From Thermomonospora catenispora (lineage in GTDB: Bacteria; Actinomycetota; Actinomycetes; Streptosporangiales; Streptosporangiaceae): DNA of 64,000 bases. How positions within the stretch are numbered: the first letter of the stretch is position 1; the number at the start of each line of letters is the position of its first letter. The notes below the pieces were generated by a model. The model did no database searches, was not told where the DNA came from, and was given only the letters and a program-made list of their open reading frames with translations. Below, piece after piece: positions 1 to 64,000 of this stretch. The position numbers and the translations under genes were made by a program. The stretch spans positions 1-64,000 of the forward strand of contig NZ_RRYT01000009.1 in the NCBI RefSeq assembly GCF_006363815.1, given 5' to 3'.

Positions 1-754
1 CGTCGCCGGCCCCGGTGGTGTCGACCGCCCGCACCCGCGGGGCGGCGATCCGGGCGGTGCCGGCGGCGTCGGCGGTCACGGCGCCGGCCGCGCCGAGGGT
101 GATCACCGCCGATCGGGGGCCGAGGGCGCGCAGCGCGGCGGCGCCGGCGGCCGGATCGTCGACCGCCGCGCCGAGCAGGTACGCCGCCTCATGCTCGTTC
201 ACCACCAGCGGATCGCACAACGCCAGCAGCTCGGAGGGGAGCGGCCGGGCCGGCGAGGGGTTGAGCACCACCCGGGCCCCGGCGGCCGCGGCGGTCTCGG
301 CGGCGCGCCGCACCGCCGGCAGGGGGATCTCCAGTTGCAGGGAGACCACCCGCGCCGCGCCGATCACCCCGGCCGCCCGGTCGATGTCCTGCGGCGTCAC
401 CCGCCCGTTGGCGCCGGGCGAGACGATGACGGCGCTCTCCCCCTCCGGTCCGACGGTGATCAGCGCGGTGCCGCTCGGTCCCGGCGCGGTCATGAGGGCG
501 TCGAGGGCGACGCCGGCGTCCTCCAGCGAACCGCGCAGCAGCCCTCCGTACGGGTCTTCGCCGATCCGGCCGACGAACGCCACCCGTCCGCCGAGGCGGG
601 CGGCGGCCACCGCCTGGTTGGCGCCCTTGCCGCCGGGGACGACCGTCGGGTCCGACCCCGGCACCGTCTGGCCGGGGGCGGGCCACCGCTCGACGCGGAC
701 CACCAGGTCGGCGTTGGCCGACCCCACCACCACGACGTCGTATCGCTCGCTCAC
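1..754 (-). CDS. rbsK: Ribokinase (PfkB family), 3' end cut by the window edge
   Basis: The visible 251 codons encode a PfkB-family sugar kinase, which phosphorylates ribose (or a close sugar) at O5 in the cytosol. The N-terminus has the family's first motif (GSANADLVV), then the glycine-rich substrate loop GGKGANQAVAAARLGG and the NPSPA stretch. The reading frame leaves the window within DTTGAGD, the anion-hole and catalytic-Asp motif, so about 50 C-terminal residues are missing. The start is a GTG at 752-754, right after the end of the upstream MFS gene (10-base gap), so the two are probably co-transcribed. Substrate could be another furanose or nucleoside; ribose is the family default. Confidence 0.88.
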   Translation of the reverse strand, partial: MSERYDVVVVGSANADLVVRVERWPAPGQTVPGSDPTVVPGGKGANQAVAAARLGGRVAFVGRIGEDPYGGLLRGSLEDAGVALDALMTAPGPSGTALITVGPEGESAVIVSPGANGRVTPQDIDRAAGVIGAARVVSLQLEIPLPAVRRAAETAAAAGARVVLNPSPARPLPSELLALCDPLVVNEHEAAYLLGAAVDDPAAGAAALRALGPRSAVITLGAAGAVTADAAGTARIAAPRVRAVDTTGAGD

Positions 755-764
755 GGTCCGCAGC

Positions 765-2330
765 CTAGGAGGCGACGACGTCCGACTCCGTCGCGTCCGC
801 GCCCTTCTCGGCGAGGCGCTCGGCCACCGGGGTCCGGCGCAGCAGCACGGCGGTCAGCACGGCGGCCGTCAGCGTCACCGCCGCCGCGGTCGCGGCGGCC
901 AGATGCATCCCGCCGACGAACGCCTCGCGGGCGCCGGTCAGCAGCGCGTCGCCCAGCTCGCCGGGCAGCCGGCCCGCGACCTCGGCCGCGCCGCCCAGGG
1001 TGTCGCGGGCCGCCCGCACGGCCTCGGCGGGCACTCCGGCGGGCGCATCCAGCTCGGCGCGGTAGACGACGGTGGCGACGCTGCCGAAGACCGCCAGTCC
1101 CAGCGCGCCGCCGAACTCCTGGGCGGTCTCCGACAGCGCCGAGGCCGCGCCCGCCCGCTCCGGCGGGGCCGCGGAGATGATCATGTCGGTGCCCAGCACC
1201 ATCATCGGGGAGGCGCCCGCGAAGAACAGGACCTGCCCCGCCACCAGCGGCGCCAGGCCGGAGTCCGCGCCGGTCCGGGTCAGCAGGGCGACGCCGACCG
1301 CGCTGACCCCCAGCCCGACGGCGGCGACCGTGGCGGGAGGGAACCGCCGGGCCAGCGTCGGGGTCACCAGGAACGCCGTGATGACCGCCGCCGACTGCGG
1401 CAGCCCCCACAGCCCCGCCTCCAGCGGGCTCAGGCCCAGCACCAGCTGCAGGTACTGCGCGGTGAGCATCCCCAGGCCCGGTCCCACCAGGATGACCAGC
1501 ACGAGCACGCCCAGCGAGACGCTGAACCGGCGCTGGGCGAACAGCCCCAGGTCCAGCATCGGATCGGCGATCCGGCGCTGCCGCCGCACGAACAACGCCA
1601 AGATCGCCGCGCCCGCCGCCACCGCCGCCACCGGCCCGGCGTGCGCCCCGTAGGCGGCGATCTCCTTGATCCCGTAGATCATCGCGATCACGCCGGTCAG
1701 CGACAGCAGCACGCTCAGCAGATCGACACGGCCCGACCGCGGGTCACGGGACTCCGGCAGCAGCAGCGGGCCGAGCACGCCCAGCACCGCCATCACCGGC
1801 ACGCCGAGCAGGAACACCGACCCCCACCAGAAGCGCTCCAGCAGCAGACCGCCCACCACCGGACCGAGGACCATGCCGCCGCTGAAGCCGATCATCCACA
1901 GGCTGACGGCCCGAGTGCGCTGCGCCGGGTCGGGGAACATGGCGCGGATCAGCGACAGGGTGGACGGCATCAGCGTGGCCCCCGCCACCCCGAGCAGCCC
2001 TCGCGCCAGGATCAGCAGTTCGGCGTTGGGGGCGTAGGCGGCCAGCACGGAGGCGATCCCGAACGCGGTGCCGCCGGTGAGCAGCAGCCGGCGCCGCCCG
2101 ATCCGGTCGCCGAGGTTCCCCATGGTGATCAGGAACCCGGCGATCAGGAAACCGTACACGTCGTTGATCCACAGCAGCTGCGAGCTGCTGGGCCGCAGGT
2201 CGGCGCTGAGCTGGGGCTGAGCCAGGTGCAGCACGCTCAGGTCGATGGAGATCAGCAGGGTCGGCAGGATCAGCACGGCCAGGCCCGCCCACTCCCGGCG
2301 ACCGGCGCGCGGAGGGATCTGAGTGGTCAT
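765..2330 (-). CDS. MFS drug exporter, DHA2 (EmrB/QacA) family, about 14 TM
   Basis: A 521-residue integral membrane protein of the proton-coupled major facilitator superfamily, drug:H+ antiporter-2 type. I see the cytoplasmic loop motif GDRIGRRR after the second helix, the antiporter motif C region (GFSGGMVLGPVVGG) in helix 5, and enough hydrophobic segments for 14 helices. The start was placed at ATG 2328-2330 (MTTQIPPR) because the upstream in-frame extension is non-hydrophobic, uses unusual codons and overlaps the divergent promoter zone. It precedes the ribokinase gene and is divergent from the M14 peptidase gene. Exported compound unknown. Confidence 0.88.
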   Translation of the reverse strand: MTTQIPPRAGRREWAGLAVLILPTLLISIDLSVLHLAQPQLSADLRPSSSQLLWINDVYGFLIAGFLITMGNLGDRIGRRRLLLTGGTAFGIASVLAAYAPNAELLILARGLLGVAGATLMPSTLSLIRAMFPDPAQRTRAVSLWMIGFSGGMVLGPVVGGLLLERFWWGSVFLLGVPVMAVLGVLGPLLLPESRDPRSGRVDLLSVLLSLTGVIAMIYGIKEIAAYGAHAGPVAAVAAGAAILALFVRRQRRIADPMLDLGLFAQRRFSVSLGVLVLVILVGPGLGMLTAQYLQLVLGLSPLEAGLWGLPQSAAVITAFLVTPTLARRFPPATVAAVGLGVSAVGVALLTRTGADSGLAPLVAGQVLFFAGASPMMVLGTDMIISAAPPERAGAASALSETAQEFGGALGLAVFGSVATVVYRAELDAPAGVPAEAVRAARDTLGGAAEVAGRLPGELGDALLTGAREAFVGGMHLAAATAAAVTLTAAVLTAVLLRRTPVAERLAEKGADATESDVVAS

Positions 2331-2500
2331 GCCCGCCACGCTAGAACCTCGACCATAGTTGAGATCAATGGATTTCCCCTGGTGACGCCGGTCACGCGCA
2401 ACGGCCTGCCGAAGAGGGCGCGACCGGATCGTCAGAATCCGCCCTTTGCCGCCCAAGATCACCGGAGATAGGAACCGAAGGGACGCTCCTGGAGGTCCCG

Positions 2501-5062
2501 GTGAGAAGACATCTCGCATACCCCCTCGTCGGAGGCGCGGTGGCGGCGGCGCTGCTCCTCCCCGCGACGGCCCCCGCGGCGGCCGAGCCCGGACCGCGTC
2601 GTTCCCCGGTGGCGCGCGAGTTCGGCAACGGACCGGAACGCAACACAGCCGCGAGCCCCGTGCCGAAGCAGCGGCTCGGCGCCGACCTGAGCCGCTACCC
2701 GTGGGATCTCACCCGCGGCTATCCCCGGCGCACCGTGCTGACCGAGCCGCCGGAGAACCCCTCCGACGCCTCGATCAAACTCGGTCTGACCCCCTACCAC
2801 GCCATCGCCCCCATGCTGAACGACCTGCAGCGGCGCAGCGACCGGGTCAGCGTGGAGGTGATCGGCCGCAGCCACCAGGGCCGCGAGCTGTACCTGGTGA
2901 CGGTGACCGCGCCGGAGAGCCCGGCGCAGGCCCGGGCGCAGGCGGCGATGCGCGCCATGATCGAGGACGACCCGGCCAAGGCGGCCAGGGATCCGCAGAT
3001 CAAGCGCTCCTACAAGGCCCCGGTCTTCATCAACGGCAACATCCACGGCAACGAGTGGGAGGGCACCGACGCGGTGCTGCGCACCATCGAGCGGCTGGCC
3101 ACCGCCCAGGACGCGCAGACCCGTGAGCTGCTGGCGCGGACGCGGTTGTACTTCAACGTCACCGCCAACCCCGACGGCCGGGTCAACGGCACCCGCGTCA
3201 ACGGGGCCGGGTTCGACATGAACCGCGACTTCATCACCGCCTCCCAGCCCGAGGTGCGGTCGATGCGGCAGGTGATGATCGACACCCAGCCGGTGGTGAT
3301 GCTGGACCTGCACGGTTACGTCAACGGCACGCTGGTGGAGCCCACCACCCCGCCGCACGGGCAGAACTACGAGTACGACCTGTTCATCAAGAACGCCTAC
3401 GCCAACGGCCTCGGCATGGAGGCGGCGATCAAGGCGCTGGGGTACACGCCCGAGAGGGACGGGGTCCATCCGCCGCAGATCCCGTTCCGGGACTGGGAGG
3501 AGGGCTGGGACGACTGGCCCCCGATCTTCACTCCGCAGTACGCCCCGTTCCACGGCGCGGTGGCCTCGCACACCGTCGAGATCCCGCTGCGGGTCAACAA
3601 CGCCGACTACACCGACCAGCCGGTGGAGGAGCTGCGTCGCCGCGCGAAGATCAACATCGATGTCGCGGCGGCGGCGATCGCCGGGACGCTGTCGTTCGTC
3701 CGCGAGCGGGGTCCGCAGCTGGTGGCCGACCAGATCGAGATGTTCCGCCGGGGCGCGGCCGGCGAGCCGTCCAAGCGGGTCCCCGAGGGCATCGTGCCGG
3801 GCTTCGGGCCCGAGGACGTCTACACCACCACGTTCCCGCGGGCGTATGTGATCCCCGCCGGGAGCGGGCAGCGGTCGGAGGCGGCGGCGGCCCGGCTGGT
3901 GGACCACCTGATCGCCAACGACGTGCGGGTGCAGCGGGCGACCCGGCCGTTCCGGCTGGGCGGCAAGGACTACCCGGCCGGCTCGTACGTGGTGGACATG
4001 CACCAGCCCAAGCGCGGCATGGCCAACGTGCTGCTGGAGGCGGGCGCGGACATCAGCCCGCGGGTCGACGCGATGTACGACATCTCCGGCTGGAGCCTGG
4101 CGCACCTGTGGGGCGCGACGGTCGACCCGATCCCGCGCGGCGACCTGAAGGGCGTGAAGGCCCGGCCGGTGTCGGCCGCCGCGCCGACCGGGTCGGTGCC
4201 CCCCTCGGGCGACCTGGTGCTGCGGCTGGACGACCCCAAGGAGGTCAGCGCCCTCAACGAGCTGCTCGGGCGGGGCGTCCAGGCCCGGTGGACCGGTGAC
4301 GGTTCGGTGCGGATCCCGGCGTCGGCCAGGCCGGCGGCCCGTGCGGTCGCCGACCGGTACGGGGTGCGCTTCGCCAGGGCCTCCGGCCCGGGCGGCGGCA
4401 CGGTGCTGCGGAGGCCCAGGGTCGCCGCGGCGGCCAGCGCCGACGACGTGTTCAGCCTGCAGGAGATGGGCTTCGCGGTGACCCCGGTGTCGACGGCGAC
4501 GCTGAACGCCGGGTTCGACTGGAGCTCGGTGGACGTGCTGTACGTCTCCAGCGGCCTGAACCACGGCCAGCTCACCGCGCAGGCCCGGCGGGCGCTGGAG
4601 GACTTCCTGGCCGGGGGCGGCGTGGTGGCCCGCGGCGCCACGGGCGCGTCGTTCAACGCGGCGGCCGGCCTGCTGACGGCGACCGCGGTGGCCGGGCGCG
4701 GCGACGCCAACGGCACGGTGTCGGTGGTGAACGCCGGCGGCCCGATCACCGGCGGGTCGGCGCCGTACTCGTTCGTGTACTCGCCGCGCTGGTTCACCGA
4801 TCTGGGCCCGGAGGTGACGGTCGAGCAGCGGTTCGCCGGACAGGGACCGCTGATCGCCGGGCACTGGCGGGCCGGAGCCGACGGCGCCGGCGGCCCGGAG
4901 GCGGCGCGCGGCCAGGCGACGGTGATCCGCGGGGTGGACGAGCGGGGGGCGGCGGTGGTGCTGTTCGGCACCGAGCCGCTGTTCCGCAACCACCCCAAGG
5001 GGCTGTTCCCGCAGGTGGCGCGGGCGCTGCTGTGGACGGCGACGCAGGCGGGCGGCGACTGA
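2501..5062 (+). CDS. Secreted M14-family zinc carboxypeptidase
   Basis: An 853-residue exported peptidase. Residues 1-29 form a Sec-type signal peptide (MRR, hydrophobic core, AAA cleavage region). The M14 domain (about 90-400) carries the zinc ligands HGNE (His182, Glu185) and a third His in DLHGY (His271), and the catalytic glutamate in the TVEIPL segment (Glu360). The remaining 450 residues include a glutamine-amidotransferase-like Rossmann stretch (DVLYVSSGLNHG), common in large actinobacterial M14 proteins. It should trim C-terminal residues from peptides outside the cell. The GTG start follows a GGAGG at 2489-2495. It ends in a convergent terminator shared with the next gene. Confidence 0.9.
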   Translation: MRRHLAYPLVGGAVAAALLLPATAPAAAEPGPRRSPVAREFGNGPERNTAASPVPKQRLGADLSRYPWDLTRGYPRRTVLTEPPENPSDASIKLGLTPYHAIAPMLNDLQRRSDRVSVEVIGRSHQGRELYLVTVTAPESPAQARAQAAMRAMIEDDPAKAARDPQIKRSYKAPVFINGNIHGNEWEGTDAVLRTIERLATAQDAQTRELLARTRLYFNVTANPDGRVNGTRVNGAGFDMNRDFITASQPEVRSMRQVMIDTQPVVMLDLHGYVNGTLVEPTTPPHGQNYEYDLFIKNAYANGLGMEAAIKALGYTPERDGVHPPQIPFRDWEEGWDDWPPIFTPQYAPFHGAVASHTVEIPLRVNNADYTDQPVEELRRRAKINIDVAAAAIAGTLSFVRERGPQLVADQIEMFRRGAAGEPSKRVPEGIVPGFGPEDVYTTTFPRAYVIPAGSGQRSEAAAARLVDHLIANDVRVQRATRPFRLGGKDYPAGSYVVDMHQPKRGMANVLLEAGADISPRVDAMYDISGWSLAHLWGATVDPIPRGDLKGVKARPVSAAAPTGSVPPSGDLVLRLDDPKEVSALNELLGRGVQARWTGDGSVRIPASARPAARAVADRYGVRFARASGPGGGTVLRRPRVAAAASADDVFSLQEMGFAVTPVSTATLNAGFDWSSVDVLYVSSGLNHGQLTAQARRALEDFLAGGGVVARGATGASFNAAAGLLTATAVAGRGDANGTVSVVNAGGPITGGSAPYSFVYSPRWFTDLGPEVTVEQRFAGQGPLIAGHWRAGADGAGGPEAARGQATVIRGVDERGAAVVLFGTEPLFRNHPKGLFPQVARALLWTATQAGGD

Positions 5063-5089
5063 CCGTCCCCTTCCTGCGGCCCGTCGTGC

Positions 5090-5118
5090 GCGGCCCGGTC
5101 CCGGCGGGGCCGGGCCGC
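5090..5118. terminator. Bidirectional hairpin terminator between convergent genes
   Basis: A 13-base stem (GCGGCCCGGTCCC, one G-U wobble) closes a 3-base loop in the 64-base gap between the convergent peptidase and hydrolase genes. There is no U-tract, as usual for high-GC actinomycetes. Confidence 0.7.
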
Positions 5119-5126
5119 GGCCCTGT

Positions 5127-5822
5127 TCACGGCAGCCCGGCCCGGACTCGGTAGCCCTCCAGCCGTTCGACCAGTTCGGACGGGCGGGCGAGCGCGGGCA
5201 TGTGGCCGCCGGGCATCTCATCGGGTTCGATCCCCAGCCGCTCCCGCACCACCCGCCGCTGGAAGTCGGCGGGGAACATCCGGTCGTCGCGGCACAGCAG
5301 GAAGCGGGTGGGCACCCGGGGCCAGCGGTCCAGCGGCCAGGGATCCGCGAAGGGCCTGGCGGACTGCTCCAGCCCGCCCGCCATGGCCTCGGCGGCGATG
5401 CCGGGCGGGACGTCGTGGAAGAACACGTCCCTCGGATCGAAGTCCTCGCCGAGCACCACGCCCCGACGTTCGGCCAGCTCCCGCATGGCCCGCTGCTGCC
5501 CGGTGGCGGTCCACCACTCGCCGCCGGACTCCCCCGGTCTGGGCACCATGGCCGCCACCAGCACCATCAGGTCCACCGGCACCCGTTCGCACACCATCGG
5601 GGCGACGAAGCCGCCCATCGAGTGGCCCACCACGACCAGGTTCCGCCGGTCCCCGATCGCCCGCACCACCACATCGGCGTACTCGGCGAACCCGGCCGTC
5701 TCATCGTCGGCGGGCAGGTCGGGCGCCACCACGTCGTGGCCGCGCTCCCGCAGCAGCGGCACGACCCGGTGCCAGTGCCAGGACTCGCCGCCGGCGCCGG
5801 GGATCAGCACGTACGTCGCCAT
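5127..5822 (-). CDS. Alpha/beta hydrolase
   Basis: A 231-residue soluble hydrolase of the alpha/beta fold. The nucleophile elbow is GHSMGG (Ser68), an oxyanion-hole stretch follows strand 1 (IPGAGGESWHWH), and the catalytic His lies in PGGHMPAL near the C-terminus; an acid sits in the LLCRDDRMFP strand. It resembles the salicylate-esterase/hydroxynitrile-lyase-like branch (TIGR/PF12697 type) of esterases. The start ATG 5820-5822 (MATYVLIPG) fits the family N-terminus; a longer frame to 5894 would run through the intergenic operator side. It is divergent from an HxlR regulator, whose operator lies between them, so it is a likely regulated target. Substrate unknown. Confidence 0.85.
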   Translation of the reverse strand: MATYVLIPGAGGESWHWHRVVPLLRERGHDVVAPDLPADDETAGFAEYADVVVRAIGDRRNLVVVGHSMGGFVAPMVCERVPVDLMVLVAAMVPRPGESGGEWWTATGQQRAMRELAERRGVVLGEDFDPRDVFFHDVPPGIAAEAMAGGLEQSARPFADPWPLDRWPRVPTRFLLCRDDRMFPADFQRRVVRERLGIEPDEMPGGHMPALARPSELVERLEGYRVRAGLP

Positions 5823-5910
5823 CGTCGGCCTCCCTGCACGGTCGGCGAGTCCGGGCCGTCGGCGATCCGCGGCGATCGCGCGTCGCCCGAGCACGGGTCC
5901 GGCACAGTCA

Positions 5911-5929
5911 TGCTCCTAAATTAGGAGCA
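5911..5929. promoter_or_regulatory. Perfect 19-bp operator palindrome in the hydrolase/HxlR divergent promoter
   Basis: TGCTCCTAA, a single A, then the exact complement TTAGGAGCA. It sits 43 bases before the HxlR start and 89 before the hydrolase start in an AT-richer patch. A half-like copy (ACTCCTGG) follows at 5932. HxlR-type dimers bind such symmetric sites, so it is the natural candidate for autoregulation and control of the hydrolase. Confidence 0.65.
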
Positions 5930-5971
5930 GACACTCCTGGAAAACAAGCACGAACGGATGGGCGGCCGACG

Positions 5972-6646
5972 ATGGCGGCGAGTCGCAGCTACGGCGATCC
6001 GTGCGGGATCGCCCGCGCGTTGGACGTGGTCGGGGAGCGCTGGGCGCTGCTGGTCGTGCGAGAGCTGTTGCTGGGCCCCAAACGGTTCTCCGACCTGCAC
6101 CGCGCTCTTCCCGGAGTCAGCCAGAACGTGCTGTCGCACCGGCTGCGGGAGCTGACCGGCAAGGGGGTGATCCGCAGGCGCCGGCTCGGCCCGCCCGCCG
6201 GCGCATGGGTGTACGAGCTGACCGAGTGGGGCCGCGATCTGGAGCCGGTGCTGCTGGGCCTGGCCGCCTGGGGCGCCCGCGCCCCGCTGGAGGTCGCGGG
6301 CGAGCTGAGCCCGGACTCCATGGTGATCGCCCTGAAGACGGTGTTCGACGCCCGCGCCGCGCGGGACCTGGAGGCCGAGGTGGCGCTGCGGCTGGGCGAC
6401 GAGGCGTTCCGGATCCGCGTCATGCGGGGCGTGCTGGAGGTCGACCGGGCCGCCGCCCGCCCCGACGCGGTGATCGACACCGATGTCGCCACGCTGCGCT
6501 CGCTGGTGTTCACGGCACGCCCGCTCGCCGAGGCGCTGGCGACCGGCGCCGTGCGGGTGGAGGGCGACCGTGGGCTGGTGGAACGATTCCTCACCCTGTT
6601 CCCCCGCCCCGAGCCCGCCTCCCCCGGGCGGCCCGGGAACGGCTGA
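5972..6646 (+). CDS. HxlR-family winged-helix regulator with C-terminal SCP2-like domain
   Basis: A 224-residue transcription factor. Residues 1-100 match the HxlR winged helix: CGIARALDVVGERWALLVVRELL, then the recognition helix region VSQNVLSHRLREL and the wing ending in YELTEWG. Residues about 115-215 form a sterol-carrier-protein-2/alkylsulfatase-C-like domain (LEAEVALRLGDEAFRIRV), probably a hydrophobic ligand sensor. No cysteine sensor is seen in the HxlR part apart from Cys11. It is divergent from the alpha/beta hydrolase and likely binds the palindrome at 5911-5929. Confidence 0.85.
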   Translation: MAASRSYGDPCGIARALDVVGERWALLVVRELLLGPKRFSDLHRALPGVSQNVLSHRLRELTGKGVIRRRRLGPPAGAWVYELTEWGRDLEPVLLGLAAWGARAPLEVAGELSPDSMVIALKTVFDARAARDLEAEVALRLGDEAFRIRVMRGVLEVDRAAARPDAVIDTDVATLRSLVFTARPLAEALATGAVRVEGDRGLVERFLTLFPRPEPASPGRPGNG

Positions 6647-6759
6647 GCGCTCGCGGCCGGCGGCGCCGCCCTCCGCGTCTCTCTCATCCCGGCCCCATAC
6701 TGGATGCCGATCGGGCGCCGGGCGGGACGCGCGCCGAGTCCACGAGAGCGGCAGGGGGC

Positions 6760-7359
6760 ATGAGCACGACCTTGTTCCTGGTGCGGCACGGGGAGACCGT
6801 CTGGCACGCCGAGAACCGGTACGCCGGGGTCAGCGACGTGGCGCTCACCGAACGGGGGCGTCGCCAGGCGGCCCGGCTGGCGAGGTGGGCGTGCCGGACC
6901 GGGCTGGACGCGGTGTGGGCGTCGCCGCTGAGCCGGGCGCGGGCGACCGCCGCCCCCTCGGCGCGGGCCCTGGGGCTGCCGGTGGAGGTGGACGCGGACC
7001 TGGCCGAGCTCGACTTCGGCTCCGCCGAGGGCCGCACGCTCGCCGAGCTGCCGCCGGAGCAGGCCGCCGCGTTCCGCGCCGACCCGGTCGCCGGGGCGTT
7101 CCCGGGAGCGGAGGACCCCGTGGCCGCCGCCGCCCGCGGGGCGGCCGCCCTGCACCGCATCGCCGCCCGTCATCCCGGCGGCCGGATTCTGGTCGTGGCG
7201 CACAACACGCTGCTGCGCCTGGTGCTGTGCGAGCTGCTGGGCCTCCCGCTGGCCCGGTACCGCACCGCGTTCCCGGTGCTGCGCAACTGCTGCCCGACCG
7301 AGCTGGTGATGGACCGCGGCGGCGCCGGCCTGGTCGCCCTCAACACCCCTCTGCCGTGA
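6760..7359 (+). CDS. Histidine phosphatase family protein
   Basis: A 199-residue cytosolic phosphatase of the phosphoglycerate-mutase-like superfamily. The catalytic histidine is in LVRHGETVW (His10), followed by ALTERG..QA, the SPLSRARATA arginine motif, the acidic ELDFGSAEG loop and the second histidine in VVAHNTLLRL. Substrate cannot be read from sequence; relatives act on alpha-ribazole-5'-phosphate, sugar phosphates or 3-phosphoglycerate. Start chosen at ATG 6760 because MSTTLFLVRHG is the family's N-terminus; the upstream in-frame extension is the shadow of the HxlR gene. Confidence 0.88.
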   Translation: MSTTLFLVRHGETVWHAENRYAGVSDVALTERGRRQAARLARWACRTGLDAVWASPLSRARATAAPSARALGLPVEVDADLAELDFGSAEGRTLAELPPEQAAAFRADPVAGAFPGAEDPVAAAARGAAALHRIAARHPGGRILVVAHNTLLRLVLCELLGLPLARYRTAFPVLRNCCPTELVMDRGGAGLVALNTPLP

Positions 7360-7403
7360 ACTCCGCCGTCTTCTCCGCCTGATCTCCGCGCCGTCGTGCG
7401 CGC

Positions 7404-7967
7404 TCAGGGGACGCGGCCCTCGTGCCGCAGCAGCAGCAGGTAGGCGGCCAGGGTGGAGTCGTCGGTGATGCGGCCCCGTTCGAGCAGCTCGCCGAACTCC
7501 TTGCGGGAGATCCAGCGCTGACGCATGTCCTGTTCTTCGGGTTCGCGCGCGGGCGGGCCGGGGGTCAGGTCGGTGGCCAGGAAGACGTCGAAGCCCTGGC
7601 CGCTGGTGCCGTGGGAGCAGTGCAGATAGCCCAGATGCTCCAGGCGGCCGGCGCGCAGGCCGGTCTCCTCGGCCAGCTCGGCCCGGGCCAGCTCCTCGGG
7701 GGTGCCGGTCACGCCCTCGGGGAAGGAGCCTTGGGGAAAGTTCCAGGTGCGGCGTCCGATCGGGTAGCGGTACTCCTCCACCATGTGGAAGCCGTCGTTC
7801 TCGACCGGGACGACCACGGCGAAGTCGGGCTTGTCCACGACACCGTAGACGCCCTCCACGCCGTCGGGGCGGAGGATGCGGTCCTCGCGCACGCTCATCC
7901 ACCGGTTGCGGTAGACGACCCGAGAGTCCAGTCGCCGGATGCTCGGCCCCTCGCCGTCCTCCCTCAT
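7404..7967 (-). CDS. NUDIX hydrolase, ADP-ribose pyrophosphatase-like
   Basis: A 187-residue NUDIX protein. The box is visible as GSFPEGVTGTPEELARAELAEETG with the REELAEETG-type glutamates in place (one Glu/Ala change in the classic REVREE core). The N-terminal beta domain (SRVVYRNRWMSVREDRILRPDG) is typical of ADP-ribose/nucleoside diphosphate-X pyrophosphatases. It probably cleaves ADP-ribose or a similar nucleotide conjugate in the cytosol. Its ATG overlaps the stop of the upstream GntR gene as ATGA, so translation is coupled. Confidence 0.88.
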   Translation of the reverse strand: MREDGEGPSIRRLDSRVVYRNRWMSVREDRILRPDGVEGVYGVVDKPDFAVVVPVENDGFHMVEEYRYPIGRRTWNFPQGSFPEGVTGTPEELARAELAEETGLRAGRLEHLGYLHCSHGTSGQGFDVFLATDLTPGPPAREPEEQDMRQRWISRKEFGELLERGRITDDSTLAAYLLLLRHEGRVP

Positions 7968-8716
7968 GCCGGCCCCTGTCCGTAGCGGTAGATGAGCTCG
8001 TGCCGGTCGCCGACCACCACGCGGTGGGTGACCTCCAGGATGCGTTCGTCCTGGTCGTACCCGCGCCGCCAGAGGGTGAGCACCGGTTGGTCGGCGTTGA
8101 TCAGCAACGTCTCCTGTTCCTCGGGGCGGGGCAGCCGGCAGGTGACGCTCTCTTCGAACCACACCCGGTAGCCCAGCTCCTCCAAGCGGGAGTAGATCCC
8201 GCCGGGCCCGGTGTCGACCTGGCGCAGCACCGGGATCTGCTCGACCACGTCCATGATCACCCAGGTGGTGGCGGTCTGGACGGGCGGCTCCCCCACCACC
8301 CCCTGCACCCGGGCCCGGCGCAGCACGGTGGTGCCGACCGGAACGGCCAACCAGCGGGCCAGCAGCGCGTCGGCGGTCACCTCCGCGACCGTGGTGCGGG
8401 TGAACGGCTCGCGCCCGGCCTGTTGCGCGGAGACGTGGAAACCCCGCCACTGTCCGACCTGCCGGGTGATGTCGGACGCCGAACGACGCACCGGCCTGGT
8501 GGAGCGGACCCGGACGCCGCTGCCGGGATGCAGCACCACCAGGCCCTGGTCGCCCAGCATGCGCAGGGCGCGGCGCACGGTGGAGCGGTCGGCGCCGAAC
8601 TCGGCGGCCAATCGGCGCTCGGACGGCAGCCAGGTGTCGGGGGCCAGCTCGCCCTCGACGATCCGAGCGGCCAGCGCGTTGGCGATGGCCTGGGCCTTGG
8701 CGGGGGGTCTGGGCAT
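7964..8716 (-). CDS. GntR-family regulator with UTRA domain (HutC subfamily)
   Basis: A 250-residue repressor-type protein. Residues 5-72 form the GntR winged helix (LPSERRLAAEFGADRSTVRRALRMLGDQGLV), and about 90-245 the UTRA effector-binding domain (ending WRRGYDQDERILEVTHRVVVGDR). UTRA domains bind small sugars or metabolites. It is co-transcribed and translationally coupled with the NUDIX gene. A 12-bp palindrome (GACCT-TC-AGGTC, 8808-8819) preceded by TTTTTTA lies 92 bp upstream and may be its operator. Confidence 0.87.
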   Translation of the reverse strand: MPRPPAKAQAIANALAARIVEGELAPDTWLPSERRLAAEFGADRSTVRRALRMLGDQGLVVLHPGSGVRVRSTRPVRRSASDITRQVGQWRGFHVSAQQAGREPFTRTTVAEVTADALLARWLAVPVGTTVLRRARVQGVVGEPPVQTATTWVIMDVVEQIPVLRQVDTGPGGIYSRLEELGYRVWFEESVTCRLPRPEEQETLLINADQPVLTLWRRGYDQDERILEVTHRVVVGDRHELIYRYGQGPA

Positions 8717-8807
8717 GACGACCTTGCTCTCCCATGCCGGCGCATGGTGCGCGCTTTACCAGCCACCATAACCCGACCATGACCCGCTGCCGAGAACACC
8801 TTTTTTA

Positions 8808-8819
8808 GACCTTCAGGTC
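8808..8819. promoter_or_regulatory. Short palindrome upstream of the GntR gene
   Basis: GACCT, TC, AGGTC in the 278-base gap upstream of the GntR-NUDIX pair, flanked by the only T-run nearby. HutC-family operators often contain TAGAC/GTC half-sites, and this site reads TTAGACCTTCAGGTC. It could instead be a weak hairpin after the upstream glycosidase gene. Confidence 0.3.
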
Positions 8820-8994
8820 ATATCCGACACCCCTTCGGATGGTGTTCCATGGCGCTCTTGGCCTACCGCGCCGAGGGCCCCTCGAGCCCTGCCGTGCCCC
8901 GGCGCCGTCCGGCGGCCCGGACGTCCCGGCGGCGAGGAGAGGGAGACCGTCGGACGTCCCGGCGCCGAGAGCGCGGGGCCGCCAGCAGAGGCGC

Positions 8995-10368
8995 TCAGGC
9001 GAGCAGGTCCAAGGCCACGGCGGCGGTCCACGACTGCGGCCGGGCGCCCAGCGGCTCCCCGGTGAAGGGGTGGTAGTACTCGGCGAACACCCCGTCGGCG
9101 AGCTGGTCGAGAGCCGCCTCCCGCAGGGCCAGGGCCGTCTCCTGCTCTCCGGAACGCTCCAGGCCCCAGATCAGCAGCCAGCTCATCGGCGGCCACTGCG
9201 GGCCGCGCCAGTACCGCACCGGGTCGAACGCCGAGGACGAGGGGCTGGTGCTGGGCGGCAGGGCGTGCGCGAACCCCGGATGCCCGCACCAGTCCGCCGA
9301 GACCAGCGTCTCCACCAGCGCCCGCCGCCGGTCCGGATCGAGCCCGCCCGACAGCAGCGGGGCGAACCCGGCGACGGTCTGAGTGCGGATCACCTCGCCG
9401 GTGCGCAGGTCCACGTCGGCGGCGAACCCCCGATCGTCGGCGGTCTCCAGCACCCCGCGGCGGAACCGGTCGGCGTACCCGATCAGCTCCTCCGCCCCGG
9501 ACAGCCCCAGCTCATCGGCGACGGTGGCCAGCTCCTCGCTGGCGGCCGCGAACAGCGCGCTGCTCAGCACGTCGGCCATCCGGAAGCTCACGGTCCGGCG
9601 GGCGGTCGCGTCGTCGTAGCGGGCCCGCCGCAGCTCCTCCACCAGCCACTGGTACTTGACGTACTCGGCGTCGGAGGGGCGCTGCGCCGCGGCTCCGCCG
9701 AGCGCGCCGAGCGCGTGCAGGTCGGCGCGGCGGAAGGGGACGAACTCCGGCGCCGGCACGACGTTCTTGTAGGGGGCGTCCCAGCGGGGCGAGTCGTCCA
9801 GCCCGCTCTCCCACCCGTGATAGATCGTCAGCAGCCCGCGCCGTTCGGGATCGCGCCGCTCGGCCAGATAGCGGTGCCAGGCCAGCAGCCGGGGCCACAT
9901 CGCCCGGATCCGCTCCGTCGCATCGCGCCGCTCCGCCGCCGGCGCCCCGTGCGCCGCATCCAGGATCCGGCGGACCGCCACCCCGTGCACCGGCGGCTGG
10001 ATCAGCCCGCTGGTGGCCGGGCGTCGCGGCGCGTCCGGGCAGACCCGGCCGCACGCCCACCGATGCGGGCCGGGCTCGTACCCCGTCTCCCCCTCGGTGA
10101 AGACGATGTGCGGCACCATCCCCGTCCGCCACTGGGCGCCCAGCAGCGTCTCCAGCTCGGTGAGCGCCCGGCCGGTCGACACCCGGGCCAGCCCCATGGC
10201 GATGAACGCCGCGTCCCAGCTCCACATGTGCGGATAGAGCTGGGGGGCGGCGACCGTCAGGCGGCCGCGGTCGTTGCCGGCCAGCACGTAGGCGGCTCGT
10301 GCGGCGATCTGGGTGCGGGTCAGTCGGGCCCGCGTCCGGGTCGATGGCGTCGCGCTCACAGGGGTCAC
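8995..10368 (-). CDS. GH63/MGH1-like glycoside hydrolase, glucosylglycerate hydrolase-like
   Basis: A 457-residue (alpha/alpha)6-barrel enzyme. The motifs SWDAAFIAMGL near residue 50 and YHGWESGLDDSPRWD near 195 match the mannosylglycerate/glucosylglycerate hydrolase branch of GH63; the first Asp of the DDSPRWD stretch is the expected general acid and a Glu near FAEYYHPFTGEPLG the expected base. It probably releases sugar from a compatible solute such as glucosylglycerate, in the cytosol (no signal peptide). GTG start at 10366-10368. A perfect LacI-type palindrome sits 43 bp upstream, suggesting sugar-responsive repression. The exact substrate is inferred. Confidence 0.78.
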   Translation of the reverse strand: MTPVSATPSTRTRARLTRTQIAARAAYVLAGNDRGRLTVAAPQLYPHMWSWDAAFIAMGLARVSTGRALTELETLLGAQWRTGMVPHIVFTEGETGYEPGPHRWACGRVCPDAPRRPATSGLIQPPVHGVAVRRILDAAHGAPAAERRDATERIRAMWPRLLAWHRYLAERRDPERRGLLTIYHGWESGLDDSPRWDAPYKNVVPAPEFVPFRRADLHALGALGGAAAQRPSDAEYVKYQWLVEELRRARYDDATARRTVSFRMADVLSSALFAAASEELATVADELGLSGAEELIGYADRFRRGVLETADDRGFAADVDLRTGEVIRTQTVAGFAPLLSGGLDPDRRRALVETLVSADWCGHPGFAHALPPSTSPSSSAFDPVRYWRGPQWPPMSWLLIWGLERSGEQETALALREAALDQLADGVFAEYYHPFTGEPLGARPQSWTAAVALDLLA

Positions 10369-10410
10369 TGCTCATCCGAGGTCGTCACGGCGGACTCTTC
10401 GGACCCTATC

Positions 10411-10424
10411 GGGAACGCGTTCCC
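10411..10424. promoter_or_regulatory. LacI-type operator palindrome upstream of the GH63 gene
   Basis: GGGAACGCGTTCCC is a perfect 14-bp palindrome with the central CG of LacI/GalR operators and lies 43 bp upstream of the GTG. It is different from the rhamnose-operon operators (ACGTTTTAA core), so another LacI-family repressor encoded elsewhere probably acts here. Confidence 0.55.
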
Positions 10425-10585
10425 CAGGGACCTCGTCCGGTCATGTCCACTTCGGTAACCGCAGCGATACAACCGCGTAACACCGGGCCGCACCATGACC
10501 CGTGCCGGAACGGGACCGACCCCTCGAAAGCCCGCCCCGAACGCCCGCCGGGGCCGGCGTCGGGACGGGTCGTCGGCCGGTGGCG

Positions 10586-10631
10586 CGACGGGACCGGTGC
10601 GGCTCCTGCGCGACCGGCACCGGTCCCGTCG
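10586..10631 (-). terminator. Strong hairpin terminator after the rhamnose operon
   Basis: A 15-base perfect stem (10586-10600 pairs with 10617-10631) encloses a 16-base loop, 84 bases after the stop of the last rhamnose gene and before the GH63 promoter. It has no U-tract. Confidence 0.7.
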
Positions 10632-10658
10632 AGTCGATGTCGAGCCGATGTCGAGCCG
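10628..10658. repeat. 11-bp tandem repeat
   Basis: ATGTCGAGCCG occurs twice in tandem (10637-10647, 10648-10658), preceded by a partial copy GTCGAGTCG. It abuts the terminator stem in the 346-base non-coding gap 10369-10714; the rest of that gap holds only the LacI-type palindrome and the hairpin. Confidence 0.6.
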
Positions 10659-10714
10659 GTTCCGCCGAGGCGGCGGGGCCGCAGGCCGGCCCCGGCGCGG
10701 AAGGCGGGCGCGGG

Positions 10715-12778
10715 TCAGCGCAGGAAGGCGGCGGCCACCCCCGCGTCCACCGGAACGTGCAGGCCGGTGGTGTGGGTCAGGTCGCCGCCGGTGAGCGCGA
10801 ACACCGCGGCGGCCACGTGCTCGGGCAGCACCTCGCGCTTGAGCAGGGTGCGCTGGGCGTAGAACTCCCCGAGCCTCTCCTCGGGCACTCCGTAGACGGC
10901 GGCGCGCTGGGCGCCCCAGCCGCCGGCGAAGATGCCCGAGCCGCGCACCACCCCGTCGGGGTTGACGCCGTTGACCCGGATGCCGTGCTCGCCCAGCTCG
11001 GCGGCCAGCAGCCGCACCTGGTGGGCCTGGTCGGCCTTGGCGGCGCTGTAGGCGATGTTGTTGGGGCCGGCGAACACGCCGTTCTTGGAGACGATGTAGA
11101 CGATGTCGCCGCCCATCCCCTGGTCGATCATGATCCGGGCGGTCTCCCGGGACACCAGGAACGAACCGCGCGCCATCACGTCGTGCTGGAGGTCCCAGTC
11201 CTGCGCGGTGGTCTCCAGCAGCGGCTTGGACAGCGACAGCCCGGCGTTGTTGACCACCAGGTCCACCCCGCCGAACGCCAGCACCCCGGCCCGGAGCGCG
11301 GCGGCGATCTCCTCCTCGCGGGTGACGTCCACGCCCACCGCGACGGCGACGTCGCCGGGCCGGAGCGCCTTGTTCGCCTCGGCGATCTCCGCGGCGACCC
11401 TCTCGGCCGCGGGCAGGTCGCGGTCGGCGACGATCACGCAGGCGCCCTCGGCGGCCAGGCGCCGGGCGGTGGCCGCGCCGATGCCCGACCCGCCGCCGGT
11501 GACCAGCGCGACCCGGGCGGCCAGCGGCTTGGGCTCGGGCCGGCGGCGGAGCTTGGCCTCCTCCAGCTCCCAGTACTCGATGCGGAACTTCTCCGACTCG
11601 GGGATCGGCCGGTAGGTCGACAGCGCCTCCGCGCCGCGCATCACGTTGACGGCGTTGACGTAGAACTCGCCGGCCACCCGCGCGGTCTGCTTGTCGGAGC
11701 CGAAGCTGAACATCCCGACGCCGGGCACCAGCACGATCGCCGGATCCGCCCCGCGCATCGGCGGGGAGTCGGGGGAGGCGTGCCGCTCGTAGTAGGCCCG
11801 GTAGGCCTTGCGGTACTCCTCGTGCAGCTCCGTCAGCCGGGCGCGGACGTCCTCCAGCGGGGCGTCCGGCGGCAGGTCCAGCACCAGCGGCGCGACCTTG
11901 GTGCGCAGGAAGTGGTCGGGGCAGGAGGTGCCGAGGGCGGCCAGGCGGGGGTGCTCGGCGCGGGCGAGGAAGTCCAGCACCGCCTCGTCGTCGGTGTAGT
12001 GCCCCACCTGCGGCCGGTCGGTCGAGCACAGTCCGCGCAGCAGCGGGAACAGCTGTGCGGCGCGGGCGTGCCGCTCGGCCTCCGGCAGCGGCTCGTAGCC
12101 CTCGATCACCGGGCCGAACGGGTCGGGCCGGCCGTGCTGCTCGATGTACCGCTCGGCGGTGCGGATGATCTCCAGCGAGTTGGCCTGGCACTCGGCGCTG
12201 GTCTCGCCCCAGGCGGTGATCCCGTGCCCGCCCAGGATCACCCCGATGGCCTGCGGGTTGTCCTTCTTGACGGCGGCGATGTCCAGCCCGAGCTGGAAGC
12301 CGGGCCGCCGCCACGGCACCCACACCACGCGGTCGCCGAAGATCCGGCGGGTCAGCTCCTCGCCGTCGGCGGCGGTGGCGATGGCGATGCCGGAGTCGGG
12401 GTGCAGGTGGTCGACGTGCTTGGCGTCCACCAGCCCGTGCATGGCGGTGTCGATGGACGGTGCGGCCCCGCCCTTGCCGTGCAGGCAGTAGTCGAACGCG
12501 GCGACCATCTCGTCCTCGCGCTCGACCCCGGGATAGACGTCCACCAGGGCGCGCAGCCGATCCAGCCGCAGCACGGCCAGTCCGTCCTCGGTGAGGGTGC
12601 CCAGGTCGCCGCCTGAGCCCTTCACCCACAGCAGCTCCACCTCCCGGGCGGTCACGGGGTCGGTGACGACGCCCTTGGCCGAGGCGTTGCCTCCCGCGTA
12701 GTTGGTGTTGCGCGGGTCGGAGCCCAGGGTGTGGGCCCGTTCGAGCAACTGCTCCACCTCGGGCGGAGTGGCGGTCAT
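10715..12778 (-). CDS. rhaD: Bifunctional rhamnulose-1-phosphate aldolase / L-lactaldehyde dehydrogenase
   Basis: A 687-residue fusion. Residues 1-400 are a class II aldolase/adducin domain (NTNYAGGNASAK near the N-terminus; zinc ligands in DHLHPDSG and the later GGHGITAWG) that cleaves L-rhamnulose-1-phosphate to DHAP and L-lactaldehyde. Residues about 425-687 are a short-chain dehydrogenase with the NAD motif TGGGSGIG, NNAG, and active-site YSAAK, which oxidises lactaldehyde to L-lactate. It is the last gene of the minus-strand rhamnose operon. Lactate made here feeds LutABC encoded on the other arm. Start ATG 12776-12778 with GGAG-type SD upstream. Confidence 0.95.
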   Translation of the reverse strand: MTATPPEVEQLLERAHTLGSDPRNTNYAGGNASAKGVVTDPVTAREVELLWVKGSGGDLGTLTEDGLAVLRLDRLRALVDVYPGVEREDEMVAAFDYCLHGKGGAAPSIDTAMHGLVDAKHVDHLHPDSGIAIATAADGEELTRRIFGDRVVWVPWRRPGFQLGLDIAAVKKDNPQAIGVILGGHGITAWGETSAECQANSLEIIRTAERYIEQHGRPDPFGPVIEGYEPLPEAERHARAAQLFPLLRGLCSTDRPQVGHYTDDEAVLDFLARAEHPRLAALGTSCPDHFLRTKVAPLVLDLPPDAPLEDVRARLTELHEEYRKAYRAYYERHASPDSPPMRGADPAIVLVPGVGMFSFGSDKQTARVAGEFYVNAVNVMRGAEALSTYRPIPESEKFRIEYWELEEAKLRRRPEPKPLAARVALVTGGGSGIGAATARRLAAEGACVIVADRDLPAAERVAAEIAEANKALRPGDVAVAVGVDVTREEEIAAALRAGVLAFGGVDLVVNNAGLSLSKPLLETTAQDWDLQHDVMARGSFLVSRETARIMIDQGMGGDIVYIVSKNGVFAGPNNIAYSAAKADQAHQVRLLAAELGEHGIRVNGVNPDGVVRGSGIFAGGWGAQRAAVYGVPEERLGEFYAQRTLLKREVLPEHVAAAVFALTGGDLTHTTGLHVPVDAGVAAAFLR

Positions 12779-12834
12779 CCTCTGCTCCTTCGCATGTTCG
12801 GCGAACGTGTCGGCGGGGCGGGTCGTCGGGGCGG

Positions 12835-14001
12835 TCAGGCGCCCCAGCCGGCGGCGGTGCCGTCCCGGCGTTCGGCGATGATCTTCTCCTGGTGGCCGGA
12901 GCGCAGATAGGCGGCGATCGGGTCGGGGTCCAGGCCCATCTCCTCGCGCAGTTCGGCCAGCAGCGGGCGCACGTCGGTGTTGTAGGCGTCCATCAGCACC
13001 GCGTTGGCGGCCAGCACGTCCCCCTCCTGCTGGGCCCGGCGCAGCGCGTCGGCGTCCACCAGCAGCGCCTTGGCGGTGGCCTCCTGCACGTTCATCACCG
13101 ACCGGATCTGGCCCGGGATCTTGGGCTCGATGTTGTGGCACTGGTCGAGCATGAACGCCACGCCGGCCTCGGGCTCGTACCCTCCGCCCCGCACCACCTC
13201 GTGCATGATCCGGAACAGCTGGAACGGGTCGGCCGCGCCCACCATCAGGTCGTCGTCGGCGTAGAAGCGGGAGTTGAAGTCGAACCCGCCGAGCTTCCCC
13301 TCGCGCAGCAGGAACGCCACGATGAACTCGATGTTGGTGCCGGGGGCGTGGTGCCCGGTGTCCACCACGACCTGGGCCTTGGGGCCGAGCCGGACGCAGT
13401 GGGCGTAGGCGGTGCCCCAGTCCGGGACGTCGGTCATGTAGAAGGCCGGCTCGAACAGCTTGTACTCCAGCAGGAACCGCTGGTGGTCGCCGAGCCGTTC
13501 GTACACCGCCGACAGCGCCTCGGCCAGCCGGTCCTGGCGGGCGCGGATGTCGTCCTGCCCGGGGTAGTTGGTGCCGTCGGAGAACCACAGCTTCAGGTCC
13601 CGCGACCCGGTGGCGTCCATGATGTCGACGCACTCCAGCAGGTGGTTCAGCGCCTTCTTGCGGACCCGGGGGTCGGGGTTGGTGACGCTGCCGAGCATGT
13701 AGTCCTCGTCCTGGAAGACGTTGGAGTTGATCGCCCCGATCCGCACTCCGCGTTCGCGGGCGTACTCGGCGAGCGCCGCGTAGTCGTCGACGGCGTCCCA
13801 GGGGATGTGCAGCGCCACGCTGGGCGCGACCCCGGTGTACTTGTGCACCTGGGCCGCGTCGTCGATCTTCTCCTGCGGGGTGCGCGGCACGCCCCGCTGC
13901 GGGAAGACCTTGAAGCGGGTGCCCGAGTTGCCGTACGCCCACGACGGCGTCTCGATGTGCTGGCGGCGCAGGGCCTCCTTGACCGCGCGGATGTCGCTCA
14001 T
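12835..14001 (-). CDS. rhaI: L-rhamnose isomerase
   Basis: A 388-residue TIM-barrel isomerase of the Pseudomonas stutzeri/rhizobial RhaI type rather than the E. coli RhaA type. It begins IRAVKEALRRQHIETPSWAYGNSGTRFKVF, a family signature, and contains metal-site segments such as LEYKLFEPAFY, DTGHHAPGTNIEF and FDFNSRFYADDDLMVG. It converts L-rhamnose to L-rhamnulose with a divalent metal (usually Mn2+) in the cytosol. It lies between the mutarotase and the aldolase/dehydrogenase in the operon, with short gaps. Confidence 0.95.
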   Translation of the reverse strand: MSDIRAVKEALRRQHIETPSWAYGNSGTRFKVFPQRGVPRTPQEKIDDAAQVHKYTGVAPSVALHIPWDAVDDYAALAEYARERGVRIGAINSNVFQDEDYMLGSVTNPDPRVRKKALNHLLECVDIMDATGSRDLKLWFSDGTNYPGQDDIRARQDRLAEALSAVYERLGDHQRFLLEYKLFEPAFYMTDVPDWGTAYAHCVRLGPKAQVVVDTGHHAPGTNIEFIVAFLLREGKLGGFDFNSRFYADDDLMVGAADPFQLFRIMHEVVRGGGYEPEAGVAFMLDQCHNIEPKIPGQIRSVMNVQEATAKALLVDADALRRAQQEGDVLAANAVLMDAYNTDVRPLLAELREEMGLDPDPIAAYLRSGHQEKIIAERRDGTAAGWGA

Positions 14002-14032
14002 GGGTGCCTCTCTGGGAGCGTTCGGTGGGGCC

Positions 14033-14350
14033 TCAGTCGAGGTGGAAGACCTCGGTGAGGGGGGTCATGTTCTCGTCGGGCCGGCCGTCCAGGTCCGCGA
14101 AGAACGGCGCCATCTCGGCCTGCCAGCGGGCGTTGACCTCGGTGGCGGCCATCGCCGCCTTGGCGGCCTCGAAGTCCTCGGTCTCCAGGTAGCCGACCAG
14201 CAGGCCGTCGTCGCGCAGGAAGAGCGAGTAGTTGCGCCAGCCGCTCTCGCGCAGGGCGGCCCGCATCTCCGGCCACACCGCCCGGTGCCGCTCCTTGTAC
14301 TCCTCGATCCGGTCCGGCCGGACTCTCAGCAGAAAGCAGACGCGTTGCAT
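14033..14350 (-). CDS. rhaM: L-rhamnose mutarotase
   Basis: A 105-residue dimeric ferredoxin-like alpha+beta protein of the RhaM/RhaU family. The family pattern is clear: LLRVRPDRIEEYKERHRAVWPEM with the catalytic His in ERHRAVWPE, the NYSLFLR strand, and LVGYLETEDFE. It interconverts alpha and beta rhamnopyranose anomers so that the isomerase receives its preferred form. Full length for the family and inside the rhamnose operon, so the assignment is firm. Confidence 0.94.
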   Translation of the reverse strand: MQRVCFLLRVRPDRIEEYKERHRAVWPEMRAALRESGWRNYSLFLRDDGLLVGYLETEDFEAAKAAMAATEVNARWQAEMAPFFADLDGRPDENMTPLTEVFHLD

Positions 14351-14410
14351 GGGGGTCCTTCCTCCGGGCCCGCCCCCGGCCGCCCCGCGCAGGCCGGGGG
14401 CGGGAGCCGA

Positions 14411-15511
14411 TCAGAAGTCGAACTGGTCGATGTTGGAGGCGTCGAAGGTGAACGGCGGGCCGAGCACGATCTCGCCGCCGGCCCGGATGGGGCGCTCACC
14501 GAGCCTGCCGGCCTTGAGGATCTCGCCCTCCTTGCCGGTGATCTGGCCGGAGACCAGCGCCGCGGCGGCGTAGGAGGCCAGGTAGCCCAGGTCGTCGGGG
14601 TTCCACAGCTGGAACTTCTCGACGGTGCCGTCCTTGACGAACCGGCGCATCTGGTTGGGCGTGCCCAGCCCGGTCACCACGACCTCGCCCTTGTACTTGG
14701 AGCCGGAGATGTAGCGGGCGGCCGCGGCGATGCCGACGGTGGTGGGGGCGATGATGCCCTTGAGGTTCGGGTACGCCTGCAGCAGGCCCTGGGTCTGCTG
14801 GAAGGACTTCTGGTCGTCGTCGTCCCCGTAGACGATCTTGACCAGCTTCATCTTGGCGTACTCGGGCTTCTTCAGCTCCTCCTGCATGTGCCGGATCCAC
14901 GTGTTCTGATTCGTGGCGTTGGCGGTCGCCGACAGCACCGCGAACTCGCCCTCGCCGCCCATCAGCTCGGCCAGCAGCTTGATCTGGCTGCGGCCGACGT
15001 CCTCGGAGGCGGCCTGGTTGATGAACACGTCCCGGCACTGGGGGGCGGTGTCGGAGTCGTAGGCCACCACCTTGATGCCGCGCCGGCGGGCCTGCTGCAG
15101 CGGACCGCACACCGCGTTGGGGTCGTTGGCGGAGATCAGGATGGCGTCCTGGCGCTGCTGCACCAGCGTGTTGATGTAGGAGACCTGCGAGGAGGCGGAG
15201 GCGTCGGAGGGGCCGACCTCCTTGGCCTCGCCCTTGTACTCCCCGGCGGCGGCGATGCCGGCCTTGTCGACCAGGGTGAGGTAGGGGTTGTTGATCTGCT
15301 TGGGCAGGAAGGCCAGCTTGATGCCCTCCTTGAGCGGTGCGTTCGGGTCGGCCGTGGCGGTGGAGGCGGCCTTGCCGCCGCCGGAGCCCACCGAGTCCTT
15401 GGTGGTGCCGCCGCAGGCGGTCATCGCCAGCGCCATGACCCCGGCGGCGGCCACGGCCAGGAACGAGCGCGGTGCCCGCAGTCGGTCCGAGGAACGCTTC
15501 TTCATGATCAT
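14411..15511 (-). CDS. rhaS: Rhamnose ABC transporter substrate-binding lipoprotein
   Basis: A 366-residue periplasmic-binding-protein type 1 (RbsB-like) lipoprotein. The N-terminus has a basic region (MKKRSSDR), a hydrophobic core and a lipobox-like MTAC, with Cys as the anchor. The mature part has INNPYL, NDPNAVCGPLQQARRRGIKVVAYDSD and TTVGIAAAARYI segments typical of sugar-binding proteins. It captures rhamnose outside the membrane for the RhaPQT importer. I chose ATG 15509-15511 because an AAGG lies 6 bases upstream; ATG 15503-15505 is nearly as good, while a GTG at 15532 lacks a ribosome site. Confidence 0.92.
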   Translation of the reverse strand: MIMKKRSSDRLRAPRSFLAVAAAGVMALAMTACGGTTKDSVGSGGGKAASTATADPNAPLKEGIKLAFLPKQINNPYLTLVDKAGIAAAGEYKGEAKEVGPSDASASSQVSYINTLVQQRQDAILISANDPNAVCGPLQQARRRGIKVVAYDSDTAPQCRDVFINQAASEDVGRSQIKLLAELMGGEGEFAVLSATANATNQNTWIRHMQEELKKPEYAKMKLVKIVYGDDDDQKSFQQTQGLLQAYPNLKGIIAPTTVGIAAAARYISGSKYKGEVVVTGLGTPNQMRRFVKDGTVEKFQLWNPDDLGYLASYAAAALVSGQITGKEGEILKAGRLGERPIRAGGEIVLGPPFTFDASNIDQFDF

Positions 15512-15578
15512 TGCCTTTCGGAGAGAACGCACCCGAGGGTGACCGGGGGCGGGACGGAGATCAGGGAGATCAGGGGGC

Positions 15579-16595
15579 TCAGGTGGAGGCGGCGGCGGGG
15601 CGCCGCCGTGCTCTCCGCTCCCGGGCCATGCCGACCAGCCGGGGGGTGAGCACCGAGACGATCAGCAGCAGCCCGGTGACGACCGACTGGATCTCGGTGG
15701 CCACGTCGTTGAGCATCAGCAGGTTGCGCAGCAGGCCGATGAGCAGCACCCCGGAGATCACGCCGCCGAGGGTGCCCTTGCCGCCGTTGAAGTCCACGCC
15801 GCCGAGCAGCACCGCGGCGATCACCGCGAGTTCCAGGCCCATGCCGTTGTCGGCGCGGGCGCTGCCGTACCGCAGCGTGTAGACGACCCCGGCGAACGCC
15901 GCCGTCAGGCCGGACACCGCGAACAGCGCCAGCTTGATCCGCTTGACCCGGATGCCGGCGTGGAAGGCGGCGTCCTCCTGGGCGCCGATGGCGAACATCG
16001 CCCGGCCGACGCCGGTGGCGTGCAGCACCAGCGCCGTCACCACCGCCAGCAGCGCGAACAGCGCGATCTGGTACGGGATCGGGGTGCCCGGCACGGCGGT
16101 GGTGGTCAGCTCGGCGTACCGGGCGGGGAACTGGGAGACGGCCTCGGTGCCGAGGACCACGTACGCCAGCCCGCGGTACAGCGACAGGGTGCCGATGGTG
16201 ACGGCCAGCGACGGCAGCCCCAGCCTCGTCACCAGCAGCCCGTTGATCAGACCGCAGAGCGCGCCGACCGCCAGCACGGCCGGGACGATGGCCTCGAAGG
16301 CCCAGCCGGCCTCCCACAGCCGGCCGGTCAGGGCGCCGGCCAGCCCCAGCACCGAGGCGACCGACAGGTCCACCTGGCCGCACACCACCAGCAGCGTCAT
16401 CGGCAGCGCGATCAGCGCGATCTCGCCGAGGTCGCCGAGCGCGAACGACAGGTTGTCGGTGCCGCCGAAGTCCGGTGAGATCCCGACGCCGCCGAAGAAC
16501 ACCGCGACCAGCAGCGCGGTGACGACCACGTCCCAGCGGACGAGCCGGCCCGCTCCGGCGTCCCTTCCCCGCACGGTGCCCGTCGCCTCAGCCAT
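15579..16595 (-). CDS. rhaQ: Rhamnose ABC transporter permease
   Basis: A 338-residue RbsC/XylH-type permease with about 8-10 membrane segments. The conserved cytoplasmic EAA-like loop is seen in AIGAQEDAAFHAGIRVKRIKL, and GQVDLSVASVLGLAGA and LLGGVDFNGGKGTLGGVISGV are family signatures. With the second permease it forms the channel for rhamnose. Its start overlaps the preceding permease gene by 8 bases. Confidence 0.92.
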   Translation of the reverse strand: MAEATGTVRGRDAGAGRLVRWDVVVTALLVAVFFGGVGISPDFGGTDNLSFALGDLGEIALIALPMTLLVVCGQVDLSVASVLGLAGALTGRLWEAGWAFEAIVPAVLAVGALCGLINGLLVTRLGLPSLAVTIGTLSLYRGLAYVVLGTEAVSQFPARYAELTTTAVPGTPIPYQIALFALLAVVTALVLHATGVGRAMFAIGAQEDAAFHAGIRVKRIKLALFAVSGLTAAFAGVVYTLRYGSARADNGMGLELAVIAAVLLGGVDFNGGKGTLGGVISGVLLIGLLRNLLMLNDVATEIQSVVTGLLLIVSVLTPRLVGMARERRARRRPAAAST

Positions 16596-17634
16596 GACGC
16601 ACGTTCCTCTTCCTCAGCACCCGGGCCAGCCGCAGCGCCACCAGCCGGTCGGCGCTGATCGCCAGCAGCAGCAACAGGCCGACGACGGCCTCCTGCCAGA
16701 ACGGGTTGATCTTCAAGACCACCAGCACGCTGCCGATGGTGGTGATCAGCAGGGCGCCCAGCGCCGCGCCGTAGACGGTGCCGACCCCGCCGACGATGGC
16801 CACGCCGCCGACCACGACCGCGGCGACCACGTCCAGCTCCCAGCCGCGGGCCGGGTCGGCGACGACGGTGCCGAAGCGGGCCAGCCACAGCGTTCCGGCG
16901 AGCCCGGCCAGCGCCCCGGAGGCCAGGTAGGCGGTCAGCACCCGGCGGCGGATCGGGACGCCGGCCAGCCGGGCGGCCTCGGGGCTGGAGCCGATGGCGT
17001 AGAACTCCCGGCCCGAGGGGTAGGAGCGCAGGTAGCAGCCGACCGCCAGCATCACCGCGACGCTGATCAGCGGCAGATACGGGACGCCCGCGAGGTCCCC
17101 GTTGCCCAGCTTCAAGATCGCGTCGGGGACCTCGGCGGCGCTGATCTGCTCGCCGTGGGCGATGTAGTGGTTCAGGCCCTGGATCACATACAGCGTGCCG
17201 AGCGTGACGACCAGGGCGGGCACCCCGCACAGGCTCACCAGCAGGCCGTTGACCAGGCCGCAGGCCGCCCCGATCGCCACGCCCAGCGCGACGGCGAAGA
17301 GCACGCCGTGCTGGGTGCCGGAGACGGCGTCGCCGACGACGAACGCCACCAGCCCGACCACCGACCCGACCGACAGGTCGATGTTGCGGGTGACCACCAC
17401 CAGGGTCTGCCCGACCGCCAGCAGCGCCAGGATGGAGGCGTTCAAGAAGATGTCCTCCACGCCCTGGGCGGACAGGAACCGGGGGTTGATCGCGGTGGTC
17501 ACCGCGACCAGCACGATCAGCGCCCCGAGGATGCCGAGCTCCCGGAACCGCAGCACCAGGTCGATCAGTCCGCCCTCGCCGCGGCCGGTCTTCGCCGTGG
17601 GCCGCGTCGGCCGCTGCCGCGCCACCGCGGTCAT
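16588..17634 (-). CDS. rhaP: Rhamnose ABC transporter permease
   Basis: A 348-residue RbsC-type permease. Signatures: [39 protein letters not shown] and [21 protein letters not shown] (cytoplasmic coupling loop), and [18 protein letters not shown]. It pairs with the adjacent permease. Its ATG overlaps the stop of the ATPase gene as ATGA, and its 3' end overlaps the next permease, so the importer genes are translationally coupled. Confidence 0.92.
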
Positions 17635-19169
17635 GCGGCCTCCTTCCCGACGCGCCGTCCGGTGGCGGCCGCCATCACCGACTCCTCGGTGGCCTCGGCC
17701 CGGGGGATCTCGGCGACCAACCGGCCCTCGTGCATGACCAGCACCCGGTCGGCCATGCCGAGGACCTCCGGCAGGTCGGAGGAGATCATCAGCACCGCCA
17801 TGTTCCGGGCGGCCAGCTCCGACAGCAGCCGGTGCACCTCGGCCTTGGTGCCCACGTCGATGCCGCGGGTGGGCTCGTCGACGATCAGCACGGACGGCTC
17901 GGTGGCCAGCCACTTGGCCAGCACGACCTTCTGCTGGTTGCCGCCGGACAGCACGCCGACCGCGTCCGACAGCCGGGAGAACTTCAGTTGCAGCCGCAGC
18001 GCCCAGTCGCGGGCACGGTCGCGTTCGACCCTCCGGGAGATCAGCGGGCCGGGGCCGCTGGCCCTGCGCAGCGAGCGGAGCTGGGTCAGGCCGATGTTGC
18101 GCTCGATGGACATGTCCATGACCAGGCCCTGCTGGCGGCGGTCCTCGGGGACGAAGGCCAGTCCGGCGGCCATGGCGGCGGTGGGGCTGGCGGGCGGCAG
18201 CCTCGTGCCGTCCACCTCGACCTCGCCGGCGTCCCATCGGTCCACCCCGAAGATCGCCCGGGCGACCTCGCTGCGGCCGGCGCCGACCAGCCCGGCGAGC
18301 GCGACGATCTCGCCGCGCCGCACCTGGAAGGACACGTCGGTGAAGACGCCCTCGCGGGTCAGCCGGGAGACCTTGAGCGCCACCGGCCCCGGGGCGACCT
18401 CCTGCTTGGGGTACAGCTCCTCCAGCTCCCGGCCGACCATCCGCTGCACCAGGTCGTCGGCGGTCAGCCCGTCCAGCGGCTCGGTGCCGACCCAGGTGCC
18501 GTCGCGCAGCGTGGTGACCCGCTGGCACAGCTCGAAGATCTCCTCCAGCCGGTGCGAGATGAACAGGATCGCGCAGCCGGCCTGCTGCAACGTGCGGGTG
18601 ACCGCGAACAGCCGGGCGACCTCCTGGCCGGTGAGCGCGGCGGTGGGCTCGTCCATGATCAGGACCTTGGCGTCCCGGGAGATGGCCTTGGCGATCTCCA
18701 CCACCTGCTGGTCGGCGATGGACAGCCCGCGGGCCGGCTGCCGCGGGTCCAGCGCCACGCCGAGCCGGGCGAACAGGTCGGCCGCGGCGGCGTGCATGGC
18801 CTTGCGGTCGATCCGGCCCAGCGAGGTGCGCGGCTGGCGGCCCATGAAGATGTTCTCGGCCACCGACAGGTCGGGGAACAGGGTGGGCTCCTGGTAGATC
18901 ACCGCCACCCCCGCGGCCTGCGCGTCGGCCGGGCCGTTGAAGACCACCGGCTCGCCGTCCAGCCGCACCTCCCCGGAGTCGGGACGGTGCACTCCTGCGA
19001 ACGTTTTTACGACCGTGGACTTGCCCGCGCCGTTCTCGCCGGCCAGCGCGTGCACCTCGCCGGCGTACAGCTCGATGGTGACGCCCCGCAGGGCCTGCAC
19101 CGCGCCGAACGCCTTACTGACGTTGACCAGCGCCAGTCTCGGCGGGGTCGGCGGAGCGGATGTGTTCAC
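17631..19169 (-). CDS. rhaT: Rhamnose ABC transporter ATP-binding protein (tandem ATPase)
   Basis: A 512-residue tandem ABC ATPase of the sugar type (RbsA/XylG). The first half has Walker A GENGAGKS, the atypical signature [14 protein letters not shown] and Walker [12 protein letters not shown]. The second half has a degenerate A-loop (GLVGAGRSE), signature LSGGNQQKV and Walker [13 protein letters not shown]. Only the first site is expected to be fully canonical, as is normal in this family. It is the first gene of the minus-strand operon and is preceded by an ACGTTTTAA operator 40 bp upstream. Confidence 0.94.
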
Positions 19170-19208
19170 GCGCCACCCTCCTCATCCGGGTCCCGTGACC
19201 GGGATGTG

Positions 19209-19222
19209 AAAAACGTTTTAAG
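19209..19222. promoter_or_regulatory. Rhamnose operator 1, upstream of rhaT
   Basis: AAAAACGTTTTAAG contains the perfect palindrome AAAACGTTTT (19210-19219) with the central CG of LacI-family operators. It lies 40 bases before the importer operon, in the 262-base gap divergent from the LacI gene. It shares the 9 bases ACGTTTTAA with operator 2. Confidence 0.7.
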
Positions 19223-19363
19223 CTCACGTTGCGCAGGACGCTAGATGTGAGCCAACCCACCCGTCAAGTCCCGATCTGGGAGAATCTTCGCGAGTCCGTC
19301 ACGGAAGGCCCGGCGGCGCCGGGGTTCCGGGCCGATCCGGCCATCTTCCCGACACGCCAGGGG

Positions 19364-19377
19364 TTGACACGTTTTAA
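19364..19377 (+). promoter_or_regulatory. Promoter -35 and rhamnose operator 2 before the LacI gene
   Basis: TTGACA (19364-19369) is a consensus -35 hexamer and runs straight into ACGTTTTAA (19369-19377), the same 9 bases as operator 1. A repressor bound here would block the promoter of lacI-lutABC-rhaB. A weak -10 (CACAGT near 19388) has about 18-base spacing. Confidence 0.6.
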
Positions 19378-19431
19378 TGGCTTTGGCCACAGTTGGCGCT
19401 GCACAGATCCGACGAACGGAGGGGCGGCCAG

Positions 19432-20502
19432 ATGGGCACACCCAGCGGGGGCGGCGCGCGCACGCCGCACCCCCGGGCGGGCACGGTGGGCATCAAGGAG
19501 GTCGCCCGGCGGGCGGGCGTCTCCCCCGGCACCGTGTCCAACGTGCTCAACCGGCCCGAGCGGGTCGCCCCCGCCACCCGGGCCCGGGTCGAGCAGGCCA
19601 TCCGGGAGTTGGGCTTCGTCCGCAACGCCTCGGCCTCCACCCTGCGCGCCGGGCAGAGCAGCACGATCGGGCTGATGATCCTCGATCTGGGCAACCCGTT
19701 CTTCGCCGACGTGGCGCGCGGCGTCGAGGACGTGGCCAGCGAACGCGGCTACGCGGTGATCCTGGCCAGCTCCGGCGGCTCCCACGACAAGGAGCGCCGC
19801 CATCTGACCGTGCTGGCCGAGCAGCGGGTCCGCGGAGTGCTGATCACCCCGGTGGACGGGCAGGACGACCATGTGGAGCTGCTGCGACGGCGCGGTGTGG
19901 CGGTGGTGCTGCTGGACCACCCCACCCCCCGGGCCAACCAGTGCTCGGTGGCGGTGGACGACGTGGCGGGCGGCGAGCTGGCGGTGCGCCATCTGCTGGA
20001 GGAGGGCGCCCGCGACATCGCCCTGGTGACCGGCCCCTCCTCGCTGCGGCAGTGCGCCGACCGGCGCAAGGGGGCGCTGCGGGCGCTGCGCGCCGCCGGG
20101 CTGGGCCGCGAGGCGCTGCGCGAGATCACCGTCCCGGACATGAACGCCCGAGCCGGCGAGGGCGCCGCCCGCCGGCTGCTGGAGGGCGAGCTGCCAGACG
20201 CCGTGTTCTGCGCCAACGACCTGCTGGCGCTCGGGCTGCTGCGGGTGCTGCTGCAGGTCGGGGTGAAGGTGCCCGACGACGTGGCGATCATCGGGTACGA
20301 CGACATCGAGTTCACCGGGGCCGCCGCGGTGCCGCTCAGCTCGGTGCGTCAGCCGACCTTCCAGCTCGGCCGGATCGCCACCGAGCTGCTGCTGGACGAG
20401 TGCGAGAACTCGGCCGGACACGCCCACCAGCAGGTGATGTTCCAACCCGAGCTGGTGGTGCGGGAGTCGACCCGGCGGCTCGTCGCCGACGCGGAGGGAT
20501 GA
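19432..20502 (+). CDS. rhaR: LacI-family transcriptional repressor of the rhamnose regulon
   Basis: A 356-residue LacI/GalR protein. Residues 18-70 form the helix-turn-helix and hinge (IKEVARRAGVSPGTVSNVLNRPERV); the rest is a type 1 periplasmic-binding-like sensor (IGLMILDLGNPFFADVARGVED, FCANDLLALGLL, IIGYDDIEFTGAA). It probably binds the ACGTTTTAA operators in its own divergent promoter and releases on a rhamnose-derived inducer. I placed the start at ATG 19432 because GGAGGGG lies 7 bases upstream; a 13-codon longer frame lacks a ribosome site. The symbol is by context, not homology to E. coli RhaR. Confidence 0.88.
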   Translation: MGTPSGGGARTPHPRAGTVGIKEVARRAGVSPGTVSNVLNRPERVAPATRARVEQAIRELGFVRNASASTLRAGQSSTIGLMILDLGNPFFADVARGVEDVASERGYAVILASSGGSHDKERRHLTVLAEQRVRGVLITPVDGQDDHVELLRRRGVAVVLLDHPTPRANQCSVAVDDVAGGELAVRHLLEEGARDIALVTGPSSLRQCADRRKGALRALRAAGLGREALREITVPDMNARAGEGAARRLLEGELPDAVFCANDLLALGLLRVLLQVGVKVPDDVAIIGYDDIEFTGAAAVPLSSVRQPTFQLGRIATELLLDECENSAGHAHQQVMFQPELVVRESTRRLVADAEG

Positions 20503-20508
20503 GCGGCC

Positions 20509-21225
20509 ATGCGGATCGCGCTGTTCGTGACCTGCCTGAACGACACGATGTTCCCCGGCACGGGGCAGGCGGTCGTCCGGCTGCTGCGCCGGCTGGGGCA
20601 CGAGGTGGAGTTCCCCTCGGCCCAGACCTGCTGCGGCCAGATGCACTTCAACACCGGCTACCGCAAGCAGGTCCTCCCCCTGGTGCGGAACTTCGCTGAA
20701 ACGTTCGCACCCTATGAGGCGGTGGTGACCCCGTCGGCCTCGTGCGCGGCGATGATCCGCGACTGGCACCCCCGCCTCGACGACGCCGCCCGGGACACCG
20801 CGGCCAAGGTGCACGAGCTGACCGAGTTCCTGGTGGACGTGCTCGGCGTCACCGACGTGGGCGCCTACTACCCGCACCGGGTGACCTACCACCCCACCTG
20901 CCACTCGCTGCGGATGCTCGGGCTGGGCGACCGGCCGTTGCGGCTGCTGCGCGAGGTGCGCGGCCTGGAGCTGGTCGAGCTGCCCGACGCCGCCGAGTGC
21001 TGCGGCTTCGGCGGGACGTTCGCGCTGAAGAACCCCGCGGTGTCGGCGGCGATGGGCGCCGACAAGGCCGCCCGCGTGCGCCGCACCGGGGCCGACGCCC
21101 TGTGCGCGGCCGACAACTCCTGCCTGATGCACATCGGCGGCGTCCTGACCCGCACCGCCGGCCCCGCGGTCCGCACCGTGCACCTGGCCGAGATCCTCGC
21201 CTCCACCGAGGAGGACCCGTCATGA
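20509..21225 (+). CDS. lutA: L-lactate utilisation protein LutA (CCG-domain Fe-S protein)
   Basis: A 238-residue protein with two cysteine-rich CCG domains: TCCGQMHFNTGY near residue 43 and AECCGFGGTFALK near 165. It is the GlpC/HdrB-like subunit of the LutABC lactate oxidase that converts L-lactate to pyruvate on the cytoplasmic face. Six bases separate it from the LacI gene; its TGA overlaps the lutB ATG. Its presence in a rhamnose cluster is explained by lactate formed from rhamnose-derived lactaldehyde. Confidence 0.93.
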   Translation: MRIALFVTCLNDTMFPGTGQAVVRLLRRLGHEVEFPSAQTCCGQMHFNTGYRKQVLPLVRNFAETFAPYEAVVTPSASCAAMIRDWHPRLDDAARDTAAKVHELTEFLVDVLGVTDVGAYYPHRVTYHPTCHSLRMLGLGDRPLRLLREVRGLELVELPDAAECCGFGGTFALKNPAVSAAMGADKAARVRRTGADALCAADNSCLMHIGGVLTRTAGPAVRTVHLAEILASTEEDPS

Positions 21226-22655
21226 CGATGCCCACCTACCTCGGGATGCCGGCGTTCCCCCGGGCCGCCCGCGCGGCGGTCGCCGACGAGCGGCTGCGCG
21301 ACAACCTGGCCCGCGCCACCGGCACCATCCGGGACCGGCGCCGCGCGGCGGTCGCCGAGCTGGACGACTGGGCGGCGCTGCGCGAGGCCGGCCGGCGGAT
21401 CAAGGACCACACGCTGCGGTATCTGGACCACTATCTGCGCCTGCTGGAGGAGAAGGTCACCGCGGCGGGCGGCACCGTGCACTGGGCGCGGGACGCCGCC
21501 GAGGCCAACCGGATCGTCGCCGACCTGATCCGCGCCACCGGACGGACCGAGGTGGTCAAGGTCAAGTCGATGGCCACCCAGGAGATCGGGCTGAACGAGG
21601 CGCTGGAGAAGGAGGGCATCACCGCCTACGAGACCGACCTGGCCGAGCTGATCGTGCAGCTCGGCGACGACCGGCCCTCGCACATCCTGGTCCCGGCGAT
21701 CCACCGCAACAGATCGGAGATCCGCGACATCTTCCGCCGCCGCATGCCGGACGCGCCCCCCGACCTGTCCGACGAGCCCGCCGAGCTGGCCGAGGCCGCC
21801 CGCCGGCATCTGCGCGCCAAGTTCCTGTCGGCCCAGGTGGCGGTCTCCGGGGTGAACTTCGCGGTCGCCGAGACCGGCACGCTGGTGGTGCTGGAGTCCG
21901 AGGGCAACGGCCGGATGTGCCTGACGCTGCCGAAGACCCTGATCTCGGTGATGGGCATCGAGAAGGTCGTGCCGACCTGGCGGGACCTGGAGGTGTTCCT
22001 GCAGCTGCTGCCCCGCTCCTCCACGGCGGAGCGGATGAACCCCTACACCAGCGCCTGGACCGGCGTCACGCCCGGCGACGGCCCGCAGGAGTTCCACCTG
22101 GTGCTGCTGGACAACGGCCGCACCTCCGTCCTCGCCGACGAGGTGGGGCGGCAGGCGCTGCGCTGCATCCGCTGCTCGGCGTGCCTGAACGTGTGCCCGG
22201 TCTACGCGCGGGCGGGCGGCCACGCCTACGGGTCGCCGTACCCGGGGCCGATCGGGGCGATCCTCTCCCCGCAGATCCGCGGCATCGGCTCGCCGGTGGA
22301 CGCCTCCCTGCCGTACGCCTCGTCGCTGTGCGGGGCGTGCCTGGAGGCGTGCCCGGTGGCGATCGACATCCCCGAGGTGCTGGTGCACCTGCGGGCCAAG
22401 GTCGTCGAGGAGGGGCCGCGGCACCCGCTGGCGGGGACCGCGATGGCCGCCGCGGGCTGGACGCTGCGCTCTCCGCGGCGGTTGGCGCTGGCCCAGCGCC
22501 TCGCCTCCGCGAGCCGCCGCCTCATCGGCCGACGCGGCCGGATCCGCCGCCTGCCCGGCCCGCTGCGCGCATGGACCGACTCCCGCGACGCGCCCGCCCC
22601 GCCGCCCGAGTCGTTCCGGGCCTGGTGGAAGCGCACGGACGGAGGCCGCGCATGA
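21222..22655 (+). CDS. lutB: L-lactate utilisation iron-sulfur protein LutB
   Basis: A 477-residue subunit. Residues 60-300 form the LUD domain (VKSMATQEIGLNEAL, AETGTLVVLESEGNGR), and residues about 310-385 hold two [4Fe-4S] motifs: CIRCSACLNVCPVY and CGACLEACPVAID. It passes lactate electrons towards the quinone pool with LutA and LutC. Overlapping ATGA junctions at both ends show a tightly coupled operon. The basic, proline-rich C-terminus is normal for the family. Confidence 0.94.
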   Translation: MTMPTYLGMPAFPRAARAAVADERLRDNLARATGTIRDRRRAAVAELDDWAALREAGRRIKDHTLRYLDHYLRLLEEKVTAAGGTVHWARDAAEANRIVADLIRATGRTEVVKVKSMATQEIGLNEALEKEGITAYETDLAELIVQLGDDRPSHILVPAIHRNRSEIRDIFRRRMPDAPPDLSDEPAELAEAARRHLRAKFLSAQVAVSGVNFAVAETGTLVVLESEGNGRMCLTLPKTLISVMGIEKVVPTWRDLEVFLQLLPRSSTAERMNPYTSAWTGVTPGDGPQEFHLVLLDNGRTSVLADEVGRQALRCIRCSACLNVCPVYARAGGHAYGSPYPGPIGAILSPQIRGIGSPVDASLPYASSLCGACLEACPVAIDIPEVLVHLRAKVVEEGPRHPLAGTAMAAAGWTLRSPRRLALAQRLASASRRLIGRRGRIRRLPGPLRAWTDSRDAPAPPPESFRAWWKRTDGGRA

Positions 22656-23350
22656 GCGAGCCGCAGGGCCGCCGCACGGGCCCGGACCGGGACGCGACGG
22701 GAACGGGCGCGCCGCACGGAGCCCCGCAGGGCCCGCGCACCGCCAGGGACGAGATCCTGGGGCGCATCGAGCGGGCCCTCGGGCGGCGCCGGCCCCCCGT
22801 CGACCGGGCGTACGCCGCGATCGAGCGCCCCTATCGGCGCCGCCACCACGAGAGCGGGATCGTGGACCTGTTCGCCGAGCGCCTCGCCCACTACCGGGCC
22901 GTCGTCCACCGCGTCGAGCCGGCCGACCTGCCGGGCGCGGTGGCGCGGGTGCTGACCCGGGGCCGGTACGCCGTCCCCGCCGGACTTCCGGCGCACTGGC
23001 TCGCCGAGGTCGACCCCGCCCTGCTGGTCCACGAGCCGCCGACGACCGAGCTGGACGCACTGGACGGCGTGGTGACCGGCTGCGCGGCGGCCATCGCCGA
23101 GACCGGCACGATCGTGCTCGACCACGGCCCCGGGCAGGGCCGCCGCGCCCTCAGCCTGGTGCCCGACCACCACCTGATCGTCGTCACCGCCGACCAGATC
23201 GCCCCCGACGTGCCCGAGGCGCTGGAGCGGCTGTCCCCCGCCCGGCCCTTGACGTTCGTGTCCGGGCCGTCGGCGACCAGCGACATCGAGCTGAACCGGG
23301 TGGAGGGCGTGCACGGCCCCCGCACCCTCGACGTGATCGTGACCCGCTGA
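22652..23350 (+). CDS. lutC: L-lactate utilisation protein LutC
   Basis: A 232-residue LUD-domain protein. The C-terminal half has AIAETGTIVLDHGPGQGRRALSLVPDHHLIVV and SGPSATSDIELNRVEGVHGPR, both strong LutC signatures. The first 30 residues are Gly/Pro/Arg-rich and probably disordered. Together with LutA and LutB it oxidises L-lactate. Overlaps lutB by 4 bases. Confidence 0.93.
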   Translation: MSEPQGRRTGPDRDATGTGAPHGAPQGPRTARDEILGRIERALGRRRPPVDRAYAAIERPYRRRHHESGIVDLFAERLAHYRAVVHRVEPADLPGAVARVLTRGRYAVPAGLPAHWLAEVDPALLVHEPPTTELDALDGVVTGCAAAIAETGTIVLDHGPGQGRRALSLVPDHHLIVVTADQIAPDVPEALERLSPARPLTFVSGPSATSDIELNRVEGVHGPRTLDVIVTR

Positions 23351-23368
23351 CCCCCTGGTGAGGAGCCG

Positions 23369-24808
23369 ATGAACACGTTCGCCGCCGTCGATCTGGGCGC
23401 CTCCAGCGGCCGGGTGATGACCGCCCGGGTGGGCGGGGGCCGGCTGGAGCTGACCGAGGTGCGGCGCTTCCGCAACCGGCCGGTGCGCGTCGCGGGCACC
23501 CTGCACTGGGACATCCTCGGCCTGTACGGCGAGATCCTGGACGGGCTGAAGGCCGCCGGTCCCGGCCTGACCTCGATCGGAATCGACTCGTGGGCGGTGG
23601 ACTACGGCCTGGTGGACCGTTCCGGAGCACTGCTGGGCAACCCGGTGCACTACCGCGACGGCCGCACCGACGGGGTGATGGAGCAGGTCCGGGCCGAGCT
23701 GGGCGACGCCTTCCTCTATGACGTCTCGGGGGTGCAGTTCCTGCCGTTCAACACGATCTACCAACTGGTGGCCGCGCGCGAGGAGCTGGACCGGGCGCAC
23801 GCCCTGCTGATGATCCCCGACCTGGTAGCCTACTGGCTGACCGGGCGGACGGGCGCGGAACTGACCAACGCCTCCACCACCGGGCTGCTGGACGTGCGGA
23901 CCCGCACCTGGGCGACGGCCCTGCTGGAGCGGCTGGACCTCCCCCGGCGGCTGCTGCCGGAGCTGCGCGAGCCCGGCGAGGTCATCGGGCCGCTGCGCCC
24001 GGACGTGGCCGCCGAGACCGGCCTGGACGGCGACGTCCGGGTCACCGCGGTCGCCTCCCACGACACCGCCTCCGCGGTCGCCGCGGTCCCCGCCCGCGGC
24101 GAGGACTTCGCCTACATCTCCTGCGGCACCTGGTCGCTGGTCGGGGTGGAGCTGCCCGGCCCGGTGCTCGACGCCGAAGGCCGGAAGGCCAACTTCACCA
24201 ACGAGGCCGGCATCGACGGCACCGTCCGCTACCTGCGCAACGTCATGGGGCTGTGGCTGGTGCAGGAGTCGCTGCGGACCTGGGGGCTGGACTCCTCCGA
24301 GCTGCCGGCGCTGCTGAAGGCGGCGGAGGGGGTGCCGGCGTTCCAGGCCGTCGTGGACCCCGATGCGCCGGAGTTCCTGCCGCCGGGCGACATGCCCGCC
24401 CGCATCGCCGAGCGGTGCCGCGCCACCGGCCAGCGCCCGCCCGCCACCCCGCCCGAGGTGATCCGCTGCATCATGGACAGCCTCGCGCTGGGCCACCGGG
24501 CGGCCGTCCGCGAGGCGGCCCGGCTGTCGGGCCGGCGGGTGGAGACGGTGCACCTGGTGGGGGGCGGATCCCGCAACGAGCTGCTGTGCCGGCTGACCGC
24601 CGACGCCTGCGGCCTGCCGGTGGTCGCCGGCCCCGTGGAGGCCACCGCCCTCGGCAACGCGCTGGTGCAGGCCAGGACGTTCGGGGTGGTCGAGGACCTG
24701 GCGGAGATGCGCGCCCTGGTGGCCGCCACCCAGCCGCTGCGCCGTTACGAGCCCGACGGCGACCCCGACGCCTGGGACGAGGCCGCCGCCCGCGCCGGCC
24801 TGCGCTGA
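23369..24808 (+). CDS. rhaB: Rhamnulokinase
   Basis: A 479-residue FGGY-family kinase. The phosphate-1 motif is DLGASSGRVM at the N-terminus, GIDSWAVDYGLVD follows, and the ATP site includes ISCGTWSLVGVE and the adenosine motif VHLVGGGSRNELLCRLTAD. It phosphorylates L-rhamnulose at C1 to supply the aldolase. It is the last gene of the plus-strand arm (lacI-lutABC-rhaB), 18 bases after lutC with a GAGGAG ribosome site. Confidence 0.95.
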   Translation: MNTFAAVDLGASSGRVMTARVGGGRLELTEVRRFRNRPVRVAGTLHWDILGLYGEILDGLKAAGPGLTSIGIDSWAVDYGLVDRSGALLGNPVHYRDGRTDGVMEQVRAELGDAFLYDVSGVQFLPFNTIYQLVAAREELDRAHALLMIPDLVAYWLTGRTGAELTNASTTGLLDVRTRTWATALLERLDLPRRLLPELREPGEVIGPLRPDVAAETGLDGDVRVTAVASHDTASAVAAVPARGEDFAYISCGTWSLVGVELPGPVLDAEGRKANFTNEAGIDGTVRYLRNVMGLWLVQESLRTWGLDSSELPALLKAAEGVPAFQAVVDPDAPEFLPPGDMPARIAERCRATGQRPPATPPEVIRCIMDSLALGHRAAVREAARLSGRRVETVHLVGGGSRNELLCRLTADACGLPVVAGPVEATALGNALVQARTFGVVEDLAEMRALVAATQPLRRYEPDGDPDAWDEAAARAGLR

Positions 24809-24955
24809 CGCGGGCGACCGCGGGCGCGAGGAGGCGCCGAGGCCGCCCGGTGGGGCATGACGCCGAGTGATCCAGTGTCCACGCCGAGCGATCGTGCTGA
24901 CGCGGCGGGCACCGGTAATGTGTCGCTCACGATCCTCGTTGATCGCGGACAGACG

Positions 24956-24961
24956 GATAAT
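24956..24961 (+). promoter_or_regulatory. Candidate -10 hexamer before the LAL regulator
   Basis: GATAAT in an unusually AT-rich 30-base patch that also carries rare codons in the reading frame of the downstream gene. If real, transcription would begin near 24968, arguing for the downstream GTG start at 24992. No good -35 at 17 bases is visible. Confidence 0.3.
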
Positions 24962-24991
24962 CATGGCGTATCGGCCGCCTGTCGCATTGGG

Positions 24992-27946
24992 GTGTTGGGC
25001 ACGGTGGAAGGTCGCGCTGACCGCCGGGAGCAGGGCCCGAACGGGCCGCTTGACGATCCGCCGTTGGTCGGACGGCGCGACGCGCTCCAGGCCCTCGACC
25101 GGGCGCTGGAGGCCACCGCGGCGGGCTCGTTCCGGTTCGTCGCGCTGATCGGCGAGCCGGGGGCGGGCAAGACCCGCCTGCTGGGCGAGCTGCTGAACGC
25201 CGCCGCCGACCGCAAGCTCTCCGCGGTCGCCGGCCGGGCCGCCGAATTCGAGCAGGACATGCCGTTCGGCGTGATCATCGACGCGCTGGACGACCATCTG
25301 GAGGAGCACCGTCCCGACCTCAGCCCGGCGGCGACCCGGCTGCTGTCCGGCGTCTTCCCGGCCCTGGCGGCCGGCGGGGAGATCCCGGCGGACGACGCGG
25401 AGGACCCCGCCGACCTGACCGGCCTGGCCCGCTACCGGCTGTACCGGACGATGCGCCGGATGCTGGAGGAGCTGGCCGGGCCGGCCGGTCTGGTGCTGGT
25501 GCTGGACGACGTGCACTGGGCCGACGCCGCCTCCATCGAACTGCTGGAGCACCTGGTCCGGCATCCGCCGCGGGCCCGGGTCATGGTCGCCGTGGCGTAC
25601 CGGCCCGCGCAGACCCCGCCCCGGCTGGCCACCCTGGTCGACGCCGCCGGCGGACACGGGCTGCGGGTCCCGGTGGAGCCGCTGACCCGGTCCGAGGTCG
25701 CCGAGTTCCTCGGCCCCCAGGTGCCGGCCCCGCAGCGCGAGGCGCTGTACGCGGCCAGCGGCGGCAACCCCTTCTATCTGGAGGCGCTGGTCCGGATGGG
25801 CGTGACCGACACGCCCGGCCGGCTGGACGAGGAGGGCCACGTCGTCGGGGCCGACGAGCTTCCCCCGGCGGTGGAGGCCGCGCTCCGGGCCGAGCTGAGC
25901 GGGCTGCCCGACCCGGCGCTGCTGGTGGCGCGGGCCGCGGCGGTGGCCGCCGACGAGTTCGAGCCGGCGCTGGCGGCGGCCGCCGCGGAGGTGCCCGAGA
26001 GCACCGCGCTGAAGGCGCTGGACGAGCTGACCGCCCGCGACGTGGTGCGGCCCGCGCCCGGGGGCCGGTTCCGGTTCCGCCATCCGCTGGTCCGGCACGC
26101 CACCTACGGGTCGGCGGCCGCGGGCTGGCGGGTGGGGGTGCACGCCCGTGTCGCCGACCACCTGGCCCGGCTCGGGATGCCGGCGACGGCACGGGCCCGG
26201 CACGTGGAGCGCTCGGGCCGGTTCGGCGACGCCGAGGCGATCGACACCCTGGTCGAGGCCGCCCGCACCGTCGCCGCGCACGCCCCGCAGACCGCCGCGC
26301 GCTGGCTCAAGGCCGCCCTCAAGCTGATGCCCGACGCCGACGAGCGGCGGCTGCCGCTGCTCGCCGAGCTGGCCCGGATGCAGGCCGTCAGCGGCCAGCT
26401 CACCGAGGGGCGGAAGACCGCCCGCGAGGTGCTGCGGCTGCTGCCGCCCGACGCGCACGCGCTGCGCGCCCGCGCCGCCCGGTTCTGCGCGATGATGGAG
26501 CGGCTGCTGGGCAACCCGCAGGAGGCCCGCGGGCTGCTGCTGGCCGAGCTGCGGCGCATGCCCGACCCCCGGTCTGCCTCCGCCGTCACGCTGCGGCTGC
26601 GTCTGGTCGCCGAGAGCCTGATGCGGGTCGACTTCCGCGCCGCCCAGGCCGTGCTGGATCTGGTGCCCGACACCGCCGAGGACTGGGACCACGGCCTGAC
26701 CGTGGCGGTCGCCGCGCTGCGCCCGATGCCCGCCTACGCCGGCGGCCGGGTCGAGGAGGCGCTGCGGCACTGCATCAACGTCGACGGGCTGGTCGCCGCC
26801 TCCTCCGACGAGCAGCTGTCCGAATGGCTGGACGCCATCACCTGGTCGTGCTGGACGGAACTGTTCCTGGGGCGTTACGACGTCGCGGCGGGCCGGCTGG
26901 AGCGGGTGCTGTCGGTGGCCCGCGCCACGGGACAGAGCTACATCGTCCCCACCGCGCTGGCCGGGCTGGCCAACGCGCACGCGATGCTCGGACGGCTGGA
27001 CGAGGCCGCCACCGCGGCCGAGGAGGCCGAGGCGCTCGCCCGGATGCTGGTCTCCGACCAGCTGCTGGTGTTCGCCCTCATCCAGCGGTGCCTGGTCGCC
27101 TCCTGGCTCGGGGAGGACGAGCACGCGCTGGCCTACGGCCGGGAGGCGGTGGAGGCCGCCGGCGGCACCGGCGAGTGGTGGGGCCGCCAGGCCGCCTACG
27201 CGCTCGCGGTCGCGACCGTGCACGCCGGCGACGCCGAGGCCGGCGCGGCCATGCTGCGGGAGGTGCACGCCGCCAGCGACAGCGCCGCCGCGCTGGATCC
27301 GAGCACGCTGCGCGCCTGCGAGATCCTCGCCCGGCTCGCCGCGGCGGCCGGAGACGCCGCCGAGGCCGGCCGCTGGGCCGACCGCGCCGCCGACACCGCC
27401 CATCCGGTGCTGCCCGCCGATCGGGCGCTGGCCGATCTGGCCCGCGCCCATGCGCTGCGCCCCACCGATCCGGCGGCCGCCGCGCAGCGGGCCCGGCGGG
27501 CCGCCGCGACGCTGGAGGAGGCCGGGCACCGGCTGGACGCCGGGCGCGCCCGGCTGGATGCCGGGAGCGCCGCCGCCGAGGCCGGCGACCGCGGGCTCGC
27601 CCGGTCCGAACTGCGCATCGCCGCCCAGATCTTCGAGGAGATCGGGGCGCGTCCGCTGCACGCCCGCACCCGGCGCGAGCAGCGCCGGGTCGGAGTGCGG
27701 GTGCCCGCCCGCGGCGGGGGCTCCGGCGGCGGGCCCGGCGCGTTGTCGCCCCGCGAGCTGGAGGTCGCCCGCCTGGTCGCCGAGGGCTGCACCAACCAGC
27801 AGATCGCCGAACGCCTCTATGTGAGCATCCGCACCGTCGAGACCCACCTGTCGCACATCTTCGCCAAGCTCGGCGTCAGCTCCCGCGTCGCGGTCGTCAC
27901 CGCGCTCGGCCGACTGATCGAATCCGGCCCCGACGATCGACCGTGA
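24992..27946 (+). CDS. Large ATP-binding LuxR-family regulator (LAL/MalT-like)
   Basis: A regulator of about 984 residues. An AAA/STAND ATPase module starts at LVGRRDALQALDRAL, with Walker A GEPGAGKT and Walker B LVLVLDDVHWADA; a long TPR-like helical region rich in Ala/Leu follows, and the last 60 residues are a LuxR helix-turn-helix (LSPRELEVARLVAEGCTNQQIAERLYVSIRTVETHLSHIF). The frame is open back to ATG 24857, but codons between about 24920 and 24990 (GTT, GAT, AAT, GTA, ATT) are unlike the rest and a -10-like GATAAT lies there, so I prefer GTG 24992. It may control the downstream hydrolase/GMC pair or the rhamnose genes; neither is shown. Confidence 0.88.
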   Translation: MLGTVEGRADRREQGPNGPLDDPPLVGRRDALQALDRALEATAAGSFRFVALIGEPGAGKTRLLGELLNAAADRKLSAVAGRAAEFEQDMPFGVIIDALDDHLEEHRPDLSPAATRLLSGVFPALAAGGEIPADDAEDPADLTGLARYRLYRTMRRMLEELAGPAGLVLVLDDVHWADAASIELLEHLVRHPPRARVMVAVAYRPAQTPPRLATLVDAAGGHGLRVPVEPLTRSEVAEFLGPQVPAPQREALYAASGGNPFYLEALVRMGVTDTPGRLDEEGHVVGADELPPAVEAALRAELSGLPDPALLVARAAAVAADEFEPALAAAAAEVPESTALKALDELTARDVVRPAPGGRFRFRHPLVRHATYGSAAAGWRVGVHARVADHLARLGMPATARARHVERSGRFGDAEAIDTLVEAARTVAAHAPQTAARWLKAALKLMPDADERRLPLLAELARMQAVSGQLTEGRKTAREVLRLLPPDAHALRARAARFCAMMERLLGNPQEARGLLLAELRRMPDPRSASAVTLRLRLVAESLMRVDFRAAQAVLDLVPDTAEDWDHGLTVAVAALRPMPAYAGGRVEEALRHCINVDGLVAASSDEQLSEWLDAITWSCWTELFLGRYDVAAGRLERVLSVARATGQSYIVPTALAGLANAHAMLGRLDEAATAAEEAEALARMLVSDQLLVFALIQRCLVASWLGEDEHALAYGREAVEAAGGTGEWWGRQAAYALAVATVHAGDAEAGAAMLREVHAASDSAAALDPSTLRACEILARLAAAAGDAAEAGRWADRAADTAHPVLPADRALADLARAHALRPTDPAAAAQRARRAAATLEEAGHRLDAGRARLDAGSAAAEAGDRGLARSELRIAAQIFEEIGARPLHARTRREQRRVGVRVPARGGGSGGGPGALSPRELEVARLVAEGCTNQQIAERLYVSIRTVETHLSHIFAKLGVSSRVAVVTALGRLIESGPDDRP

Positions 27947-28103
27947 TCCGCCGGGCTCCGTGCCGCGCCCGTCCACGCATCAGGGTCGCGCGACACGGAT
28001 GTCAGGGTTTGCCACGATGTCCCACGCCGCCTGGCGGCGGAATAGTCGTTCCCGTCGTTCCGGCCCCTCGTCTCCCGCCGGACGCGCATGCAGTGGAGGA
28101 CCG

Positions 28104-29198
28104 ATGAGCGCCCGCATTCCGCGGTTCACGCACGCCGGCGTCACGGATGCGGAGATCTCCGTGCATCCGTTCGCCACCGAGGACGGGCTGGGTCTGCAGC
28201 TGACCCGGTTCCGGCGCGCCGACTGCGACGATGTGGTGCTGCTGGTGCACGGGCTGACGATGGCCAGCGACATGTTCATCATGCCCGAGCACCGCAACCT
28301 GGTGACCCACCTGCACGACGAGGGGTTCACCGACGTGTGGGCGGTCGACTTCCGGATGAGCAACCGCTATCCGTACGACCTGGAGACCCACCGGTTCACC
28401 CTCGACCACTGCGCGCTGTACGACCATCCGGCCGCGCTGGCGGAGCTGCGCCGCCACATCGGGGACCGCCGGGTGCACGTCATCGCGCACTGCCTGGGCG
28501 CGGTCACGTTCATGATGAGCCTGTACGCCGGCACGGTCGAGGGGATCGCCAGCGTCGTGTGCAACAGCGTGGCGCTGACCCCCCGGGTCCCCCGCTGGTC
28601 GCGGTACAAGCTGGCCTACGGGCCGACGCTGGCGGAGTACGTGCTGGGGTTCCCGTTCCTGGACCCGCGCTTCGGGGAGGCGCCGCCGCTGACCCGCGGC
28701 TGGCTGCTGTCCCGGCTGGTCTCGCTGGCGCACCGCGAGTGCGACGTGCGGGCCTGCCACATGCTCAGCTTCATGTGGGGCAGCGGCCGGCCGGCACTGT
28801 ATGAGCACCGCAACCTGGACGATGCCACCCATCGGCGCATCGCCGACATCTGCGGGGGCGTCGGCGTGCACTACTACCGGCACGTCCACGCGATGGTGGA
28901 GGCCGGCAGGGCGGTGAAGTACGACCGGAGGGACCGACGCTTCGCCGCCCTGCCGGACGACTACCTCGCCGCCGCCGGCGAGGTGTCCACCCCGGCGCTG
29001 CTGCTGACCGGCGACCGCAACCGGGTCTTCGGCGACTCCAACCTGGTGTGCCACGCCCGGCTGCAGCTGGCCGCGCCGGGGCGGGACGAGCTGCAGGTGC
29101 TGCCCGGCTACGGGCACATGGACCCGTTCCTCGGCAAGGAGGCGCACGTCGACGTGTTCCCGACGATGGTCGACTTCATCAAGCGGAAGGCGGCCTGA
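28104..29198 (+). CDS. Alpha/beta hydrolase with cysteine nucleophile
   Basis: A 364-residue alpha/beta hydrolase. The nucleophile elbow reads AHCLGA (Cys133 region) instead of GxSxG, the acid is in LLTGDRNRVFGDSN and the base in LPGYGHMDPF, giving a Cys-Asp-His triad. It matches the hydrolase module that in other actinobacteria is fused to GMC (cholesterol oxidase-like) oxidoreductases. Here it is a separate gene ending 2 bases before the GMC gene. Start ATG 28104 has GGAGGA 3 bases upstream, a tight but recognisable spacing. No signal peptide. Substrate unknown; a lactone or ester made by the partner oxidase is a reasonable guess. Confidence 0.8.
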   Translation: MSARIPRFTHAGVTDAEISVHPFATEDGLGLQLTRFRRADCDDVVLLVHGLTMASDMFIMPEHRNLVTHLHDEGFTDVWAVDFRMSNRYPYDLETHRFTLDHCALYDHPAALAELRRHIGDRRVHVIAHCLGAVTFMMSLYAGTVEGIASVVCNSVALTPRVPRWSRYKLAYGPTLAEYVLGFPFLDPRFGEAPPLTRGWLLSRLVSLAHRECDVRACHMLSFMWGSGRPALYEHRNLDDATHRRIADICGGVGVHYYRHVHAMVEAGRAVKYDRRDRRFAALPDDYLAAAGEVSTPALLLTGDRNRVFGDSNLVCHARLQLAAPGRDELQVLPGYGHMDPFLGKEAHVDVFPTMVDFIKRKAA

Positions 29199-29200
29199 CC

Positions 29201-31555
<2,355 letters not shown>

Positions 31556-31558
31556 ACC

Positions 31559-31582
31559 CGGCCGCTCGGGCCCGAGCGGCCG
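31559..31582. terminator. 24-bp perfect palindrome terminator
   Basis: CGGCCGCTCGGG followed by its exact complement, 3 bases after the GMC stop codon, between convergent genes. Confidence 0.65.
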
Positions 31583-31589
31583 CCCGGAC

Positions 31590-31629
31590 GTGGGGCGCGG
31601 AGGAACTGCGGGGTGCCTCCGCGCCCCAC
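31590..31629. terminator. Second hairpin terminator
   Basis: A 14-base perfect stem (31590-31603 with 31616-31629) and 12-base loop, directly after the first palindrome. Two further palindromes (GGGGACGTCCCC at 31637-31648 and CCCGGGCCCGGG at 31646-31657) complete the convergent gap. Confidence 0.65.
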
Positions 31630-31681
31630 CCTTGCCGGGGACGTCCCCGGGCCCGGGTGCGGCTCGGCCGCATCGGCGCCG

Positions 31682-32407
31682 TCACAGCATCGAGACGCGA
31701 TGGCGGGCGAACGGAAGCGAGGGATGGCAGTCCTCCGGGAGGGGGTGCGGAGCGGCGAGGGCCGCGCGGAGGCGCCGGGCGGCGGTCTGCCGGTCGATGG
31801 GCTGCATGATGCAGAGCTCGGCCCGGACCGCCTTGCGGACGTCGGCCATCAGGGCGGGGACGTCGCCCACGACGATGATCTCGCCGAGGGCGCCGACGTC
31901 GGGGGTCAGCCGGACCGCCAGGGCATGGTGCGGGCCGGCGGGATCGCCCTCCGGCGTCGCCGCATAGCGGAATTCGCAGACGAGGCGGTCGCCGTCCAAC
32001 GGCCCCTCCTGCAGCAGCCAGGCCGGCCCCGGGGCGACCTCGCCCAGAGCGTCGGTCCAGGCGGGGACGCCGACACCGGGGAGCGCGGCGGCGGCCTTGC
32101 CGGCGGCCCGGCGGGACCACTCGGGCCCCACGGCGGCGATGGCCAGCAGGAAGGTCCGGGCGGCGGAGCCGGAGGCCCGATGGAGCTCGGCGATGAGATC
32201 GCCCACGGCCAGGCGATGGCCGGCCTCGTGGGGAGCGGCCTTCTCGAGGGCGGCGAGCTGGGCGGAGGTCCACAGCTCGGCCTGGAGGGGCCCCGGCATG
32301 CCCTCCAGTTCCGCGGCGGCCCTCACATACGCCCGGTAGACCTCGCGCAGGCCCGGCAGGGCGAGATCGGGCGAGGCGGTCTTGCGGATGGGACGTTCCG
32401 GTCGCAC
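31682..32407 (-). CDS. Hypothetical protein, 241 aa
   Basis: I do not recognise a family. The protein is soluble, Ala/Arg-rich and mostly helical in its first 130 residues (LREVYRAYVRAAAELEGMP), then has a more beta-like half (LVCEFRYAATPEGDPAGPHHALAVRLTP, GEIIVVGDVPALM) and ends in a conserved-looking LPFARHRVSML. Codon use is fully typical, supporting expression. GTG start at 32405-32407; TAGCCT (a -10-like hexamer) lies about 6-11 bases upstream, so the transcript may be leaderless. It is convergent with the GMC gene behind a set of hairpins. Confidence 0.65.
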   Translation of the reverse strand: MRPERPIRKTASPDLALPGLREVYRAYVRAAAELEGMPGPLQAELWTSAQLAALEKAAPHEAGHRLAVGDLIAELHRASGSAARTFLLAIAAVGPEWSRRAAGKAAAALPGVGVPAWTDALGEVAPGPAWLLQEGPLDGDRLVCEFRYAATPEGDPAGPHHALAVRLTPDVGALGEIIVVGDVPALMADVRKAVRAELCIMQPIDRQTAARRLRAALAAPHPLPEDCHPSLPFARHRVSML

Positions 32408-32894
32408 CCGTACAGGCTAGTGGGGGCGGACGTGTCGCCTCGGACGAGGACCTTTACGATGTAGATCAATTCTTTGGGCGGGTCGCCCGTCCGCACGGTC
32501 ACCGCTCTCCTCCTCCGGCCTCCCCCGGTCGCACGGCGGCGCGTCAGCCCCGCCCTCGCCGACCCCGTGAGGACGCCGCCGGATCCGGAGTCCTGAGCCC
32601 GGGCATCGATCGGCGGACGGCGCCCGAGGCCGCCCGCGGGCGCACGGACGGAAAGCCTTCGGGTGCGGGCCTTGGTCGCGGAAAACCGCCTGACGCGTTC
32701 GCCACCATTCCCTTACGGTGGCTCCGCCGGGCTTCGTTCACCGTCCAAGGGGCGGGAGGGTCCTCAGTGAAAGGACGGTGCACGACCCGCGCGATGGTGA
32801 CCGGTCAGCCCTCGCGATCTTGCCTCACTCCGCCCATGACGCGAGTGCGGGCGACCGCCCGCATCCGGCGTCCTGACCGAGAAGGGGCCGAACA
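32408..32894. other. 487-base intergenic region
   Basis: No convincing gene. It holds a 6-bp-stem hairpin (GCCACC/GGTGGC, 32701-32722) and a short frame of 32 codons (GTG 32778 to TGA 32876) preceded by AAAGGACG, which could be a leader peptide for the downstream cyclase-like gene, but its codon use is not persuasive. A minus-strand open frame at 32544-32783 looks like chance. Confidence 0.4.
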
Positions 32895-33569
32895 GTGAAC
32901 GACCTGGCCTTGTCCCGCGAGCCGGCGGGGCGCGAAGACCGGCTGGTGTACCGGCTCCTCCTGGCGGTGGACATCCAGGGGTACACCAGGCTCGATGTCC
33001 GCGAGCAGCTGCGCGTCCAGCGCGACCTGCGCGACGCGCTGGACCGGGCGGCCGAGGGCGTCGGACTGGACCGGAGCCGCTGGGAGAAGCAGGTCGGCGG
33101 CGACGGCGAACTGGCCATACCGCCCGAGGGGACCGCGGTGGCGACGCTGGTCGGGGAGTTCCCCCCGGCGCTGGCGGCCGAGCTGCGGGAGCTGAACCGG
33201 TCGCAGGCCGGGCGGCCCCGGCTCCGGGTCCGGCTGGCGATGCACTACGGCACGCTGACCGCGGGGCCGTTCGGCCCGGCCGGGCAGGCGCCGATCGTCG
33301 TCCAGCGCCTGCTGGACGCCGGTCCGCTGCGCGCGCTGCTGCGCGACGATCCGGACCGGGATCTGGCCTACGCGGTCTCCGACACGCTCTTCGAGGACGT
33401 GGTGCAGACCGGGTTCACCCCGATGTCGCCGGGGGACTTCCAGCCCATCCGGGTCACCGCCAAGAACGCGACGTACCGCGGCCACATCCACGTCGGCGAT
33501 CCGCTGGTCTTCGCCGAGCTGGGCGAGCTGCACAAGGCCGTGGCGCCGGCGCGGCGGGCGGCGGTCTGA
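32895..33569 (+). CDS. Class III nucleotide cyclase-like protein, probably catalytically altered
   Basis: A 224-residue stand-alone cyclase homology domain. The first metal Asp is in LLAVDIQGYTRLD and the second in QVGGDGELAIP, matching the two-metal site of class III cyclases. The segment that normally supplies the transition-state Asn/Arg (GxxVNxAARL) is replaced by PIVVQRLLDAG, and the RWEKQ motif is unusual. It may therefore bind rather than convert nucleotide. Similar short cyclase-like proteins are common in Streptomyces-type genomes. GTG start with GAAGGGG 7-8 bases upstream. Confidence 0.7.
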   Translation: MNDLALSREPAGREDRLVYRLLLAVDIQGYTRLDVREQLRVQRDLRDALDRAAEGVGLDRSRWEKQVGGDGELAIPPEGTAVATLVGEFPPALAAELRELNRSQAGRPRLRVRLAMHYGTLTAGPFGPAGQAPIVVQRLLDAGPLRALLRDDPDRDLAYAVSDTLFEDVVQTGFTPMSPGDFQPIRVTAKNATYRGHIHVGDPLVFAELGELHKAVAPARRAAV

Positions 33570-33575
33570 GCGCCG

Positions 33576-33633
33576 GGACCGGCCCGCGTCGGGGCGCCGC
33601 AGCGCCCGCGAGGGACCTGCGGCGCGCCGGTCC
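33576..33633 (+). terminator. Nested hairpin terminator
   Basis: Outer 8-base stem (GGACCGGC/GCCGGTCC) with an inner 9-base stem (GCGCCGCAG at 33594-33602 with CTGCGGCGC at 33617-33625), 7 bases after the cyclase-like gene. Confidence 0.55.
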
Positions 33634-33701
33634 GGGGAAGGATCTCCGATCGACGGCGGTTGCCTCGAGGGCGGAACACCGTCGACTGCGAAAGGACGCC
33701 C

Positions 33702-34130
33702 ATGGCCGACGATGCGCTGACCCGGCTGCTGACCGAGCGCGATCTGGGGGTGCTCGCCACGCTCAAGCGGGACGGGCGGCCCCAGCTGTCCACCGTCAAC
33801 TACCACTACGACCCCGACCGCGCGCTGATCCGGATCTCGGTCACCGCCGACCGGGCCAAGACGCGGAACCTGATGCGCGATCCGCGCGCCAGCCTCCATG
33901 TCAGCAGCGAGGACGGCTGGTCGTGGGCGGTCGCCGAGGGCACCGCCGACCTCTCCCCGGTCGCCGCCGGCCCCCATGACGAGGCGGTCGAGGAGCTGAT
34001 CGACCTCTATCGCGCCATCCGGGGCGAGCATCCCGACTGGGACGACTACCGCCGTGCGATGGCGGCCGACCGCCGGCTGGTGGTCCGCCTGCGCGTGGAA
34101 CGCCTGTACGGCCGGCCGCCGCAGAACTGA
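33702..34130 (+). CDS. PPOX-class F420-dependent flavin-fold protein
   Basis: A 142-residue split-barrel (pyridoxamine 5'-phosphate oxidase-like) protein of the actinobacterial FDOR-B type. The family opening LLTERDLGVLATLKRDGRPQLSTVNYHYD and RAKTRNLMRDPRASLHV are clear, and it ends with a PDWDDYRRAM..RLVVRLRVER pattern. It probably uses cofactor F420 to reduce an unknown electrophile. ATG 33702 with AAAGGA 5 bases upstream. Convergent with hrpB. Confidence 0.87.
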   Translation: MADDALTRLLTERDLGVLATLKRDGRPQLSTVNYHYDPDRALIRISVTADRAKTRNLMRDPRASLHVSSEDGWSWAVAEGTADLSPVAAGPHDEAVEELIDLYRAIRGEHPDWDDYRRAMAADRRLVVRLRVERLYGRPPQN

Positions 34131-34161
34131 TCCGGGCCGATGCGGGACCGGGCCGGGCGAG

Positions 34162-36660
34162 TCAGCGCCGGGGGCCGGCGCGCCGGGTGGGCCGGGCGGT
34201 GAGCGGGTCCTCCGGCCACGGATGGCGCGGATAGCGTCCGCGCAGCTCGGCCCGGACCGCGTGGTAGCCGTTCCGCCAGAACGAGGCCAGATCGGCGGTG
34301 ACGGCGGCGGGACGCCCGGCCGGGGACAGCAGGTGCAGCACCAGCGGCACCCGACCGTCGGCCAGCCGCGGCGCGGCCCGCCAGCCGAACACCTCCTGCA
34401 GCTTGACCGCGAGGACCGGCTGGTCGCCGCGGTAGTCGACGCGGATCCGGGACCCGGACGGCACCGTGATCCGCTCGGGGGCGAGCTCGTCCAGCCGGGC
34501 GGCGCACTCCCAGGGCAGCAGTCCCCGCAGCACCGCCGTCATATCGAGCCGCTCCAGGTCGGCGCGGCCGCGCAGCCCGCCCGACCAGCCGTCGATCACC
34601 GCCTCGAGCAGCGCCTCGTCGGACACCTCGGGCCACGGGTCGCCGAACACCCGGCGGCAGAACGCCATCCGGTCGCGCAGCGCCGTCGCCTCCGCGGTCC
34701 AGGTCAGCAGGGACGGACCCGTCCGGCGCAGGCCCGTGCGCAGCGCCTCGGCCACCAGGGCGGGGTCGGGGTCGGCGAGCGGGACGGAGGCGAGCTCGAT
34801 GGCGCCGAGCCGTTCCACGCGGCGGGCCACCAGGTCGCCGTCCCGCCACCGGACCTCCTCGGTCTCGTCCAGCAGCGGGGCGGCGGCGAGCCGGGCGATC
34901 TCCTCGTCGATCGGGACGGCCTGCCGGATCCGCGCGGACGGGGACCCGGCGGGACGGTCGGCGGCGGCGATCGCCAGCCAGCGCGGCGCGGACGGGGCGA
35001 GAGGGGAGTCCTCGGCGAGCTCGGCGCCGGTCCCGGAGGCCATCAGATACCGGCGGCCGCCCCGGGCCCTGGCCACCCGCTCGGGGAACGCGAGCGCGAC
35101 CACCGTGCCCACGGCGGCGTCGTCCGGCTCGCCGGGACGGCCGGGCGCGTCCGGCAGGGTCCGCAGCAGCCGGCGGGTCTCCCGCCGCCACCGGTCGGCG
35201 TGCGCGGGGTCCCGCCTGCCGGAGCGCACCGTGCGCAGCGCCGCGGCCAGGTCGTCGCCGACGCCGCCGGGCGGGGGCTCGGACAGCAGCGCCACCACCT
35301 CGGCGGCGACCCGCTCCCCCACCGCGGCGGCCCCGTCGAGAAGGGCGCGGGCCAGCCGGGGGTGCACGCCGAGACGGGCCATCCGCCGTCCGCGGTCGGT
35401 GGCGCGCCCGTCGCGGTCCACCGCCCCGACGGCCCGCAGGGTCTCGCGGGCGGCGCGCAGGGCGGCCCGGGGCGGAGGGTCGAGCAGCGCCAGCCCTTCG
35501 GCGTCGGGGTCCCCCCAACAGGCGATCTGCAGGGCGAACGCGGTGAGGTCGGCCAGCTCGATCTCCGGTCGGGGCCGTTCGGGGAGCCGCTGATGCTCGG
35601 CGGCCGTCCAGCAGCGGTAGACGACGCCCGGCCCCTGCCGTCCGGCCCGGCCGGCGCGCTGGTCCGCGACGGCCCGGGAGGCGCGGACGGTGGTCAGCCC
35701 GCTCAGTCCGCGGGCGTGGTCGGTGCGGGGCTCGCGGGCCAGGCCGGAGTCCACCACGATCCGGACGCCGGGGACGGTGAGACTGGTCTCGGCGACGGCG
35801 GTCGCCAGCACCACCCGGCGGCGCGCGCCGGGCGACAGCACGGCGTCCTGCACGGCGGGCGCGGCACGGCCGTGCACCTCCAGCAGGTCGGCGACGGGGC
35901 CGATGTCGTCGAGCAGCGCCGCGACGTGCGCGATCTCCCCGACGCCGGGCAGGAAGCACAACACGTCGCCGTCGTGTTCGGTCAGGGCGCGGCGGACGGT
36001 GGCGGCGACGTGCGCCAGGAACGCCGGGTCGACGCGCATCCCGTGCGGAGGGGGGATCGGCCGCGACGGCGGCGCCCACACGATCTCGACGGGGTGCATC
36101 TCGGCGGACGACTCCACCACCGGCCCCTTCAGCAGCTCGGCCCAGGGCTCGGCGTCGACGGTGGCGGAGGCGGCGACCAGGTGCAGGTCGGGGCGCAGCG
36201 CGGCCCGCACGTCCAGCAGGAACGCCAACGCGGTGTCGGCCTCCAGATGACGTTCGTGGCACTCGTCCAGCAGCACCGCGTCCACGCCGGCCAGCTCGGG
36301 GTCCTCATGCAGCCGGCGCAGCAGCACGCCGGTGGTGACCACCTCGATCAGCGTTCCGGGCCGGTGCTCGCCGCGGACCGCGAAGCCGACCCGCTCCCCC
36401 ACCCGTTCGCCCAGCAGCCAGGCCATCCGGCGGGCCGCCGCCCGCACGGCCGGGCGGCGCGGCTCGACGACCAGGACGCGGCGCGGCTCCCGCGGGCCGC
36501 CGGGGACCTCCGGCAGCGCCCCGGCCAGGGCGAGCGGGACCAGGGTGGTCTTGCCGGTCCCCGGCGGGGCGGCCAGCACCGCCGTCCCGGCCTGCGCCAG
36601 CGCCGCGTGCAGCGCGGGGATCACTGGACGTACGGGCAGGTCGGTGCGGTCTGTGAGCAT
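34162..36660 (-). CDS. hrpB: ATP-dependent helicase HrpB
   Basis: An 832-residue DExH-box helicase. Motif I is APPGTGKTT near residue 31, motif II DECHERH, motif III SATVD, and motif VI QRAGRAGRQGPG; the helicase-associated domain and the HrpB-specific C-terminus (RIRVDYRGDQPVLAVKLQEVFGWRAAPRL, HLLSPAGRPAAVTADLASFW) follow. Length and domain order match HrpB. Role in the cell is not well defined; it is an RNA-type helicase by family. Start at ATG 36658-36660 rather than 36732, as the upstream codons belong to the AT-rich leader. Confidence 0.93.
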   Translation of the reverse strand: MLTDRTDLPVRPVIPALHAALAQAGTAVLAAPPGTGKTTLVPLALAGALPEVPGGPREPRRVLVVEPRRPAVRAAARRMAWLLGERVGERVGFAVRGEHRPGTLIEVVTTGVLLRRLHEDPELAGVDAVLLDECHERHLEADTALAFLLDVRAALRPDLHLVAASATVDAEPWAELLKGPVVESSAEMHPVEIVWAPPSRPIPPPHGMRVDPAFLAHVAATVRRALTEHDGDVLCFLPGVGEIAHVAALLDDIGPVADLLEVHGRAAPAVQDAVLSPGARRRVVLATAVAETSLTVPGVRIVVDSGLAREPRTDHARGLSGLTTVRASRAVADQRAGRAGRQGPGVVYRCWTAAEHQRLPERPRPEIELADLTAFALQIACWGDPDAEGLALLDPPPRAALRAARETLRAVGAVDRDGRATDRGRRMARLGVHPRLARALLDGAAAVGERVAAEVVALLSEPPPGGVGDDLAAALRTVRSGRRDPAHADRWRRETRRLLRTLPDAPGRPGEPDDAAVGTVVALAFPERVARARGGRRYLMASGTGAELAEDSPLAPSAPRWLAIAAADRPAGSPSARIRQAVPIDEEIARLAAAPLLDETEEVRWRDGDLVARRVERLGAIELASVPLADPDPALVAEALRTGLRRTGPSLLTWTAEATALRDRMAFCRRVFGDPWPEVSDEALLEAVIDGWSGGLRGRADLERLDMTAVLRGLLPWECAARLDELAPERITVPSGSRIRVDYRGDQPVLAVKLQEVFGWRAAPRLADGRVPLVLHLLSPAGRPAAVTADLASFWRNGYHAVRAELRGRYPRHPWPEDPLTARPTRRAGPRR

Positions 36661-36710
36661 GTGCTCCAGTGTGCCGGGGCCGGGCCGCGGCCCGCTCCGA
36701 AGAGGGCGGA

Positions 36711-36755
36711 GAAATTGCACTGAAACTTGCACAGACTATTTCAAATGCAGTTTCA
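36711..36755. promoter_or_regulatory. AT-rich operator-like repeat cluster upstream of hrpB/NERD
   Basis: GAAATTGCAC and GAAACTTGCAC lie one after the other, and TGAAAC-TGCA is repeated in inverted form (36721-36731 against 36746-36755) with one bulged T and a 14-base loop. TGCA occurs at 36716, 36728 and 36746, spaced 12 and 18 bases. The patch is far below the regional GC level and lies between divergent hrpB and the NERD gene. Confidence 0.5.
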
Positions 36756-36834
36756 TGCGGACGTTTGGAACGTTCTCACACAGATCGCACGAGGCGCAGG
36801 AGAAAATCGACAGAGAGCCGTCCCCGGACACGAA

Positions 36835-36870
36835 CTTTTTCGGACACTCTTGCTTTTTCGGCTCACTTGC
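36835..36870. repeat. 18-bp imperfect direct repeat in the NERD-gene leader
   Basis: CTTTTTCGG recurs after exactly 18 bases (36835 and 36853), each followed by a similar CACT-containing tail. It lies in the AT-rich leader about 80-115 bases before the NERD start. Confidence 0.5.
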
Positions 36871-36949
36871 ATTACCGAAGATACGGACAAGAAAGCAGCC
36901 GGGGCATACCGATAAAGGCGGCGTCGCCGCAGGTGTGACGGAGGTAACA

Positions 36950-37714
36950 ATGATTGGCGGCACCATCTATACACGGGGTAGGGCCGCCTTCACAGGTGGT
37001 TCTCCGCAAGCGGTGTTCGAAGAGCTGTGGCTGCGGGAACGCAAGTCCCGGCTGCGCAATCGCGCCATTATCGCGGGGATGACCCTCATCGTCTGCGGAT
37101 ACCTCGTCTCACCGTTGTTCGGTGTGCTGGCGGGCGCCGTGGCCGGCGGAATCGACGCCGCCGTGCACTGGTGGCGGTACCACTCGGCGAGCGTCTGGCG
37201 GCGCGGCCTGCGCGGCGAGGAGCGGATGGCCCGCATCCTGCGCTGGACGCTGGAACGCCGCGGCTACCGGACGCTGCACCAGCGCCTCGTCCCCGGGCAC
37301 GGGACCATCGACACGCTGCTGGTCGGCCCCACCGGGATCTGGCTGATCGACAACCAGGCCTACCACCCCGACACCGAGATCACCGAGCACGGCGGTCGGC
37401 TGTTCATCGACGACCGCACCCAGTCGCAGCTGGTCAAGCGGCTGAACGAGACGGCGCGGCAGGCGGCCGAGTCGCTCTCCTCCCGGCTGGTCGCCGGAGA
37501 GGTCACGGTGACCCCGGTGCTGGCCGTGCACGGCGGCAAAGTGCGCCGCGGCCGGTTCGTCGCCGACGGCATCGTGGTGACGACCCCGTGGCGGCTGCTG
37601 CGCTGGCCCGCCCGGAACCCCACCGCCGAGCTGAGCCCCAAACGGGTCGAGGAGGTCTGGCGGGCCGCCGTCCACTCTCTGCCGATCGGCGGCCGCACCA
37701 TGACCGACGCCTGA
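36950..37714 (+). CDS. NERD-domain membrane protein
   Basis: A 254-residue protein with two close hydrophobic segments (about residues 42-66) anchoring it to the membrane, followed by a NERD nuclease-related domain (about 85-200): GLRGEERMARILRWTLERRGYRTLHQRLVPGHGTIDTLLVGPTGIWLIDN. The acidic E of GEERMA, the D of IDTLLV and the ID of LIDNQ fit the PD-(D/E)xK-like core, although the usual K is replaced in LIDNQAY. It may be a DNA-processing or scaffold protein. ATG 36950 has GGAGG 5 bases upstream. The leader is unusually AT-rich. Confidence 0.82.
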   Translation: MIGGTIYTRGRAAFTGGSPQAVFEELWLRERKSRLRNRAIIAGMTLIVCGYLVSPLFGVLAGAVAGGIDAAVHWWRYHSASVWRRGLRGEERMARILRWTLERRGYRTLHQRLVPGHGTIDTLLVGPTGIWLIDNQAYHPDTEITEHGGRLFIDDRTQSQLVKRLNETARQAAESLSSRLVAGEVTVTPVLAVHGGKVRRGRFVADGIVVTTPWRLLRWPARNPTAELSPKRVEEVWRAAVHSLPIGGRTMTDA

Positions 37715-37722
37715 CGGCCCGC

Positions 37723-37740
37723 CCGGGGCCCTCGCCCCGG
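37723..37740 (+). terminator. Hairpin terminator after the NERD gene
   Basis: CCGGGGC, 4-base loop, GCCCCGG, 8 bases after the stop. Confidence 0.55.
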
Positions 37741-37750
37741 CCGAGAAGCC

Positions 37751-37816
37751 CGCGGACTTCCGCCCTCGATCACGGGCAAGTCGACCCCCGCCGTGATCAC
37801 GAGGCGGAGGTCCGCG
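37751..37816. terminator. Long imperfect inverted repeat at the convergent junction
   Basis: About 24 bases (37751-37774) match the complement of 37791-37816 with few differences; the right arm lies in the last codons of the minus-strand membrane protein gene. Likely a shared terminator structure. Confidence 0.5.
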
Positions 37817-38261
37817 TCTTCTTCTCCCCGGTCTCCCGCGCTCCGTCACGCTGGCCGGCCCGGCCGGTCCGCCACAGCCAGGCCAGCCCGATCACCGGGA
37901 GCACCAGCGGCACGAACCCGTAGCCGCGGCCGTAGGCCGACCAGACCGTCTCGTCGGGGAAGGAGGACGGATCGACCAGCGAGTAGGTGCCGATCGCCAG
38001 CACACCGGCCAGTTCGACCGAGCAGGCCGCCGCCGCGATCCGCCGGGAGGCGTGCCCGCCCGCCGCCAGCGCCACCGTCGCCAGCACGTACACCGCCGCG
38101 GCCAGCGCCGACAGCAGGTAGGCCACCGGCGCCTCGTCGAACCGCGTGGCGATCTGCACGCCCGCCCGCGCCCCCGCCGCCAGCGCGAACACCCCGTACA
38201 CCGCGACCAGCAGCCGCCCCGGGCCCGTGCCGGTGGCGACGGTCCCCGCCCGGTCAGACAT
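37797..38261 (-). CDS. Small integral membrane protein, 4 TM
   Basis: A 154-residue protein with four predicted membrane helices (LLVAVYGVFALAAGARAG, YLLSALAAAVYVLATVALAA, AAACSVELAGVLAIGTYSL, GFVPLVLPVIGLAWL) and a charged C-terminal tail. I recall similar actinobacterial proteins of unknown function. It overlaps the upstream membrane-protein gene by 8 bases, so the two are probably made together. Confidence 0.78.
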   Translation of the reverse strand: MSDRAGTVATGTGPGRLLVAVYGVFALAAGARAGVQIATRFDEAPVAYLLSALAAAVYVLATVALAAGGHASRRIAAAACSVELAGVLAIGTYSLVDPSSFPDETVWSAYGRGYGFVPLVLPVIGLAWLWRTGRAGQRDGARETGEKKTRTSAS

Positions 38262-38619
38262 CGGCGCCGCTCCAGATCTGCCCCATCCGGACGATCATCA
38301 CCGCGACCGCCAGCCCGGCGACCACGATCACCGCGGGCCCCCACCGGGAGCGCTCCAGCACGCCCCAGGCGGCGCCCGCGGGCGGGATCAGCACGATGCC
38401 CAGCAGGTAGCCGGCGAACGTGGCGCCGCTGTCCGGCCCCTCGTCCCCGGCCAGCTTCACCAGTCCCAGCACCGCCTGGACCAGCAGCATCGCCTCGAGC
38501 ACGGCCAGCCCGGCCAGGTGCAGCACGTCCATCGGCCGGTCCCGCACCGCCGCCAGCAGCCCGTACGCGGCGACCACCAGGGCGACGACGATGATCGCGG
38601 TTGCCAGAGGGTCGGTCAT
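38254..38619 (-). CDS. Small integral membrane protein, about 4 TM
   Basis: A 121-residue membrane protein (MTDPLATAIIVVALVVAAYGLL, then DVLHLAGLAVLEAMLLVQAVLGLVKL, a third helix ending in PPAGAAWGVLE, and a fourth before VRMGQIW). The pattern resembles small subunits of actinobacterial unknown membrane pairs. First gene of a two-gene operon; a 15-bp inverted repeat lies just upstream. Confidence 0.78.
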   Translation of the reverse strand: MTDPLATAIIVVALVVAAYGLLAAVRDRPMDVLHLAGLAVLEAMLLVQAVLGLVKLAGDEGPDSGATFAGYLLGIVLIPPAGAAWGVLERSRWGPAVIVVAGLAVAVMIVRMGQIWSGADV

Positions 38620-38632
38620 GGCCCTCGAGAGT

Positions 38633-38647
38633 ACTACCGCGTGTAGT
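38633..38647. promoter_or_regulatory. 15-bp inverted repeat before the membrane-protein pair
   Basis: ACTAC, CGCGT, GTAGT: an exact 5-bp dyad 14 bases upstream of the minus-strand gene and 70 before the plus-strand phosphatase. Possible operator. Confidence 0.35.
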
Positions 38648-38716
38648 GCACCTTCCCCCCGGAACGCCCGTCCGGAACGCCCCGATTCGCGACCGGGGCG
38701 CGACCGGTATGGGATC

Positions 38717-39454
38717 ATGGACCGCGTGCGGAACCTGGAGGCGCTGATCGCGACCCGGCACGGCGAGAGCATGGGGAACGTCGCCCACAAGGCGGCCCAG
38801 CAGGCTCCCGAGCGCGCGATCGAACGGGTGGACATCGCCGACCGGGACGCCGACGTCCCGCTGTCGGAGCGGGGACGCGCCCAGGCCGCCGCGCTCGGCC
38901 GCCGACTGGCCGCGCTGCCCGATGAGGAGCGGCCCACCGTCGTGCTCTGCTCCCCCTATCTGCGGGCGCTGGACACCGCCGAGATCGCGCTGTCGGCGCT
39001 GGGCGACCCGCCGGAGCTGCTGGTGGACGAGCGGCTGCGGGACCGGGAGCAGGGCGTGCTGCACGGATTGACCGAGCACGGCATCCGGGTCCGCCATCCC
39101 GAGGAGGCCGAGCGCCGGGAGCGGATCGGCAAGTTCTACTATCGGCCGCCCGGCGGCGAGTCGTGGGCCGACGTCATCTTGCGGCTGCGCTCCGTCTACA
39201 ACGACGCGGACCTGGACTTCCCCGGGGAGCGGGTGCTGGTGGTGGCGCACGACGCGGTGGTCGTGCTGACCCGCTACATCATCGAGCGGCTGACCGAGTC
39301 CCAGGTGCTGGAGATCGAGTCCCAGCCGGTGGCCAACTGCTCCTTCAGCCGGTGGATCCGCCGGGACGGCCGGCTCCGCCCGGCCGAGTACAACGACACC
39401 GCGCACCTGGCGGAACCGACCGCCGCGCCCGAGCGCACGGCGGCGCCCTCCTGA
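38717..39454 (+). CDS. Histidine phosphatase family protein
   Basis: A 245-residue phosphatase with the catalytic LIATRHGESMGN near residue 15, LSERGRAQAAALGRRL, the SPYLRALDTAEI arginine motif, an acidic DEEQ-type loop (ERLRDREQGVLHG) and the second histidine in VVAHDAVVVL. The insertion between RHG and LSERG (KAAQQAPERAIERVDIADRDAD) is longer than in simple phosphoglycerate mutases. Substrate unknown. ATG 38717 preceded by GGGATC; a GTG three codons later is possible. Confidence 0.85.
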   Translation: MDRVRNLEALIATRHGESMGNVAHKAAQQAPERAIERVDIADRDADVPLSERGRAQAAALGRRLAALPDEERPTVVLCSPYLRALDTAEIALSALGDPPELLVDERLRDREQGVLHGLTEHGIRVRHPEEAERRERIGKFYYRPPGGESWADVILRLRSVYNDADLDFPGERVLVVAHDAVVVLTRYIIERLTESQVLEIESQPVANCSFSRWIRRDGRLRPAEYNDTAHLAEPTAAPERTAAPS

Positions 39455-39475
39455 CCCGGGCGCGCGCCGGCGCGG

Positions 39476-40897
39476 TCAGGGCTCCTCCCCCGTCAGCACC
39501 CGGTGGATCCGGGAGCGCACCGCGGCGTGCCGGGGGTCGCCGGGCGGCAGCACCCCGGCCAGGCGCTGCCAGATCTCCAGGTCGTCCTGCCCGGTCGGGG
39601 TGTGCGCGTGGATCCACAGCGCCTCGGGGTCCCCCGCGTCCAGCAGCCGACAGCGCAGCCGCACCGCCAGCTCGTCGCGTTCGGCCCGCAAGGCGGGCGA
39701 CTCCGAACGGGGCAGCAGCTCGCCCCGGTAGAGCCGGGCGGCCTCGGCCAGGTCCTCGCGACGGCCGCCCTCCAGCAGTCGCCGCACGATGAGGAAGTCG
39801 GCCTCCACCTCGCACTCCAACCGGTACGGCTTGGCCGCCAGCAGCCCGCCGAGCTGGCCGCGCAGCCGGTGGATCTCGGCCCGGACGGTCGCCGGGTTGC
39901 CCTCGTCCCCGTACATCTGGGCCGACAGCCGTTCGGCGGACAGGCCGCGAGGATTGAGCGCCAGCAGGGCGAGGATCTCGGCGTGCCGCAGCGACAACGG
40001 CAGCGGCAGGCCGTCCAGCAGCGCGTGCGGCGGATCCCCCAGCAGGGACAGGGTCAGCGACGGACGGTCGCCGACCGGCTCGCCCGGGTCGGGGATCCGC
40101 AGCAGGAACACCTCGCCGAGGGATTCGGCCAGCGCGGTGCGGCCGTCCGGCAGCACCATCCGCGCCCCGTCGGCCGGGGCCGGCAGCCGCATCCCCCGCC
40201 AGCCCTCGGGCTCGGCGGCCAGCACCCGCCCGGTGCCGGTGACCAGCGCCGCCGTCCCCCCCTCCAGACCGCGCAGATGGCGCAGATAGCGCTCGCGCAG
40301 CCGTTCGTCGCGGATCTGCATCTCCAGCTCCAGGCGGGACTCCACCAGCCGGGCCGCGGCGGCGACCAGCCCGAGCACGGCCGGGTGCAGCCGGTCCGCG
40401 GTCGCGCTGATGTCGATGCAGCCGATCACCGCGCCGGTGTCCGGATCGCGCACCGGGGCGCCCGCGCACGACCAGGGGTGCAGCACCCGGGCCAGGTGCT
40501 CGGTGGCGTAGACGTACTCGGGCCGGCCGGTGGCCAGCGCCGTGCCGATGCCGTTGGTCCCCACCGAGCACTCCGACCAGCAGAACCCCTCGCGCAGTCC
40601 CACGGCGTCGGCGGCGCGGCGCAGCCGGGGCGGGGCGTGGCTCCACAGCGCGTGGCCCTCGGCGTCGGCGATCAGCAGCAGGTGCTCGGACTCGTCGGCC
40701 GCCTGGCCGAGCAGCCCGCGCAGCACGGGCAGGTGCCGGCCCAGCGGATGGGCCTCCCGGGCCTCGGCGACGGCGTCGCGGTCCAGCGCCCGGGGCGCCG
40801 TCCGGATCTCGGCGCTGACTCCGGCCCAGCGGCAGCGCAGCCATGAGGCGCTGATGACGGGACGGGCGCCCCGGCATCCGGACGGGGAATCGGCCAT
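39476..40897 (-). CDS. GAF-domain transcriptional regulator with C-terminal winged helix
   Basis: A 473-residue regulator. The first part matches the AcoR-like sensor of enhancer-binding proteins (VISASWLRCRWAGV; GFCWSECSVGTNGIGTALAT; LHPWSCAGAPVRDPDTGAVIGCIDIS), but the sigma-54 AAA module is absent. The C-terminus instead has a winged-helix segment (LSLRHAEILALLALNPRGLSAERLSAQMYGDEGNPATVRAEIHRLRGQL) and a helical tail like BTAD regulators. Such proteins commonly control alcohol or aldehyde metabolism genes in actinomycetes. Start at ATG 40895-40897; an in-frame extension to 41056 has a basic, low-complexity N-terminus and is less likely. Confidence 0.85.
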   Translation of the reverse strand: MADSPSGCRGARPVISASWLRCRWAGVSAEIRTAPRALDRDAVAEAREAHPLGRHLPVLRGLLGQAADESEHLLLIADAEGHALWSHAPPRLRRAADAVGLREGFCWSECSVGTNGIGTALATGRPEYVYATEHLARVLHPWSCAGAPVRDPDTGAVIGCIDISATADRLHPAVLGLVAAAARLVESRLELEMQIRDERLRERYLRHLRGLEGGTAALVTGTGRVLAAEPEGWRGMRLPAPADGARMVLPDGRTALAESLGEVFLLRIPDPGEPVGDRPSLTLSLLGDPPHALLDGLPLPLSLRHAEILALLALNPRGLSAERLSAQMYGDEGNPATVRAEIHRLRGQLGGLLAAKPYRLECEVEADFLIVRRLLEGGRREDLAEAARLYRGELLPRSESPALRAERDELAVRLRCRLLDAGDPEALWIHAHTPTGQDDLEIWQRLAGVLPPGDPRHAAVRSRIHRVLTGEEP

Positions 40898-41054
40898 GGC
40901 GTCCCGGTCCTCCGCCGGGTGGCGGCCCAGGTCCTGCGGATGTCGGCAGGTGTGCGGAATGGAAACCACGTCGGCCTCGCCCCTCCTCGCCCGACGACGC
41001 CGCCTTGAGGCGGCGTTCCCCTCCCCTCGGGCGTGGTCGGTCCGAGCATCGGTC

Positions 41055-41150
41055 AACCGGTTACCCCGCGCAACCGATTCCGGGGAACCGATCTACCTCG
41101 CCTTTGCCACGCTGCGTGCCGATGTCTGTGCAACGTGCATGCAACGTTGC
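41055..41150. promoter_or_regulatory. Repeat-rich control region
   Basis: AACCG recurs at 41055, 41072 and 41086, the first inside the palindrome AACCGGTT. TGCAACGT occurs at 41129 and 41140, exactly 11 bases apart and so on one helical face, followed by AACGTT. The 423 bases between the GAF regulator start and the small gene at 41321 hold nothing else I can identify. Confidence 0.4.
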
Positions 41151-41320
41151 GGCGCATACGGTACGGGCCGTCGGGGGAGGGCCGCGTCCCGGCGCCCGCA
41201 TCGGGCGGGCCCGCCGTCCCGCCGTCAGGGGCATGGGCGTCGTCCGGCCCGCAGGAGGGGATGCCCCTGACGGCGGAGGCGCGGCCGTTCCCGGCGACGT
41301 CCGCGAGGGGGGAGTTGTCC

Positions 41321-41491
41321 ATGCTGTGCCTGACCTGTCGACGCGTGCGGCCCGCGCTGAGCCCGGCGGAGTACACTGCCGCCCGCGCTCTGTTGATCAC
41401 CCGGCACGGGCTGTGCTGTTGCGCCCATACGGTGCGCCCCGCCCCGCGGCGGGCCCCGGCCCCGCCGGCCCCTGCCGCGACCGTGCGGTAG
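41321..41491 (+). CDS. Small cysteine-rich protein, 56 aa
   Basis: MLCLTCRRVRP opens the frame, and HGLCCCAHTV follows in the middle, giving CxxC and CCC clusters that could bind a metal or Fe-S cluster; the tail is Pro/Ala-rich. GGGGGGAG lies 7-8 bases before the ATG, a good ribosome site. No family recognised and no length comparison possible. The short size leaves it uncertain. Confidence 0.45.
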   Translation: MLCLTCRRVRPALSPAEYTAARALLITRHGLCCCAHTVRPAPRRAPAPPAPAATVR

Positions 41492-41629
41492 CGTCGGCCG
41501 GACGTGACCGGCCTCGACGGTCCGTCCGAAGCGACACGAAGATCCCGGTCGTCTCGCAACCGTTCACTTAAAGTGGCATCAACCCTGCGGCCAACCGCTG
41601 TTCACCTGCGAGACACCCGGGAGCGCCCC

Positions 41630-42196
41630 ATGTCCCTGTCCTTCCCCCGGCTGGCCCGGCGCGCGGCCGGAGAGATCGAGCGGCTGCTGTCGTCCGTCGT
41701 GGAGCAGGGGCAGGAGATGATCGCGCAGACGCAGCGGCATCGCGCCGAGATCGATCGGCTGCGGCTCCAGGCCGCGGCCCAGCGCGAGCGCGCCGAGCGG
41801 CTCGAGCGCACGCTGGCCGAGCAGGCGGCCGAGCTGGAGTCGATGCGCCGGCAGATGCGGGCGCTGATCGACGACCTCAACGACCGTCTGCTGCCGCACC
41901 TGGACGCGCGGATCCACGAGACCGAGCAGGACGTGGCCCGCCTGGCCACGCGGATGCTGCGGACCGACCAGCGGGCCGAGCGGCAGGAGTCCCGGCTGGC
42001 CACCGCCGAGCGGCGGCTGGCCGACCTGCGGGAGCGCATCGGCCGGCTGGAGCAGCGGACCGGGATCTGGCGGGAGCTGCAGGCCGACGTGGCCCGGCTC
42101 GGAGAGGACGTGGACCGGCTGCGGGCCGCCGCCTCCGCCCGGCCCGGCGACCTGCCGGACGCCGCCGGGCGGAACGGCCGGGAGATCCGCCCGTGA
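41630..42196 (+). CDS. Coiled-coil protein, 188 aa
   Basis: Residues 12-170 are almost continuous heptad repeats (EIERLLSSVVEQGQEM, RLERTLAEQAAELESMRRQM, RRLADLRERIGRLEQR), without membrane helices or signal. A conserved-looking SLSFPRLARRAAGE stretch starts the protein; the Pro/Gly tail is disordered. Probably a structural or scaffold protein; no specific family recognised. ATG 41630 with GGGAG 7 bases upstream. Followed by two hairpins. Confidence 0.7.
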   Translation: MSLSFPRLARRAAGEIERLLSSVVEQGQEMIAQTQRHRAEIDRLRLQAAAQRERAERLERTLAEQAAELESMRRQMRALIDDLNDRLLPHLDARIHETEQDVARLATRMLRTDQRAERQESRLATAERRLADLRERIGRLEQRTGIWRELQADVARLGEDVDRLRAAASARPGDLPDAAGRNGREIRP

Positions 42197-42241
42197 CCAC
42201 GGCGGGCCGCGCCCCCGAACCCCGCGGGCCGTCTCGGGACG

Positions 42242-42284
42242 GCGGCGGCCGGACCGGCCGCCGCATGCGCCCCGAGGTCGGGGC
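42242..42284 (+). terminator. Tandem hairpin terminators
   Basis: GCGGCGGCC/GGCCGCCGC (42242-42264) and GCCCCGA/TCGGGGC (42269-42284), 45 bases after the coiled-coil gene. Confidence 0.6.
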
Positions 42285-42466
42285 CTGATATCACGGGTAC
42301 GTGGAGCCGCATCCTGTCACCGGGACGGGCCGAGGGCGGAACGCCGTCGGCGACGTCGGCGACGGCCGGCCGCCGCGGGCGCCGGACGCGCGACCGTGAG
42401 GCGCCGACCGCGGGCGCCCCGGGCGGGGCCCGGCGGCGTGATCGCATCGACGAAGGGGAGCTGCGG

Positions 42467-43156
42467 GTGAACGACCCGATGCGCGACAAGGTGATCGTGG
42501 TCGCCGGGGCGGCCGGGCCGGCCGGCCGGGCGACCGTGCGACGGCTGGCCGGGGCCGGGGCCCGGGTGATCGCCGCCGATGTGCAGGCGGTGTCCTGGGA
42601 CCTGCCGGGAGTGGAGCCCGCGGTGGTGGACCTGCTGGACGCCGAGGGCACCCGGGCGTTCGCCCGCCGGGTGGTCGGCGAGCACGGCGGGGTGGACGGA
42701 CTGGTGCACCTGGTCGGCGGCTGGCGGGGCGGCGCGACGTTCGCCGACACCGACCTGTCCGACTGGGCGTTCCTGCACGACCTGCTGATCCGCACGCTGC
42801 AGCACAGCACGCTGGCGTTCTGCCGGGACCTGGCGCGGTCGCCGCACGGCCGGGCGGTGATCGTCTCCCAGCCCGCCGCGCGGCGCCCCACCCAGGGCAA
42901 CGCCGCGTACGCCGCCGCCAAGGCCGCCGCCGAGGCGTGGATGCTGGCGATGGCCGACTCGCTGACCGGCACCGACGCGGCGGCCTCGATCGTGGTGGTC
43001 AAGGCGCTGCTCACCGACGAGATGCGCGAGCGGGACCCCGGCAAGGACTTCAGCGGGTTCACCCATGTGGACGAGCTGGCCGATGTCATCGCGGGCCTGT
43101 GGGAGCGGCCCGCCGCCGAGCTGAACGGGAAGAGGCTTGATCTCACGGCTGCATGA
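42467..43156 (+). CDS. Short-chain dehydrogenase/reductase
   Basis: A 229-residue Rossmann-fold SDR. The nucleotide motif is VVAGAAGPAGRATVRRL (a GxxGxxG variant), VHLVGG replaces NNAG, VSQPAA supplies the Ser position and YAAAKAAAEAW the catalytic Tyr/Lys. Substrate unknown. GTG start with GGGGAG 6 bases upstream. Its last 20 bases overlap the next gene, a threonine aldolase-like enzyme, so the two are coupled and may act in one pathway, for instance on a beta-hydroxy amino acid. Confidence 0.85.
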   Translation: MNDPMRDKVIVVAGAAGPAGRATVRRLAGAGARVIAADVQAVSWDLPGVEPAVVDLLDAEGTRAFARRVVGEHGGVDGLVHLVGGWRGGATFADTDLSDWAFLHDLLIRTLQHSTLAFCRDLARSPHGRAVIVSQPAARRPTQGNAAYAAAKAAAEAWMLAMADSLTGTDAAASIVVVKALLTDEMRERDPGKDFSGFTHVDELADVIAGLWERPAAELNGKRLDLTAA

Positions 43157-44189
43157 CCCCGCCGACCGCGGTTTCGCCAGCGACAACTGGGCCGGCGTCC
43201 ATCCGGAGGTGCTCACCGCGCTGACCGTCGCCAACGGAGGTCATCAGAAGGCCTACGGCGAGGACGTCTACACCGCCCGGCTGCGGGAGGTGATCCGCCG
43301 GCACTTCGGTGAACAGGCCGAGGTGCACCCGGTGTTCAACGGCACCGGGGCGAACGTGGTGGGCCTGCAGGCGATGGCCGACCGCTGGTCGGCGGTGATC
43401 TGCGCGGCGCAGGCCCACGTCAACACCGACGAGTGCGGCGCCCCCGAGCGCGTGGCGGGGCTGAAGCTGCTGCCGGTGCCGACCGAGGACGCCAAGCTCA
43501 CCCCCGAGCTGATCGACCGGGAGGCGTGGGGCTGGGGCGACGAGCACCGCGCCCAGCCCCGGATCGTGTCGATCACCCAGTCGACGGAGCTGGGCACGGT
43601 CTACACCGCCGAGGAGGTCGCGGCGGTGTGCGCGCACGCCCACGAGCGGGGGATGCTGGTGCACATGGACGGGGCGCGGCTGGCCAACGCCGCCGCCGCG
43701 CTGGGCCTGCCGCTGCGGGCGCTCACCACGGACGCGGGGGTGGACGTGCTGTCGTTGGGCGGCACCAAGAACGGCCTGCTGCTGGGCGAGGCGGTCGTGG
43801 TGCTGAACCCGCGGGCGGCGAGGGGGACGGCGTTCCTGCGCAAGTCCTCGATGCAGCTGGCCTCGAAGATGCGGTTCGTCTCGGCCCAGTTCCTGGCCCT
43901 CCTGGAGGGCGATCTGTGGCTGCGCAACGCCGCCCATGCCAACGCGATGGCGCGCCGGCTGGCCGAGGCGGTGCGCGCGATCCCCGGGGTGCGGATCACC
44001 CGGCCGGTCGAGGCGAACGCGGTGTTCGCGATCATCCCCCGGGAGGCGGCCGACCGGCTGCGCAAGCGGTTCGGCTTCTACACCTGGGACGAGCGCACCG
44101 GCGAGGTCCGCTGGATGTGCTCGTTCGACACCGCCGAATCCGATGTGGACGCCTTCGCCGCCGCCCTGGCCGAGGAGATGAGCGGCTGA
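43137..44189 (+). CDS. Threonine aldolase / beta-eliminating lyase family PLP enzyme
   Basis: A 350-residue fold-type I PLP protein of the low-specificity L-threonine aldolase family: FASDNWAGVHPEVLTAL at the start, the NGTGANVVGLQAM loop, LVHMDGARLANAAAALG (PLP-contacting Asp) and the Schiff-base lysine in LSLGGTKNGLLLG. It should cleave L-threonine or another beta-hydroxy amino acid to glycine and an aldehyde. The start appears to be TTG 43137, inside the SDR gene; no in-frame ATG exists nearby, so the true start could be slightly different. Confidence 0.88.
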   Translation: MISRLHDPADRGFASDNWAGVHPEVLTALTVANGGHQKAYGEDVYTARLREVIRRHFGEQAEVHPVFNGTGANVVGLQAMADRWSAVICAAQAHVNTDECGAPERVAGLKLLPVPTEDAKLTPELIDREAWGWGDEHRAQPRIVSITQSTELGTVYTAEEVAAVCAHAHERGMLVHMDGARLANAAAALGLPLRALTTDAGVDVLSLGGTKNGLLLGEAVVVLNPRAARGTAFLRKSSMQLASKMRFVSAQFLALLEGDLWLRNAAHANAMARRLAEAVRAIPGVRITRPVEANAVFAIIPREAADRLRKRFGFYTWDERTGEVRWMCSFDTAESDVDAFAAALAEEMSG

Positions 44190-44216
44190 CCCGGCCCGGC
44201 GGACGGGTCCGTCGAG

Positions 44217-44252
44217 CAGAGGCCTGAACAGAGGCCTGGCCAGAGGCCTGTC
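44217..44252. repeat. Three 12-bp tandem repeats
   Basis: CAGAGGCCTG at 44217, 44229 and 44241, each 12 bases apart with variable last two bases; each contains the palindrome AGGCCT. They lie between the aldolase stop and the operators of the peroxiredoxin-like gene. Confidence 0.65.
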
Positions 44253-44258
44253 GACTCG

Positions 44259-44279
44259 TGAGCGTACGAGGTACGCTCA
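44259..44279. promoter_or_regulatory. TetR-type operator 1 (perfect 21-bp palindrome)
   Basis: TGAGCGTAC, GAG, then the exact complement GTACGCTCA. The site lies 40 bases before the peroxiredoxin-like gene. Confidence 0.7.
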
Positions 44280-44282
44280 TCG

Positions 44283-44303
44283 TAAGCGTACGTTGTACAC
44301 CAA
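44283..44303. promoter_or_regulatory. TetR-type operator 2 (imperfect copy)
   Basis: TAAGCGTAC, GTT, GTACACCAA: same 9-3-9 layout as operator 1, centre 24 bases away. GTACGCT and AGCGTAC of the two sites also form an inverted pair. GAGCGTAG occurs at 45503-45510 just upstream of the nearby TetR gene, suggesting it is the binder. Confidence 0.6.
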
Positions 44304-44318
44304 CCTCGGGAGGCCGCC

Positions 44319-44927
44319 ATGCCCACCCGTTCCCCGGCCCGCCCGATCACGCCCGGCGCCGTCGTGCCGGCCCGCGAGCTCGTCGCCGTCGACGGCGAGC
44401 GGGTCCCCGTGCCCGACCCGGACGGCCCGGTCCATCTGCAGTTCCGCCGGTTCGCCGGCTGCCCGGTCTGCAGCCTGCACCTGCGCCCGATCGCCCGGCG
44501 GCACGCGGAGATCGCCGCGGCGGGGGTGCGCGAGGCGGCGGTGTTCCACTCCTCCGCCGAGGAGCTGCGCCCCCATGTCGCCCACCTGCCGTTCCCGGTG
44601 ATCGCCGATCCGGACAAGCGGCTGTACGCGGAGTTCGGCGTGGAGTCGGCGAAGCGGTCGCTGCTGGACCCGCGCGCCTGGCGGCACATCGTCACCGCGG
44701 TGACGACGGCGCTGGTGCGGCGCGACCGGACTCCCCCGCCACGGCCGCGGGGCGGGCGGTTCGGACTGCCCGCCGACTTCCTGATCGGCCCGGACGGGCG
44801 GGTGCTGGCCGTCAAGTACGGCGAGCACGTCTACGACCAGTGGTCGGTGGAGGAGATCCTGCATCTGGCGCGGACCGCCGTCAGCGCGGGGACATCCCCC
44901 GCAGCACCAGCTCCAGACTCCGTCTGA
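44319..44927 (+). CDS. Peroxiredoxin-like protein (AhpC/TSA superfamily)
   Basis: A 202-residue thioredoxin-fold protein. The active-site segment is FAGCPVCSLHLRPI near residue 48, a CxxC variant of the peroxiredoxin centre; PFPVIADPDKRLYAEFGVE and FLIGPDGRVLAVKYGEHVYDQW are typical of the redoxin family. It probably reduces peroxides or protein disulfides in the cytosol. It is preceded by tandem operators and its last 47 bases overlap the convergent TetR gene. Confidence 0.83.
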   Translation: MPTRSPARPITPGAVVPARELVAVDGERVPVPDPDGPVHLQFRRFAGCPVCSLHLRPIARRHAEIAAAGVREAAVFHSSAEELRPHVAHLPFPVIADPDKRLYAEFGVESAKRSLLDPRAWRHIVTAVTTALVRRDRTPPPRPRGGRFGLPADFLIGPDGRVLAVKYGEHVYDQWSVEEILHLARTAVSAGTSPAAPAPDSV

Positions 44928-45495
44928 ACTCCTCGTCGGAGGCGATCGACCGGGCGTGCCGGGCGGTGTCGGCCAGCAGCGGGAACTCCTCCTCCGGCAG
45001 CGCCGCCAGCGCGGCGGTGCCGGGGCCGCTCAACGGGCCGAACCGCGTCAGCACCAGCGATCCGAACAGCTGGCCGAGCAGGGCGCGCAGGGCCACGGCC
45101 CGCCGCTCGCCGACGAACCCCGCCTCGGCCAGCACCTCCAGCAGCGCCTCGGCGAACCGCAGTGCGGCGGGCGCGGTGTGCCGGTGCATCAAGGCCAACG
45201 GCACCGCCGCCGGGTGCTCCCCGATCGCCGCGCGGGCCCGCTCGCACAGCGCCATGACGCGCTCCCGCCAGGAGGCCGCGGCGGGCGGCGTGACGTCCAC
45301 CGACGCCAGCATGTGGTCCACGACCAGGCTCTCCAGGTGCTCGCGGCCGTCGACGTAGCGGTAGAGCGCCATCGTGCTGACGCCGATCTCCTCGGCGACC
45401 GCCCGCATGGTCAGCCCGTCCTGGCCGTCCCGGTCGAGGACGGCCAGGGCGGCCGCGGCGATCCGGGCCTCGGTGAGCGACCGTGGACGTGGCAC
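44881..45495 (-). CDS. TetR-family repressor
   Basis: A 204-residue regulator. Residues 5-60 form the helix-turn-helix (LTEARIAAAALAVLDRDGQDGLTMRAVAEEIGVSTMALYRYVDGREHL); the remainder is a TetR C-terminal ligand domain with EFPLLADTARHARSIASDEEFRRSLELVLRG. Start at GTG 45493-45495 gives the usual short N-terminus. It is convergent with the peroxiredoxin-like gene and divergent from the MauA-like operon. GAGCGTAG, half of the operator near 44259, lies 8 bases upstream of its start, which suggests autoregulation. Confidence 0.87.
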   Translation of the reverse strand: MPRPRSLTEARIAAAALAVLDRDGQDGLTMRAVAEEIGVSTMALYRYVDGREHLESLVVDHMLASVDVTPPAAASWRERVMALCERARAAIGEHPAAVPLALMHRHTAPAALRFAEALLEVLAEAGFVGERRAVALRALLGQLFGSLVLTRFGPLSGPGTAALAALPEEEFPLLADTARHARSIASDEEFRRSLELVLRGMSPR

Positions 45496-45622
45496 GCCGG
45501 TAGAGCGTAGCGGGACGCGGCGTCCGGGGCCGTGTTCACCCAGAGACGAAGACCGCCCCTTCTCCCCACGACGACGGAACGAACATGTACGATCACCGTC
45601 TGTTCCTACGGAAAGGGGCGGC

Positions 45623-46369
45623 ATGACCGTGACGGGGGAAGGCGAGGCCATCCACCGGACACTGGACGGCACCGTGATCACGTTGGCCGGGGACCTGGAT
45701 CTGAGCGCCCCCTACTCGTCGGTGGTCCGGTTGGGCTTCATGCGGAGGCTGCACGAGCTGACCGCGGTGGATCGGGCGTTCGTCGCGGACTGGGCGCAGG
45801 GCCTCGGGGTGGACCGGCTGACCGAGGAGTACCGGATGCAGGGCGGCCGGCTGCGGATCGGGACGACCGTGGTCCGCGACGAGAGCCTGGCGGACTTCCC
45901 CGAACACCAACGGCGCGCGGGGACCGAGCGGGTGCTGGCGGCGGCGTGGGAGGGCCGGCGGCACGCGGTGTGCGCGCACTTCTATCACGCCCGCCCGGCC
46001 GACGCGATCCGGCTGTTCGCGGCGCTGCAGATCACCGAGCATCCGGACGGCGCCGCACTGACCCCCAGGACCCGGCACGGCGCGGTGATCGCCGAGACCG
46101 CCTCGCTGGTCAAGGACGTCCCGGGGATCGGCCTGCTGGAGATCAGCCCGCTGAACCGGGAGACGGCGCGCCGGCTGCCCGCCCACCGCGGCACCCGGCT
46201 GCGCACCGGGGAGCTGTACCGCGACACCCACGAGGACGGCGGCATCTACTTCGTGATGACCACCCCCACCGCGGTGGTGACCGTGCTGCCCGACGCGGAG
46301 GAGGCGCCGCAGGCCCCCACCCTGCTGGACCGGCTGACGGTGTCCGCCGCCCTGAAGGAGACGCCGTGA
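45623..46369 (+). CDS. Unknown cytosolic protein, first gene of the MauA-like operon
   Basis: A 248-residue protein without signal peptide or membrane helix. I do not recognise a family. It has a beta-rich opening (IHRTLDGTVITLAGDLDLSAPYSSVVRLGFMRRLHEL), a central part with two His and one Cys near HAVCAHFYHARPAD, and a C-terminal stretch ending GGIYFVMTTPTAVVTVLP. It is not a beta-propeller, so it does not replace the missing MADH heavy chain. GAAAGGGGC precedes the ATG. Its TGA overlaps the start of the MauE-like gene (GTGA), which ties its function to the operon. Confidence 0.7.
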   Translation: MTVTGEGEAIHRTLDGTVITLAGDLDLSAPYSSVVRLGFMRRLHELTAVDRAFVADWAQGLGVDRLTEEYRMQGGRLRIGTTVVRDESLADFPEHQRRAGTERVLAAAWEGRRHAVCAHFYHARPADAIRLFAALQITEHPDGAALTPRTRHGAVIAETASLVKDVPGIGLLEISPLNRETARRLPAHRGTRLRTGELYRDTHEDGGIYFVMTTPTAVVTVLPDAEEAPQAPTLLDRLTVSAALKETP

Positions 46370-46944
46370 TCGCGGCGCTCACGGCGGTGGCGGCGTGCAC
46401 GGTGACGGGCGTGCTGCTGCTGGGATTCCTCGAGCATCTGCGCGCCCCGCACGCCCTGCCCCGGGCGCTGGCCGGGCACGGCACGGTGCCGCTCCCCCTG
46501 GTGCGTCCGCTGGCGGCGCTCGTGGTGGCGGCGGAGGGCCTGCTGGCGGCGGCGCTGACGAGCGCCGTGGCGACGGGCGCGGACCGATTGCCGGAGACGC
46601 TGGTCGCGGCGGGGGTGCTGCTGGCGGTGTACGCGACCTACGCGCACCGGCTGCTGCGGAACGCGCGGAGCAGGGCGGTGCCGTGCGGCTGCTCGGGGGC
46701 CGACACCGCCGTGAGCGGCTGGGTGGTGCTGCGGGCGGGCGCGCCGTCGGCGCTGGCGCTGGCCGCGGCGCCGGCCGCGGCGGCGATCGCGCTCCCCGCC
46801 GCGCCGTCCGTCGAGTTCGTCCAGGCGGCGCTGGCCGGAGCCGTGTTCGCGGTGCTGCTGTGGGCGCTGCCGGAGGCGATGGAGCGTCCGGACGCCCGGG
46901 AGCGAGGAAGCCGATGGGCCCACGGGGAGCACGGGAGGGCGTGA
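46366..46944 (+). CDS. mauE: MauE-like redox-associated membrane protein
   Basis: A 192-residue protein with about five membrane helices and the MauE/DoxX pattern: GFLEHLRAPHALPRAL, a helix with EGLLAAAL, then AVYATYAHRLLRNARSRAVPCGCSGADTAVSGWVVLRAG. The CGC in VPCGCSG matches the conserved cysteine pair of MauE. In methylamine utilisation clusters MauE helps fold the disulfide-rich light chain together with MauD. GTG start overlaps the previous stop. Confidence 0.82.
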   Translation: MIAALTAVAACTVTGVLLLGFLEHLRAPHALPRALAGHGTVPLPLVRPLAALVVAAEGLLAAALTSAVATGADRLPETLVAAGVLLAVYATYAHRLLRNARSRAVPCGCSGADTAVSGWVVLRAGAPSALALAAAPAAAAIALPAAPSVEFVQAALAGAVFAVLLWALPEAMERPDARERGSRWAHGEHGRA

Positions 46945-47465
46945 TGGATTTCCAGACCACCATCGTGTTACTGACCTGGGCGGCGATCGCCTTGCTTGCG
47001 TTCGTGGTGGCCGGCCTGGTGCGGCGGGTGCACCTGCTGGCCGGCGGAGGCCGCCCGGCCGATCCGGGACCGGCCGTGGGAGCGCCGGCCCCGCACTTCG
47101 CGCGGCTGGCGCCGGACCCGGCGGCCGAGCGGACCCTGTTGCTGTTCCTGGACGCCGACTGCGGGGCGTGTCCGCGGGTGCTGGCGGAGCTGCGGGCGAT
47201 CCGCGCCGAGCGGGGCCGGCCGCTGCCGGTCGCCGCGCTCTATGCGGGCCGCGCCCCTCGGGAGCCGGCCGAGGACGTCGCGGTGCACGCCGAGGAGGCC
47301 TCGTTGTTCGAGGAGTACCGGATCCCCGCGGTGCCGTTCGCGGTGCTGGTCGACCGGTCCGGACGGGTCCGCGCCGCCCGGCCGGTGGGCTCGCCCGAGG
47401 CGCTGCGGGAGCTGCTCGCCGAGACCGGCGAGGGCCGGGCGACGGTGCCGGGGAGGTCGTCGTGA
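46944..47465 (+). CDS. mauD: MauD-like membrane-anchored thioredoxin
   Basis: A 173-residue protein with an N-terminal membrane anchor (TIVLLTWAAIALLAFVVAGLV) and an extracytoplasmic thioredoxin domain: PAPHFARLAP, LLLFLDADCGACPRVLAEL (active-site CGAC), and EEYRIPAVPFAVLVDRSGRVRAARPVG (cis-Pro in VPF). MauD proteins act on the disulfides of the methylamine dehydrogenase light chain. It overlaps the MauE-like gene by 1 base and the exported-protein gene by 4. Confidence 0.85.
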   Translation: MDFQTTIVLLTWAAIALLAFVVAGLVRRVHLLAGGGRPADPGPAVGAPAPHFARLAPDPAAERTLLLFLDADCGACPRVLAELRAIRAERGRPLPVAALYAGRAPREPAEDVAVHAEEASLFEEYRIPAVPFAVLVDRSGRVRAARPVGSPEALRELLAETGEGRATVPGRSS

Positions 47466-48022
47466 CCGAACGGGCCGAGAGGCGGATCCGGGTGGAGGAC
47501 GTCGTCCCGCTGTACGGGCCGGTGCCGCCGGGGACCCCGCGCGCCCGCCGGCGGATCCCGCGGACCGGACGGCGACCGAGCCGGCGCTCGCTGCTGAGCG
47601 GGATCGCCGCCGCCGGCTTCGGACTGGGCATGGCGGTGCTGGGGGTGTTCCCGGCCGCCCGCGAGGTCCCGGCCGATGAGTTCGACGAGTACTACGAGAT
47701 CAAGCCGCTGCCCTGCCCGTCGTACGCCGCCGACCACGACTGCTCGCCGGGCTGCGGCCCGAGCCGGGTCTGCGCCTCCTGCTGCCGCACCGAGGGCAAG
47801 CGGCGCGGCTACCACCATTCGAGCGTGTCCAAGCCGAACCACAAGCTGCGGCCCAACGAGTGCTACGGCGGATGGGCCGACGGGTGGCTGTGGAAGTTCA
47901 AGGGCGAGTGCGGCCCCTGCGCCGAGTACCGGACGTACCGCTGCCACGACGGCTGGCGGCGCAACGGGCCGAAACGGCCGTATTACCGGACCGTCTGCCG
48001 TTGGACGGTGGAATGCCAGTGA
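47462..48022 (+). CDS. Tat-exported 12-cysteine protein, methylamine dehydrogenase light-chain-like
   Basis: A 186-residue protein. A twin-arginine signal (PSRRSLLSG and a hydrophobic stretch, residues 36-62) targets it folded through Tat. The mature part (about 120 residues) has exactly 12 cysteines, the number that forms six disulfides in the MauA light chain, in clusters CPSYAADHDCSPGC, RVCASCC, ECGPCAEY and CRWTVEC, and five tryptophans (GGW, DGWLW, HDGW, CRW), candidates for a tryptophan tryptophylquinone. The MauE/MauD neighbours support the assignment. There is no MauB heavy chain or MauG in this window. The partner and substrate are unknown. Confidence 0.75.
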   Translation: MTERAERRIRVEDVVPLYGPVPPGTPRARRRIPRTGRRPSRRSLLSGIAAAGFGLGMAVLGVFPAAREVPADEFDEYYEIKPLPCPSYAADHDCSPGCGPSRVCASCCRTEGKRRGYHHSSVSKPNHKLRPNECYGGWADGWLWKFKGECGPCAEYRTYRCHDGWRRNGPKRPYYRTVCRWTVECQ

Positions 48023-48762
48023 CCTCCGCGACCGCCGGGGCGGTGCGGCGGGCGATCACCGACCCGCTGGTCCCCGTCGTGCTGGTGGCGATGGCCGCGG
48101 TGGCGGCGGCCGCTCGCGACAGCATGGTGCTGGGCTGGGCGACGGTGGGCGCGCTCGCCGGGTACTCGTTGTCCGGGTCGGTTTGAACGCACAACAGCAA
48201 CGCCGTGCTGTTCTCGCCAGGTTGGCGAGCCGCGTCGGGGCAGGGTTCGATCCTCGCCTTCTTCACCGCGGGGCTGCTCCTCGGGGGCGCCCTGTCGGGT
48301 CTGGCGGTGTGGCTGCTGTCGGGGCTGTCGGAGCCGATCCCCCAGGGCGGCCGGGCCGCCGCCGTCGCCGCGGTCGCGGCGACGGGGGTGCTGCGCGAGT
48401 TCGGCGTGCTGCGGTTGTCGCTGCCGCAGAACGCCCGGCAGATCCCGCTGGAGGTGCTGCAGCGGCGTCCGCGGCTGGGCCCGATGCAGTTCGGGTTCGA
48501 GCTGGGCACCGGGGTGCGCACGTACGTGACGTCGTCGGCCCCGTACATGGCGGCGCTGGCGCTGCTGCTGAGCCATCCGGCCCTGGCGGCGGCGACGGCG
48601 GCCGGGCTGGGGTTCGGGCTGGGCCGGGCGCTGACGGCGGCGACCGTGCTGTGGAGCCGTGATCCGGAGTGGAACGCCCGCGCCGCCGCCCGCATGCCGC
48701 TGCTGACCAGGCTCGCCGTCACGGCGCTCGCCGCGGCCCTGCTGACGGCGGCGGTCGGGTAG
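48013..48762 (+). pseudogene. Membrane protein interrupted by in-frame TGA (or two coupled ORFs)
   Basis: An open frame of 250 codons is split by a single TGA at 48184-48186. The first part (57 aa, ATG 48013, overlapping the previous gene by 10 bases) has one or two helices ending in LAGYSLSGSV; the second, from GTG 48205 or earlier, has FFTAGLLLGGALSGLAVWLL and a conserved-looking FGFELGTGVRTYVTSSAPYMAALALLL. Both halves read in the same frame as one multi-pass membrane protein at the end of the MauA-like operon. The join uses rare codons (CCA, GGT, CGA) and two abutting hairpins, so it may be a small insertion. If the break is recoded, or the second half is restarted at GTG 48205, the gene may still be functional. 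Confidence 0.6.
48193..48229 (+). other. Two back-to-back perfect hairpins directly after the TGA
   Basis: AACAGCA/TGCTGTT (7-bp stem, 6-base loop, 48193-48212) and CTCGCCA/TGGCGAG (7-bp stem, 3-base loop, 48213-48229) touch without any spacer. They begin 6 bases after the TGA, and the GTG restart (48205) lies at the end of the first loop. No U-run follows. Possible roles are insertion element, recoding signal or attenuator. Confidence 0.6.
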
Positions 48763-48969
48763 CCGGCCGGGGACCGACGCCCGTCCCGGGGCCTTCCCAC
48801 GGGGCGGCGCCGGGGCATGGGCGTTTTCCCCGCGGAGGGGCGGCGCATCGGCCTACAGTGAGCGGGGCCGCCCGGCGGGACGGCACGCGGGGACGGCTCG
48901 CCGGGCGGGTGCTCGGCACCCTCGGCCCGGACTCGCCCGCCCCATGCCCAGGCACCCGGAGAGACAGTC

Positions 48970-49716
48970 ATGGCATCCCGTGCCCGCACCCCCCGGCATC
49001 GCCGCCGCACGTCCCGCTCCCGCCGCCGGTCCCGGCGCCGACGGCGCGGCGCCGGCCGGCTCGGCGGCGCTCTGAGCGCGCTCCTGGGCCTGACGGCCAC
49101 GGCGGGGCTGCTGGCGGCGCTGGATGCGGGCGCGTCGTTGCACCGCCAGGTCGCCCATGTCACCGGCCCCTCCCCCATGCCGCCGGCGACCGACCGTCCG
49201 GCCGCCGGCCGACCGGTGACGGTCGCCACCCCCGAAGGCGACCGGTACACGATGGCGGCGGTGCGGACCGGGGTCGAGCGGGCGCCGCTGCCCGGGCTGC
49301 CCGCGCCGCCGCCGGGCAAGGGGTATGCGTTCGCCGACTACGTGCTCACCAATCCGCATCACCGTCCGCTCCCGCTGGTCTTCCCGCCGGGTCTGCTGCT
49401 GCGGCGGACGGCGGTGCCGGCGGAGCACGCCGAGCGCTGCGTGTTCCGGTTCGGCGCCCCGGAGAGGCTGTGCGAGCCGCCGGGCCGCAGCCGGGTGATC
49501 GCCCGGTTGCGGGGGTCGCAAGGGCCGATCCGCATCGGCTCCGGCGTCCATCTGGCGCCCCGGTCCTCATGCCTGGTCCGGGTGGTGGCCGACGCGCCGG
49601 TGCCCGAGTCCCTGGACCGGGGGGACATGGCGCTGTACGTATGGCGGGTGCGGTTCACCGGCGACGGGATCGCCCGCCGGATCCCCCTCCCGGAGGACCG
49701 GGCGCCGGACGGGTGA
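48970..49716 (+). CDS. Membrane-anchored extracytoplasmic protein, 248 aa
   Basis: A very basic 30-residue N-terminus (RRRSRRRRRGAG) precedes one membrane helix (LGGALSALLGLTATAGLLAALDAG); the remaining 190 residues should lie outside the cell. It has a beta-like domain with a pair of cysteines (ERCVFRF, RLCEPPG) and a third in SSCLVRV. No family recognised. Similar anchored proteins with an Arg-rich N-tail exist in actinomycetes. Convergent with the TetR gene behind a hairpin. Confidence 0.65.
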   Translation: MASRARTPRHRRRTSRSRRRSRRRRRGAGRLGGALSALLGLTATAGLLAALDAGASLHRQVAHVTGPSPMPPATDRPAAGRPVTVATPEGDRYTMAAVRTGVERAPLPGLPAPPPGKGYAFADYVLTNPHHRPLPLVFPPGLLLRRTAVPAEHAERCVFRFGAPERLCEPPGRSRVIARLRGSQGPIRIGSGVHLAPRSSCLVRVVADAPVPESLDRGDMALYVWRVRFTGDGIARRIPLPEDRAPDG

Positions 49717-49727
49717 GCCCCGATGCC

Positions 49728-49772
49728 GCCCGCCGCGGCCGAGGCGCCGCGGCGCCGGAGGGGGCGGCGGGC
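49728..49772. terminator. Convergent-gap hairpin
   Basis: GCCCGCCGC (49728-49736) pairs with GCGGCGGGC (49764-49772); a smaller GGCGCC palindrome sits in the loop. Lies between the membrane-anchored protein gene and the TetR gene. Confidence 0.5.
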
Positions 49773-49774
49773 TC

Positions 49775-50347
49775 TCAGGGGCGGGCGGCGCGGTGCAGGG
49801 CGGCGGAGGCCATGGCGCACAGCAGCTTCCCCATCGCGGCCCGGTCGAGCGCGCCCGCGCTGTGCGGGGTGGAGTTGAGCAGGCCGAAGACGGCGTGCAC
49901 GGCGGCGCGGGCGCGTTCGGCGGGCATGTCGTGCAGCCGGCACAGCACGCCCACCCACTCTTCGACATAGGCGCGCTGGGCGCGGCGGATCTCGTGCCGC
50001 TGCGGCTCGGGCACGTTGTCCAGCTCCCGCTCGTGCACGGTGATCAGCTGCGGGTTGTCGAGCGCGAAGTCCACGTGCCACTCCAGCAGGGCGTCCAGGG
50101 CCCGCGCCGGGTCGGGGAGGGCGGCGCGGCGGACGCCCTCCTCCAGCAGCCGCCGGCTGATGTCCAGCAGGATCTCCGCCAGCAATGCGTCCTTGCCGCG
50201 GAAGTGCCGGTACAGCGCGGGCCCGGTCAGCCCGACCGCGCGGCCCAGATCGGCGATGGACACGCCGTGGTAGCCGCGGCGGGCGAACAGGTCCGCGGCG
50301 GCGGCCAGGATCTCGGCGCGCCGGGTGGGAGCGGGGGCCTGGGTCAT
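49775..50347 (-). CDS. TetR-family repressor of the leucine/isovalerate operon
   Basis: A 190-residue regulator with the TetR helix-turn-helix ([48 protein letters not shown]) and a C-terminal ligand domain of the type found next to acyl-CoA dehydrogenase operons (WHVDFALDNPQLITVHERELDNVPE). It is divergent from the carboxylase operon, with two perfect palindromes between, so it most likely represses both directions and responds to an acyl-CoA. ATG start at 50345-50347. Confidence 0.9.
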   Translation of the reverse strand: MTQAPAPTRRAEILAAAADLFARRGYHGVSIADLGRAVGLTGPALYRHFRGKDALLAEILLDISRRLLEEGVRRAALPDPARALDALLEWHVDFALDNPQLITVHERELDNVPEPQRHEIRRAQRAYVEEWVGVLCRLHDMPAERARAAVHAVFGLLNSTPHSAGALDRAAMGKLLCAMASAALHRAARP

Positions 50348-50368
50348 GGTCCGAGTCTAGACGAGCAG

Positions 50369-50386
50369 TGTTAATGTTCATTAACA
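50369..50386. promoter_or_regulatory. Operator 1 (perfect 18-bp palindrome)
   Basis: TGTTAATG, TT, CATTAACA: exact dyad, 22 bases upstream of the TetR start and 40 upstream of the carboxylase gene. Confidence 0.75.
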
Positions 50387-50394
50387 TCGCCGTT

Positions 50395-50410
50395 GTTAAC
50401 GTTCGTTAAC
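50395..50410. promoter_or_regulatory. Operator 2 (perfect 16-bp palindrome)
   Basis: GTTAACG, TT, CGTTAAC: same GTTAA core and TT centre as operator 1, 25 bases away and 15 bases before the carboxylase ATG. Confidence 0.75.
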
Positions 50411-50425
50411 TCGCTGGGAGTTGGG

Positions 50426-52039
<1,614 letters not shown>

Positions 52040-52044
52040 GGGCC

Positions 52045-54015
52045 ATGTTCCAGACAGTTCTGATCGCCAACCGGGGCGAGATCGCCGTCCGGATCGCCCG
52101 CACGCTGCGGCGGCTGGGCATCCGATCGGTCGCCGTGCACAGCGACGCCGACGCCGGGGCCCGGCACGTGCGGGAGGCCGACGAGGCGGTGCGGATCCCC
52201 GACTACCTGGACATCGCCGCGGTCGTGGAGGCCGCGCGACGGACCGGGGCGCAGGCCGTGCACCCGGGTTACGGGTTCCTGGCGGAGAACACCGCGTTCG
52301 CCGCGGCCTGCGCCGAGGCGGGGCTGGTGTTCGTGGGGCCGCCCGCCGAGGCGATCGAGGCGATGGGCGACAAGATCCGCGCCAAACGGACGGTGTCGGC
52401 GGCGGGGGTGCCGGTGGTGCCCGGCCGGGACGAGCCGGGCCTGTCGGACGCCGAGCTGGCCGAGGCCGCCCTCCAGGTGGGGCTGCCGGTGCTGCTCAAG
52501 CCGTCGGCGGGCGGCGGAGGCAAGGGCATGCGGCTGGTGCGCGACGCCGCCGAGCTGGCCGGGGCGATCGAGGCGGCCCGCCGGGAGGCGCGCGGGGCGT
52601 TCGGCGACGACACGCTGCTGGTGGAGCGGTTCATCGAGAACCCCCGGCACATCGAGGTCCAGGTGTTCGCCGACGCCCACGGCAACGTGGTGCACCTGGG
52701 CGAACGCGAGTGCAGCCTGCAGCGCCGCCACCAGAAGATCCTCGAGGAGGCGCCGAGCCCGCTGCTGGACGCCGCCCGGCGGGAGCGGATGGGCGCCGCC
52801 GCCTGCGCCGTCGCCCGCGCGGTCGGCTACGTGGGCGCGGGCACGGTGGAGTACATCGTGTCGGCGGACCGGCCGGATGAGTACTTCTTCATGGAGATGA
52901 ACACCCGGCTGCAGGTCGAGCACCCGGTCACCGAGCTGGTCACCGGCCTGGACCTGGTGGAGCTGCAGCTGCGGGTCGCCGCCGGGGAGCCGCTGCCGCT
53001 GACCCAGGACGAGGTGCGGATGGACGGCCATGCGATCGAGGCCCGCGTCTACGCCGAGGACCCGGCCCGCGGCTTCCTGCCCACCGGCGGACGGGTGCTG
53101 GCGCTGGCCGAGCCGTCCGGGCCGGGCGTGCGGGTCGACTCGGGGATCCGCACGGGCGACGAGGTCGGCGGCTCCTACGACCCGATGCTGGCCAAGGTGA
53201 TCGTCTGGGGCGAGGACCGGGCCGCGGCGCTGCGCCGCCTGGACCGGGCGCTGGCCTCCTGCACCCTCCTGGGGGTGCCGTCCAACATCGCGTTCCTGCG
53301 GACGCTGGCGGCCCATCCGGACGTGGCGGCGGGCCGGCTGGACACCGGGCTGGTGGAGCGGTCGCTGGAGGACCTGATCGACGGGGAGGCGCCCGAGGAG
53401 GTCCTGGCCGCCGCCGCCCTGGAGCGCACCCTCGCGCTGGAGACCGGGGACCCCGATCCGTGGGCGATCCCGGACGGCTGGCGGCTGGGCGGCGTGCGGG
53501 CGTGGACGTCGTGGATCATCACCCCCTCCGGCGGCGCGCCGGTCGAGGTCCGCGTGCGGGGCCGCGCCCACGACGCCGAGGTGCGGGTCGGGGACGGCGC
53601 GGCGCGGCCGGCGGCGCTGCGCCGCGACGGCGACCGGCTGTTCCTGTCGCTCGAGGGGCGTTCGACGGCGTTCGCCTGGGCCCGGGACGGGGAGGTGCTG
53701 TGGCTGGGCCGCGAAGGGCGCGCCTGGGCGCTGGCCGAGCACGTGCGCGGTGAGGAGGCCGGTGCGGGCGCGGGCGGTACGGGCGACGGCGTGCTGCGCA
53801 GCCCGATGCCGGGCACCGTCATCGCCGTCAAGGCCGCCGAGGGCGACCGCGTCACCGCGGGCCAGCCGGTGGTCGTCGTGGAGGCCATGAAGATGGAGCA
53901 CACCGTCACCGCCCCCGTGGACGGGGTGGTGTCCCGGATCGCCGTCCGGCCGGGGGCCGGGGTGGCGCTGGACGCCGTGCTCGCCGAGATCACCCCACAG
54001 GAGGCCGAGTCATGA
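52045..54015 (+). CDS. mccA: Methylcrotonyl-CoA carboxylase alpha subunit (biotin carboxylase + BCCP)
   Basis: A 656-residue protein with biotin carboxylase domain ([36 protein letters not shown]-grasp [28 protein letters not shown]), a central MCC-like domain, and a C-terminal biotinyl domain with the biotinylated lysine in EAMKMEHT. It carboxylates biotin with bicarbonate and ATP for the adjacent beta subunit. It starts 5 bases after the beta gene and overlaps the HMG-CoA lyase start. Confidence 0.92.
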
Positions 54016-54935
54016 CGCCGTTCCCGCTGGAGGGGCTGCCGGAGCGGGTGACGATCTACGAGGTCGGGCCGCGCGACGGGCTGCAGAACGAGAAGGCGAT
54101 CGTCTCGGTCGCCGACAAGGCCGAGTTCATCGCCCGGCTCGCCGACGCCGGGCTGCGCACCATCGAGGCGACCAGCTTCGTGCACCCCAAGTGGGTCCCG
54201 CAGCTGGCCGACGCCGAGGAGCTGCTGGGGGGCATGACCCGCGCCGAGGGCGTCCGCTACCCGGTGCTGGTGCCCAACGAGCGCGGGCTGGACCGGGCGC
54301 TGGCGTCGGGGGTCACCGAGATCGCCGTGTTCGGCAGCGCGACGGAGTCGTTCGCCCGCCGCAACCTCAACCGCACGATCGATGAGTCGCTGGCGATGTT
54401 CGCGCCGGTGGTGGGCCGGGCCCGGGAGGCGGGCCTGTGGGTGCGGGCGTACGTGTCGATGTGCTTCGGCGACCCGTGGGAGGGCGAGGTCCCGATCGAA
54501 CAGGTCGTCTCGGTGGCCGTCCGGCTGATGGAGCTGGGCTGCTCGCAGCTGAGCCTGGGCGACACCATCGGCGTGGGCACCCCCGGTCATGTCACCGCCC
54601 TGATCGAGGCGCTGATCGAGGCCGGGATCGGGGTGGACCGGCTGGCGGTGCACTTCCACGACACCTACGGGCAGGCGCTGGCCAACACGCTGGCCGCGCT
54701 GCGCTGCGGGGTGACCGTGGTGGACGCCTCGGCGGGCGGGATCGGCGGCTGCCCGTACGCCGAGAGCGCCACCGGCAACCTGGCCACCGAGGACCTGGTC
54801 TGGATGCTGCACGGCCTGGGCATCGAGACCGGCGTCGACCTGCCGAAGCTGGCCGCCGTCAGCCGCTGGATGGCCGCCCGTCTGGGCCGTCCCAGCCCTT
54901 CCCGCGTCGTACAGGCCCTGTCATCGAAGGACTGA
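54012..54935 (+). CDS. mvaB: Hydroxymethylglutaryl-CoA lyase
   Basis: A 307-residue TIM-barrel lyase. [15 protein letters not shown] holds the metal-binding Asp and substrate Arg; [18 protein letters not shown] is the metal His pair; [19 protein letters not shown] contains the catalytic cysteine of the family. It cleaves HMG-CoA to acetyl-CoA and acetoacetate, the last step of leucine degradation. Its ATG overlaps the carboxylase alpha stop. Confidence 0.95.
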
Positions 54936-54942
54936 GCGAGAC

Positions 54943-56091
54943 ATGATCGATTTCACGTTGCCCGAGGAGCACGAGGAACTGCGCCGGTCGGTCGAGCGGT
55001 TCGCCCGTGAGGTGGTGGCCCCGGTGATCGGCGACCTGTACGAGCGGGGCGAGTTCCCCTACAAGATCGTCGCCCAGATGGGCGAGATGGGGCTGTTCGG
55101 GCTGCCGTTCCCCGAGGAGTACGGCGGCATGGGCGGCGACTACTTCGCGCTGTGCCTGGCCCTGGAGGAGCTGGCCCGGGTGGACTCCTCGGTGGCGATC
55201 ACCCTGGAGGCCGGGGTGTCGCTGGGCGCGATGCCGATCTACCGGTTCGGCACGCCGGAGCAGAAGGAGCGGTGGCTGCCGCAGCTGTGCTCCGGCGAGC
55301 GGCTGGCGGCGTTCGGGCTGACCGAGCCGGGCGGCGGGTCGGACGTGCCCGGCGGAATGCGCACCACCGCCCGGCTGGAGGACGGGCACTGGGTGATCAA
55401 CGGCTCCAAGGCGTTCATCACCAACTCCGGCACCGACATCACCGCGTTCGTCACGGTGACCGCGCTGACCGGCGAGCGGGAGATCTCGGCGATCATCGTC
55501 CCGAACGGCACCCCGGGCTTCACGGTGGGCCGCAAGTACTCCAAGGTCGGCTGGTCCGCCTCCGACACCCGGGAGCTGTCGTTCGACGACGTGCGGGTGC
55601 CGGAGGAGAACCTGCTCGGCGAGCGGGGCCGGGGCTATGCGCAGTTCCTGCGGATCCTCGATGAGGGCCGGATCGCGATCGCGGCGCTGTCGGTGGGCCT
55701 GGCGCAGGGCTGCGTCGACGAGTGCCTGCGGTACGTGCGGGAGCGGGAGGCGTTCGGCCGGGCCATCGGGCAGTACCAGGCCATCCAGTTCAAGATCGCC
55801 GACATGGAGGCCCGCACGCACACCGCCCGGCTGGCCTACTACGCCGCCGCGGCGAAGATGCTGGCCGGCGAGCCGTTCAAGAAGGAGGCGGCGATCGCCA
55901 AGCTGGTGGCCTCCAACGCGGCGATGGACAACGCCCGCGAGGCCACCCAGATCTTCGGCGGTTACGGCTTCATGAACGAGTACCCCGTCGGCCGGTTCTA
56001 CCGGGACGCCAAGATTTTGGAGATCGGCGAGGGGACCTCCGAGGTGCAGCGGATGCTGATCGCCCGGTCGCTGGGACTTAAGTCACACTAA
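54943..56091 (+). CDS. Acyl-CoA dehydrogenase, likely isovaleryl-CoA dehydrogenase
   Basis: A 382-residue FAD enzyme of the acyl-CoA dehydrogenase family (FGLTEPGGGSDVPGG; AFITNSGTDITAFVTV; REAFGRAIGQYQAIQFKIADM; QIFGGYGFMNEYPVGRFYRDAKILEIGEGTSE). In this operon the expected substrate is isovaleryl-CoA, giving 3-methylcrotonyl-CoA for the carboxylase. The operon lacks an obvious methylglutaconyl-CoA hydratase, which must be encoded elsewhere. It begins 7 bases after the lyase gene. Confidence 0.9.
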   Translation: MIDFTLPEEHEELRRSVERFAREVVAPVIGDLYERGEFPYKIVAQMGEMGLFGLPFPEEYGGMGGDYFALCLALEELARVDSSVAITLEAGVSLGAMPIYRFGTPEQKERWLPQLCSGERLAAFGLTEPGGGSDVPGGMRTTARLEDGHWVINGSKAFITNSGTDITAFVTVTALTGEREISAIIVPNGTPGFTVGRKYSKVGWSASDTRELSFDDVRVPEENLLGERGRGYAQFLRILDEGRIAIAALSVGLAQGCVDECLRYVREREAFGRAIGQYQAIQFKIADMEARTHTARLAYYAAAAKMLAGEPFKKEAAIAKLVASNAAMDNAREATQIFGGYGFMNEYPVGRFYRDAKILEIGEGTSEVQRMLIARSLGLKSH

Positions 56092-56100
56092 AAACCATTC

Positions 56101-56114
56101 GCGACAATCGTCGC
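56101..56114. promoter_or_regulatory. Inverted repeat before the MarR/MFS pair
   Basis: GCGAC, AATC, GTCGC: 5-bp dyad 22 bases before the GTG at 56136; TACATT, a -10-like hexamer, lies 9 bases further, so a leaderless transcript with an operator in its promoter is possible. Confidence 0.4.
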
Positions 56115-56135
56115 ACCCCGGATACATTCGCGGCC

Positions 56136-56609
56136 GTGCAACCGAATTCCTCGGTGGAGGATCTCGCCGGCGGGCTCGGGACGCTGATCACCTACCTGAC
56201 GAAGAGCGCCGAGGGCGACAGATCCGGTTGCAGGAAGTCACGGAAGACGTCGCCCTCCCGGATCCGCGCGCCCTTCACGGTGGAACGCGCCTCGAGCCCG
56301 TCGGCCGCCCACGGGCCCGCGACCGGGCCTCAGCCGTCCATGGCCGCCGCGGGACGGTCGGTGGACGCCCCGGCGCGGCACGGGTTCGTGGAGCGGCACG
56401 AGGACCCCGGCGACCGCCGGGCCGGGCGCATCGACGCCGCCCCCGCCGCTCCCGAGCCGGTCGCCCGGCCGTTCGCGGCGCGCCGTGGGGACCCGCGGCG
56501 GTTCGCCGCGCCGCCGACCGAGGAGGAACGCACCGGGCCGGCGAACGGGCCGGCCCCCATCCCGGCGCGCCCGGAGATCCGGGCCCTGACGATTGGACGT
56601 CTCTGTTGA
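56136..56609 (+). pseudogene. MarR-family regulator, apparently decayed
   Basis: A full-length 157-codon frame with MarR traces: an opening LAGGLGTLITYLTKSAEGDR, a recognition-helix-like SMAAAGRSVDAPARHGFVERHEDPGDRRAGRI (wing), and a tail RPEIRAL. Many positions where MarR proteins have Leu carry Pro (DAPARHG, FAAPPTEEERTGPANGPAPIPARPE), consistent with CTG to CCG changes, and helices 2-4 are poorly preserved. It may be a pseudogene or a strongly diverged regulator. The TGA overlaps a TTG of the MFS gene (TTGA), the usual MarR-exporter arrangement. Confidence 0.55.
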
Positions 56610-56659
56610 AGTCTTCCGCTCCCCCGGAGGTGGCCGCCTCCCCCGGAGGCGGCGAACCC

Positions 56660-58150
56660 GTGTCCGACCGCTTGGACCGGACCGTCTGGGCCACCGCGGC
56701 GGTGGTGGTGCTCGGCGCGATCATGTCGATCCTCGACGTGACCGTGGTGCACATCGCGCTGCCGACCCTGGCGGCCGAGTTCTCCGCCGAGCTGACCACC
56801 ATGCAGTGGGTGGCCACCGGGTACACCCTGGCGCTGGCCACGGTGATCCCGGTGACCGGATGGGCCTGCGCCCGGTTCGGCACCAAGCGGCTGTTCATGA
56901 CCTCCCTGGTGCTGTTCGTGGCCGGTTCGGCGCTGGCCGGCGCGTCCTGGTCGGCCGAATCGATGATCGCCTTCCGCGTCCTGCAGGGTCTGGGCGGCGG
57001 CATGATCATGCCGGCCGGGATGACCATCCTCACCCAGAAGGCCGGTCCGCAACGGGTCGGCAAGGTGATGAGCGTGGTCGGCATCCCGATGCTGCTCGGC
57101 CCGATCTGCGGCCCCATCCTGGGCGGCTGGCTGGTCGACGACGTGTCCTGGGAATGGATCTTCTACATCAACGTGCCGATCGGCCTGATCACGCTGGTCG
57201 CGGCGTGGAGGATCCTGACCCCGGACGTGCCCGAGCCCACCGAGCGGCTGGACGTGCCCGGGCTGCTGTTCCTGTCCCCCGGCCTGGCCATGCTGATCTA
57301 CGGCCTGGCCACCGGGGCGGAGAGGAGCTCGTTCACCTCCGCCACCGTGCTCACCACGACCATCGCCGGGGCGGCGCTGGTGGCGGCGTTCGTGGTCCGG
57401 GCGCTGATGGCCCGCAACCCGCTGATCGACGTGCGGCTGTTCCAGCGCCGTTCGGTGGCGGCCGCCGCGCTGACGATGGTCACCTTCGGCATCGCGCTGT
57501 TCGGCGCGCTGTTCCTGCTGCCGCTGTACTTCCAGTGGGTGCAGGGGCGCAGCGCGCTGGAGACCGGGCTGCTGCTGATCCCGCAGGGCGTCGGAGCGAT
57601 GTTCACCATGCCGATCGGCGGCGTGCTCACCGACCGGATGGGACCCGGCCGGGTGGTGCTGGTCGGTCTGCCGATCATCGTGGGATCGCTGTTCGGGCTG
57701 ACCTTCCTGGAGGCCGACACCGCCTACTCGATGCTGGGCGCGCTGTTCTTCACGCTCGGCCTGGGCATGGGCCTGACGATGATGCCGACCATGTCGGCGG
57801 CCATGCAGACGCTCGGGCACGACGAGGTGCCGCGGGCCAGCACCGCGCTGAACATCATCCAGCAGGTCGCCACCTCCATCGGCACCGCGGCGTTCTCGGT
57901 GCTGCTCACCACCGCCATGAAGGACCGCGGGGCGGTCCCCTCGGGCGGCGACGGCGAGCAGGCGGCCCAGGCCGCCCAGCAGATCCCGCCGGAGATGCTG
58001 GCCAAGCTGCAGGCGCTGCTGGCCGAGGCGTTCGCCTCCACGATGTGGTGGGGCGTGATCCTGCTGCTGGCGGCGTTCGTGCCGGCGTTCTTCCTGCCGC
58101 GCGGCAAGCCGGACCCGGCCGCGGCGCAGGCCGCGATGCCGATGCACTGA
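56660..58150 (+). CDS. MFS drug exporter, DHA2 (EmrB/QacA) family, 14 TM
   Basis: A 496-residue exporter. Family motifs: SILDVTVVHIALPTLAAEF in helix 1, GRFGTKRLF-like loop (ARFGTKRLFM), motif C GIPMLLGPICGPILGGWLVD in helix 5, WEWIFYINVPIGL. GTG 56660 has GGAGG 9-10 bases upstream; TTG 56606 is an alternative that overlaps the MarR stop and adds 18 residues. Co-transcribed with the MarR gene, so it may be a formerly repressed drug efflux pump. Followed by a strong hairpin. Confidence 0.9.
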   Translation: MSDRLDRTVWATAAVVVLGAIMSILDVTVVHIALPTLAAEFSAELTTMQWVATGYTLALATVIPVTGWACARFGTKRLFMTSLVLFVAGSALAGASWSAESMIAFRVLQGLGGGMIMPAGMTILTQKAGPQRVGKVMSVVGIPMLLGPICGPILGGWLVDDVSWEWIFYINVPIGLITLVAAWRILTPDVPEPTERLDVPGLLFLSPGLAMLIYGLATGAERSSFTSATVLTTTIAGAALVAAFVVRALMARNPLIDVRLFQRRSVAAAALTMVTFGIALFGALFLLPLYFQWVQGRSALETGLLLIPQGVGAMFTMPIGGVLTDRMGPGRVVLVGLPIIVGSLFGLTFLEADTAYSMLGALFFTLGLGMGLTMMPTMSAAMQTLGHDEVPRASTALNIIQQVATSIGTAAFSVLLTTAMKDRGAVPSGGDGEQAAQAAQQIPPEMLAKLQALLAEAFASTMWWGVILLLAAFVPAFFLPRGKPDPAAAQAAMPMH

Positions 58151-58258
58151 GACCGCGCCGACACCGCGCTGACACCGCACCGGGACCGCACTGGGACGCG
58201 GTGCAGTGCAGGGCACGCCGGGGCGCGCCGGTGCGCGCTCCCGGCTCCCCCGGTCCAT

Positions 58259-58287
58259 GCGGCCGGCGGCCTGTGGCCGCCGGCCGC
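58259..58287 (+). terminator. Hairpin terminator after the MFS gene
   Basis: A 13-base perfect stem (GCGGCCGGCGGCC and complement) with a 3-base loop, 108 bases after the stop. The preceding bases carry several ACCGC repeats. Confidence 0.65.
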
Positions 58288-58348
58288 GTTCCGTTCCGGG
58301 CCTCGCCCGCGGGCGGCCCGGACGCGGCCCGGGCCGTAGGCTGAGTGC

Positions 58349-59383
<1,035 letters not shown>

Positions 59384-59576
59384 CCGGCCGCTCCGCCGAC
59401 CGTGCGGGACCGTGCCGCCCGGACGCTCCCGCGGCGGGCGCGTCACCTCCGACGAACGGGGAGTGGAGGTGGCGCACCCGCCGGTCGGGCATGCCCCGGC
59501 GGCCGTGGCGCCGAAAGGCCGCCGCGGGCCGCCTGAGGGCCGTCCAGGCCGTGCCGTGGACCGGCGGGCCGGCGGG

Positions 59577-59807
59577 TCAGGCGATCAGATGGTCGAAATC
59601 GCCGTCCTTGGCCCCTCCGACGAAGGCCTCCATCTCCTCCCTGGTGTAGATCAGCACCGGTCCCTGCGGGTACCTCGAGTTCCGTACGGCGATCTCGCCG
59701 GTGGGGAGCTGGGCCATCTCCACACAGTTGCCGTTGGGGTTGCTCCGGCGGCTCTTCTGCCAGACCAGCTCCTGGTCGTCGAAGCTCACCGTTGCGGCGT
59801 CGTCCAT
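59577..59807 (-). CDS. DUF397-domain protein
   Basis: A 76-residue member of DUF397: VWQKSRRSNPNGNCVEMAQLPTGEIAVRNSRYPQGPVLIYTREEMEAFVGGAKDGDFDHL, all family-typical. These small proteins accompany XRE regulators and anti-sigma-like ATPases in WhiJ-type systems of actinomycetes. Here the ATPase is divergent, and the XRE partner is not in the window. ATG 59805-59807. The intergenic region carries a regular TGCA array. Confidence 0.9.
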   Translation of the reverse strand: MDDAATVSFDDQELVWQKSRRSNPNGNCVEMAQLPTGEIAVRNSRYPQGPVLIYTREEMEAFVGGAKDGDFDHLIA

Positions 59808-59854
59808 GCTTCGCCCCCTTAGGACATGCCCCACCCGAGCCCCTACTGTACTGA

Positions 59855-59895
59855 ATGCACGTGCATCCGTTCTTGCATACGCCCTTGCACCTGCA
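59855..59895. promoter_or_regulatory. Regular TGCA array between DUF397 and the ATPase gene
   Basis: TGCA begins at 59856, 59862, 59874, 59886 and 59892, giving spacings 6-12-12-6 around the central copy. The first two form the palindrome ATGCACGTGCAT (59855-59866). Probably the binding array of a WhiJ-type XRE regulator acting on both divergent genes. Confidence 0.55.
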
Positions 59896-59951
59896 CAACA
59901 AGCGGAGCAAGATAGCCAACAGCAGGCCACCGACAGCGCTGGGGTTTCGCG

Positions 59952-60500
59952 ATGATCCTTGACCAGGCAGACACCGTCACCGACACGCCGGCCCGGGAAA
60001 GGGACCGGCACTGGTGGCTGTCCGCACTGGACCAATCCCCCCGGCCGCCCGGCTACTGGCCGGCGCCGGCCTCCTCCAGCCCGCGCACCGCGCGGATCGT
60101 GCTGCGCACCGAGGCCGGCTCTCCTCGGGCCGCCCGCCGGTTCACCGCCCGCACGCTGGACGAATGGGGGCTGACCGAGCCGGCCGACGATGTGACCATG
60201 GTCGTCTCGGAGCTGGTCACCAACGCGGTGCGCTACGGCCTGGACGGCCTGCCGCCGGCCGCTCAGCTGTGCCCGGTGCAGCTGGCCCTGTTCTGTCATC
60301 CGCGCCGGCTGGTCGTGGTGGTCACCGATCCCAGCGACCACGTTCCGCGGATCGCCGCGCTCGACGCCGACCGGCACGCCGAGAACGGCCGCGGCCTGCG
60401 AGTGGTCGAGGCCCTGTCGGACGCCTGGGGATGGGCCCCTCTCACCAGCGGCGGCAAGGCGGTCTGGGCCGCCTTCGAGCTGCGCCGCCGAACCCCCTGA
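59952..60500 (+). CDS. HATPase-domain anti-sigma-like regulatory kinase
   Basis: A 182-residue single-domain GHKL ATPase. The N box is VVSELVTNAVRYG, the G1 box VTDPSDHVPRIAALD (degenerate) with ENGRGLRVVEALSDAWGW as the G2-like loop. Such proteins act as serine kinases or anti-sigma factors in actinomycete developmental switches and often pair with DUF397/XRE. N-terminal 60 residues are Pro/Arg-rich. Confidence 0.88.
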   Translation: MILDQADTVTDTPARERDRHWWLSALDQSPRPPGYWPAPASSSPRTARIVLRTEAGSPRAARRFTARTLDEWGLTEPADDVTMVVSELVTNAVRYGLDGLPPAAQLCPVQLALFCHPRRLVVVVTDPSDHVPRIAALDADRHAENGRGLRVVEALSDAWGWAPLTSGGKAVWAAFELRRRTP

Positions 60501-60505
60501 ACCGG

Positions 60506-60542
60506 GACCGCCCGGCCCTCCGGACGGCGGGGCCGGGCGGTC
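60506..60542. terminator. Convergent hairpin terminator
   Basis: 13-base perfect stem (60506-60518 with 60530-60542), 11-base loop, between the ATPase gene and otsA. Confidence 0.65.
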
Positions 60543-60578
60543 GCGACACCCCGGTCGACGCCCCGGACGGCGGACCGG

Positions 60579-61997
60579 TCAGCGGGCCGACGGCTGGTCG
60601 AGGTGGTGCGGATTCTCCAGCGCCGTGAGGAACTCCCGCGCCCAGCGGTCCACGTCGTGCTCGATCACCCGGCGGCGCATCTGCCGCATCCGTCGGGACT
60701 GCTCGGCGGGCTCGGCCCGCAGCGCCTGCAGCATCGTCGCCTTCAGGCCGTTGATGTCGTAGGGGTTGACCAGGTAGGCCCGTTTGAGCTCGTCGGCGGC
60801 TCCGGCGAACTCGCTGAGCACCAGCGCCCCCCGGTGATCGGCCCGGCAGGCCACGTACTCCTTGGCCACCAGGTTCATGCCGTCCCGCAGCGGGGTGACC
60901 ACCATCACGTCCGCCGCCAGGTACAGCGCGGCCAGCTCGTCGCGGGTGTAGGACGTGTGCAGGTAGTGGACCACCGGGACGCCCAGCTCGGCGTGCTCCC
61001 CGTTGATCCGGCCGACCTCCTGCTCGATCTGGTCGCGCAGCAGCCGGTACTGCTCGACCCGCTCCCGGCTGGGCGTGGCGATCTGCACGAACACCGCCTC
61101 ACCGGGCTTGAGGTCGCCGTCGCGGAACAGCTCCCCGAACGCCTGCAGCCGCTGGGCGATGCCCTTGGTGTAGTCCAGCCGGTCCACCCCGAGCAGCACC
61201 TTGGCCCCGCCCAGGTCGGCCCGGATCTCCTCGGCCCGCTGCCGGACCGCCGGATCGTTGATCAGTCCCTCCAGCTCGCGCACGTCCACCGAGATCGGGA
61301 ACGCCGCCGCCCGCACGGCCCGGCCGCCGACGAAGGCCATCTGCCCGCTGGTCCGCCCGTCCAGGAGCCGGCGGGCCAGCCGCAGGAAGTTGGCCGCGGC
61401 CCCGGGTCGCTGGAAGCCCACCAGGTCCGCGCCCAGCAGCCCTTCGATGATCTGCCGCCGCCACGGCAGCTGCCAGAACAGCTCCATCGGCGGGAACGGG
61501 ATGTGCAGGAAGAACCCGATCCGCAGGTCCGGCCGCAGCTCCCGGAGCATCGCCGGGACCAGCTGCAGCTGGTAGTCCTGCACCCACACCACCGCGCCGT
61601 CGGCGGCGATCTCGGCGGCCTTCTCGGCGAACCGCCGGTTGACCTTGACGTAGGCGTCCCAGAGCTTGCGCTGGTACACCGGCGGAGCGATCACGTCGTG
61701 GTACAGCGGCCACAGCGTGGCGTTGGAGAAGCCCTCGTAGTACCGCTCGACCTCCAGCGCCGACAGCCCGATCGGCACCAGGTACATGCCGTCCTCGACG
61801 AACGGCGGCAGTTCCTCGTCCGGAGCGCCGGGCCACCCGATCCACGCCCCACCCCTGGCCCGCATCACCGGTGCGATCGCGGTCACCAGCCCGCCGGGAC
61901 TGCGCCGCCATGTGGGCGCGCCGTCCTCGCCGTTGACCCGGTCCACCGGAAGCCGGTTGGCCACCACGACGAACTCGAACTTGCTGCGGTCCGACAC
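60579..61997 (-). CDS. otsA: Trehalose-6-phosphate synthase (GT20)
   Basis: A 472-residue glycosyltransferase family 20 enzyme. [10 protein letters not shown] and [13 protein letters not shown] at the N-terminus, [34 protein letters not shown] and [17 protein letters not shown] are the expected substrate and nucleotide-sugar sites. It joins UDP-glucose (or another NDP-glucose) with glucose-6-phosphate. No phosphatase (otsB) is adjacent. The likely start is ATG 61995-61997; convergent with the HATPase gene. Confidence 0.94.
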
Positions 61998-62069
61998 GCA
62001 TCCTCCCTGCCATTCCGTGATCAGATGCCCGGAAACCGGCGATCGAACCGCGTCACGGCGTGTGATCGA

Positions 62070-62834
62070 TCACCCGCCCCGGACCTCGTGCGGCGGGTTC
62101 GGGCCGTCGAGCGGGCCCCGCGGGCCGATCGTCCGCCCGGTCCGTCGGTCGTGGACGCGGACCGGGACGAGGGCCGGGCGGACGAAGCGATGCGCCGGCT
62201 CGGCGGGATCCAGCCGTTCGGCGAGCAGCAGCGCCAGCACGGTGCGCAGGGCGCGGTCGCGGGCCTCGCGAGGGGAGTCCGCCGATCGTCCCCACCCGCT
62301 CAGGCCGGACGGGAGATGGGTGACGGCGACACGGGTGACGCCGTCCCGGGCGCAGAGCGTGTCGATGCTCCACTCGCCCGGCTCCCCCGGAGGATCGCCG
62401 GGCTCGCCGGAGTCGGGCAGCATCGGCACCCGCACCGTCTCGCCGGTCTCCGCGTCGCGGTGCAGGCCCGTCTCGTGCTTGAAGACGCTCCACGCGCCGG
62501 GGCCGTCCTCGCCCGCGCAGACCGCCGGGTCCATGGGCGGGGTCGGGTCGGTGAAGCGCTCGACGCGCCAGCCGCGCCGCCGCGCGCTCCGCTCGTAGAC
62601 CCGCAGCAGCCACGACGCCAGGGCGCCGCGCCCGTCGATGCGGATCACCACGTCGTAGGGGTCGAAGCGGTCGCGCACCCCCTCCGCCCCGCCGAAGCTC
62701 AGCGCCTCCAGGGCGGCCGGCTCGCGACGGAGCCTGCGGGCCAGCCGGAGACGGCGCAGCACGGCGGGGTCGCGCAGCCGCTCCTCGATGTCGGCATACT
62801 CGGCCAGGGCCGCCTCGTAGCCCGAACCTGCCAT
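62070..62834 (-). CDS. Release-factor-like protein lacking the GGQ loop
   Basis: A 254-residue protein that aligns with class I peptide release factors. Residues 8-45 match the PCRF helices (EYADIEERLRDPAVLRRLR); residues 56-95 match the domain entry (FDPYDVVIRIDGRGALASWLLRVYERSARRRGW); residues 168-205 resemble the region after GGQ (RVAVTHLPSGL, then RALRTVLALLLAERL); residues 217-245 match the C-terminus (VRVHDRRTGRTIGP). The peptidyl-tRNA hydrolysis loop (GPGGQ..NTT) is deleted, so it cannot act as a normal release factor. ATG 62832-62834; divergent from the flavoprotein gene with a 33-base gap. Function unknown. Confidence 0.75.
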   Translation of the reverse strand: MAGSGYEAALAEYADIEERLRDPAVLRRLRLARRLRREPAALEALSFGGAEGVRDRFDPYDVVIRIDGRGALASWLLRVYERSARRRGWRVERFTDPTPPMDPAVCAGEDGPGAWSVFKHETGLHRDAETGETVRVPMLPDSGEPGDPPGEPGEWSIDTLCARDGVTRVAVTHLPSGLSGWGRSADSPREARDRALRTVLALLLAERLDPAEPAHRFVRPALVPVRVHDRRTGRTIGPRGPLDGPNPPHEVRGG

Positions 62835-62867
62835 GGGTACATCATCCCGCAATAAGGAGAAATCAAC

Positions 62868-63968
62868 ATGTCCGGCGATTTCGGAGGAATTGTCCGGCTT
62901 GTTGCGCGGGAGGTGCTCCGGCCCCGATCGGCGGAGGAGGTCGCCGCCGTGCTGCGCGACGCGGACGGCCCCGTGGTGCCCCGGGGGTGCGCGCACTCGA
63001 CCTACGGGCAGGCGCAGACGGACGGCGGCGTGCTGCTGGACATGCGCGGGCTGCGCGCCGTGCACCGGGTGCGGCCGGACCGGGTGACGGTGGACGCGGG
63101 CGCGACGTGGCGCGAGGTGCTGGAGGCGACGCTGCCGCACGGCCGCACTCCCCCGGTGCTCACCGACCACCTGGACGTGACCGTGGGCGGGACGCTGTCG
63201 GCGGGCGGAGTGGGCGGCGCCTCGCACCGGCACGGCCTCCAGGCCGACCAGGTGCTGTCCCTGGAGGTGGCGACCCCGCGAGGCGAGGTGGTCGCCTGCT
63301 CCCCCGAGCGCCGCCGGGACCTGTTCGACGCCGTGCGCGGCGGACTGGGCCGGCACGGCGTGATCGTGCGGGCGGTGCTGCGGCTCGTCCCGGCCCCCGA
63401 GCGGGTCCGGGTGCACACTCTGGCGTACGCGACGGCCGGGGCGCTCCTGGACGCTCTGCGCCGCCTCCCCGCCGATCATCTTCAGGGACGGGCCAAGCTC
63501 GACCCGGTGTGGCGGTACGAGCTGACCGCGGCCGTGTACGGGTCCGGGCCGGAGATCACAGGGGCGTTCGAGGTCGCGGAGACCTCCTATGCGGAGTTCG
63601 TCGACCGGATGCGCCCGGACGTGGCGGAGCTGATCCGGCTGGGCGAGTGGGCGCGCCCCCACCCATGGGGCATCGTCTTCCTTCCGGCCCGGCGCGCCGC
63701 CGCGGTCATCGAGGCCACCCTCGCCGAGACCACGGCCGCCGACCTCGGCCTCAGCGGCCTGGTCCTGATCAGCCGGCCGGTCGTCCGGAACGTCCCGGCG
63801 CTGCCCGTCCCGCCCGACCCGGTGATGCTGGCGATGCTGCGGACCGCCTCCCCCGGCGCCGCCGATCCGGCCGTCATGCTGGAGGCCAACCGGCGCCTGC
63901 TGGAACGCGCCCGCGCGGTCGGCGGCACCCGCTATCCGATCGACGCGGTCCCCCCGGAGGCCGGCTGA
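62868..63968 (+). CDS. FAD-linked oxidoreductase, cytokinin-dehydrogenase-like
   Basis: A 366-residue PCMH-type flavoprotein. VVPRGCAHSTYGQAQTDGGVLLDMRGL supplies the histidine expected to hold FAD covalently (His in AHS), and TVGGTLSAGGVGGASHRHGLQADQVLSLEVATPRGEVVACS is the second FAD stretch, closest to plant-type cytokinin dehydrogenases. It is short for that family (plant enzymes about 500 aa), so the substrate domain is reduced. ATG 62868 with AAGGAG 8 bases upstream. TGA at 63966-63968 gives a complete gene. Substrate unknown. Confidence 0.8.
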   Translation: MSGDFGGIVRLVAREVLRPRSAEEVAAVLRDADGPVVPRGCAHSTYGQAQTDGGVLLDMRGLRAVHRVRPDRVTVDAGATWREVLEATLPHGRTPPVLTDHLDVTVGGTLSAGGVGGASHRHGLQADQVLSLEVATPRGEVVACSPERRRDLFDAVRGGLGRHGVIVRAVLRLVPAPERVRVHTLAYATAGALLDALRRLPADHLQGRAKLDPVWRYELTAAVYGSGPEITGAFEVAETSYAEFVDRMRPDVAELIRLGEWARPHPWGIVFLPARRAAAVIEATLAETTAADLGLSGLVLISRPVVRNVPALPVPPDPVMLAMLRTASPGAADPAVMLEANRRLLERARAVGGTRYPIDAVPPEAG

Positions 63969-64000
63969 GACGGCGCCAGCCCCGGCCGCGGCGGCCGGGG

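Follow-up and report, generated by a model that had tools for sequence, protein, structure and literature searches.

Organization and spread of the five-gene operon

The window analyzed here is a stretch of 64,000 nucleotides from Thermomonospora catenispora (positions 1–64,000 of contig NZ_RRYT01000009.1), in which positions 45623–48762 read as a chain of five overlapping forward-strand genes, with overlaps of 4 nt at three of the four junctions and 1 nt at the other. The first-pass annotation had described this operon, and its account of the chain and of genes 1–4 was sound, but gene 5 had been misread in its start and its in-frame TGA. Gene 1 (45623–46369) encodes a presumably cytosolic protein of 248 aa with no signal visible by eye, and it had been called a gene of unknown type, in agreement with Pfam and NCBIfam searches up to E 1 that gave no match. 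It heads the operon in 17 of 18 loci, the one exception breaking off before gene 1, and weak gene-1-like stretches (8–24 bits) lie near the TGA-containing relatives of gene 5 (MauF-TGA) in 6 of 10 loci of a second subfamily; that it is a cytosolic partner of the exported client is a guess. Gene 2 (46366–46944) encodes a MauE-family membrane protein with a CGC motif, as described earlier, scoring 48.8 bits against PF07291 (cut-off 27, E 1.1e-12), and CxC occurs in all 18 loci read, two of which (L026 and L042) are one strain. Gene 3 (46944–47465) encodes a MauD-like, membrane-anchored thioredoxin-like protein with CGAC; its sequence bears out the earlier reading at a TIGR02661 score of 28.4 bits, under the equivalog cut-off of 188.6, and CxxC is present in 19 of 19 loci read. 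AlphaFold models of genes 1 and 5, with the window and L042 as input rows, had mean pLDDT values of 39 and 43, respectively, and were set aside.

Gene 4 (47462–48022) encodes the small protein, probably Tat-exported and with 12 Cys, that the first reading had singled out; its twin-arginine leader is recognizable by eye, at a score against NCBIfam TAT_signal_seq of 10.9 bits that does not reach the cut-off of 16.7. Ten Cys are present in all 18 rows, the remaining two being both present in 11 rows and both absent in 7, and two Trp (columns 171 and 173) are likewise invariant in 18/18 rows. The protein extends for about 100 residues from the first Cys to the end and is broadly conserved. Profile searches placed it in no unrelated characterized family, and indeed assigned it to no family at all; a DUF3040 match at E 0.2 was rejected as noise, and PDB sequence searches returned nothing meaningful. 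From gene order, it is presumed to be the client of MauE, MauD, and the gene 5 product; it and other Cys-rich neighbors are treated as clients by this criterion and not as one family.

Of the 200 family genomes searched, 19, including its own, carry a full-length match to gene 4, and the order of genes 1–5 is identical at 18 other loci (L034, where the contig ends inside the operon, shows only genes 3–5), so the operon is not a chance arrangement. It is also present, TGA included, in Thermomonospora echinospora DSM 43163. A scan of the genome_contigs set found a single locus, and P0005 matched nothing among viral contigs and plasmids.

Gene 5, its in-frame TGA, and MauF

The ORF finder places gene 5 at 48205–48762, and the earlier reading had taken it to encode a multi-pass membrane protein. 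The same frame is conserved upstream, from 48019 or 48013, and the gene is therefore read here as 48019–48762, its GTG at 48019 sharing GTGA with the stop codon of gene 4. The extended frame contains a previously unreported TGA at 48184–48186, corresponding to residue 58 (counted from 48013) or 56 (from 48019). This TGA is retained in the window and 19 further loci, which represent 18 genomes beside its own, and protein identity before and after it is 0.75 and 0.76, respectively, so that conserved protein lies on both sides of the codon. In a distant sample from the phylum, it is present in 8 of 8 readable loci, a ninth being masked. In another class, TGA occurs in 21 of 30 loci read, two of which are the same genes as L070 and L076, and a Cys codon (TGC or TGT) stands at this position in the other 9. 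Repeated switching between Sec and Cys in that class was rejected, as the tree has one change only (27 of the 30 loci, with L126–L128 left out), and the Cys rows are thus not independent events. Matches of gene 5 to DUF543 were discarded as noise.

The Cys counterpart is also found in MauF. MauF of Paracoccus reads STWSPCG, with SPC where gene 5 has SPU, and in the mixed alignment A5 the TGA of gene 5 falls on the Cys of this motif. Homology extends across the membrane domain: blastp of MauF against distant gene 5 members gave E values as low as 2e-17, and hhalign probabilities were 99.4% for A5 and MauF and 94.4% for A1 and MauF, the latter over the C-terminal two thirds. Like the mau cluster of Paracoccus denitrificans (NC_008688.1), the operon groups the MauF, MauE, and MauD accessory families around a twin-arginine Cys-rich protein; it differs in gene order, in the predicted Sec that replaces the Cys of the motif, and in having no genes for MauB, MauG, or amicyanin, and an identity of its client with MauA is unsupported.

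Hairpins and selenocysteine machinery

Two hairpins follow the TGA, proximal H1 (48193–48212) and distal H2 (48213–48229, loop GGU at 48220–48222), and distant lineages carry them in matching register. Across 40 of the 46 TGA rows, 94.0% of cells are paired, where shuffles reach 70.9% and slid controls no more than 51.1%, and 10 of the 12 hairpin pairs show double changes; in the Cys forms (8 of 9 tested), 61.5% of cells are paired. The 12-pair rule fits one of the 1029 TGAs in the window, that at 48184, and over all 6,985 TGA trinucleotides it picked 19, all of them gene 5 TGAs; as both the window and the distant class had been inspected before the rule was set, neither the percentages nor these counts are blind for the window clade. 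The second subfamily, none of whose members was used in setting the rule, has H2 paired 7/7 in 10 of 10 members, while H1 is complete in only 3 of the 10 and is not general. Taken alone, the window hairpins give only a moderate gain in folding over shuffles (z −1.81, with 13 of 200 shuffles equally good). Pairing is poor in rows L069, L075, L126, and L127, and out of sample the covariance model R1, built on the distant class only, missed the window element and picked the Cys form L106, by sequence. In the available part of PMC1088965, a stem-loop just after the UGA with a small, G-containing loop is the criterion for bacterial selenoproteins; H2 has this form and is a candidate bacterial SECIS.

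Meanwhile, the genome has selA, selB, and selD above cut-off, together with tRNA-Sec. Across 200 genomes of the family, MauF-TGA occurs in 46, all 46 of which have a strong tRNA-Sec, compared with 121 of 200 overall (p 1e-12, kinship between genomes being ignored). SelB counts over the same genomes were set aside as the main test because EF-Tu scores near 209 bits with the SelB model. In addition, tRNA-Sec is no more than 12 kb away from 17 of 49 MauF-TGA genes, and selA-selB adjoin the operon in 6 of 10 loci fetched. Among distant MauF-TGA carriers, a strong tRNA-Sec was found in 7 of 9 in one set and 18 of 19 in another; in G356 and G663, which are drafts of 92 and 90% completeness, the TGA is present and a strong tRNA-Sec was not found. 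Because the TGA is conserved, has Cys counterparts, is followed by hairpins, and is linked to the Sec machinery, gene 5 very probably encodes a new selenoprotein, a Sec form of MauF. Nothing resembling it appears among the 119 selenoprotein families inventoried in 2026, and it is very probably a selenium-containing membrane protein not previously listed. Table 1 of PMC13188914 gives TsoB (NF045694), a rhodanese/DsbD fusion-like selenoprotein, which likewise combines a DsbD-like region with Sec, but TsoB has two Sec (UxxxxU) and a rhodanese domain, and the A5 members gave no match to its NCBIfam model.

Alternative readings and the proposed relay

DsbD and CcdA (PF13386, PF02683) are thiol shuttles that work with two conserved membrane cysteines, and the pairing of MauF with MauD resembles that of CcdA with ResA. 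The MauF-Sec protein could accordingly be a CcdA-like electron importer that supplies MauD, which would reduce envelope thiols in general, with gene 4 as only one target or a regulator. The active residue of gene 5 presumably follows SP in the first helix, as in the DsbD/CcdA motif, and DsbD_2 matches occur in 4 of 11 members; these stay below cut-off (best E 6.5e-5), as does the DsbD/CcdA profile score of 21.8 bits (cut-off 24.9). The importer reading is nevertheless unlikely, since A5 has a single invariant Cys/Sec column instead of two and every one of the 18 window-clade loci retains the Cys-rich protein.

Another, rather improbable reading makes the Cys-rich protein a precursor from which a secreted peptide natural product would arise, with MauE, MauD, and MauF as modifying enzymes. 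The excerpted text of PMC7794033 reports, from decRiPPter on Streptomyces, candidate peptide clusters with MauE families (one also with MauD) and precursors of at least 8 Cys, a similar combination with a Cys-rich product; unlike here, MauF and selenium are unmentioned in that text, and the length and broad conservation of gene 4 speak against a precursor. This reading is compatible with the Sec finding.

A tryptophan tryptophylquinone (TTQ) or other quinone enzyme, with gene 4 as light chain and gene 1 or 5 in place of the heavy chain and MauG, corresponds to one of two readings offered by the first-pass annotation, and it is very improbable, even though MauE, MauD, and MauF are found in mau clusters and the two Trp of gene 4 are invariant. 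MauG was not matched in the genome, in a search whose control gave a signal in 2 of 14 genomes; MauB and the PF02975 light chain were also unmatched there, but with both controls silent everywhere, so that these two negatives carry little weight. No Pfam light-chain match was found among the 18 gene 4 members, and mature gene 4 scored 16.7 against methylamine dehydrogenase (MADH) light chains (T. roseum included), inside the range of Cys-fixed shuffles (maximum 23.3, n = 30), so gene 4 was rejected as a MauA relative. Five distant Cys-rich clients reached an hhalign probability of 94.6% with MauA, but over the Tat leader and first Cys part only; their mature part scored 24.5 with the T. roseum rows and 18.2 without them (shuffles at most 19.2), which is only suggestive of a relationship. 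The other reading, a different disulfide-rich exported protein using the Mau folding proteins, fits, and gene 5 adds a MauF relative to it.

Finally, it is highly improbable that the TGA is a true stop with the second half re-initiated as a separate polypeptide, for which there is a GTG 7 codons past the TGA in the window clade and, in the other class, TGAGGAGAGTCGATG, which resembles a ribosome site plus ATG, since that GTG has no ribosome site visible by eye, the Cys forms run as one unbroken frame, and the complete tRNA-Sec association and the paired RNA would be left unexplained.

The explanation preferred here, a selenoprotein MauF with a hairpin-decoded UGA acting in a client relay, is considered likely as a whole. 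The gene 5 product would be a MauF-type membrane protein, weakly DsbD/CcdA-like, with Sec in place of the single conserved Cys of MauF, and SelB and tRNA-Sec would decode the UGA on a hairpin 3′ of the codon. MauE (CxC), MauD (CxxC), and MauF-Sec would form a membrane thiol/selenol relay, in which the disulfides of the small Cys-rich product of the adjacent gene are made or isomerized on the extracytoplasmic side. Since a second conserved Cys is absent from the alignment, Sec may serve as a fast one-residue exchange site. The three proteins probably mature the disulfides of the exported 12-Cys protein.

If so, a selenoprotein family would be added that ordinary ORF calling cuts at the UGA, and Sec would be in use in the actinobacterial cell envelope. 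For MauF, an accessory protein given no stated function in the portions of the literature consulted, a role in disulfide maturation by one-thiol or one-selenol exchange is suggested, and T. echinospora DSM 43163, a cultured strain, allows a direct test of both points. The chances appear evenly balanced that this is a phylum-wide, selenium-dependent envelope pathway in which MauF-Sec, MauE, and MauD are dedicated to the disulfides of exported Cys-rich proteins, and that this pathway, whose genes adjoin selA-selB and tRNA-Sec, accounts in large part for the persistence of the Sec machinery in many actinobacteria.

Operon layout and the in-frame TGA of gene 5

The operon in the window is a single chain of five overlapping genes, all on the forward strand: the first gene, g1 (45623-46369), g2 for MauE (46366-46944), g3 for a MauD-like protein (46944-47465), g4 for a protein with 12 Cys and a twin-arginine leader (47462-48022), and g5, which encodes a membrane protein and ends at 48762. 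By the usual ORF rule g5 would begin at 48205, and the first-pass annotation did not mention an in-frame TGA; the g5 frame is in fact open from 48013 or 48019, apart from a TGA at 48184-48186. When 200 family genomes were searched with g4, 23 matched, 19 at full length (the own genome, GCF_006363815.1, included) and the remaining four by short, weak matches (E 3e-5 to 9e-4). The Mau-like five-gene chain first described is borne out, its order being identical in all 18 other loci, one of which starts at a contig end and shows only g3-g5. Upstream lie a redoxin-like gene (44319-44927, forward strand; CPVC seen on inspection) and a gene for a TetR-like regulator (44881-45681, reverse strand), a pair found ahead of the operon only in L024 and L026 among the 18 loci.

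The TGA occupies the identical gene-5 codon throughout, in the window as in each of 19 loci from 18 other genomes (one strain counted twice), within (S/A)LSGSV*T(H/R/L)NS, and protein identity is 0.75 before and 0.76 after it (40 columns). A profile search of 396 genomes across the phylum gave 10 matching genomes, the own included; TGA stands at this place in 8/8 readable distant loci, the ninth, L071, being masked there. Of 148 genomes from another class, 31 matched, with 34 matches of which 30 were taken as loci; 21 of these carry TGA, two of them identical with the genes of L070 and L076, and the remaining 9 have a Cys codon there, in the motif (S/G)TWSPCG. In a tree that covers 27 of the 30, Sec and Cys forms part once. 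The related sequence STWSPCGYSS is present in MauF of Paracoccus, Methylobacterium and Indioceanicola; BLASTP of MauF against distant gene-5 forms reached 2e-17; and hhalign gave 99.4% for the mixed gene-5 alignment, with the SPC Cys aligned on the UGA, and 94.4% for the window clade alone, covering the C-terminal two thirds. These comparisons indicate that gene 5 very probably encodes a MauF-type protein with a predicted selenocysteine in place of the SPC Cys. Likeness to DsbD_2 is weak, scoring under the cut-off, and the gene-5 alignment differs in having a single invariant Cys/Sec column. Table 1 of PMC13188914, with 119 selenoprotein families, holds no MauF-like entry; TsoB, a two-Sec fusion of rhodanese and DsbD, comes nearest. 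NCBIfam 20.0 offered no fitting model for members of the mixed alignment, its five matches (E 0.004 at best) being of other kinds, and no Mau selenoprotein paper was among the matches listed in the full-text literature, a body that mostly excludes subscription papers.

Selenocysteine machinery and hairpins after the UGA

The own genome contains tRNA-Sec; selD, selA and selB are on the same contig, each scoring over its cut-off. With 63 bits as the lower limit for a strong tRNA-Sec, 121 of the 200 family genomes have one. The gene-5 profile matched 47 family genomes; one of them, G085, was set aside, its match being a piece of 31 residues that lacks the TGA. This left 49 genes, each with one TGA, in 46 genomes. 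tRNA-Sec is present in every one of these 46 (p 1e-12, kinship ignored) and lies within 12 kb of 17/49 MauF-TGA genes (0.16 expected by a crude estimate), and G140, of the same genus, has neither. Among distant carriers, 7/9 have strong tRNA-Sec, G356 and G466 (the masked one) lacking it; in the other class it is present in 18/19 TGA carriers versus 4/9 Cys carriers (Fisher 0.007, kinship ignored). SelB was above E 1e-60 in 18/19 operon carriers, the exception being G184 (87% complete), a count that is weak because EF-Tu too scores near 209 bits. Two or more strong tRNA-Sec genes occur in G100 (three), G090, G135, G009, G033 and others.

Downstream of the UGA, a proximal hairpin, H1 (48193-48212), and a distal one, H2 (48213-48229), are described by 12 pairs counted from the UGA (12-27 to 16-23 and 30-46 to 36-40). 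In 40 sequences drawn from 46 TGA rows, six near copies omitted, 94.0% of cells are paired, where shuffles give 70.9% and sliding gives 51.1% at most; both-sided changes occur at 10/12 pairs, and RNAalifold unaided recovered both hairpins with 11/12 pairs. In 8 of the 9 Cys forms the paired share is 61.5%, versus 58.0 in shuffles. All 12 pairs form at 48184 alone among 1,029 TGA trinucleotides of the window; across the window and 18 loci the rule fits 19/6,985 TGAs, exactly the 19 gene-5 TGAs, a scan that tests specificity and is not blind, since the rule was set after viewing the window and the distant class. Poor pairing in L069, L075, L126 and L127 and a fold z-score of -1.81 for the window piece count against the hairpins, and a covariance model from the distant class did not find the window element. 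The same model matched 60078-60127 (reverse strand) at 20.2 bits, with no TGA at its start, probably by chance.

In a second MauF-TGA subfamily, not used for the rule, H2 is complete (7/7 pairs) in 10/10 loci and H1 in 3/10, which makes H2 the likely SECIS candidate; its loop is GGU in 19/19 of the window clade. In these ten loci, selA and selB adjoin the operon in six (L130, L131, L132, L133, L134, L137), MauD is present in nine and MauE in five, and a simple filter picked a Tat-like ORF with at least 8 Cys in three (L130, L134, L137).

Quinone reading and a possible role in disulfide maturation

The first-pass annotation had proposed either a quinone-protein system with a new partner or another disulfide-rich exported protein served by Mau-type partners. 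The quinone reading is not supported: the search for MauB and MauG that had been suggested gave no MauG match in the own genome, and mature g4 shows no resemblance to the MADH light chain beyond shuffles. MauB and PF02975 searches of this genome also gave no match, but their controls were silent.

Some further features were observed at other loci. In L080, on Thermomicrobium roseum plasmid NC_011961.1, spots resembling the MADH light chain lie near long repeat-like secreted proteins, and one spot bears a light-chain annotation (TIGR02659 at 30.5 bits, far short of the cut-off of 196.85). A gene after MauF with a PGWEG-like start motif, assigned to no family, is seen in the distant loci L069 (2275-2751), L071 (6048-6509), L073 (8271-8780) and L076 (7465-8229; PTDWEG). 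Cys-rich Tat domains (FRYGQC) with a long C-terminal extension occur in L076 (9262-10587), L070 (5322-6698) and L069 (2748-4718), and the mature part of these proteins has a weak likeness to the MADH light chain.

The second proposal fares better. CxC is kept in MauE in 18/18 loci and CxxC in MauD in 19/19, and in the window clade Cys-rich g4 always lies directly ahead of MauF. Seven distant loci (L069-L071, L073-L076) encode a Cys-rich protein, mostly with a visible twin-arginine leader, close to MauF, MauD and a gene resembling MauE, the last recognised from its profile score in L074 and L076 and by eye elsewhere. Two g4 Cys are missing together in 7/18 rows, as one disulfide would predict. 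It has been suggested, speculatively, that MauE serves the disulfides of the MADH beta-subunit (PMC7794033, citing van der Palen 1997). Judged from sequence, the simplest reading is that MauE, MauD and the Sec form of MauF would work as a relay in the membrane, forming or correcting the disulfides of the presumed client, g4.
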